Assembly (NCBI GenBank): GCA_002869585.1
Contig: PKUO01000079.1
Coordinates: forward strand, 1 to 34,902
DNA: 34,902 nucleotides
Reading direction: 5' to 3'
Source: Sedimenticola sp.
Lineage (GTDB): Bacteria > Pseudomonadota > Gammaproteobacteria > Chromatiales > Chromatiaceae
The notes under the pieces were generated by a model, which saw only the letters and a program-made list of their open reading frames with translations, made no database searches and had not been told where the DNA came from. The number at the start of each line of letters is the position of its first letter. The first letter of the stretch is position 1. The position numbers and the translations under genes are program-made. This document shows, one piece after another, positions 1 to 34,902 of this stretch.

Positions 1-116
1 TCAATGTATTAAGGGCGGGACACGCCCGGTTCGCCTGTGAAGTGAGCGGTGCAGCCATGCCGCCAGCAGCAGGAACCCACCGAAGCGACTCGGGAGTGGC
101 TCAATGCCACGCCTGA
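1..116 (+). CDS. tnpB: TnpB (RNA-guided nuclease of IS200/IS605), C-terminal end only
   Basis: Reading from base 3, the frame gives 37 codons ending in TGA at 114-116. It includes the stretch NVLRAGHARFACEVSG followed by MPPAAGTHR, which I recognise as the typical C-terminal tail of OrfB/TnpB proteins just beyond the zinc-ribbon and last RuvC motif. The catalytic part is upstream of the window, so activity cannot be judged. TnpB is a transposon-encoded, omegaRNA-guided DNA endonuclease that helps the element persist at its donor site. The frame overlaps the structured right-end RNA, as usual for this family. Partial at the 5' side. Confidence 0.8.
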   Translation, partial: NVLRAGHARFACEVSGAAMPPAAGTHRSDSGVAQCHA

Positions 117-160
117 GCGCCGTAGGAATCCCCGTCCTTTAGGACGGGGAGGATGTCAAG
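1..160 (+). mobile_element. Right end of an IS200/IS605-family (IS1341/TnpB-type) element
   Basis: The segment contains the last codons of a TnpB-like frame, a GC-rich structured tail, and a terminal perfect hairpin (arms 129-138 and 141-150, two-base loop) followed by GGATGTCAAG. This hairpin-plus-tail arrangement is characteristic of right ends of IS200/IS605 elements carrying tnpB. Directly after it, coding sequence of an unrelated solute-binding protein begins mid-gene, so the boundary is placed near 160. The exact cleavage site cannot be fixed without the left end, which lies outside the window. Confidence 0.8.
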
Positions 161-1194
161 TTCCTCAGACCGCCACCGATGTATGAGGATTATGTCATCG
201 ATCATCGCGAGATCTACGAGGAGTGTCAGCACCGCTATGGAAGCCCGAGCGAAATTGCCCTGAAGAGCACCTACAACCCGAAGTCCGGTAAGTACTACGG
301 ATTTTCCGACAGCTATGTGCCGGATCCCGTCAACTACCGGAAGGATCTGTGGGATGATGTGGGTGTGTTTCCATCGAACTGGGAGAATATTCTCGACGGG
401 GGGCTAAGATTTTCAAAAAGCATGGCATCCCCCTGGGCCTGGGCCTGGCCCCAGAACTGGACTCAAACATGGCGTTGCGTTCGATCATGCACAGTTTCGG
501 TGGCGCGGTTCAGGATGAAGAGGGCAGGGTGATTCTCAATTCACCCCGGACCCTGGAGGCGGTGAAGTTCGTCAAGGCGCTTTATGAAAACACCATGACC
601 GAGGAGGTGCTGACCTGGGATCCGTCATCCAATAACCGCATGATGCTCTCCGGGCAGGGTTCGCTGGCGCTCAACGCCATCTCCATCACCCGCACCGGCG
701 AGAGTCAAAAAATACCCGTTGCAGACCGCATCTGGCTGACGGAGGCGGTAGCGGGACCGGCCCGCCGCATCGGACTGATCCATCTGATGCATGTCTACGT
801 GATCTGGAAGTTCGCCAAGAACATCGACGGCGCGAAGCAGTTTCTGGTCGATTACCTGGCCTATTTCCGCGATGCCTTCCTGGCCAGCAAGTTCTACAAT
901 CTGCCCTGTTTCCCGGATACTGTCCCCGATCTTAAAACGCTGGTCAGTCATGATCCGATTGCCACGCCGAATGACAAGTATGCCATGCTGGCCGATGTGC
1001 CGAACTGGACGACAAATGTGGGCTACCCCGGACATGCCAATGCGGTGATCGATGAAACCTTCAGCAGTTGGGTGATTTCGTCGACATTCGCCGAGGTGGC
1101 GCGCGGCCGGATGACGCCGGAGGATGCTGTCAAGACGGCGCACAGCAAGACCCTGGACATTTTCAAGAAATGGCAGGGGCTGGGCAAGGTTTAG
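161..1194 (+). pseudogene. ABC transporter extracellular solute-binding protein, 5'-truncated and frameshifted
   Basis: Two frames together encode the central and C-terminal part of a family 1 (sugar-type) extracellular solute-binding protein. The first frame runs open from the element boundary at 161, with YGFSDSYVP and VNYRKDLWDDVGVFPSNWE around 300-385. The second continues as GAKIFKKHGIPLGLGLAP and then SFGGAVQDEEGRV to the TAG at 1192-1194. The frames switch at a run of six G at 398-403; one extra G would restore a single frame. The N-terminus and signal peptide are missing because the gene starts abruptly at the IS right end. No permease or ATPase gene follows, so this looks like a decayed remnant; the G-run could also be a sequencing error, but the missing 5' end would remain. 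Confidence 0.85.
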
Positions 1195-1271
1195 GCTCTA
1201 CCGATAAAAAAACCGCCACGGGTTAAGCGGGCGCTATTGCAATTTATTCATGAATCGGCATGATATCCAGC

Positions 1272-1628
1272 ATGGAGATCAAGACCAAACCCAGTGATAT
1301 CATCCTGCATCAGCAGTCACGGACGTTGGAAGTGCTGTTCGATAATGGCGAACGCTTCAACTTGCCCTGGGAGTACCTGCGGGTCTTCTCCCCCTCCAAG
1401 GAGGTCAGGGCGCGTTTTGGCAAGGATCGTATCCTGGTGCTGAACAAGCAGGATGTAGTGCTGAAAGAGATCAAGCCGATTGGCAACTATGCCCTCAAAC
1501 TCTATTTCGACGACGGGCACAATTCCGGATTGTATGACTGGCGCTTCCTGTATGAACTGGGCGTCAATCAGGAGAAGTACTGGCAGGAGCACCTGGATCG
1601 GGTGGCCGCGCTACCAGCATCCGAGTAA
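1272..1628 (+). CDS. DUF971 family protein (GBBH-like N-terminal domain)
   Basis: About 118 residues that match the DUF971 fold, the small domain also found at the N-terminus of gamma-butyrobetaine hydroxylases. Visible hallmarks are an N-terminal strand pair (LEVLFDNGERFNLPWEYLRV), a central KPIGNYALKLYFDDGH segment and the C-terminal SGLYDWRFLYELG. The protein is stand-alone and fills the whole gene. In other bacteria DUF971 proteins are linked to Fe-S cluster metabolism or simply uncharacterised; no function is assigned here. ATG 1272 gives the usual MEIKTKPSDI start; an in-frame ATG at 1260 adds four residues, and neither has a clear ribosome binding site. It converges with the dioxygenase gene downstream. 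Confidence 0.85.
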   Translation: MEIKTKPSDIILHQQSRTLEVLFDNGERFNLPWEYLRVFSPSKEVRARFGKDRILVLNKQDVVLKEIKPIGNYALKLYFDDGHNSGLYDWRFLYELGVNQEKYWQEHLDRVAALPASE

Positions 1629-1642
1629 GGCTGTCTCCCGCC

Positions 1643-2392
1643 TCAGGTGGAGCTTTCCCCTGCCTGGTTGATCATCCCCTCCGAACCGGCCATGCCGCAA
1701 CGCTGATTGCCCGGCACTGCCAGATCGATCTTTTTCGGTTTTTCCAGATTCATGCTGTTCATGATGCGGATGTATCCGTCGCGCGTCTGGTTGTTGTTCA
1801 GCCTTGGATTGCAGCGCTTCTCCTCGCCAATGGTGGTCGAGGTTATGCCGTTGTAGTCGTGTGCAGGATAGACCGGAAACTCGTCGGGCAGGGCGAACAG
1901 CTTTTGGGTGATAGAGTCATAGGCCTGTCCGGCATCACCCGACTGAAAATCGGTACGACCGCTGCCTCTGATCAGCAGGGCATCGCCGCTGAACACGCGG
2001 TCAGCAGCCAGATAACTGATGTCGGTGTTGGTGTGCCCGGGGGTGTGCAGCACTTGCAGGGTATGCTCTCCGAAACGGATCTTATCGTCCTGTTTCAACC
2101 AGACATCGGCGCAGGCCACCTCGCAGTTCTGGTGTACCGCTACATGGCAGCCAAACCGTTCCCGCAACAATCCGCCGCCGGTGATGTGATCGGCATGGAT
2201 ATGCGTCTCAAGGGCATAGCCCAGTACCAGGTCCAGCTCCTCGATCAGCTTGATATCCCGCTTGCTCTGCTCCAGCACCGGGTCGATGATTACCGCTTCA
2301 CGGCTGTACTTATCCCACAACAGGTAGGTATAGGTGCTGGATTCCCGATCAAACAGTTGTCGCATCTGCATAAAATAGTCCTTCTGGTTCAT
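1643..2392 (-). CDS. ETHE1-like persulfide dioxygenase (MBL-fold)
   Basis: Metallo-beta-lactamase fold protein of 249 residues. The metal site is complete: HIHADH at about 64-69 (H64, H66, D68, H69), HTPGHT with H120, D137 in FSGDALLIRG, and H178 in YPAHDYNG. The GRTDFQSG segment (R146, D148) is the feature that separates ETHE1-type persulfide dioxygenases from glyoxalase II. These enzymes use mononuclear iron and O2 to oxidise glutathione persulfide to sulfite in the cytoplasm. There is no fused rhodanese domain. The start is supported by an AGGGG ribosome binding site a few bases upstream. Residues after about 215 form an extended tail beyond the core fold. The role would suit sulfide detoxification or sulfur oxidation. 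Confidence 0.92.
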   Translation of the reverse strand: MNQKDYFMQMRQLFDRESSTYTYLLWDKYSREAVIIDPVLEQSKRDIKLIEELDLVLGYALETHIHADHITGGGLLRERFGCHVAVHQNCEVACADVWLKQDDKIRFGEHTLQVLHTPGHTNTDISYLAADRVFSGDALLIRGSGRTDFQSGDAGQAYDSITQKLFALPDEFPVYPAHDYNGITSTTIGEEKRCNPRLNNNQTRDGYIRIMNSMNLEKPKKIDLAVPGNQRCGMAGSEGMINQAGESST

Positions 2393-2466
2393 GTGCCCCT
2401 GGACTATAGATGGTGGCTGTTTGGCTGGAGATCAACCTGTTTTGTTATCGGGAAGTGTTCAGCGAT

Positions 2467-4296
2467 CTATGGGGTGTCGGTGGCATGCCGCGCTATTGCG
2501 TTCATGAATTCGTCTCCGAAGCGCTCGAGCTTAGCCTCGCCGACGCCGCTGATCTGCAAAAACTCCTCGGATTCGGTTGGTTTGTCGCGCGCCATCAGCA
2601 GCAATGAAGTGTCGCCGAAGACCACGTAGGGCGGTACGCCGGCCTCGTCGGCGAGGGTTTTGCGCAGAGCGCGCAGGCGTTCGAACAGGGCCTGGTCGTA
2701 CTCCCCGATCGCCTCTGCGCCTTTCGGCGCCTTGGGTTTGCGTTTCGCTTTGTCACGGATTCGCGGCAGGGCGAGTTGCAGTGTTTTTTCGCCGCGCAGC
2801 ACCGGGCGAGCCTCGGGCGTAAGGCGCAGTACCGAGTAGTGTTCTATATCCTGTAGCAGATAGCCGTGATGGATCAGCTGGCGGATCAGGCTTGACCACT
2901 CGAGTTCGCTCTTGTCGGCGCCAATACCGTAAGTGCTCAGCTGGTTGTGGCCCAGCCGGCGTATGCGCTCGTTGTCGAGACCGCGCAGTACATCGATCAC
3001 ATGCTTGATGCCAAACCCCTGGCCCACCCGATAGACGCAGGAGAGGGCCTTGCGGGCGTCCTCGGTGGCGTCGAAGGTCTGGGGCGGGTCGAGGCACAGA
3101 TCGCAATTGCCGCAGCCTTCCTCAAGCTGTTCGCCGAAGTAGTTCAACAACACCTGTCGCCGGCAGGTGACGCTCTCGGCCAGTGCGACCATGGTGTTGA
3201 GTTTATGCAGTTCGATGCGCACCCGTTCCGGGTTCTCGCCGGTTTCCACCAGCTGGCGCACCAGTACGATGTCCTGAGCGCCAAACAGCAGCAGGGCCTC
3301 CGCTGGAAGACCGTCGCGCCCGGCGCGGCCAGTCTCCTGATAGTAGCTCTCGATATTCTTGGGCAGGTCGTAGTGAACCACGAATCGCACATTGGGTTTG
3401 TCTATGCCCATACCAAAGGCCACCGTCGCCACCACCACGTCAATCTCGTCACGCAGGAACTGCTCCTGTACCCACTCGCGCTGCCCGGCGGAGAGCCCGG
3501 CGTGGTAGGCGGCGGCACGAACGCCTTTTTCGTATAACTGGGCAGTGAGACGCTCCACCCGTTTACGGCTCAGCGCATAGATGATGCCCGCTTCGTTCTG
3601 GTGGGTGCTCAGAAACTGGCGTAGCTGATTGAAGGGGTTGTGTTTCTCCAAGGCGGAATAGCGGATATTCGGCCGGTCGAAACCGGTGATGTGGCAATGC
3701 GCCTGCATCAGACCCAATACCCGGCGAATATCCTCGCGGGTCTGGGGATCGGCCGTGGCAGTCAGGGCGATCCGGGGTACCTGGGGAAACAGCTCGTCGA
3801 GCTGTCCCAGCTGGGCGTATTCGGGACGGAAATCGTGCCCCCACTGGGAGACGCAGTGGGCCTCGTCGATGGCGATCAGGGCGATCTCGGTTTGCCGCAG
3901 GCGCTCGATGAAGTCCCTGCGCATCAGCCGTTCCGGGGCGACATACAGCAGATCCAGCTCCTGGTTGTGCAGCCGGGCCAGAACCCGGCGGGCCGTCTCC
4001 GCATCCAGCGAGGAGTTGTAGAAGGCCGCCGACACGCCATTGGCTTGCAGGGCGTCGACCTGATCCTTCATCAGTGAGATCAACGGCGAGATGACGATGC
4101 CAACCCCCGGTCGCAGCAGCGCCGGAAGCTGGTAGCAGAGCGATTTGCCACCGCCGGTGGGCATCAGCACGAAGGCGGAATCGCCCGCCATCAACTGCTC
4201 GATAATCTCGCGCTGATGGGGTCGGAACTGCTGATAGCCGAACACGCTGTGCAGGGTCTGGCTCAGTGGATCGGTGGATTTCGGGGATTTGCTCAT
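2467..4296 (-). CDS. recQ: ATP-dependent DNA helicase RecQ
   Basis: A full-length RecQ of 609 residues. In order: Q-motif region YQQFRPHQ (21-28), Walker A MPTGGGKS (45-52), the DEAH box in IDEAHCVSQWGHDF (144-147), TATADPQT, the helicase C-terminal half with SRKRVERL and GRAGRDGLP, the zinc-binding cysteines of the RecQ-Ct domain (CRRQVLLNYFGE and CGNCDLC), a winged-helix region, and a C-terminal HRDC domain (about 525-605). It unwinds DNA 3' to 5' in recombinational repair and fork processing. It starts at ATG 4296. The persulfide dioxygenase gene lies 74 bp downstream on the same strand, and a strong terminator insulates recQ from the permease gene upstream. Confidence 0.97.
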   Translation of the reverse strand: MSKSPKSTDPLSQTLHSVFGYQQFRPHQREIIEQLMAGDSAFVLMPTGGGKSLCYQLPALLRPGVGIVISPLISLMKDQVDALQANGVSAAFYNSSLDAETARRVLARLHNQELDLLYVAPERLMRRDFIERLRQTEIALIAIDEAHCVSQWGHDFRPEYAQLGQLDELFPQVPRIALTATADPQTREDIRRVLGLMQAHCHITGFDRPNIRYSALEKHNPFNQLRQFLSTHQNEAGIIYALSRKRVERLTAQLYEKGVRAAAYHAGLSAGQREWVQEQFLRDEIDVVVATVAFGMGIDKPNVRFVVHYDLPKNIESYYQETGRAGRDGLPAEALLLFGAQDIVLVRQLVETGENPERVRIELHKLNTMVALAESVTCRRQVLLNYFGEQLEEGCGNCDLCLDPPQTFDATEDARKALSCVYRVGQGFGIKHVIDVLRGLDNERIRRLGHNQLSTYGIGADKSELEWSSLIRQLIHHGYLLQDIEHYSVLRLTPEARPVLRGEKTLQLALPRIRDKAKRKPKAPKGAEAIGEYDQALFERLRALRKTLADEAGVPPYVVFGDTSLLLMARDKPTESEEFLQISGVGEAKLERFGDEFMNAIARHATDTP

Positions 4297-4393
4297 CTGG
4301 CAGGCATTCTACGGCTTGTGCCGGAGGGCCACAATCGAAGGGAACCCGTCGCTGATAATCGATAGTTGCGATGCATCGATGAGCCACACAAAA

Positions 4394-4423
4394 AAGAACG
4401 GCAGGCCTGGGCCTGCCGTTCTG
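4394..4423 (-). terminator. Rho-independent terminator after the SLC13 permease gene
   Basis: A 13-bp perfect inverted repeat (AGAACGGCAGGCC ... GGCCTGCCGTTCT) occupies 4395-4422. On the minus strand it is followed directly by six T (the A run ending at 4395), a classic intrinsic terminator for the gene ending at 4451. It separates that transcript from recQ. On the plus strand the tail is only weakly T-rich. Confidence 0.85.
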
Positions 4424-4450
4424 TCTTTACGCCTCAAACGGTATGGCCGT

Positions 4451-6436
4451 TCAGAAGATCAGGTTCATTACAGTCAACATCACCACCAGGAACAGTACTG
4501 TCATGATGCCGCCGGCCTTCATGAAGTCGGGTACCCGGTAACCGGCCGGTCCCATGATCAGGGCATTCACCTGATGGGTGGGGATGAGGAACGAGTTCGA
4601 GGTGGCGATCGCCACGGTCAGGGCGAACACGGCCGGGTTGGCGCCGGCGCCAATTGCAATGTTGACCGCCAGGGGCACCAGCAGTACCGTCGCGCCCACA
4701 TTTGACATCACCAGGGTGAAGAAGGTCGCCAGGGCCGCCACCGATGCCTGTATCACCCAGATGGGCATGGTTCCGACCACCGACAACACCTGGTCGGCGA
4801 TCCACTTGGCGGTGCCGGTGGTTTCCACCGCCAGGCCCAGCGGGATCAGCGAGGCCAGCAGAAAAACCGTCTTCCAGCTCACTGCGTCATAAGCCTCCTC
4901 GATTTTCATGACACCGGAAAGCACCATGCCGATGGCGCCGGTCAGCAACGCCACCGACAGACGGATATCAGTAAACAGCACCATGCCCAGGGCAATGGCG
5001 AAGAAGATGGCCGCTGGCAGTACCTTGTTCGGGCGCAGCTCCTCGCGTGGATATTCGGTGGTTACCACAACAAAATCGCGGTTCTTTTCGATCCTGGCCA
5101 GGGCATCCCAGGCGGTATGCACCACCAGGGTATCGCCGGGGTGGAATGGCATGCTGCGGATATCGTCACCCTCGCGCATGGTTTCACCATCGCGGTGCAG
5201 GCCGATCATGGCCAGTCCATAGGTCTTGCGCATCCAGACATCACGTGCACTCTTGCCGATCAGTTTGGAGCCGGGGGGGATGACCACTTCGGCGATACCT
5301 GACTTGGCCGAGGAGAGCGATTCAGCGAAGGTGCGCAGTTCGCTGCGCTTTTTCAGTCGGTACTTCTCTATAAAATGGGCCAGATCGTTGGGATCGGCGA
5401 CCACGCCAAGCACCATGCCAGGGAGAATCTCGGTATCCCGGGCAATGGTGCTGGGACCAACCCGGCTCTCTTCGCCGGAACGCTTGCTGGCAATCACGCG
5501 CACCCGGTAGCTGGTCTCGACGTCATCCAGCAGGCTGCCGATCAGGTCGCTCTCATTCGGCACCACCAGCTCGGAGAGTTGGTAGTCGACGCCATAGACA
5601 TCGTGGAAATACTGCATAGGATCCGATCCGCTGGTGCTGCTTTCACTCTTGGTGGCGGGCAGAACAAATCGGCCAGCCAATACAAAATAGAGAATGCCGG
5701 TAGTGACCAGCGCCAGGCCAATAGGGGTGACTGAGAACAGGCCCCAGGTATCCATCTGCTGATCGCTGGGTAGCGCCTTGTTTGAGGTGAGGATCAGGTC
5801 ATTGAGCAGGATCAGGGGGCTGGAACCGACCATGGTCATGGTGCCGCCGAGGATTGCAGTAAAGCCCATGGGCATCAGCAGGCGCGACATGGGTAGTCCG
5901 GAGCGTGCAGAGATACGCGAAACTACCGGTAGAAAAAGAGCCGCCGCGCCGACGTTCTGCATGAACGAGGAGATAAAGCCCACAGTCGCCGAGATGATGG
6001 GAATGATGCGTCCCTCGGTAGTGCCGCCCACCTTGAGAATAAAGGCGGCCACCTTGCTCATAAGGCCTGTCTTGTCCAGGCCGGCGCCGATGATCATGAC
6101 CGCGATGATGGAGATCACCGCATTCGAGGAGAAGCCGTCAAACAGATGTTTGTTATCCACCAGTCCCTGTTCCAGCCCCATCACCGGGGCCAAAAGCGAG
6201 GTCAGTCCGAGCAGCACCATGACGGTTGCCGCTGCGACATCCACACTTACCACCTCGAAGGCGAACAGGTAGATGGTCAGCATCAAAATAGCGCTAACCC
6301 AGGCTATCTCGACGGAAGGGACCTGGGTTGCCAGATATAGGGTCAAAGCTGCGAATATTACAGCCGCGACAATCTGTTTGGGGGAAAGTATTCCTGGTTT
6401 TGAGATTGTCTGTTCTTCATCAGCAAGCTTATTCAT
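4451..6436 (-). CDS. SLC13/DASS-type anion permease with two TrkA-C (RCK_C) domains
   Basis: A 661-residue inner-membrane protein. An N-terminal block of hydrophobic helices (from about residue 22) includes the DASS-like segment GFISSFMQNVGAAALFLPVV and GGTMTMVGSSPLILLN. A soluble middle region (about 275-450) holds two TrkA-C-like modules, one around YQLSELVVPNESDLIG and one around IAEVVIPPGSKLIGKSARD. A second helical block ends in NSFLIPTHQVNALIMGP. This architecture is typical of bacterial SLC13 family permeases annotated as sulfate or dicarboxylate transporters; the substrate cannot be read from sequence. The start follows a purine-rich AGAGAGAGAG ribosome binding region. It lies 145 bp downstream of the Usp-like gene on the same strand and may share its sigma-54 promoter. 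Confidence 0.92.
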   Translation of the reverse strand: MNKLADEEQTISKPGILSPKQIVAAVIFAALTLYLATQVPSVEIAWVSAILMLTIYLFAFEVVSVDVAAATVMVLLGLTSLLAPVMGLEQGLVDNKHLFDGFSSNAVISIIAVMIIGAGLDKTGLMSKVAAFILKVGGTTEGRIIPIISATVGFISSFMQNVGAAALFLPVVSRISARSGLPMSRLLMPMGFTAILGGTMTMVGSSPLILLNDLILTSNKALPSDQQMDTWGLFSVTPIGLALVTTGILYFVLAGRFVLPATKSESSTSGSDPMQYFHDVYGVDYQLSELVVPNESDLIGSLLDDVETSYRVRVIASKRSGEESRVGPSTIARDTEILPGMVLGVVADPNDLAHFIEKYRLKKRSELRTFAESLSSAKSGIAEVVIPPGSKLIGKSARDVWMRKTYGLAMIGLHRDGETMREGDDIRSMPFHPGDTLVVHTAWDALARIEKNRDFVVVTTEYPREELRPNKVLPAAIFFAIALGMVLFTDIRLSVALLTGAIGMVLSGVMKIEEAYDAVSWKTVFLLASLIPLGLAVETTGTAKWIADQVLSVVGTMPIWVIQASVAALATFFTLVMSNVGATVLLVPLAVNIAIGAGANPAVFALTVAIATSNSFLIPTHQVNALIMGPAGYRVPDFMKAGGIMTVLFLVVMLTVMNLIF

Positions 6437-6581
6437 TCTCTCTCTCTTGATTACTTCATGTTCTGTCAGGGGTGCAGTTCCTGAGTTGTAATAATTATCA
6501 GTCGCGTAAATCTCTAGACCAACATGGGGCCTGGATCAACGACCCAATGCCCCAGCGTTCTGGGTGGGAGTTCTGCGTATC

Positions 6582-7133
6582 TCAGGCAGCGGATTTTTTG
6601 GCTGTGCGAATTTCTGGCTGGTCTTCTATCAACACCAGTGGCACAGGTATGCGGCTGCCACGTGTGGGTATTATATCCTCAATCAGCACCTTGGCGGCAG
6701 TGTCGTCTGGCATGGCGACCAGAAACATCAGAGAGGGATGGTTGCAGATGTAGTCGGTGATGGCCTCGGCGGCGCTGTCACCGAGCTGGATGCGCAGGCA
6801 TTGCAGACCGGCCTGCTGGATACGAATTTCCAGGGGGGTGATTTTTGCAGCATCGCTGATCCCGTGAATCAGCAGATCAATGCAGGCGTTCTGGCGCTGG
6901 GCGGCCTCAATGGCATAACTCAGGGGTGCGCCCAGGCCTCTGCCGTCGCTGATCAGGGCGATACGCTTGGATATCGGGTTACCCGGATGCCTGGGTGCGT
7001 TGGATGTCTTTTTCACGTTTTGCGAGCCATAACCCAGTACACGCATTTTTTCGTTTATGGACAGGTATTCGCCGGCATCCTGGTAGGCCAGGCCGGAAAG
7101 CATTTTCTTCAAGCTGTTGCTGAGTTTTTTCAT
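6582..7133 (-). CDS. UspA-like (universal stress protein-like) protein
   Basis: A 183-residue soluble protein. After a basic N-terminal segment of about 55 residues, the remainder resembles a single Usp-type alpha/beta domain: strand SKRIALISDGRGLG, helix PLSYAIEAAQRQ, strand ACIDLLIHG, strand LQCLRIQLGD, then LMFLVAMPDD and C-terminal strand VPLVLIED. The classic ATP-binding G-X2-G-X9-G-S/T motif is not evident. In several bacteria such proteins sit beside SLC13-type permeases, as here, which suggests a role in controlling the transporter or in its stress response. The gene lies behind a near-consensus sigma-54 promoter about 23 bp upstream of its ATG after the predicted transcription start. 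The family call is by fold pattern and is moderate. Confidence 0.6.
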   Translation of the reverse strand: MKKLSNSLKKMLSGLAYQDAGEYLSINEKMRVLGYGSQNVKKTSNAPRHPGNPISKRIALISDGRGLGAPLSYAIEAAQRQNACIDLLIHGISDAAKITPLEIRIQQAGLQCLRIQLGDSAAEAITDYICNHPSLMFLVAMPDDTAAKVLIEDIIPTRGSRIPVPLVLIEDQPEIRTAKKSAA

Positions 7134-7166
7134 TATCGCGATCCAAATATTAAACTTCCCTTATGT

Positions 7167-7182
7167 AGCAACCCCTGTGCCA
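7167..7182 (-). promoter_or_regulatory. Sigma-54 (-24/-12) promoter for the Usp-like gene
   Basis: Read on the minus strand the sequence is TGGCACAGGGGTTGCT, against the RpoN consensus TGGCACR-N4-TTGCW. The GG (7181-7180) and GC (7169-7168) doublets are separated by exactly ten bases, as required. The predicted transcription start near 7156 leaves a short leader before the ATG at 7133. It points away from the two-component genes and toward the Usp-like and SLC13 genes. Confidence 0.8.
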
Positions 7183-7243
7183 CAATATTGTTGGAATAAT
7201 GTATTGTTTTGATTGATATTTTATTTCACCCAATCATTGCTGT

Positions 7244-7260
7244 TGTTGCAATGTGCAACA
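7244..7260. promoter_or_regulatory. Palindromic activator site 1 (NtrC-family type)
   Basis: TGTTGCA-ATG-TGCAACA is a perfect 7-bp inverted repeat with a 3-bp spacer. Its centre is about 95 bp upstream of the predicted sigma-54 start site near 7156, a normal position for an upstream activating sequence of an NtrC-type regulator. Such a regulator is encoded 1.6 kb away. Binding is inferred. Confidence 0.6.
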
Positions 7261-7269
7261 TTCGCTGTC

Positions 7270-7283
7270 TGTTGCGGCCAACA
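7270..7283. promoter_or_regulatory. Palindromic activator site 2, similar to site 1
   Basis: TGTTGCGGCCAACA repeats the TGTTGC...CAACA pattern of site 1, with a shorter spacer and 5-6 bp arms. It lies about 25 bp further from the sigma-54 promoter, i.e. roughly two to two and a half helical turns away. Paired sites of this kind allow cooperative binding of NtrC/DctD-like activator dimers. Functional assignment is inferred. Confidence 0.45.
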
Positions 7284-7323
7284 AACAGTCGACAATGCAA
7301 TCAGACCTTGAGTTTGCTAAGAT

Positions 7324-7340
7324 CGTTTCATTTTGAAACG
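7324..7340. promoter_or_regulatory. Inverted repeat just upstream of the kinase start
   Basis: CGTTTCA-TTT-TGAAACG is a perfect 7-bp inverted repeat with a 3-bp loop, ending 17 bases before ATG 7358. It has no T-run and could be an operator or an mRNA hairpin affecting kinase translation. No known regulator motif is recognised. Confidence 0.35.
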
Positions 7341-7357
7341 GATGGTTGCAATTTGTT

Positions 7358-8761
7358 ATGGCTGCCTTGTTCGACCTGACCAGTCTGCGTGGCAAGATCA
7401 CCAGCGCCTACATCACCCTGGTGGTGAGTACGCTGGTGCTTGGCCTGATCGCCTTTTCGGATCTGCTGTTCCTCGAGCGTCAGGTGACCGAAGGGGAGGT
7501 GGTTGCCGATCTCAAGGATGCGGTCCTGGAGATGCGCCGCGAGGAAAAAAATCTGTTTCTCTACCAGAGCGTCGATGCACTCTCCCGGGCCGACGAACAT
7601 GCGGCGCTCTCCCTGGAGATTCTGCACAACTACCAGAGCACCCTGGGGACCATCATCAGCGAGACCAATCCGCTGGCGATGATCGCTACCCTGGAGACCT
7701 ACCGCGATAACCTGGGGCGCTGGCAAACGGCATCGATCATCGACCGGGAACTTCTGCAAAAGGATCTACGGACCCTGGGGCACCGAATCTATGTCGCGGC
7801 CGAATCCCTGTCCAGTCGGGAGCGGCGGGTGCTGGAGTCAGCGGTGCGGAAGTCCCAGTGGTTTTTGTTCATCTCGCTGTTGCTGATCGGCGTATCCATC
7901 GTCATCGTTGGGCGCCAACTGAAACGCGTGGCGGTTACCCCGCTCAAGCAGTTGGAGTCGCACCTGATGCCGATTGCCCAGGGGCGTTTCAAACACTTGC
8001 AGACGCCGTCTGCCGATCGGGAGTTCGTTACCTTCACCAATGCCTTCAACCGCATGCTCAAGGAACTGGAGATTCGCCAGAAGCGTATGCTGCAGGCGGA
8101 GAAGCTGGCATCCCTGGGTATTCTTGCTTCGGGGGTAGCCCACGAACTGAACAACCCCTTGTCGAATATCTCGTCCTCCTGTCAGCTGCTTATGGAGGAG
8201 CTGAATGAGGCGGACCCGGAGCAACTCAATGCCTGGCTGCGGCAGATCGATAGCGAAACCGAGCGGGGCCGCAACATAGTGCGAACCCTGCTGGATTTCG
8301 GCAGGCAACGGGTGTTTCACAAGGGTCGGCTGAGCCTGCGGGAGCTGATCAATGAGACGGAAGTGATTATCGGCAAAACCCTCCAGCAATACGCGGCGAA
8401 GCTGACTGTCAATGTATCGGATGATCTGTGTGTGGAGGTTGACAAGCAACGCATACAGCAGCTGTTCATCAACCTCATTCAGAATGCCCTGCATGCCGGT
8501 GGGGAAGGGGTTGATCTGCGCATCAGCGCAATGCTCTGCAAGCGCGGTGTCACGATGATTCCCGAGGGTGCGGAGGTGGCCGGCAATCTCAAGTGCATCA
8601 CCGATTACCAGGGTCAGTTCGTGGAGATCCTGGTGAGCGATAACGGCCCCGGCATACCGCGTGCGAGTCTCAACCGGGTATTTGACCCCTTTTACACCAC
8701 CAGCGAGCCGGGGCAGGGTGTTGGCCTCGGCCTGTTCATCGTGCAGGAGATAGTGCGCTAA
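7358..8761 (+). CDS. Sensor histidine kinase (NtrB/DctB-like class), truncated by an in-frame TAA
   Basis: Membrane-bound kinase with TM1 at about residues 14-36, a helical sensor region of roughly 130 residues, TM2 near 166-184, a HAMP-like linker, a HisKA helix with SGVAHELNNP (phospho-acceptor His at about 262), an N box (FINLIQNALHAGG), a G1 box (VSDNGPGIP), an F box (VFDPFYTT) and a G2 box (GQGVGLGLFIVQEIVR). A TAA at 8759-8761 then ends the frame, although homologous sequence continues in the same frame for 29 more codons. The lost end carries the last ATP-lid strand region (EGKGTRVIVLLP). ATG 7358 is preferred; TTG 7346 would add four residues. The partner regulator follows directly, so the pair should phosphorelay; whether the truncated kinase works is uncertain. 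Confidence 0.85.
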   Translation: MAALFDLTSLRGKITSAYITLVVSTLVLGLIAFSDLLFLERQVTEGEVVADLKDAVLEMRREEKNLFLYQSVDALSRADEHAALSLEILHNYQSTLGTIISETNPLAMIATLETYRDNLGRWQTASIIDRELLQKDLRTLGHRIYVAAESLSSRERRVLESAVRKSQWFLFISLLLIGVSIVIVGRQLKRVAVTPLKQLESHLMPIAQGRFKHLQTPSADREFVTFTNAFNRMLKELEIRQKRMLQAEKLASLGILASGVAHELNNPLSNISSSCQLLMEELNEADPEQLNAWLRQIDSETERGRNIVRTLLDFGRQRVFHKGRLSLRELINETEVIIGKTLQQYAAKLTVNVSDDLCVEVDKQRIQQLFINLIQNALHAGGEGVDLRISAMLCKRGVTMIPEGAEVAGNLKCITDYQGQFVEILVSDNGPGIPRASLNRVFDPFYTTSEPGQGVGLGLFIVQEIVR

Positions 8762-8851
8762 CACGATGGTTGTCTCGCCATTGCTTCCCATGAGGGTAAA
8801 GGGACCCGGGTGATTGTACTGTTGCCTATCGAGGAGCCGGAGAGTGAATGA
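8762..8851 (+). other. Kinase C-terminal remnant downstream of the premature stop
   Basis: Immediately after the TAA the same frame reads HDGCLAIASHEGKGTRV and then IVLLP, to a TGA at 8849-8851. This is the expected end of a HATPase_c domain. A single substitution (for example CAA or GAA to TAA) explains the interruption. The regulator's GTG start overlaps the end of this remnant, which is where the intact kinase gene would have ended. Confidence 0.85.
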
Positions 8852-10229
8852 GCATGAGGTTGTTGCTCACAAGATACTGATCGTCGATGACGAGGCGACC
8901 GCAGTGGACAATCTGGCCCATGTCTGCCGCAAACAGGGTTATGCTGTCACCACCCGGACCACTGGTATGGGCGCCCTGGAAGCATTGGAGAAGGGTCGTT
9001 TCGACGTGGTGTTGACCGATCTGCGCATGGAGAAAGTGAATGGCATGGCCATTTTGCAGCGCGCCAAGGAGTTGGACCCTGAAACAGCGGTAGTTCTGAT
9101 AACCGGCTACGCCACGCTTGATTCTGCAGTGGAGGCGATGAAGGCCGGGGCATTTCACTACATTGCCAAACCCTTTCGCCTGGATGAGGTGCGTGAGGTG
9201 GTGCGCAATGCCCTTGAGTTGGTGAACCTGAAGCGGGAAAACCGCCAGCTAAAGGCACAACTGACCGGCAGCCAAAGCGGCCCGAGTATCATCACCCAGG
9301 ATGCGATCATGCAGCGTCTGCTCGAGACGGCGCGGCAAATTGCGCCCACCGACACGAATGTGCTGATCAGTGGTGAAAGCGGCACAGGCAAGGAGTTGCT
9401 GGCCCGCTATATCCACCGGTACAGCGATCGGCGCGAAAAGACCTTTCAGGCGGTCAATTGTGGCGCCCTGCAGGAGGAGTTGCTGGTCAACGAGCTGTTT
9501 GGTCATGAAAAGGGCGCCTACACCGGAGCAGCCGAGGCGCGTGCCGGTCTGATCGAGGCCTCCGACGGCGGTACCCTGTTTCTGGACGAGATTGCGGAGA
9601 TGTCCCTGGGGATGCAGGTCAAGCTGTTGCGGGTGATTCAGGAGCGAGAGGTCCAGCGTCTCGGCTCGACCCGTTCAATTACCGTGGATATCCGCCTGAT
9701 CGCCGCGACCCACCGTGAGTTGCGTGACGAGGTGGCTGCGGGACGCTTTCGTCAGGATCTCTATTACCGTCTAGATGTGGTCGGAATGCAGCTTCCGCCG
9801 TTGGCCCAACGGCGTGACGATATCCCGCTGCTGGCCTTCTATTTTCTGCGCAAGCATGCAGCGCGCATGGGTCGCGCCGTCGACGATATCGATCCCGAGG
9901 CCATGGCGGTGTTGCTCGATTATGACTATCCGGGGAATATCCGCGAGCTCGAAAATATCATCGAGCGCGGTGTGGCGCTGGCCCAACAGGGGCAGTTTAC
10001 TGTCGCCAATCTGCCCGTCACCCTTTCAGAGCATGCGGTGCATGTGGTGCGTCAGCAGGCCGGGCGGCTACCCACCCTCGCCGAGCGTGAGGCCGACTAT
10101 ATCCGCTATGTGCTGGAACGCAGTGGCGATAACCGCACCCGAGCGGCGAAGGTTCTCGGTATCGATAGAGTCTCCTTGTGGCGCAAGCTGAAGAAATACG
10201 GTATGGATGATAGTGGCAACGGAGGTTGA
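8844..10229 (+). CDS. Sigma-54-dependent response regulator, NtrC family
   Basis: A 461-residue activator with the full NtrC layout. The receiver domain has ILIVDDEATA and the phospho-acceptor Asp at about 59 (VVLTDLRM). The AAA+ domain has Walker A GESGTGKE, the sigma-54 contact loop as GAYTGA (about 224-229; the common form is GAFTGA), Walker B GGTLFLDEI and the arginine-finger region. A Fis-type helix-turn-helix lies at the C-terminus (NRTRAAKVLGIDRVSLWRKLKKYG). The start is GTG 8844, chosen because GAGGAG lies 7 bases upstream and the upstream kinase frame ends at 8851, giving translational coupling. It probably activates the divergent sigma-54 promoter at 7167-7182 through the palindromes at 7244-7283. 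Confidence 0.93.
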   Translation: MNEHEVVAHKILIVDDEATAVDNLAHVCRKQGYAVTTRTTGMGALEALEKGRFDVVLTDLRMEKVNGMAILQRAKELDPETAVVLITGYATLDSAVEAMKAGAFHYIAKPFRLDEVREVVRNALELVNLKRENRQLKAQLTGSQSGPSIITQDAIMQRLLETARQIAPTDTNVLISGESGTGKELLARYIHRYSDRREKTFQAVNCGALQEELLVNELFGHEKGAYTGAAEARAGLIEASDGGTLFLDEIAEMSLGMQVKLLRVIQEREVQRLGSTRSITVDIRLIAATHRELRDEVAAGRFRQDLYYRLDVVGMQLPPLAQRRDDIPLLAFYFLRKHAARMGRAVDDIDPEAMAVLLDYDYPGNIRELENIIERGVALAQQGQFTVANLPVTLSEHAVHVVRQQAGRLPTLAEREADYIRYVLERSGDNRTRAAKVLGIDRVSLWRKLKKYGMDDSGNGG

Positions 10230-10267
10230 AATGCCGGGTCTGCTCTTGGGCCTGGTGTTGGCAGACC

Positions 10268-10558
10268 CTAGTTCAAACGCGGTAGCAAGTGTTCATTGGC
10301 CAACGCCTGTTTGATGATGCTGCTGTAGAGATGGATGGATCGGGAGAATAACTCCCGATACTCCGGGTTGTCGTCAGCGAAGTGCCGAAACTGTTCTGAT
10401 TCGCGCAACACTTCTTTCATAAAGGATATGTTCAGGTCGCTGAGTTTCTGACCATGATCCACGGCATCCTTGATGCTGAACGCGCGCGGTAGTTGCTGTT
10501 TCTCGAATCGTTCAATGACCGTGGTCAGTACACCCGGATTCCTCAACGCGTAGTACAT
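10268..10558 (-). CDS. Small hypothetical helical protein next to hemerythrin
   Basis: About 96 residues, charged and predicted largely alpha-helical, with no transmembrane segment, signal peptide or motif I recognise (for example LSDLNISFMKEVLRESEQF and FSRSIHLYSSIIKQALANE). ATG 10558 is preferred because GGAG lies six bases upstream; an in-frame GTG at 10570 would add VENG. The gene follows the bacteriohemerythrin gene on the same strand after about 100 bp, so the two may be co-transcribed. The aromatic and His/Glu content is too low to call it a degenerate hemerythrin. Function unknown. Confidence 0.6.
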   Translation of the reverse strand: MYYALRNPGVLTTVIERFEKQQLPRAFSIKDAVDHGQKLSDLNISFMKEVLRESEQFRHFADDNPEYRELFSRSIHLYSSIIKQALANEHLLPRLN

Positions 10559-10661
10559 GCCATTCTCCACTAACTGTTCTTGACGGGCTGGAGACGTCGT
10601 CTACTGCTGAAGTTTCCATGTTGTTATCAGTTACGATAGCCAGCGCATACGGCTTGTCGCT

Positions 10662-11063
10662 CTACTGCAGAGAGTGCTGGTGAATATAGGACTTTATCTG
10701 CTGGCTATCCTTGCAGATATGGTCAAGCAGACACTGGCATATCTCCTCGATCAATTGGTCATTCTTGATGTGTCTTGAACCATAGTGGCTGATGCACTTG
10801 TTCAGTGTGTAGAGCAGGTTGTGATGGTGGTTGATATGTCGGAACTCTTCCGGGTCATCCAATACGCCCATCTCTATCTCTTCACAGCGAAAATGATAAT
10901 CAACGTAGGTCTGCAACTCGAAGAGTTTCAGAAAAATATCTTCCAGGTCGCAGGATTCTCTGACGGATTCTATGGTGCTGTTCAATAACTCAACCAGGGT
11001 TTGATGCTGCGCATCAATTACGGCATTTCCGGTAAAGTCCTCCTCCCTCATTTGGATTGACAT
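10662..11063 (-). CDS. Bacteriohemerythrin
   Basis: A 133-residue single-domain hemerythrin. All di-iron ligands are present with the usual spacing: H20 (IDAQH), H57 and E61 (HFRCE, H-x3-E), H76 and H80 (HINHH, H-x3-H), H115 and D119 (HICKD, H-x3-D). The protein binds O2 reversibly at a non-heme di-iron centre in the cytoplasm; in microaerophiles and sulfur oxidisers such proteins are thought to deliver or sense oxygen. The start ATG 11063 follows a strong ribosome binding site, GGGAGGAGAGG. It carries no fused output domain, so it is more likely an oxygen carrier than a chemoreceptor. Confidence 0.92.
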   Translation of the reverse strand: MSIQMREEDFTGNAVIDAQHQTLVELLNSTIESVRESCDLEDIFLKLFELQTYVDYHFRCEEIEMGVLDDPEEFRHINHHHNLLYTLNKCISHYGSRHIKNDQLIEEICQCLLDHICKDSQQIKSYIHQHSLQ

Positions 11064-11380
11064 GCCTCTCCTCCCGATGTGTGTGGATTCATTGTTGTTT
11101 TATTTTGATGATAGTGAATTATTTTTGAGTTGCTATAGAAACTTTATTGAAAAAATGGAAATTGTCATGCCTGTCACGCAAATAGGTAACACCGGATCAG
11201 CACTATGCCTAGAGCAATCTAGTGCTACTACGAATGCATGTTATGGAATTCCCTGATAAGTGAAATAACCAAGTGTTTTTCCAGAAATAGATGGAATAAA
11301 AGGTTCCCGTTAGGCGTCTTGTAACAGTAACCGGCACGAGACCGGCCCATTGTTTAAAAACCAATACGAGGAGATATTCC
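11064..11380. other. Divergent intergenic region, 317 bp
   Basis: An AT-rich block (about 11095-11165) lies in front of the bacteriohemerythrin gene and should hold its promoter. A small structured element lies at 11199-11226: AGCA...TGCT outer arms and CTAGA-GCAA-TCTAG inner stem. The ribosome binding site ACGAGGAG of the DsrE-like gene lies at about 11366-11373. No open reading frame with gene-like features and no clear sigma-70 promoter were found. Confidence 0.5.
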
Positions 11381-11857
11381 ATGAAACGAATGACCACAGC
11401 TGCATTATTGATCCTGTTCACATTCCTGCTGTTTGCCGGCACAACCCTGGCGGGTATGTACGGGCAGCAGAAGGTGGTATACCACATCAACTATGACAAT
11501 CCGCAGCAGCAGGCCGGCGCCTTGCGCAACATCCAGAATCATATCAATGCCGTTGGCGCGGATAACATTGAGGTCAAGGTTGTGCTGCACGGCAATGGCG
11601 TTTCCCTGCTGACAACACCGGATGCGCTATCGGCTACCAAGCTGAAACAGGCGAATGCTGACGACCAAATGCAGGCAAGAGTGGATGGCTTGAAAAATCA
11701 GGGTGTGGCATTCAATGTTTGTGCGAATACCCTGAAAGGGAAACAGATAAGCCGGGAGAATCATCTCTACAATGTCGATGAGGCAGACGTTGTGCCCAGT
11801 GGGGTCGCGCACCTCTCCTATCTGCAGGGCCAGGGATACACCTATATCAAACCCTAA
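11381..11857 (+). CDS. Secreted DsrE-family protein
   Basis: A 158-residue protein with a Sec signal peptide (MKRMTTAALLILF then FLLFAGTTLA, cleavage near residue 24) and a DsrE/F-like domain: strand KVVYHINYDNPQQ, helix GALRNIQNHINAVG, strand NIEVKVVLHGNGV, and VAFNVCANTLKGK with one conserved cysteine. The family includes cytoplasmic sulfur-carrier proteins, but this exported branch, common in sulfur-metabolising Proteobacteria, has no established reaction. The single cysteine could be a persulfide carrier in the periplasm. The start is supported by GAGGAG upstream. The gene is monocistronic, closed by an intrinsic terminator 24 bp downstream. Confidence 0.85.
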   Translation: MKRMTTAALLILFTFLLFAGTTLAGMYGQQKVVYHINYDNPQQQAGALRNIQNHINAVGADNIEVKVVLHGNGVSLLTTPDALSATKLKQANADDQMQARVDGLKNQGVAFNVCANTLKGKQISRENHLYNVDEADVVPSGVAHLSYLQGQGYTYIKP

Positions 11858-11881
11858 ATAGCCCTTGTTTGGTTCTGCAAG

Positions 11882-11903
11882 GCCCGCATCATGCGGGCTT
11901 TTT
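11882..11903 (+). terminator. Rho-independent terminator after the DsrE-family gene
   Basis: GCCCGCA-TCA-TGCGGGC (7-bp arms) is followed by TTTTT. The end overlaps the stop codon of the convergent dehydratase gene, so the two genes share this short boundary. Confidence 0.85.
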
Positions 11904-12205
11904 CATCTCTGGTATATCTGTTCGATTGATCCGGCCAGATCAAAATCCTTTTGGGTGATGCCGCCGGCCTCGTGGGTGATCAGATCGATGTCCACCCGCT
12001 TGTAGACGTTGAACCACTCCGGATGGTGATTGGCCTTTTCAGCCTTGATCGCCACTTGGGTCATGAAGCCGAAGGCGCTGACAAAATCTGTAAACTCGAA
12101 GCTTTTATGCAGTTTGTTGTAGGTGATTGTCCAAGGCGCGCTGCTGGTCCGGTTCAGTTCGTCCAGCAGCCGGTCGCGTTTATCACCGGATAACATCTCG
12201 GTCAC
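11903..12205 (-). CDS. 4a-hydroxytetrahydrobiopterin dehydratase (pterin-4-alpha-carbinolamine dehydratase)
   Basis: A 100-residue member of the PCD/DCoH family. The active-site segment [20 protein letters not shown] contains the characteristic [23 protein letters not shown] precedes it and [15 protein letters not shown] follows. The enzyme dehydrates 4a-hydroxy-tetrahydropterin after aromatic hydroxylation, and in bacteria without phenylalanine hydroxylase it has been linked to molybdopterin metabolism. No hydroxylase gene is nearby. The start is GTG 12205, five bases after GAGGA; ATG 12196 is an alternative. It follows the membrane-protein gene on the same strand after 35 bp. Confidence 0.93.
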
Positions 12206-12240
12206 GGTTGTCCTCTGATGCTGTTTCTGTTCTCAATGGT

Positions 12241-12747
12241 CTAAAGTGGGATTGATTCCGGCGCCCAGCCGACGGCCCCAATCTCGGCCTCCGGGTGACT
12301 GCTTTTCAGCAGCTTTTCGATTGTCGGTATCCTGTATCTGGGAATATCCACCATCAGCAGTATTTCACCGTGGCGGAGCGCCTGGGCGCATTCATCAATG
12401 TGCGCCTTGGGGACATGGGCGGCAAAATAGTAGCCACCATACAGGGTGCCCAACATGACCAGCGCGGAGAAGGTAGTCCAGCCCCAGCTGCCGGCGCTGA
12501 GCGAGATGATGAGAACAACCAGCATGCCAAAAAACACCAGGAGGTTGAGGGACCAGGACCAGCGCTCTATGACGGCGCCGAAATCCTCGCGCTGCCAGTC
12601 ACTCGCCTTTGGCAGTCCGGAAATATCCACACCCTCTTTGGCGATGCAGTGCAAGTGCTTCTCCGCCACCTTGTGGCTGCGTAACAGCTGTACCGCATCC
12701 CTTGCCTGCTCCGCCTTGGGCAACAGGTAATAGACTCTGCTCAACAT
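12241..12747 (-). CDS. Hypothetical protein with two transmembrane helices
   Basis: About 168 residues. The N-terminal 60 residues form a soluble alpha/beta module (SRVYYLLPKAEQARDAVQLL ... HLHCIAKEGVDI) that resembles the YflT/DUF1269-like stress-protein start, followed by two membrane helices (LNLLVFFGMLVVLIISLSAG and FSALVMLGTLYGGYYFA). A C-terminal cytoplasmic module (HIDECAQALRHGEILLMVDI, then PRYRIPTIEKLL) completes it. ATG 12747 is preferred over ATG 12753 for spacing from the GGA upstream. It lies on the same strand as the dehydratase and the small acidic protein gene. The function is unknown; the similarity is by pattern only. Confidence 0.7.
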   Translation of the reverse strand: MLSRVYYLLPKAEQARDAVQLLRSHKVAEKHLHCIAKEGVDISGLPKASDWQREDFGAVIERWSWSLNLLVFFGMLVVLIISLSAGSWGWTTFSALVMLGTLYGGYYFAAHVPKAHIDECAQALRHGEILLMVDIPRYRIPTIEKLLKSSHPEAEIGAVGWAPESIPL

Positions 12748-12803
12748 ACACATTTTCCGTTTTGCTGGTGATTATGCTGTTCTGTTGCTTGTCCGGGTTG
12801 AAT

Positions 12804-13013
12804 TCACCCCTCCGCGACATAGTCCTCGCTATCGTCTCCCTGGATCACCTTTGATGGTTCGGATTTCAGATCCAGGTAGCCCATCAGGTTTTCTTCACTC
12901 TCAAAGTAGATTTCCAGTCCATTGTCGCCGTCGCCCTGATACAGGCAGGGGTGCTGTTCCGGATTGGCAACGTCATGGAGTGTCATGGGGTCCATCGTGG
13001 TGCGTATGTGCAT
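12804..13013 (-). CDS. Small acidic hypothetical protein
   Basis: A 69-residue protein, strongly acidic at the C-terminus (SEPSKVIQGDDSEDYVAEG), with a compact central segment GLEIYFESEENLMGYLDLK that has alternating hydrophobic residues as in a small beta structure. It has no signal peptide or membrane segment. ATG 13013 has GAGG about ten bases upstream. It is probably first in a minus-strand group with the two-TM protein (56 bp further) and the dehydratase. I recognise no family. Confidence 0.6.
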   Translation of the reverse strand: MHIRTTMDPMTLHDVANPEQHPCLYQGDGDNGLEIYFESEENLMGYLDLKSEPSKVIQGDDSEDYVAEG

Positions 13014-13315
13014 GGCATCAGTCCTCGCGGGTGACAGGTTAATCGGTGAGTAATCCGTTTTGCTGGACTCTCATTGGTTAGGTATAGTATTCCTTATCAA
13101 AATACTCAAGTAATATTCGATAAAATGGTATGAGCCAAAACAAGGATAGCTAACAGCGCTCTCCAGCAACGCTGTTTCAAGTTGGTGCGATAAAATGCAC
13201 CTTCCCTGCATTACTATTTTGTATATCCCATATTCGATCTGGTGTTGATATCGCTGGTGAATGGTCCCATCATAATAACTGAGTAAAATAGTCGGATATA
13301 ACCCGAGGTTATTTG
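13014..13315. other. Intergenic region upstream of sufB, 302 bp
   Basis: AT-rich relative to its surroundings. It contains an IscR type-1-like operator (13275-13299) close to sufB and a second short inverted repeat at about 13086-13106 (AGTATT...AATACT). The minus-strand open frame over 13071-13328 has no gene-like features. A TTGATA at 13245-13250 could be a -35 element, but I could not pair it with a good -10 at normal spacing. Confidence 0.5.
13275..13299 (+). promoter_or_regulatory. IscR type-1-like operator in front of the suf operon
   Basis: The 25 bases match the published type-1 IscR consensus (ATASYYGACTRWWWYAGTCRRSTAT) at 22 positions; the mismatches are at positions 4, 9 and 22. 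The right half TAGTCGGATAT is perfect at the core. It ends 16 bp before the sufB ATG, a position suited to repression. The regulator gene (iscR/sufR type, Rrf2 family) is not adjacent. The match was counted by eye. Confidence 0.7.
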
Positions 13316-14764
<1,449 letters not shown>

Positions 14765-14789
14765 TCCGAATTCAAGCGAGGCAAAGTAG

Positions 14790-15539
14790 ATGCTCACAGT
14801 AAAAAAATTAGAGGTTTCAGTCGAAGATAAGGCCATCTTGCGCGGACTCGATCTGGAAGTGGCCAAAGGCGAGGTGCATGCCATCATGGGTCCCAACGGC
14901 TCGGGCAAGAGCACACTCTCCCATGTGCTGGCTGGACGCGAGGGATACAAGGTTACCGCAGGAGAGATCCGTTTCGACGGACAAAATCTGTTCGATCTGG
15001 AAACAGAAGAGCGTGCCCATGCCGGGATATTTCTTGGTATGCAATATCCGGTGGAACTGCCCGGGGTAAATAACATGGTGTTTTTACGTGAGGCAATGAA
15101 CGCCAACCGACGGGCGCGTGGTGAGGACGAGATTGATGCCGTGGCATTCATGAAACTGGTGCGGGAAAAGGCACAGCTGGTCGGGCTGAATGAGAAATTG
15201 CTGAAGCGCAGTGTCAATGCGGGTTTTTCCGGTGGCGAAAAAAAGCGCAACGAGATTCTGCAAATGGCGATGCTTGAACCGAAGCTGGCCATTCTCGATG
15301 AAACCGATTCCGGCCTCGACATCGACGCGCTGCGCGTGATTGCCGAAGGGGTGAATGCCTTGCGCAGTCCCCAACGCTCGATGATCGTCGTGACCCACTA
15401 TCAACGGCTGCTCGACTACATTCAACCGGATTATGTACATGTGCTGGTCGGTGGCCGCATCGTCCGGAGTGGTGATAAGCAGCTTGCGCTGGAACTCGAG
15501 GCCAAAGGTTATGGTTGGCTCGAGGAGGAGGCAGCATGA
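14790..15539 (+). CDS. sufC: Fe-S assembly ATPase SufC
   Basis: A 249-residue ABC-type ATPase. Walker A is GPNGSGKST (34-42), the signature is FSGGEKKRNEILQ, and the Walker B/D-loop is LAILDETDSGLDIDAL, which is the SufC-specific form. It has no membrane partner of the transporter type; it binds SufB and SufD and drives structural changes that allow cluster assembly. GAGG precedes ATG 14790. The stop codon overlaps the sufD start (ATGA at 15536-15539), so the two are translationally coupled. Confidence 0.97.
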   Translation: MLTVKKLEVSVEDKAILRGLDLEVAKGEVHAIMGPNGSGKSTLSHVLAGREGYKVTAGEIRFDGQNLFDLETEERAHAGIFLGMQYPVELPGVNNMVFLREAMNANRRARGEDEIDAVAFMKLVREKAQLVGLNEKLLKRSVNAGFSGGEKKRNEILQMAMLEPKLAILDETDSGLDIDALRVIAEGVNALRSPQRSMIVVTHYQRLLDYIQPDYVHVLVGGRIVRSGDKQLALELEAKGYGWLEEEAA

Positions 15540-16870
15540 TCAAGGCGGAACAACAGGCGAGCTGGATTCAGCAGCAGCTGAATCAGGCGCAGAAAGCACT
15601 GCCGGGTGGTGATATCGATTGGTTGAATGACAGTCGCAGGCAGGCGCGCCAGTCGCTGTCGCGTTTGCCAGTGCTGGATCGCAAGCTCGAGGCATGGCGC
15701 TATACCAGCGTTGAGGCGCTGATGAATACGCCCTTCGTTGCAGTTTCAGACGATCCTTCCATTGTGGAACGATTTAATCTTGAAGCGCTGGGTCTGCCCG
15801 CGACTGATGCCTATCGGCTGGTTTTCATCAATGGCCGCTGGGTCGAGCATCTCTCGGCGCTTGATGGATTGCCTGAGGGTGTGCAGGTAGACAGTCTGCG
15901 CGACAGACTGGTCAACGATCCGCAGTCGCTGGCGCTATGGCTGGGCCAGGTGGCCCGGCATGACACAAATGTATTCACCGCGCTCAACAGCGCCTTGATC
16001 GAGGACGGCCTCTACCTGCACCTGGACGCAGGAGTCATATTGGACAAGCCGGTAGAGGTGGTCCACTTCTGTTGTGCCGATGAACTGCCGATTGCTGTGC
16101 AGCCCAGAAACCTGGTGGTTATCGATTCCGGGGCGTCGGCCACCCTGGTGGAATACTTTGTCAGTGAAAAGCAGGAGCAGTATTTTCATAACATGATCTA
16201 CGAGATCGTTGTCGGAGAAAAGGCGTCGCTCAATCACTATCGGATTCAGAATGAGGCGAAGCGTGCTTTCCATCTGAGTAATCTCTATCTCTCCCAGGAC
16301 GCGGATAGCCATTACCAGGGTGTCACTCTGGCCTTTGGCGGGGCTTGGGCAAGAACTGACTATCACACCTCGTTCCGGCGTCCGGGAGCCGATTGTCAGC
16401 TGGCGGGGTTGTACACGGTAGGTGATCAGCAGCTGACGGATTTCCATCTGGATGTTCACCACAATGTGCCTGGCTGCACCAGTCGTGAACAGTTCAAGGG
16501 TATTCTGTATGGCAACGGCCGCGCGGTGTTTGATGGCTATGTGCTGGTGGAGAAGGATGCGCAACAGAGCAATGCAGAGTTGACCAATGACAACCTGATG
16601 CTGACCCGGAATGCCGAGATCGATACCAAGCCGCAACTGGTGATTCATGCCGATGACGTGAAGTGCAGTCACGGCACGACCGTTGGCCAGATAGAGCCCG
16701 AGCAGATCTTCTATCTGCGCTCGCGCGGCATCGATGCGCAACAGGCGTACCGGATGTTGAGCCTGGGGTTTGCCGGCGAGGTAATCGATACCATTCAACT
16801 TGAACCCGTGCGTGAGTTTGCCTATGACACCCTTAAGCAAACCCTGAGTCATGCAATTGAAGGACGATGA
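15536..16870 (+). CDS. sufD: Fe-S assembly subunit SufD
   Basis: A 444-residue SufB paralogue. It has the variable N-terminal helical region (KLEAWRYTSVEALMNTPF) followed by the beta-helix core (RNLVVIDSGASATLVEYF, DYHTSFRRPGADCQLAGLY, HNVPGCTSREQFKGILYGNGRAVFDG, ADDVKCSHGTTVGQ). The conserved C-terminal VKCSHGTTVGQI...YLRSRGI is intact. SufD completes the SufBC2D scaffold and is needed for iron acquisition. The start is ATG 15536, overlapping the sufC stop, with GGAGGAGGC upstream; a longer open frame to 15515 is not needed. Confidence 0.97.
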   Translation: MIKAEQQASWIQQQLNQAQKALPGGDIDWLNDSRRQARQSLSRLPVLDRKLEAWRYTSVEALMNTPFVAVSDDPSIVERFNLEALGLPATDAYRLVFINGRWVEHLSALDGLPEGVQVDSLRDRLVNDPQSLALWLGQVARHDTNVFTALNSALIEDGLYLHLDAGVILDKPVEVVHFCCADELPIAVQPRNLVVIDSGASATLVEYFVSEKQEQYFHNMIYEIVVGEKASLNHYRIQNEAKRAFHLSNLYLSQDADSHYQGVTLAFGGAWARTDYHTSFRRPGADCQLAGLYTVGDQQLTDFHLDVHHNVPGCTSREQFKGILYGNGRAVFDGYVLVEKDAQQSNAELTNDNLMLTRNAEIDTKPQLVIHADDVKCSHGTTVGQIEPEQIFYLRSRGIDAQQAYRMLSLGFAGEVIDTIQLEPVREFAYDTLKQTLSHAIEGR

Positions 16871-16874
16871 GACT

Positions 16875-17231
16875 ATGTTTGGGCTATTCAAATCCAAGTC
16901 GGGTGTTGAGAATAAATCCCTGGACAAGTCTGCCTTGAATGCCCGAATCATCATGGCTATCAAGACGGTCTATGATCCGGAAATCCCTATCGATATCTAT
17001 GATCTTGGACTGATTTACCGGATCGACATCGATGATCAGGGTGATGTCGACATCGATATGACCTTGACTGCGCCTGCCTGCCCAGTGGCCGGCATTCTGC
17101 CAGGGCAGGTACAGTCCGCGGTAAAAGCGGTGGATGGTGTCGAAAATGTCTCGGTGAGTCTGGTGTGGGATCCCCCCTGGGGCCCGGACCGAATGAACGA
17201 TGAAGCCAAGTTGACCCTGGGGATTTTGTAA
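16875..17231 (+). CDS. sufT: SufT-type Fe-S assembly protein (MIP18/DUF59 family)
   Basis: A 118-residue protein with the DUF59 core: ARIIMAIKTVYDPEIPIDIYD, LGLIYRIDID, MTLTAPACPVAG with the conserved cysteine at about 69, and the C-terminal WDPPWGPDRMNDEAKLTLGI. SufT proteins in suf operons help mature Fe-S proteins, probably in cluster transfer or repair. ATG 16875 is chosen because GAAGGA lies about ten bases upstream and the family begins near here. It lies four bases after the sufD stop and is followed within 20 bp by the A-type carrier. Confidence 0.9.
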   Translation: MFGLFKSKSGVENKSLDKSALNARIIMAIKTVYDPEIPIDIYDLGLIYRIDIDDQGDVDIDMTLTAPACPVAGILPGQVQSAVKAVDGVENVSVSLVWDPPWGPDRMNDEAKLTLGIL

Positions 17232-17249
17232 ATGACGGAGGTATGTGAG

Positions 17250-17576
17250 ATGGCCGTTGAGTTAACCCCGAATGCCGCCAGCCATGTGTCGGCAATGCTG
17301 CGCAAGCGCGGGCAAGGAATAGGTCTTCGTCTTGGAACGAAAAAATCCGGTTGTACCGGTTTTGCCTATGTGGTCGATTATGCCGATCAGATTGAGGATG
17401 ATGACATCGTTTTCGAAAGCGAGGGTGTCAATGTCGTGGTGAAGCAGGATGATCTGAACAGGTTGAATGGTCTGCAGGTCGATTTTGTCAAAACCAACAT
17501 TCTCAACCAGGGGTTCGAGTTCCACAACCCGAACGTCAAGGAGATGTGTGGTTGCGGTGAATCATTCAATGTCTAG
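17250..17576 (+). CDS. sufA: A-type Fe-S carrier SufA/IscA
   Basis: A 108-residue HesB/IscA-family protein. The three cluster ligands are present: C35 in KSGCTGFAY, and C100 and C102 in MCGCGESFNV. It receives clusters from the SufBCD scaffold and passes them to target apoproteins. The start is ATG 17250, with ACGGAGGT eight bases upstream; the ATG at 17232 lies before that site and is rejected. It overlaps nothing upstream but is the fifth gene in the suf operon. Confidence 0.95.
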   Translation: MAVELTPNAASHVSAMLRKRGQGIGLRLGTKKSGCTGFAYVVDYADQIEDDDIVFESEGVNVVVKQDDLNRLNGLQVDFVKTNILNQGFEFHNPNVKEMCGCGESFNV

Positions 17577-17592
17577 CGCGAGCGGAAATCAA

Positions 17593-18027
17593 ATGACGCG
17601 TCTTGATGAGATGGTGGAGACCTTTGAACTGCTGGGCGACTGGGACCAGCGCTATCTCTACCTGGTTGAGCTCGGCGAGCATCTGCCGGCTATGCCTGCG
17701 GAGCTGAAAAACGAGGATAACAAGGTCAAGGGCTGCATGAGTCAGGTATGGTTGAGTGCCTACAGGGATCCCACGGCATCTGATCGGGTGCAGTTTCAGG
17801 GAGACTGCGACACCAGTGTGATCAAGGGTGTTCTTGCCTTGCTGATCCAGCTGGTTTCAGGGAAGACCGCGAAAGCAGTTGAATCATTGGATGTGGACGA
17901 GTTTTTTTCACGCCTGGAGCTGGATGAGCACCTCTCCCCCAATCGGCACGTAGGCGTCTATGCCATCGTGGAACTGATGAAACAGCAGGTCGAACGCCTG
18001 TATTCGAAAAACAGGGATGTGGCGTGA
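17593..18027 (+). CDS. sufE: Sulfur-transfer protein SufE
   Basis: A 144-residue SufE. The N-terminal VETFELLGDWDQRYLYLVELG and the loop KVKGCMSQVWLSA, with the persulfide-accepting cysteine at about 48, are diagnostic. SufE takes persulfide sulfur from the desulfurase SufS and delivers it to SufB. ATG 17593 gives the family's usual start; an upstream in-frame ATG at 17569 overlaps the sufA stop and would add eight residues, which would couple translation. No sufS lies in this operon, so the sulfur donor must be encoded elsewhere. Last gene of the operon. Confidence 0.95.
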   Translation: MTRLDEMVETFELLGDWDQRYLYLVELGEHLPAMPAELKNEDNKVKGCMSQVWLSAYRDPTASDRVQFQGDCDTSVIKGVLALLIQLVSGKTAKAVESLDVDEFFSRLELDEHLSPNRHVGVYAIVELMKQQVERLYSKNRDVA

Positions 18028-18051
18028 CAATCCGGGCGGTTTTGCCCAGTC

Positions 18052-18672
18052 CTAGACAAAAAGCGAATCCATAAACAGATCCAGTAACGCATCGCCGTTT
18101 TTCCGCAGATCCAGCACGGCCTTTCCGGGTTCCAGGTGATTGTGGATCAGACCATACAGGTAACAGATCATGCCTTGGGCGAGCAGTGCCGGACTGAGCG
18201 ATGTATGCAGGGCCTTGCGTTTTTGCAGGACGGTTAACGCCTTTTCCAGCGCGTTGTGCAGCTCGGATCGCTTGTCACGCAGATAGCGCTGCAGTTCGGT
18301 CTGCTCATCGGTGAACTCTACACAGTGCATGACGATATGAATCGCCTCGCCCAGTTCTGGCTCGCTGACGATGTTCTGCACAATGGACTTGATCGCCTGG
18401 CGAAAGTGCTGCTCAGGGTTTTCGGGGTCCAGATTCAGCAACTCCTGGTTGAATCTGGCATGCAGGGTGCCTGCGTTTCTGTCCCAGAGGGCCCGGATTA
18501 CTGCATCCTTGTTGTCAAAATGCCAGTAGACGGCCCCGCGCGTCATGCCCGCGGCCGTGGCTATGTCATTCAGCGTGGTCTTGGCTATGCCCTGTTTGAT
18601 AAACAGCGCTGTCGCGGCGTTCAGTAGCGCATGATAGGTGCGTTCCGCCTCATCTTTGGTTTTTCTCGCCAT
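18052..18672 (-). CDS. TetR/AcrR-family repressor
   Basis: A 206-residue regulator. The N-terminal domain contains the typical start MARKTKDEAERTYHALLNAA and a TetR helix-turn-helix at about residues 30-55 (TTLNDIATAAGMTRGAVYWHFDNKDAV). The C-terminal helical domain (about 80-200) is of the AcrR/TtgR type that binds hydrophobic drugs. It is divergent from an RND adaptor-pump pair, with an AcrR-like palindrome in between, so it very probably represses both itself and the pump. Confidence 0.92.
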   Translation of the reverse strand: MARKTKDEAERTYHALLNAATALFIKQGIAKTTLNDIATAAGMTRGAVYWHFDNKDAVIRALWDRNAGTLHARFNQELLNLDPENPEQHFRQAIKSIVQNIVSEPELGEAIHIVMHCVEFTDEQTELQRYLRDKRSELHNALEKALTVLQKRKALHTSLSPALLAQGMICYLYGLIHNHLEPGKAVLDLRKNGDALLDLFMDSLFV

Positions 18673-18696
18673 TCTTCCTCGATCTGTACTGGCAAA

Positions 18697-18726
18697 ATAG
18701 TATGCCTTGAATTATTATACATTCAA
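18697..18726 (-). promoter_or_regulatory. Candidate sigma-70 promoter of the tetR-type gene
   Basis: On the minus strand TTGAAT (18726-18721) and TACTAT (18702-18697) are separated by 18 bp. The -35 element lies inside the AcrR-like palindrome, so bound repressor would block it. The leader to ATG 18672 would be short. Prediction by eye only. Confidence 0.45.
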
Positions 18727-18737
18727 CAATGTATGTA
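18714..18737. promoter_or_regulatory. AcrR-like operator
   Basis: A perfect 7-bp inverted repeat, ATACATT-CAAC-AATGTAT (18717-18734), with flanking bases extending the likeness to the E. coli AcrR operator type (CATACATT-N4-AATGTATG). It lies 42 bp upstream of the repressor start and 99 bp before the adaptor start. Confidence 0.75.
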
Positions 18738-18836
18738 AATGGGTTTTGGATATCTCTACTCACAACAAGGCCGTTCTGGTCGTCTGTTCTGCGCACACTT
18801 TGAACCTGCCCTAAGCGCAGGTATAACTGGATTGGA

Positions 18837-19943
18837 ATGATGAAAACTTCTCAAACTATTGTGATGGTCCTGGCGCTCGCTACCGGGCTTCTGCTTGGTG
18901 GCTGTGGCAATCAGGATGTTGAATCCGCCACCGTCGATCAGGAGATGGTGCGGCCGGCAAAAATAGTGCCTGTTATATCCGCCATGGTCAGCGCCAGGCG
19001 CCAATACCCTGGTACGCTGGAAGCGTCGCAACAGGCTGAGTTGGCCTTCCGGGTCGAAGGACAGTTGATTGAGTTGCCGGCGCAACCCGGCGTGGCCGTA
19101 AAAAAGGGTGATCTGCTGGCGAGGCTGGACGACGCTGTCTATCGCAACACCTTTCAGGATCGGCAGGCCAGACATGAACTGGCGGAGATCCAGAATGATC
19201 AGGCGGGCAAGCTGGTTGAAAAGCAACTTGCCAGCCAACTCCAGTACGACCAGGCCCAGGCTGAACTGAAATCGGCCAAGGCCGCGCTTGATCAGGCCTC
19301 AGATAACCTGCAATACACGCGTCTGCTGGCCCCTTTTGACGGGATTGTTGCACGGGTGATGATCGATAATTATCAAACCGTACAGGCCAAAACACCAGTC
19401 GTCTTTCTGCAGGATGATGTCAGCCTGGATATTCATTTCAGTGTGCCGGAAAGTCTGATCACCCAGTTGAAAAGGATTGATAATCCGGCTGTATTGGAGA
19501 CCTTTTGTGGTCAGGTACGCTTCGCCACGCTGCCCGCCAAGACATTCAGTGCCTGCCATAAAGAGCATGAATCCACGCCCGACCCTTTGACGCGCAACTA
19601 CTCGGTGGTATTTACCCTGGAGCAGGTCAGAGACTATGCGCTGCTCCCTGGCATGACTGCAAATATCCAGCTGGATTTTTCAGATTTTATGTCGCCGGGG
19701 CATGTCAGCGGGATATTATTGCCGCTGGAGGCGGTATTTGAAAAGGATGATACGAAATGGGTATGGCTGGTCGATGAACAGCTGCGCACCCATCAGGCTC
19801 AGGTCGAAACCGGTCGCTTTGAAGGGGATATGCTGGAGATAACCCAGGGTGTGTCGGTGGGCGATCGGGTAATCGCTGCGGGTGTGGATTATATCCGCGA
19901 GGGCATGCGGGTAAAGCCCTTGGTCAAGGAAAGGGGGCTGTAG
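18837..19943 (+). CDS. RND efflux periplasmic adaptor (membrane fusion lipoprotein)
   Basis: A 368-residue HlyD/AcrA-type adaptor. The signal peptide ends in a lipobox LLGGC (lipidated Cys at about 23). It is followed by a first half-barrel strand (YPGTLEASQQAELAFRVEG), the biotinyl-lipoyl-like domain (GVAVKKGDLLARLDD), a coiled-coil hairpin (about 105-160: DRQARHELAEIQNDQAG), the second lipoyl half (TRLLAPFDGIVARV) and a beta-barrel/membrane-proximal region. It links the inner-membrane pump to an outer-membrane channel. The pump gene starts 9 bp downstream. No outer-membrane factor gene follows, so a TolC-like partner must be shared. Confidence 0.93.
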   Translation: MMKTSQTIVMVLALATGLLLGGCGNQDVESATVDQEMVRPAKIVPVISAMVSARRQYPGTLEASQQAELAFRVEGQLIELPAQPGVAVKKGDLLARLDDAVYRNTFQDRQARHELAEIQNDQAGKLVEKQLASQLQYDQAQAELKSAKAALDQASDNLQYTRLLAPFDGIVARVMIDNYQTVQAKTPVVFLQDDVSLDIHFSVPESLITQLKRIDNPAVLETFCGQVRFATLPAKTFSACHKEHESTPDPLTRNYSVVFTLEQVRDYALLPGMTANIQLDFSDFMSPGHVSGILLPLEAVFEKDDTKWVWLVDEQLRTHQAQVETGRFEGDMLEITQGVSVGDRVIAAGVDYIREGMRVKPLVKERGL

Positions 19944-19952
19944 GCCACTGCC

Positions 19953-22900
19953 ATGAAGATGACCGAATACACAATCCGCAACAAGACGATCACCTGGATG
20001 GTGGTGCTGCTACTAATTGGCGGCGGCGTTCTCTCCTTCGGCAAGCTCGGGCGTCTCGAAGATCCCGCCTTTACCATCAAGCAGGCGATGATCCTCGTGG
20101 GCTATCCCGGTGCATCCGCACTTGAAGTGGAGGAGGAGGTGACACTGCCGCTGGAAGAGGCATTGCAGCAGCTGCCCTATCTGGACAATGTCGTCTCCAC
20201 CTCGAGCGACGGCACATCGCAGGTGATGGTGGAGATGAAGAGCATTTACCGCAAGGACGATCTCGCGCAGATCTGGGATGAGATGCGGCGCAAGATCAAC
20301 GATATGCAGGTGAGCTTGCCACCGGGCGTTCAGACCCCTCAGATCATCGATGATTTCGGCGATGTGTTCGGAATGTTTTTCGCTATCACCGGGGATGGTT
20401 ATAGATACGAAGAGTTGGCGGACTACGCCGATTACCTGAAACGTGAACTGATACTGGTCGAGGGCGTGGGCAAGGTCAATGTCGGCGGAGAGCGTACCGA
20501 GCAGATTTTTATCGAGGTGGATCGCTCCAAGCTGGCGGCAACCGGCTACTCGATGACAGACATTCAGAATCTGTTCAGCACGCAGAATCTGGTCAGTGAC
20601 GCAGGTCATGTTCAGGTGGGCAGTGAGTATATCCGTATCAGCACCACGCGTGAGGAAGGCAGTGGGCTGGCCAGTCTCAGCAGTATGCTGATCGGCAATG
20701 TCGGCGGTCAGCTGGTTTATCTGCAGGATGTGGCGACTATCAGTAAAGGATATGCGGATCCTCCCCGGCACATCTATCGATACAATGGTGAAACGGCATT
20801 GACCCTGGGTGTCTCATTTTCGCCTGGTGTGAATGTCGTGGAGGTTGGCCAGGCCATAGAGGTGCGCCTGGCTGCGCTGGAAGAGATTCGTCCGCTAGGT
20901 ATGCAGATCGGCACAATCTATAATCAGCCCGCCCAGGTAGCGGATTCGGTGGATGATTTTCTGGTCAGCCTGGGTCAGGCAGTGGTGATTGTGGTGCTGG
21001 TGCTGCTGTTCACCATGGGGCTGCGACCCGGAATTATCATGAGCGCAGTGCTGCTACTGACCATCCTCGGAACCTTTATTCTGATGTCGGTCAACGGTAT
21101 CGAATTGCACCGTATTTCACTGGGTGCGCTGATTATCGCTCTAGGGATGCTGGTTGATAATGCAATTGTGGTCACCGAAGGGATCATGATAAATCTCAAG
21201 CGCGGTCATGGCCGCCTGGAGTCTGCGCTCTTTACCGTGGGCCACACCCAGTGGCCGCTGCTCGGTGCGACCATCATCGCTATCACCGCCTTTGCCCCGA
21301 TTGGACTGTCACCTGACGCCAGTGGTGAATTTACCGGGAGCCTGTTCTGGGTATTGTTTATCTCGCTGTTTCTGAGCTGGGTGTTCGCGGTCACCCTGAC
21401 GCCCTTCTTCTGTTACCTGATGTTCAAGGAGCCAACCGAGCCTGGCGTCGAGACAACTGATCCCTATCGCGGCATTGCCTACCAGTTGTATCGCTCGCTT
21501 CTGCACCTGTGCCTGCATTATCGCTGGCTGACCATTGCGCTGATGGCCATCGCCTTGGTTGTCTCTATCGCAGGTTTCGGAAAGGTCAAACAGGCCTTCT
21601 TTCCCGCCAGTTCCCTGCCGATGTTTATGGTTGAATACTGGTTGCACCAGGGGAGCGATATCCGGGCGGTAAACCGGGATGTCCAGTCGCTGGAGAAGCA
21701 GGTACTTCAGATCCCCGGGATCGAGCAGGTTACAGCAACGATCGGCCGAGGTGCTGAGCGCTTCATGCTGACCTATGCCCCTGAGCTTTCATATCCCAGC
21801 TATGCACAACTGATCGTGCAAACCTCGAGCTTTGAAAATGTCCAGCCTGCTGCTGATGCGGTCAAGCACCTTCTGCGTGAGCAATATCCTCAGGCGTTCA
21901 GCAAGATTCAGCGTTTCGAGCTTGGTCCCGGTGCAAAGGCGAAGATCGAGGCGCGCCTTATCGGCTTTGATCCGTCGGTACTGAGGGCCTTGAGTGAGCA
22001 GGTAATCGCCATTTTCGAAAGTGAAGCAGACGCAATCAATGTCAGGCAGGATTGGCGCGAGCGCACCAAGGTGCTGCAGCCCGTGTATGACGAGGCAGAA
22101 GGCAGGCGTCAGGGTATCAGCAAGAGCGATCTGGACCGCGCGTTGCTGATGAATGTCAATGGCCAGTCGGTGGGTCTCTACCGCCAGGGCAGCAAGCTGT
22201 TGCCGATAGTGGTACGTCCGCCGGAAGCCGAACGTAGTTCAGTGACCCAGCTGGAAGATATCCAGGTGTTCAGTCCGATCAAGCAGACCTATGCTAATTT
22301 GGGCCAGGTTGTTAAACAGGTTGATCTGGTCTGGACCGATCCGCTGATAAAACGGCGCGATCGTAAACGTACGCTCTCTGTGCAGGCAGATCCGGTGCCG
22401 GGCATAACGCCGGCAACCCTGCATGCCAAGATCCGGAACCAGGTCGAGGCCATTCCTCTACCCGCAGGTTACAGTCTGCAGTGGGGTGGGGAGTATGAGG
22501 CGCAGCAGAAGGCCAACAAGGCGGTGTTTGCCTTTGTTCCCCTGGGTATAGTGATCATGGTAGTGATGACTGTGCTGCTGTTCAAATCGGCCAAGCAGAC
22601 ACTGGTAGTCTGGATTACCGTGCCGTTGTCGGTGATCGGTGTCACCATTGGTTTGTTGAGTACCCAGTCACCCTTCAGCTTCATGGCGCTGCTTGCCCTG
22701 CTCAGCTTGATTGGCATGCAGTTGAAGAATGGTATTGTGCTGGTTGAGGAGATCAAGCGCCTGCAGGAGGAACTCGGTCAGGCGTGGATGCAGTCCATTA
22801 CCGATGCGGCCATCAGCCGTCTGCGTCCGGTCACCATGGCGGCGCTTACCACTATTCTGGGTATGCTGCCGTTGCTCGGAGACGTGTTTTTCCAGCCGAT

Positions 22901-22997
22901 GGCTGTGACCATTATGTTTGGTCTGGGGTTTGCGACCCTGTTGACGCTGATCGTGGTTCCGGTGCTGTTCGCGCTGTTTTATCGGGTAAAAACCTAG
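19953..22997 (+). CDS. RND efflux pump permease (AcrB/HAE1-like)
   Basis: A 1014-residue inner-membrane pump of normal family length. The first helix lies in YTIRNKTITWMVVLLLIGG, followed by the porter segment LGRLEDPAFTIKQAMI and VGYPGASALEVEEEVTLPLEEAL. A helix block with the proton-relay segment LIIALGMLVDNAIVVTEGI follows near 390-410. After a second periplasmic domain, a C-terminal block contains ALLALLSLIGMQLKNGIVLVEEI and SRLRPVTMAALTTILGMLPLL. In place of the longer AcrB-type NAIL motif the second block has KNGIVLVEE. Substrate is unpredictable; the AcrR-like control suggests organic drugs or solvents. It forms an operon with the adaptor. Confidence 0.95.
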   Translation: MKMTEYTIRNKTITWMVVLLLIGGGVLSFGKLGRLEDPAFTIKQAMILVGYPGASALEVEEEVTLPLEEALQQLPYLDNVVSTSSDGTSQVMVEMKSIYRKDDLAQIWDEMRRKINDMQVSLPPGVQTPQIIDDFGDVFGMFFAITGDGYRYEELADYADYLKRELILVEGVGKVNVGGERTEQIFIEVDRSKLAATGYSMTDIQNLFSTQNLVSDAGHVQVGSEYIRISTTREEGSGLASLSSMLIGNVGGQLVYLQDVATISKGYADPPRHIYRYNGETALTLGVSFSPGVNVVEVGQAIEVRLAALEEIRPLGMQIGTIYNQPAQVADSVDDFLVSLGQAVVIVVLVLLFTMGLRPGIIMSAVLLLTILGTFILMSVNGIELHRISLGALIIALGMLVDNAIVVTEGIMINLKRGHGRLESALFTVGHTQWPLLGATIIAITAFAPIGLSPDASGEFTGSLFWVLFISLFLSWVFAVTLTPFFCYLMFKEPTEPGVETTDPYRGIAYQLYRSLLHLCLHYRWLTIALMAIALVVSIAGFGKVKQAFFPASSLPMFMVEYWLHQGSDIRAVNRDVQSLEKQVLQIPGIEQVTATIGRGAERFMLTYAPELSYPSYAQLIVQTSSFENVQPAADAVKHLLREQYPQAFSKIQRFELGPGAKAKIEARLIGFDPSVLRALSEQVIAIFESEADAINVRQDWRERTKVLQPVYDEAEGRRQGISKSDLDRALLMNVNGQSVGLYRQGSKLLPIVVRPPEAERSSVTQLEDIQVFSPIKQTYANLGQVVKQVDLVWTDPLIKRRDRKRTLSVQADPVPGITPATLHAKIRNQVEAIPLPAGYSLQWGGEYEAQQKANKAVFAFVPLGIVIMVVMTVLLFKSAKQTLVVWITVPLSVIGVTIGLLSTQSPFSFMALLALLSLIGMQLKNGIVLVEEIKRLQEELGQAWMQSITDAAISRLRPVTMAALTTILGMLPLLGDVFFQPMAVTIMFGLGFATLLTLIVVPVLFALFYRVKT

Positions 22998-23033
22998 CCT
23001 TAGTGGCTGGTTCCTGAACGCTCCTGCTGGTTA

Positions 23034-24632
23034 TCAGTCTGGACCGTGCACTATATCCATGTCGTTGTTGTAGACTTCGCTCTGGACTTCCATCAGGCCA
23101 AGGATGGTGTGGAACAGGTTGTCGTGTGAGTAGCTATTGTTGCGTTTCAGCCGAAGGCTTTCGTTGTCTATTTCGTCGTAGTTCTCGCCGAACCACATGA
23201 TGACGGGTATCTGTGTTTGCGTGTCTGGCGCCAAAAAGTAGGGTAGCCCGTGCAAGTAAAGACCATTTTCACCGAGTGACTCTCCGTGGTCGCTGACATA
23301 GAGCATGCCGGTTTCAAAAGCCGCCGAGTTATTTTTCAGCAAGGCAATTACCCGGGATAAAAAATAGTCGGTGTAGAGAATGGCGTTGTCGTAAGCATTG
23401 TCAATCTCCTCTTTACTGCACTCCTCCAGCTGGCTGGTCTCGCAGGCCGGCGTGAATTTTTCAAAAGACTTGGGGTAACGCTTGTAGTAAGCCGGACCGT
23501 GATTGCCCATCTGGTGCAAGACGATGAACATATCCTCACCGGCATGACTATCGATGTACTCCTGCAAGCCATCCAGCATCCCCTCGTCACGGCACTCGTC
23601 ATCGCAAACCGGGTTCTTGTCTGGCGATTTATAACTTTCATAGGGAACCCGCAAGGCGACACCCTTGGAGGATGAGTTGTTGTCCCGCCAGAGAACATTG
23701 ACGCCAGAACGGTTCAAGATGTCCAGTACGTTTTCGGTGGACTGGGCCTTGGCGTCGGAGTGCTTCGAGCGGTCGTAGATGGAAAAGATGCAGGGCACGG
23801 ATACAGCGGTGGAGGTGCCGCAGGCTGAGACATTACTGAAGGATATGACATTGTCGTTTTTCAGCAGCGGGTTGGTCTCCCTGGGGTAGCCGTTGAGGGA
23901 GAACCGGTCGGCGCGCGCCGTCTCCCCCAGCACAAAGACGATCAACTCTCTGTGAGGGTTTCTGGCAGGGATATGCGCATCCTCGCCGATAGGCTGGATC
24001 ACAGCCTTTTCCGTCTCAATAACCTGGGTGGCATATTTTATCGTCGAATAGATATAAAAGGTCGGGTTGGTATAGAACCTGAGTGTCTTGTGCTCACGGA
24101 AAAAGGTCGCGTAGTGACTACTGAAGGCCAGGATTAATATGGCTGCGAGGATGAGTGAGCCGAGGAGCAGTTGCAGACGGCCATACAGGGCGCTTTTCAG
24201 CGGCAAGGCTCTGATCGGGATGTGATAGACGATTATCGCCGGAACTATGCCCAGAAACAGAAAATAGAGGAGCATCTTCAGGCTGATCAGGTCCAGGATC
24301 TCGGCTGTATCGGTCAGGAGTGCATTCTGCAGCATCTGATCATCGATGATGATGTTGTAACTGTCCATGAAATAGGCAGTTATGGAGGAGATGAGCAGAA
24401 AAACGATAGCGATGGGCTTGATGGTTTTCCGGTGTGAAATAAGCGAAAACAGAAATACAAAGGCAGCAACCAAAACCACCGCGACTGAAGCAAGAAAGCC
24501 AACATTGTTCCAGATGATGGGATAGGTTGTTGTCAGGTTGCTGAAGAATGTCTGATTATAGAATAGCGCCAAAACAACGGCGAGAACGACAATCAGAGTA
24601 TTAGTGGATATTCCACTACCGCGCTTGTACAA
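23034..24632 (-). CDS. eptA: Lipid A phosphoethanolamine transferase (EptA type)
   Basis: A 532-residue inner-membrane enzyme. About five N-terminal helices (to about 190) are followed by a periplasmic sulfatase-fold domain. Metal and catalytic positions are visible: LGETARADRFSLNGYPRETNP, the nucleophilic threonine region SACGTSTAVSVPCIFS, HQMGNHGPAY and the YVSDHGESLGENGLYLHG motif. Cysteines at CGTST...VPC, VCDDEC and ACETSQLEEC fit the disulfides of this family. It transfers phosphoethanolamine from phosphatidylethanolamine to lipid A, reducing negative charge and polymyxin binding. It starts with TTG 24632, nine bases after GAGGA; there is no ATG before the third helix. No pmrAB-like regulators are adjacent. 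Confidence 0.93.
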   Translation of the reverse strand: MYKRGSGISTNTLIVVLAVVLALFYNQTFFSNLTTTYPIIWNNVGFLASVAVVLVAAFVFLFSLISHRKTIKPIAIVFLLISSITAYFMDSYNIIIDDQMLQNALLTDTAEILDLISLKMLLYFLFLGIVPAIIVYHIPIRALPLKSALYGRLQLLLGSLILAAILILAFSSHYATFFREHKTLRFYTNPTFYIYSTIKYATQVIETEKAVIQPIGEDAHIPARNPHRELIVFVLGETARADRFSLNGYPRETNPLLKNDNVISFSNVSACGTSTAVSVPCIFSIYDRSKHSDAKAQSTENVLDILNRSGVNVLWRDNNSSSKGVALRVPYESYKSPDKNPVCDDECRDEGMLDGLQEYIDSHAGEDMFIVLHQMGNHGPAYYKRYPKSFEKFTPACETSQLEECSKEEIDNAYDNAILYTDYFLSRVIALLKNNSAAFETGMLYVSDHGESLGENGLYLHGLPYFLAPDTQTQIPVIMWFGENYDEIDNESLRLKRNNSYSHDNLFHTILGLMEVQSEVYNNDMDIVHGPD

Positions 24633-24842
24633 CGATCTTTCCTCTTGGAACAGGTGTCTGATCTTCAGCTATGGGTTGGTTTGGTGAGACCCTATTTTAC
24701 TGCAATCAGTTCAATTCGCTACTCCGACCGCCAATTGCGGCCGGTGCTGGCCAACTTTGGTCCGGATACTTGTAGTGAGGGCCATTCAGTCATAGAGTGG
24801 CCGGCGGTTATATCAATTCGCGGGATTCCGGCGGGCGAACAA

Positions 24843-25730
24843 ATGAAGGCAGTTACCTGGCGTGCAGACGCTCTTTTACTGATCACAGCGATAATCTGGG
24901 GATTTGCCTTTGTTGCCCAGCGGGTTGGAATGGATCATATCGGTCCATTTACCTTCAATGCAGCACGTTTTGTTCTCGGTAGCCTGTCACTGGCGCCGCT
25001 GATCTGGATCTTCCCTGATCGCCAGTCGCAGGGCTGGAGGCAACTGCTGCTGGGCAGCCTTGCGGCGGGCTGCATGTTGTATGCCGGGTCTTCCATGCAG
25101 CAGATCGGACTGGTGTACACAACCGCAGGCAATGCCGGATTTATCACCGGTTTGTACATTGTCCTGGTCCCTTTCTTTGCCCTGTTTTGGGGGCAATCCA
25201 CCCAGGGCAGCACCTGGCTCGGGGCCTGTCTGGCGTTGATTGGGCTGTTCCTGCTGAGCGTGACCGACGACTTGACCCTGGCCTATGGTGATCTGCTGGA
25301 GTTGATTGGCGCCTTTTTCTGGGCGGGACATGTCTTGCTGATTGGCTGGTTTTGCCGGCGGGTCGATCCTCTGCGTCTGGCCCTGGGGCAATTTCTCGTA
25401 TGTGCGGTTCTAAGCATTATCTCCATGATTATATGGGAGAATCTGGATGTTGACGGGATCCGGGCAGCATGGTTACCTATCACTTATGCGGGATTGTTGT
25501 CGGTCGGCGTAGCCTATACCCTGCAGGTCGTAGCCCAAAAGGATGCACCGGCCGCCCATGCAGCGATCATTCTCAGTCTGGAGGCGGTGTTTGCCGCGAT
25601 CGGCGGCTGGCTGGTGCTGAGCGAGACGTTGGGCTGGCGCGGCCTGCTGGGTTGCGCCCTGATGCTGTGCGGTATGCTGGTTTCACAGTGGTCCGCGCTC
25701 AAAAAGTTTCGACGCAAAGCGGTGACATGA
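24843..25730 (+). CDS. EamA/DMT-family transporter
   Basis: A 295-residue protein with ten predicted membrane helices in two EamA repeats. The first starts ADALLLITAIIWGFAFVAQRVG and includes AARFVLGSLSLAPL; the second starts GDLLELIGAFFWAGHVLLIGW and ends in AAIGGWLVLSETLGWRGLLGCALMLCGMLVSQW. Such proteins export amino acids or other metabolites from the cytoplasm. The ATG at 24843 is chosen because it places the first helix just after the start; the open frame reaches further upstream but without hydrophobic or family-like sequence. The next gene starts 22 bp downstream on the same strand. Confidence 0.9.
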   Translation: MKAVTWRADALLLITAIIWGFAFVAQRVGMDHIGPFTFNAARFVLGSLSLAPLIWIFPDRQSQGWRQLLLGSLAAGCMLYAGSSMQQIGLVYTTAGNAGFITGLYIVLVPFFALFWGQSTQGSTWLGACLALIGLFLLSVTDDLTLAYGDLLELIGAFFWAGHVLLIGWFCRRVDPLRLALGQFLVCAVLSIISMIIWENLDVDGIRAAWLPITYAGLLSVGVAYTLQVVAQKDAPAAHAAIILSLEAVFAAIGGWLVLSETLGWRGLLGCALMLCGMLVSQWSALKKFRRKAVT

Positions 25731-25752
25731 AGTGATTGATCAAGGAGGTTTT

Positions 25753-27201
25753 GTGAAAGGCGTACTGAACCTGCTCGTTTTTTTTACAGCGTTTTTCTCC
25801 ACGAACCTGCTGGCGGCAAATGGCCAGTTTGACGTGGTGACCATGAGCAATGGCGATACCCATAATGGCACTGTTGCCCAGGAGCGGTTTAACCTGAAGA
25901 CGCCCTATGGCGTGGTATCGGTCCCCTATGTCCGCATGGCGAGCCTGCGCCTGGGTCATGGGGTTGCGCCGGATCGACTCACTACCGTCGGAGGCGATCA
26001 GTTCAGCGGCACACTGATGGACCGCGAACTGCTGATGCTGCGCACCCTGGACCCTGCACTGTCCCTGCAGTCCGATGAGATCAGAGAAATTATCTTCGCC
26101 TCCCGCAGTCATTACCCCCTGAAAGGTACGCCAGATCTGGTGATTGCGGAAAATGGCGATATATTTGCCGTCAGTGTCCTTACCTCCGATTTTCTGGTTA
26201 TGGGGAAGAGCGGCGTGGAGATAATCAACCGTTCTGCGATCAACTATCTCGACGTTGCCCCCCAGCCAGATGCCAAGCCATCGCTGATTCAGGTCACAAA
26301 AAACAGCGGAAAGGTGAGCCAAGGGCGCTTGTCCACCCAGACACTGAGGGTGAGCACCGGCTTTAATGCCACGCTGGAGATCGATTTTTCCCAGATCAGC
26401 GCCGTGGCCTTGCGCGTCAATCACTCAGGACGGCATAGCGGTTATCTGTTTCGCCAGCGCTTCAATCCGCATGATCTGATCATCGACAGTATGCGCGATG
26501 GCCAAAACGGTCCCGCCATGTTGGCCCTGCGCGGCGGCATGACCACGCGGGGGGATATTCAGGGTGGCGGTGACGGTGATGAGCAGCCCCCAAAAACCGT
26601 GATCCTGAAACCCTTCGCCATCGGTATCCATGAGGTGACATTCCAGGAATATGACCTGTTCTGCGAAGCCACCGGAAGGTCGAAACCGAATGATCAGGGC
26701 TGGGGCAGGGGTCTCCGTCCGGTGGTCAATGTTTCCTGGGAAGATGCCGTTGCCTATAGCGAATGGCTCAGCCAGCGCACGGAAAAACGTTACCGGCTGC
26801 CAACTGATGCGGAGTGGGAATATGCGGCGCGTGGCGGCACGGACACGCGCTTCTGGTGGGGTAATGAGCTGCAGCCATCCCTGGCAAACTGCGAGGGCTG
26901 CGGTAGTCTCTGGGATGGCGAAAAATCTGCTCCAGTGGGACGTTTTCTGCCCAACCCCTTTGGTCTGCATGACACTGCGGGAAATGTCTTCGAGTGGGCG
27001 GCTGACTGCTGGAATGATAGTTATGCCGAGGCCCCGGAAGATGGCTCGGCCTTGGTTACCGTGGGTTGTGGAAAACGCGTTATCAGGGGTGGCGCCTGGA
27101 GTTTCCCCGAGCATGAGATCCGTTCCGCCAACCGCTGGCGGGATTTTCCCACTCGAAGCAGTGATGATACCGGCTTCAGGGTGGTGCGGGAGTTGAACTG
27201 A
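25753..27201 (+). CDS. Secreted protein with four beta-rich repeats and an FGE/SUMF1-like domain
   Basis: A 482-residue protein. A signal peptide (VKGVLNLLVFFTAFFSTNLLAA) is followed by four imperfect modules of about 40 residues (26-68, 76-115, 128-168, 178-220), each with a pattern like hhxxxNGDxxxG ... TxxGxxxhxxxxhxxh. They resemble the short module seen before DUF481 beta-barrels. The C-terminal 230 residues are a formylglycine-generating-enzyme-like domain (IHEVTFQEYDLFCEATG, RLPTDAEWEYAARGG, GLHDTAGNVFEWAADCW, VIRGGAWSF). The catalytic cysteines of true FGE are absent: the usual CHxSYCxRYR region reads FPEHEIRSANRWR. A structural or ligand-binding role is therefore likelier. GTG 25753 has AAGGAGG four bases upstream. 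Confidence 0.85.
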   Translation: MKGVLNLLVFFTAFFSTNLLAANGQFDVVTMSNGDTHNGTVAQERFNLKTPYGVVSVPYVRMASLRLGHGVAPDRLTTVGGDQFSGTLMDRELLMLRTLDPALSLQSDEIREIIFASRSHYPLKGTPDLVIAENGDIFAVSVLTSDFLVMGKSGVEIINRSAINYLDVAPQPDAKPSLIQVTKNSGKVSQGRLSTQTLRVSTGFNATLEIDFSQISAVALRVNHSGRHSGYLFRQRFNPHDLIIDSMRDGQNGPAMLALRGGMTTRGDIQGGGDGDEQPPKTVILKPFAIGIHEVTFQEYDLFCEATGRSKPNDQGWGRGLRPVVNVSWEDAVAYSEWLSQRTEKRYRLPTDAEWEYAARGGTDTRFWWGNELQPSLANCEGCGSLWDGEKSAPVGRFLPNPFGLHDTAGNVFEWAADCWNDSYAEAPEDGSALVTVGCGKRVIRGGAWSFPEHEIRSANRWRDFPTRSSDDTGFRVVRELN

Positions 27202-27217
27202 GCCCGGCGTGCCGAAT

Positions 27218-27655
27218 TTACATGAACTGCCGGCGATCCTTGACCTCAAATTCCAGGGTCAGCACCGAACCGTCCTTGAATTCGAGTGAAATGGGGATCT
27301 TGTTGCCTGCCTTGATATCCTTGGATTCATACAGCATCAGGTGGTAACCGGAGTCGTTGCTGAATTCAAGACTGCCCTGCGCTGGGATTTCCAACTCCTT
27401 CTGCTGAATCATTTTCGCCAGGTCGTTGACGACGATTGAGCGGTGAATTTCGATACTGGATGTGTTCGGGCTGGAGGCGCCAACCAGGTACACAGGCTTG
27501 TCGCCATCGTTATGCAGTCGCATCAGCGCTGCCGTCACCCGGATCATCGGCGGTATTTCTGCGATCCAGGCATCCTCTACGCGAATCTGCTGCGCCGGTT
27601 GCTGGAGGCATGCGGTCAGCAGTAGTGTGCTCAGAAATAGTGTAACCGTGCGCAT
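27218..27655 (-). CDS. PCu(A)C-type copper chaperone lipoprotein
   Basis: A 145-residue exported lipoprotein: MRTVTLFLSTLLLTAC with the lipidated Cys at 16. The DUF461/PCu(A)C domain follows, with the copper ligands H-x10-M (IHRSIVVNDLAKM) and H-x-M (YHLML), and the family segment LEIPAQGSLEF. The family hallmark is H-x10-M-x21-H-x-M; here the M-to-H gap is 22, one residue longer. These proteins bring copper to the Cu-A or Cu-B centres of cytochrome oxidases in the periplasm. No oxidase or Sco gene is adjacent. ATG 27655 is chosen because it gives a normal lipoprotein signal; upstream in-frame ATGs (27682, 27697) would add polar residues. It converges with the FGE-like gene. Confidence 0.88.
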   Translation of the reverse strand: MRTVTLFLSTLLLTACLQQPAQQIRVEDAWIAEIPPMIRVTAALMRLHNDGDKPVYLVGASSPNTSSIEIHRSIVVNDLAKMIQQKELEIPAQGSLEFSNDSGYHLMLYESKDIKAGNKIPISLEFKDGSVLTLEFEVKDRRQFM

Positions 27656-27851
27656 TGAAATCGAATTTCCCCGGATGGTCATAATTGCCAATCCCATGTT
27701 AGAAAGGTCATGCTACACAAGTCAACGTACCGGTTGAACTATTTTCATGATATTGAGCAGTGCAAGCCGCGGATGGATGATGGTGTACAGCGTTTTATAT
27801 ACTCGGACAACAGGCTAAAATGGCGCTCTTTCAGTGTTCAGGCCCGGATTG

Positions 27852-28481
27852 ATGACTACCGATATCGCCGCTTATCTGCCTCTCTGTGATAGGCTGAATC
27901 TGCACCATGAACTGCCCTATACGCCCGATTGGTCGGCTGCGCCTGATTTTCTCGAATTGATCGTCGAGCACTGCCTGGCTGATAAACCAGAGACGGTCAT
28001 GGAGTGCAGTAGCGGCCTCACCACATTAATGCTGGCGAGATGCTGTCAGATCAACAACAGGGGCCATGTCTATAGCCTGGAAAACGGCCTGGATTATGCC
28101 GAGGCCACGCGCAGACATATCAACCGGCATGGACTGGATGACTACTCAACGGTCCTGCATGCACCCCTTGAGCATTACGCAATCAACCAGCATGACTACT
28201 CCTGGTATGCGGCCGCGCCCATTCCAAAAAAGAGTATTGATATGCTGGTTATTGATGGCCCACCTGGGTTTCTTCAGAGACATTCGCGCTATCCGGCGCT
28301 GCCGGTCTTTTTCGAACGACTGGCGGAAAACGCCATTGTGTTTCTGGATGATGCCGCCCGTATCGATGAACGTGAATTGGTCGATCTGTGGCTGGGGGAA
28401 TATCCTGCGTTGACACATGAGTTCATCGAAACCGAGCGGGGGTGTTCGGTGTTGAGAGTCAGCAGGCACTCAGGCGACTAG
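27852..28481 (+). CDS. Class I AdoMet-dependent methyltransferase
   Basis: A 209-residue protein with a Rossmann-type methyltransferase core. Motif I is ETVMECSSGLTTLMLARCC, motif II VYSLENGLDYAEATRRHI, and the later acidic strand IDMLVIDGPPGFLQRHSRY, then ENAIVFLDDAAR. This layout (ExGSGxST-like glycine-rich start and D-G-P-P in the fourth strand) is found in methyltransferases near glycan or nucleotide-sugar genes. It is convergent with the sulfotransferase-like gene, the stops being four bases apart, so it is not in the same operon. ATG 27852 is preferred; GTG 27834 would add six residues. The substrate is unknown. Confidence 0.75.
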   Translation: MTTDIAAYLPLCDRLNLHHELPYTPDWSAAPDFLELIVEHCLADKPETVMECSSGLTTLMLARCCQINNRGHVYSLENGLDYAEATRRHINRHGLDDYSTVLHAPLEHYAINQHDYSWYAAAPIPKKSIDMLVIDGPPGFLQRHSRYPALPVFFERLAENAIVFLDDAARIDERELVDLWLGEYPALTHEFIETERGCSVLRVSRHSGD

Positions 28482-28485
28482 TGGC

Positions 28486-29028
28486 TCATCTCCGTTCGGC
28501 GGAGGCATTGTATTTGTAATCCCACTCGCTCATGGCCTGTTGCAGGTCGCCCTCGGCGGCGATACGCTCCCAGAACAGGGGGAAGTCTACCTTTGCCTGC
28601 TCCAGCCTGAAATGCATGGTATTGGACTTGTCCTGCAGAAATAAGCGGATGTTGGCCTCAATGGTATCGATATAATCGGCTGCCAGCGCCTCTGCAGTTT
28701 GTCCCCCTGCGCCGCCCATCAGCACCCCCTCGGTATAGGCCTGCATAATGCCGAAATGCGCTCGCCGTACAAAGCTTTCCGTCGTGGCGCTTTTGTCCCG
28801 GGTGAGATGAACATAGAGTGCGTTGTCGCCGTAGCTCTGATCGAGCCGCCAAAGAAACCAGGACAGGCGGTTGTCGGCTTCAATGTGCGATTGCGGATAG
28901 GCGAGACGCTGATCGCCGATCAACCGACTCCTGGTCTCATGGCCGGCAGAATAGTTGCTGATATGCTGGCACGCCTTGATAAAGGTGCTGGACCCGCAGC
29001 GTCCGGTATTGAGTACAAATATGTTCAT
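28486..29028 (-). CDS. Sulfotransferase-like protein
   Basis: A 180-residue protein beginning MNIFVLNTGRCGSSTFIKA, which has the N-terminal phosphate-binding loop of PAPS-dependent sulfotransferases (5'-PSB, x-GR-x-GSS-T). The rest is helical with YVHLTRDKSATTESFVRRAHFG, which fits the second (3'-phosphate binding) region with RD and S. At 180 residues it is shorter than most soluble sulfotransferases. ATG 29028 lies 14 bases after the stop of the glycosyltransferase-like gene, so it is third in the minus-strand operon. An upstream in-frame ATG at 29082 would overlap that gene. The acceptor is unknown. Confidence 0.7.
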   Translation of the reverse strand: MNIFVLNTGRCGSSTFIKACQHISNYSAGHETRSRLIGDQRLAYPQSHIEADNRLSWFLWRLDQSYGDNALYVHLTRDKSATTESFVRRAHFGIMQAYTEGVLMGGAGGQTAEALAADYIDTIEANIRLFLQDKSNTMHFRLEQAKVDFPLFWERIAAEGDLQQAMSEWDYKYNASAERR

Positions 29029-29042
29029 ATTGCGGGAAGGGG

Positions 29043-30899
29043 TTACTCGGTGGTGTGTGTGGGTTTCAATGCCTGGCTCCACAGATCTCTGTCACGGCTG
29101 TAATTTGCGATGGCAGTGATGATCTCGTCCAGGCGCTCTTGTCTCGGGACTGCTGCCTGTATGGTCTTGTAGCCGGCGGCATCTTGCCCGAAATTGTGCT
29201 CGATGTTTGCGATGAAGCGATTGAATTTAGTCATGGCCTGTTTGATCTCTGGTGCCCGATTCACATTCCACCATTTGCGTTTGTCGCTTAATAGGGCTTT
29301 CAATCGGTTCAGGTTATCCATGATCTGATCCTGCTTCAGCAGGTATTTTGGGAGCAAGGCTTTTTCAGTGGTATTCACAATATCGGTAATCCGTGCTTTC
29401 GAGACTGTTTCTGCCGGAAAGCCGGATGCTGTCATTTTTTCTATGGAGAAGAGCATGACATCGCCGTAAAACTGCCGCTCGAATTCCAGGGACAGATCTA
29501 TCAATGCCTGCCGGTGATCAACGCCTGCTCGAAACTCCGATTGCCCGGTCTCTTCAATGGTTCGCTTGTGGAGCATGGGCAGATTGGCGGAGACAAAGCG
29601 TTCATTGATTTCCGACTTTACCAGGCGTCCGAGCACGGGACCTGCCATGCGCAGTTTGAGTGGTGCAAACGGGATGAAATAGTTCAGCCCCTCTGGGCGG
29701 CAGACGAAATTGCCAGTGTATACGGTTCGTGCCGGAGTGATCGTCTCGGGTCTTATGCTGTACTCGTAAAAGCTTTTTCGTGTCGGGTGTTCGCCGTCAA
29801 AAAAACCGTTGATCTTTTGGGCCAGGTGCGTGAAGCATTGAATATGGTCATGCCTGCCGGTTATTGGGCAGGGGTAAGAGAAGGCCTCTGCGGGCGTGTC
29901 GAACCCGAACAGATCGGCGAGGTCGTGATAGGCGGCATCGGTGGCATTGGCAGCTGAGGCGTGGAAGGAGCACTCCTGCTCCGGTTCGTTCATGCAGATG
30001 GCATCGAGAAACCCGATAATGTCCTGCAACAGATTGCCGGCCATAACGGCGGGCGAGACAGGAGGATCGCCCACCACCTTTCCGGTCAGTATGTTTGTCT
30101 GTGTATGGGTGAAGATATGATCAAGCCAATAAAAATAGTTCAGGGCGTAGCAATCATGCTCCTCATGTTGTGAGGGCGGATTGACGCGGAACTCCTGATC
30201 GCTATCGATAAAATAGAAGAGTCGCTTATCTTCGCTGTGTTGGTACAACCGCTGTAGTTTGAGATAGGTTAGGTTTCGCGTAATCGATGCGCCTTTATGG
30301 TAGAAGGCGTGTGCATCGATGTCGCCGAAGATGCCCTTCAGTTCAGGTAGGAGCGATTGCGGTATCTGCCCAAGCAATTCGAGTTGCTGCTCTATCCCGA
30401 AATAGAGTGTTTGGACACCCTGGTTGCTGCATGCTTCGGCAATCGCCCGGTTCGCCTCTATATTCGCGGTGTGTTTTGAATCGTCGGCGATGAGCGCGGT
30501 TATTTTTGTGAAACGGTTGTTCTGCACGCCGCCATACTGGAAGGTTCTACATAATTCAACCAGGCTGTTTAGGCAGTTCTCCAGATGCCTTGGCCTGTCG
30601 GCAACAGGAATGACGATAACAAACTGGTGCCGCTGCCTGTTGCTCTCGGAAGAGATCAAGCTTTCCAGTAACCGGAAAAGCGATTGATACAGGGTCAACC
30701 AGTGTTCGTTTGGACTATGTCTGTTGAATGCTTTTTCCAGACATGAAATCGATTGGCGACAGCGTTCAATGCCCGCTGTTTCGATTTGTAGATCGTCTGC
30801 ATCCGGCTTTTGCCATAGTGCCCTGAGTTCCGCTGCTGTTGATATGTCGTCATGGGAATCCAGGACTTTTCGCAGGAGATTGTCAAAATCCGGTTCCAT
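29043..30899 (-). CDS. Large GT-A-like (glycosyltransferase family 2-type) protein
   Basis: A 618-residue protein. An N-terminal helical region (1-88) precedes a GT-A-like domain: the first strand and loop QFVIVIPVADRPRHLENCLNSL (92-113), IADDS (137-141), a region of repeat-free helices, KGASITRNLTYLKLQRL, and DSD in YFIDSDQEFRV (232-234), the likely DxD metal site. The rest (about 300-618) contains further conserved-looking segments (NYFYWLDHIFTHTQTN, GNFVCRPEGLNYFIPF) and a helical C-terminus. It has no membrane helix. It is much longer than common GT2 enzymes and I recognise no close family. It lies 15 bp after the ThDP enzyme and 14 bp before the sulfotransferase. Confidence 0.6.
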   Translation of the reverse strand: MEPDFDNLLRKVLDSHDDISTAAELRALWQKPDADDLQIETAGIERCRQSISCLEKAFNRHSPNEHWLTLYQSLFRLLESLISSESNRQRHQFVIVIPVADRPRHLENCLNSLVELCRTFQYGGVQNNRFTKITALIADDSKHTANIEANRAIAEACSNQGVQTLYFGIEQQLELLGQIPQSLLPELKGIFGDIDAHAFYHKGASITRNLTYLKLQRLYQHSEDKRLFYFIDSDQEFRVNPPSQHEEHDCYALNYFYWLDHIFTHTQTNILTGKVVGDPPVSPAVMAGNLLQDIIGFLDAICMNEPEQECSFHASAANATDAAYHDLADLFGFDTPAEAFSYPCPITGRHDHIQCFTHLAQKINGFFDGEHPTRKSFYEYSIRPETITPARTVYTGNFVCRPEGLNYFIPFAPLKLRMAGPVLGRLVKSEINERFVSANLPMLHKRTIEETGQSEFRAGVDHRQALIDLSLEFERQFYGDVMLFSIEKMTASGFPAETVSKARITDIVNTTEKALLPKYLLKQDQIMDNLNRLKALLSDKRKWWNVNRAPEIKQAMTKFNRFIANIEHNFGQDAAGYKTIQAAVPRQERLDEIITAIANYSRDRDLWSQALKPTHTTE

Positions 30900-30914
30900 G
30901 GGGACGGTGACTTT

Positions 30915-32582
30915 TTAGCGCTTCGAGGAGTAGTTGGGAAAGGTGTCTTTATCGATCAACAACTCGATCAGGTTGGTTGCATTGGTCAAATCGCAGTCAT
31001 TGAACAAGGCATCTATATCGGATTCGGTGGTGATGCGCATGTGATTGATACCGAATGATTGCGCCAGGAGTTTGTAGTCCGGGTTGCTGAAGTCGCTGCT
31101 GATGTACCGCTGCCGGTAATGCTGATGCTGATTCTTTCGAATCAGCCCCATGGTTTCATTGTTGAAGATCACAACGTTCAGCGGGATGTCGTAATTGACG
31201 GCCGTCATGATCTCCATGCAACACATCTGAAAGCCGCCATCACCAAGAATGGCGAAGGTGGGTTTGGTGTTGGAGAATCTTGCCCCGATGGCGGCCGGAA
31301 TTGCATGGCCGAGGGAGGATATACCGGAATTGGGGTGATACCGGTTTTCACTGGATACGTTGAAGAAGTTTTGCGCGAAAATGATATTGTCATCGAACAC
31401 CTCGATATCCCTGGGAAAGTGTTCGGCAAGTCGCAGAAAAAAGGTCTCTATCAGGGAAAATCCCGAATGGAACAGGGCATAGTCACTGTTCGTCGTATTC
31501 TTCAAATCGGCGATGGTGCGCTGCACCTGTTCGCGCTGCTGTTGATCGATGGGGCGGTCGCCAATCTTGCTGACCACGCCGATCAATGCCTCGCGAATAT
31601 CGTCGTTAATGGCAATGTCCGCGGCAAATACCTTTTCCAGCTGGGAGTAGTCATTGTCGATCTGGACAACCTTGCGGTTGCCGGTGAGCGATTTGTCCCA
31701 CAGGTAACTGGTTCGCTCATTGAAACCAGCGCCGAGCAGGATCACCAGGTCGGCCTTGTCGACGATGTAGCGGTAGGCGCAGCCGCTTGATGTCACCCCC
31801 AGACTGCCCAGCGCCAGCGCTGAGTCTTCACTGATAACCCCCTTCCCCTTGAGGCTGGTTGCAACCGGGATGGCCCGTAGTTCACTGAGTTGGGTGACGA
31901 CCTGCTGGGCGTCGGATTGCAGGCAGCCATAGCCGGCAATGATCACCGGGTGCTGAGAGGCGATAATCAGTTCGGCCAGTTCTGATATTGCCGAGGATTC
32001 GCCGTAGACTGGCTGTCCCCGTCGATCAGTTTTTATAAGGTCGAGAATTTCGGAATCGACCGTCTCCAGCTGAATATTGAAAGGAAAGCTGAGCAATACC
32101 GGTCCGGGGTTCGGGGAGAGCAGGGTTTTGGTCGCCTGGTTGAGCACCTGGGCGAGATAGTCGGTTCTCTCGACAATTTTGTTGTAACGGGTGATTCCCT
32201 TGAACAGTGAGGTCTGGTCGATACTCCCCCCTTCACCGGAGCTCTCCTGAAGCCCGCCTTTGCCGAAGATGTGGGTAGAGGTCTCACCGGTGATGATCAA
32301 AAGGGGTTGCTTGTCGGCATACGCATTGGCCACACCGGTGACCAGATTGGTCGCTCCCGGGCCAGCTGTGGCGATACAGGCGGATATTTTGCCGGAGGCC
32401 CGGTTGTAGCCTCCGGCCATAAACGAGGCCCCCTGTTCATGCTTTGCCAGAATGGTGTGAATGCTGGAATCGTAGAGGCTGTCGTACACCGGCAGGATAT
32501 GGGCGCCAGGCATGCCAAAAATGTACTCAATTCCCAATCGCTCCATGTACCTGACGATGAGTTCACTGACGGTAATTTTCAT
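30915..32582 (-). CDS. ThDP-dependent enzyme of the acetolactate synthase family
   Basis: A 555-residue protein with the whole acetolactate synthase-type layout. The pyrimidine-binding domain has GMPGAHILPVYDSL and the catalytic Glu (about 49) in KHEQGASFMAGGYNRASGK. Then come TAGPGATNLVTGVANAYADK, a middle domain, and the pyrophosphate domain with GDGGFQMCCMEIMTAVNYD (GDG...NN). No IlvN/IlvH-like regulatory subunit lies nearby. Together with the operon position (glycosyltransferase-like and sulfotransferase-like genes follow), a role in a special pathway is likelier than branched-chain amino-acid synthesis. ATG 32582 gives the family's usual MKITVSELIVRYMERLG start. Confidence 0.85.
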   Translation of the reverse strand: MKITVSELIVRYMERLGIEYIFGMPGAHILPVYDSLYDSSIHTILAKHEQGASFMAGGYNRASGKISACIATAGPGATNLVTGVANAYADKQPLLIITGETSTHIFGKGGLQESSGEGGSIDQTSLFKGITRYNKIVERTDYLAQVLNQATKTLLSPNPGPVLLSFPFNIQLETVDSEILDLIKTDRRGQPVYGESSAISELAELIIASQHPVIIAGYGCLQSDAQQVVTQLSELRAIPVATSLKGKGVISEDSALALGSLGVTSSGCAYRYIVDKADLVILLGAGFNERTSYLWDKSLTGNRKVVQIDNDYSQLEKVFAADIAINDDIREALIGVVSKIGDRPIDQQQREQVQRTIADLKNTTNSDYALFHSGFSLIETFFLRLAEHFPRDIEVFDDNIIFAQNFFNVSSENRYHPNSGISSLGHAIPAAIGARFSNTKPTFAILGDGGFQMCCMEIMTAVNYDIPLNVVIFNNETMGLIRKNQHQHYRQRYISSDFSNPDYKLLAQSFGINHMRITTESDIDALFNDCDLTNATNLIELLIDKDTFPNYSSKR

Positions 32583-32868
32583 GCGGATATCAAATCTGTA
32601 CTTCAAAATACTGGGGCTGATTGAACTTGGCAGACGCCGGGGCATGCTCGCTGTGACCGCAATCACACCGGCGGCTGTGCCTCGTTACTCCATACCTGTA
32701 GCTCGGGTTTAAGTGTCGAATATTACCCCAGCTTCGCCTGATCAATCCACACAAGCGGTATTTTCAAATAATTTCAATGCGTTGTTGGTGTTTTCAGGTC
32801 TTCATCCAGGCCCAAATAGAAAACCCCACAATGTGGGGTTTAGCCGGGAGGACGGGAAAGGGGGCCTG
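32583..32868. other. Intergenic region between phaB and the ThDP operon, 286 bp
   Basis: Upstream region of the ThDP operon and downstream region of phaB, both on the minus strand. It holds the phaB terminator (32821-32841). The promoter of the ThDP operon should lie at about 32583-32790, but I could not identify it. No gene was found. Confidence 0.5.
32821..32841 (-). terminator. Rho-independent terminator after phaB
   Basis: AAACCCCAC-AAT-GTGGGGTTT forms a 9-bp stem. On the minus strand it ends in GGGGTTTTCTATTT, a T-rich tail, 28 bases after the phaB stop. Confidence 0.75.
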
Positions 32869-33618
32869 TCAGGACATGTGCTGACCGCCGTTGATGGAGA
32901 AGTCTGAGCCGGTCACATAACCGCAGTCATCGCTGCACAGGAAGGAGACGGCCTTGCCGATCTCCTGGGGAGTGCCGAGGCGCCCCACCGGAATCTGCTT
33001 GGTGATCTTGTCCAGGACCTCCTGGGGGATCTTGGCCACCATGGGTGTCATGACATAACCGGGCGAAACCGTATTGACCGTGACGCCCTTAGAGGCGACT
33101 TCCTGGGCCAGCGCCTTGGTAAATCCGTGTATCCCCGCTTTTGCAGCGGAGTAGTTGGATTGTCCGAATTGTCCCTTCTGGGCGTTGACCGAGGAGATGT
33201 TAATAATGCGTCCAAACCCCTTGTCCAGCATGGGATTGATCACCAGCCGTGTCATGTGGAACATGCTGTCGAGGTTGGCAGAGAGCACCTGGTCCCATTG
33301 TTCCCAGGTCATTTTGCGGAATGTGCCGTCGCGGGTGATGCCCGCGTTGTTGATCAGAACATCGACTGTTCCGTTAGTCATCTGCTCCACGTTTTTGATA
33401 CAGGCGGCGCAGGATGCGGCGTCGGTGACATCACCATAGGCGACCAGAATGTCATAACCATCCTGTTTCTGCTCTTCCTGCCAGGCCTTGGCCTTGTCGT
33501 GATTGCCGCCTGAGTTATAGCCGGCGACCACCTTCATTCCGGAATCGGCGAGGGCGCGACAGATAGCTGTGCCGATGCCGCCCGTACCACCGGTTACCAG
33601 GGCGATTCTTTGTGTCAT
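32869..33618 (-). CDS. phaB: Acetoacetyl-CoA reductase (NADPH)
   Basis: A 249-residue short-chain dehydrogenase. The cofactor loop is VTGGTGGIGTAICRAL, the structural NNAG is INNAGITRDGTFRKM, and the catalytic Ser-Tyr-Lys triad is ISSVNAQKGQFGQSNYSAAKAG. The segment GQFGQSNYSAAKAGIHGFTKALAQE and C-terminal GYVTGSDFSINGGQHMS are characteristic of PhaB. The enzyme reduces acetoacetyl-CoA to (R)-3-hydroxybutyryl-CoA for polyhydroxybutyrate. ATG 33618 follows GAGGAG by seven bases; an in-frame GTG at 33624 is possible. No phaA, phaC or phasin gene is in the window. Confidence 0.93.
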   Translation of the reverse strand: MTQRIALVTGGTGGIGTAICRALADSGMKVVAGYNSGGNHDKAKAWQEEQKQDGYDILVAYGDVTDAASCAACIKNVEQMTNGTVDVLINNAGITRDGTFRKMTWEQWDQVLSANLDSMFHMTRLVINPMLDKGFGRIINISSVNAQKGQFGQSNYSAAKAGIHGFTKALAQEVASKGVTVNTVSPGYVMTPMVAKIPQEVLDKITKQIPVGRLGTPQEIGKAVSFLCSDDCGYVTGSDFSINGGQHMS

Positions 33619-33737
33619 ATCCACTCCTCACATTAGATTTTATTAGCGTTGTATCAGAGGCATAACAGCCTCCTCCTGAATCGAAACTAGCGCTAACGGC
33701 AGTTGATGTCAAAAATCACCGGATTCGATATCAGGCC

Positions 33738-34643
33738 CTAAAACATATCACCGGGGTTGTGCCGGTCCCGTTCCTGTTCCCCCGCTGGGTCCTGGTGAAT
33801 GGTTACATCTGCCTGTGGCTCTGTTGCGCGTATGTGCATTTCCACATCCATGGCAATCTTATGGGCCTCTCTCAGCGACAGGCGTTGATCGAGTTCCAGG
33901 TGCAGCTGAATCACCTTTCTCAGGCCACTCTGCCAGGTGCGAAGACCATGCATGCCGAGCACACCAGGGGTCTTGAGGACGATAGCCTTGATCTGCTCGC
34001 GCTCCTCCCCGGGCAGTTCCTTGTCCATCAGCAGTTGAATCGCATCCCGGGCAATCTGGATGGCGCTGTACAGAATATAGAGGGCAATACCGATCGCAAA
34101 CACCGGGTCCAAACCGGGAAAGCCGTTATAGGCCAGAATCAGGGCCAGCAGCGTGGCGCCGTTGGTCGCCAGATCCGTGGCGTAGTGGAGGGCGTCAGCC
34201 CGGATTGCAGTTGATTTTGTTTGCTTGATGACATGCCGCTGGATTGTCAGGAGAATGGTTGTAGCCAGCATGGCAAACAGGATAATCGCCATGCCAATCC
34301 CCAGTTCTGTTATAGGCTGGGGGTTGAGCAGACGATCACCGGCGTGGAGCAGCAGAAATACCGCAGAGCCGGTGATGAACATCGCCTGGGCCAGTCCCGC
34401 CAGTGCCTCTGCCTTGCCGTGTCCGAAACGGTGCTCTTCATCGGCCGGTAGCAAGGAGTAGCGTACTGCAAGCAGATTGACCAGTGATGCGCCGGCATCC
34501 ATCAGCGAATCAATCAATGAGGCCAGAATACTGACCGATCCGGTGAGTATCCAGGCAACCAGTTTGGCGACAATCAGGGACAATGCCGTGGTAATCGAGG
34601 CATAGGTGGCCAGTTTCAGCAGCTTCGAGTGATCTGTGCTCAT
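33738..34643 (-). CDS. fieF: Cation diffusion facilitator (FieF type)
   Basis: A 301-residue CDF transporter. Six membrane helices are followed by a cytoplasmic domain. The transport-site residues are visible: DSLMD in LASLIDSLMDAG (helix 2) and HYATD in ADALHYATDLATNGA (helix 5). HRFGHGKAEALAGLAQ marks the loop after helix 2. The C-terminal domain has the second site area MHGLRTWQSGLRKVIQLHLELD. FieF exports Fe(II) and Zn(II) in exchange for protons. It ends with HNPGDMF. It has its own upstream region and converges with nothing; phaB is 113 bp downstream on the same strand. Confidence 0.93.
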   Translation of the reverse strand: MSTDHSKLLKLATYASITTALSLIVAKLVAWILTGSVSILASLIDSLMDAGASLVNLLAVRYSLLPADEEHRFGHGKAEALAGLAQAMFITGSAVFLLLHAGDRLLNPQPITELGIGMAIILFAMLATTILLTIQRHVIKQTKSTAIRADALHYATDLATNGATLLALILAYNGFPGLDPVFAIGIALYILYSAIQIARDAIQLLMDKELPGEEREQIKAIVLKTPGVLGMHGLRTWQSGLRKVIQLHLELDQRLSLREAHKIAMDVEMHIRATEPQADVTIHQDPAGEQERDRHNPGDMF

Positions 34644-34753
34644 TACGGCATCGAGTATCGCAAATAGTGAGATGCGTCAGTCACTGAGTGAATAGGCACA
34701 CGACAGTTGTGCTTTTATTCAGTTTCGTTTCAGCTGAGGTTATTACACTTTGT

Positions 34754-34902
34754 ATGTGCCCGGACAGAACGGCTGCCTTGGATGTGTATCTTGCCAGGAT
34801 TATCAAAGTGACGACTGCAACACTAGCCCTGATCATCTTCCTCCTGATTATACTTCAGGTCAGCCTGTTTTTTCTGGTTGGCCTGGTTCGGCGCAGACAT
34901 CA
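34754..34902 (+). CDS. Start of an unidentified membrane protein, cut by the window end
   Basis: The frame from ATG 34754 runs open to the window end (49 codons). A hydrophobic stretch begins near the in-frame GTG at 34808 and reads TLALIIFLLIILQVSLFFLVGLVRRR in effect: one membrane helix followed by a basic turn, oriented with the N-terminus outside. ATG 34754 or GTG 34808 could be the start; the latter gives a shorter, more usual N-terminus. No family is recognisable from this much sequence. Confidence 0.35.
   Translation, partial: MCPDRTAALDVYLARIIKVTTATLALIIFLLIILQVSLFFLVGLVRRRH

Follow-up and report, generated by a model that had tools for sequence, protein, structure and literature searches.

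Sulfur-oxidizing bacteria produce much sulfate and must also obtain bicarbonate, and to our knowledge the sensing and the movement of these anions in such organisms are poorly known. A locus of Sedimenticola sp. bears on this problem, because an intergenic region there separates a transporter gene and its small neighbour from a divergent two-component system. What does this region control, which regulator serves it and to which signal would it respond? The stretch of DNA analysed here, called the window in the following, has 34,902 nucleotides (contig PKUO01000079.1, positions 1-34,902, assembly GCA_002869585.1) and corresponds to contig C98 of the 3.93-Mb genome (G000). A first-pass annotation had proposed a sigma-54 promoter with two activator palindromes and an anion-responsive transport switch; its observation is confirmed in part and its interpretation is partly supported. 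We propose, with a probability of roughly 0.55, that the intergenic DNA forms the control element of a local sigma-54 two-component switch, and that the shared anion behind it is probably a sulfur oxyanion. New here are the conservation evidence, a corrected operator pair, an IHF element and the occurrence of one sigma-54 two-component family beside three unrelated families of anion transporters.

Results

The minus strand of the window encodes an SLC13-type permease of 661 amino acids with TrkA_C domains (4451-6436; CitMHS 1.8e-71, TrkA_C 1.7e-15, Na_sulph_symp 6.2e-11). Its Pfam transporter domains score above the cut-off, while the match to the NCBIfam dass subfamily stays below it (103.4 bits, cut-off 198.6). 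The gene for a 183-amino-acid protein with a Usp-like fold in the AlphaFold2 model (6582-7133, minus strand) is the first gene behind the predicted promoter. Divergently oriented are the genes for a sensor histidine kinase with HisKA and HATPase_c domains (7358-8761, plus strand) and for an NtrC-family response regulator with a REC domain, a sigma-54 AAA+ domain and a Fis-type HTH (about 8844-10229, plus strand). These domains were assigned by Pfam and both start codons are our reading. Frames and domains agree with the gene layout given by the first-pass annotation. The next minus-strand gene in the window reads as RecQ-like, judged from its frame. Two genes away from the SLC13 gene a metallo-beta-lactamase-fold protein (1643-2392) has a sub-cut-off likeness to a sulfur transferase/dioxygenase, and a reading frame of 618 amino acids at 29043-30899 has no Pfam match at 1e-5.

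The Usp-like protein used as query in 55 relatives returned only itself and one weak match, and the sensor part of the kinase proved the useful bait. It has a match in 20 of 146 genomes of the family, the own genome included, and in 16 loci of a named genome collection; an alignment of the sensor found 15 of 369 genomes of the class at E <= 1e-12, again with the own genome. The SLC13 permease is far commoner (111/146 family genomes at E <= 1e-60). Among the close relatives that carry the locus are symbionts of Lamellibrachia, Escarpia, Codakia and Ctena (two bear the name Thiodiazotropha), and the more distant carriers include Thiogranum and Thiobacillus. The search for neighbours covered transporters, Usp, NhaD and the regulator. 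Counts over related loci are not counts of independent cases (for instance L086 and L087, or L013 to L015).

The putative -24/-12 promoter TGGCACAGGGGTTGCT lies on the minus strand at 7182-7167. It had been described as a match to the RpoN consensus with GG-N10-GC spacing, and the match to TGGCACNNNNNTTGCW is indeed exact; the transcript start predicted earlier, about 7156, follows if C7168 is taken as -12. Exact matches to TGGCACNNNNNTTGCW occur four times in the 3.93-Mb genome, compared with one for the reversed control pattern, and when the 330-nt upstream region was shuffled 200 times the promoter score was never reached. When up to two mismatches are allowed, the window shows no excess of the pattern (16 versus 23.6 expected); the promoter is therefore argued from the exact match together with its conservation.

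Conservation was scored at 44 related loci with at least 200 nt upstream, without L122, which shares its contig with L076, and L083, whose contig begins within the kinase. On the strand leading away from the kinase 35 of these loci score at least 9/11 and 29 at least 10/11, compared with 6/44 (at least 9/11) on the opposite strand. In a footprint alignment of 15 intergenic regions GG-N10-GC is present in every row; L074, whose promoter is missing, was left out of the alignment and entered as a miss in the 44-locus count. Altogether a good -24/-12 element was not found in nine of the 44 loci (L071, L074, L090, L091, L093, L095, L096, L125 and L131). L074 has lost promoter and usp and retains SLC13, and in L093, L095, L096 and L131 a SulP gene adjoins the kinase with no promoter found. 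Perfect palindromes are retained in L131 and L074 despite the lack of a good promoter.

As a control we used SLC13 homologues with neither kinase nor Usp in the locus, leaving out L024, L033 and L036, which have less than 400 nt upstream. Within 400 nt upstream a promoter score of at least 9 was reached in one of 21 loci and the palindrome was found in none of the 21. Since promoter and palindromes are thus all but missing from kinase-free SLC13 loci, the control element is a part of the kinase module rather than of SLC13 as such. A chance promoter was rejected on the genome-wide match count, the shuffles, the conservation in relatives and these control loci. The lack of conservation among relatives had been named as what would speak against the first-pass reading; in the comparison the promoter proved conserved, as did one of the two palindromes named, which also supports the Usp-like gene and the SLC13 permease as the probable targets. 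The regulator has the domains expected of an activator (Response_reg 2.6e-27, Sigma54_activat 1.1e-69, HTH_8 3e-12 in Pfam) and its sigma-54 contact loop (protein P0004) reads GAYTGA, an F-to-Y variant of GAFTGA that should be functional. We are nearly certain that the promoter is real and that this regulator serves it.

Two palindromes had been claimed upstream of the predicted start, of which one stands. The putative activator palindrome O1, TGTTGCAATGTGCAACA (7244-7260, core 7245-7259), is conserved, with the start of its core 77 nt upstream of the -24 element. The other, TGTTGCGGCCAACA (7270-7283), has no counterpart in 14 aligned relatives; it was rejected as an activator site, is private to this genome and probably has no functional role. 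Conservation identifies as the true pair of putative operators 7245-7259 and O2, GTTTCATTTTGAAAC (7325-7339), which lies beyond the interval of the first-pass annotation and 80 bp from the first. In 15 other SLC13-linked loci the best second palindrome is 79-81 bp away in ten, 91 bp away in two and 140-141 bp away in L084 and L124, L074 being the one locus with no score for this distance. In the footprint alignment O1 and O2 are recognisable in most rows and much of the sequence between them has diverged. A degenerate conserved half-site, O3 (GTTGCAATTTGTTAT, 7345-7359), aligned by eye, overlaps the kinase start and lies 20 bp from O2, centre to centre.

A perfect palindrome (10/10) occurs in 23 of the 44 related loci. 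The start-to-start spacing between palindrome and promoter, sought between 40 and 130 nt and only where the palindrome scores at least 9/10 (n=27), clusters at 67-69, 76-82, 90-92 and about 120-121 nt, which suggests a helical-face constraint. The spacer between them holds a perfect IHF consensus in 8 of these 27 loci, compared with 0.14 expected from mononucleotide shuffles, and in the footprint alignment a CAATAACTTA-like block fits the IHF consensus. The window's own spacer carries an IHF-like site with one mismatch to the consensus WATCARNNNNTTR (AAACAATACATTA, 7197-7209, minus strand).

The kinase-regulator operon may be read from an extended -10 element (TGCTAAGAT, 7315-7323, plus strand), proposed from its consensus match, and O2 follows directly 3' of it. 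Such a TGnTAnnnT element directly precedes O2 in 12 of 14 SLC13-linked loci examined (of 16), and a sigma-70-type scan for two hexamers gave no match. Because O2 abuts the extended -10 of the kinase gene, autorepression is likely: judged from its position, a regulator bound at O2 would block the promoter of the kinase operon.

The regulator looks local, since palindromes of the form GTTNCANNNTGNAAC are few in the genome and lie mostly here or within reading frames. Six are present in the 3.93 Mb, this locus accounting for two (the reversed control pattern has two), and of the other four three are inside long reading frames and one is outside. This last one (G000:C106:3005-3019, L120) lies upstream of a frame that we read as HlyD-like and is a possible second target.

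For the transporters we considered the 40 kinase loci whose upstream sequence exceeds 2 kb, for which L088, L098, L125 and L135 were further left out. By tblastn, 36 of them have a transporter gene within about 1.5 kb that is oriented away from the kinase. These genes belong to three unrelated families, SLC13 (16), SulP (17) and TauE/SafE (3); the type was checked with Pfam on two SulP and two TauE examples. The first-pass annotation had framed the switch around a Usp-SLC13 pair, which is correct for this genome and too narrow for the kinase family, as SulP or TauE/SafE stands beside it elsewhere. Since G000 has four SulP genes, a SulP neighbour would be rare by chance. No nearby divergent transporter was found in four of the 40 loci (L071, L090, L091 and L134); in L071 the transporter is 8 kb away and the kinase frame is cut, and in L090 and L091 it lies on the same strand. 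On a quick kinase tree, made without L122, L071, L133 and L083, the transporter labels require four changes, with some forks left open and L069 on a long branch.

Is the transporter the target, or does the promoter drive only usp, with a promoter of its own for SLC13 and the Usp-like protein as the conserved target? The position of usp as first gene and its presence at SLC13, SulP and TauE loci alike would fit the latter, as would the wider distribution of SLC13 compared with the kinase sensor (111 against 20 of 146 family genomes). However, L073, L080 and L081 have lost usp or carry it in shortened form and still keep promoter and SLC13, which argues that the permease and not usp is the kept target. 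Likewise L094 and L097 have promoter and SulP and no usp was found there, and a terminator-like site is absent from 6300-7400, the usp-SLC13 gap included. A promoter for usp only is hence quite improbable, and the transporter is very likely the main target of the switch.

SLC13 is followed on its own strand by a gene for NhaD in 10 of the 16 linked loci, directly or within about 0.5 kb in nine of them and at 1.7 kb in L075. The NhaD identity comes from an NCBIfam equivalog match of 665 bits (L122 as the example), and NhaD follows SLC13 also in the kinase-free locus L018. This neighbourhood points to Na+-coupled traffic.

Several neighbourhoods deserve mention on their own account. By our reading of the frames, L020 and L022 have a SulP gene directly upstream of SLC13 on the same strand with no kinase in the locus, an arrangement that fits a shared substrate. 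In L012-L016 the frame divergent from SLC13 reads as a LysR-type regulator and not as a kinase. A NuoL-type gene (L094:1182-3218) and a NuoB-type gene (L093:11559-12353) lie near SulP genes of the module, a possible link to inorganic-carbon uptake.

In the kinase two hydrophobic helices, identified by eye, flank a helical bundle that is followed by HisKA and HATPase_c, both above the Pfam cut-off. The model of the sensor domain consists of long helices (mean pLDDT 85.6) and is all-helical, and a search for Cache and PAS domains in Pfam gave no match up to E 1. Across 41 kinases, counted without L122, L083, L082 and kinase frames of 440 amino acids or less, Arg59, Glu62, Tyr114 and Gly140 are invariant; Arg137 is found in 40 of the 41 and Lys63 in 38, with Arg in its place in two. 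An anion-binding site in the sensor is a fair inference from the conserved Arg and Lys residues. Anion-responsive sensing, as suggested by the first-pass annotation, would fit these basic residues and the exchanged transporters, all of which belong to anion families. In Foldseek the whole sensor model is matched best by NarQ (E 4.1e-4). With a second aligner (VIA-align) many unrelated helical bundles rank equal to or above NarQ, which makes that comparison uninformative, and the relation to NarQ is therefore a lead only.

The Usp-like protein (P0001) matches no Pfam family up to E 1 and no NCBIfam family. The best Foldseek match of its model is the Usp domain of KdpD (7ji4, E 1.1e-4); Usp domains come top, with other Rossmann-type folds close behind. 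The model has a mean pLDDT of 76.4 and is of low confidence in the N-terminal third and at the C-terminal end. A profile of the Usp-like alignment against PDB sequences retrieved a designed protein (6.6e-7), and the rest of the matches were at 0.67 or weaker. In L092 (5889-7826) the reading frame of the module's TauE protein also contains two Usp stretches (PF00582), so that Usp and transporter are joined there in a single protein.

One feature of the locus was missed by the first-pass annotation: the kinase frame stops at a TAA (8759-8761), about 30 codons short of its relatives, and so loses its last roughly 30 residues. At this position Glu stands in 16 of the 17 aligned kinases and Asp in the remaining one. 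A search of the whole genome found one rpoN gene, with a TAA within the DNA-binding domain (L121) where G001 of the same genus has Glu. One might hence ask whether the locus is decaying, with kinase and rpoN broken and the promoter a relic in this genome. The two stops at conserved Glu positions, one of them in the sole rpoN, speak for this, as does the lack of a match to the kinase sensor in G001. However, glmS (L147) has a TAG where solved GlmS chains have Glu, and further sampled frames carry similar stops. As glmS is normally essential, a base error of the assembly is the likeliest cause. Furthermore, promoter, O1, O2, SLC13 and regulator are all intact. We consider decay improbable, and the premature stops at conserved Glu are probably assembly base errors or the mark of an unusual mutation pattern.

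By our reading, similar stops occur in DUF3501-like, ABC-transporter and dynamin-like genes (L143, L144 and L150) within a sample of 407 kb, in which some candidates for premature stops are ordinary gene junctions. Decoding of TAA and TAG as Glu was rejected, since 88 of 162 long-frame stops in the 407 kb are TAA (58) or TAG (30). ARAGORN, run on loci covering 44 tRNA matches, reported no suppressor anticodon; L196, partial at a contig end, gave no gene.

Discussion

The following mechanism would account for the locus. The helical bundle of the kinase, presumably periplasmic, would sense an anion, and the kinase would phosphorylate the NtrC-type regulator. The regulator would bind the GTTNCANNNTGNAAC palindromes, with O1, recognised by its conservation, as the putative upstream activating site of the -24/-12 promoter, and bending by IHF may bring O1 to the polymerase in many relatives. 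Transcription is expected to cover usp and SLC13, and nhaD as well in many relatives, a gene order that is conserved. From its place just below the extended -10, O2 may let the regulator limit its own synthesis. The output would be transport of the sensed anion.

Which anion this is may be approached from the targets. SLC13, SulP and TauE/SafE interchange behind one kinase family, and the substrate is thus most likely common to all three. The only kind of substrate that we know to be shared by the three families is sulfate or sulfite, and for a sulfur oxyanion (sulfate or sulfite) as the ligand we see about even odds. Against sulfate stands the presence of NhaD, which speaks for Na+-driven uptake, for which seawater sulfate would be an odd substrate.

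The main rival is the same switch for inorganic carbon, where the kinase would answer low bicarbonate and the transporters would import bicarbonate together with Na+. BicA, a Na+-dependent bicarbonate transporter, belongs to the SulP family; Na+ would be recycled by the NhaD encoded near SLC13, and a NuoL-type gene adjoins SulP in L094. The named carriers include animal symbionts and Thiobacillus, which are autotrophs. However, bicarbonate transport is not known for SLC13 or TauE/SafE. Further, the two linked SulP proteins that were tested pass the generic sulP cut-off and reach 176.5 and 120.3 bits, compared with a BicA cut-off of 880. For a sulfur-oxidizing chemolithoautotroph, one study describes proven SulP bicarbonate transporters: an E. 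coli yadF/cynT mutant regained growth at low CO2 with SulP-CS of Thiomicrospira pelophila, although the non-carboxysomal SulP of T. pelophila failed to rescue it, a failure that the authors grant may reflect misfolding (PMC12628692). On balance we regard inorganic carbon as a rather unlikely signal, and a sulfur oxyanion as the preferred one.

A switch for C4-dicarboxylate uptake, similar to DctB/DctD-dctA with other transporters, was weighed as well. C4-dicarboxylates can be substrates of SLC13 transporters and of DauA, a SulP member that is the second NCBIfam match (below the cut-off), and the operon logic and promoter architecture are as in dctA. In contrast, TauE/SafE is not known as a dicarboxylate family, and the sensor, modelled as a helical bundle, has neither a Cache nor a PAS domain in Pfam. 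There is thus a slim chance only that a dicarboxylate is the signal.

We suggest, tentatively and at less than even odds, that this unnamed sigma-54 two-component family serves sulfur-oxidizing chemolithoautotrophs, the symbionts of tubeworms and clams among them, as a general module of anion homeostasis. One sensor and one DNA motif would control whichever transporter family (SLC13, SulP or TauE/SafE) a lineage owns, and the Usp-like protein would tune the transporter as its cytoplasmic partner. Where unrelated transporters can be exchanged behind a fixed regulator, the substrate becomes easier to approach, because the transporters should move what the sensor binds. The module offers a sensor that can be assayed, a defined DNA motif and named relatives (Thiodiazotropha, the tubeworm symbionts, Thiogranum and Thiobacillus). 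It also provides a functional context for an SLC13 permease with TrkA_C domains that has close homologues in 111 of 146 family genomes. Among the best matches in open-licence literature, as far as the available portions of these texts go, no description of a kinase-regulator-Usp-transporter module was found.

Sigma-54 two-component systems of sulfur oxidizers have been described before. TspS/TspR and TcsS/TcsR of the Acidithiobacillia, which control sox and tetH, are likewise such systems with a palindromic activator site. As reported, the TspS sensor is an sCache_3_2 domain, the TspR site is TGTCCCAAATGGGACA and sox genes are targets (PMC6335251, PMC12194929). In the window TGTCCCAAATGGGACA has no match at up to three mismatches. 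Membership in TspSR is ruled out by the missing TGTCCCAAATGGGACA site, the absence of a Cache match up to E 1 and the helical sensor model.

The nitrate/nitrite sensors NarX and NarQ have a periplasmic four-helix bundle with a P-box Arg (Arg50 in NarQ). The sensor modelled here likewise resembles a membrane-adjacent helical bundle and has a conserved Arg in the first helix, Arg59, which may correspond to it. The difference is that a HisKA kinase with an NtrC-type partner is found here, with the motif MRREEKN. The Usp-like protein resembles the Usp domain of KdpD and stand-alone Usp proteins in its fold according to Foldseek, but has no Pfam Usp match and differs from Usp proteins by conserved N-terminal helices.

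The closest parallel in architecture is DctB/DctD-dctA, the system for C4-dicarboxylate uptake in rhizobia, to which the layout of the locus had been likened from the start. A divergent pair of kinase and NtrC-type regulator next to a transporter, tandem activator sites and a sigma-54 promoter are common to both, and this part of the comparison holds. However, transporter and sensor belong to other families: the transporter here is SLC13 (SulP or TauE in relatives) and not DctA (SLC1), and the sensor is a helical bundle with no Cache or PAS match in Pfam. Transporter family and sensor type rule out membership in DctBD. The module described here is further set apart by its Usp-like gene, by the frequent NhaD gene downstream and by its own palindrome, GTTNCANNNTGNAAC.
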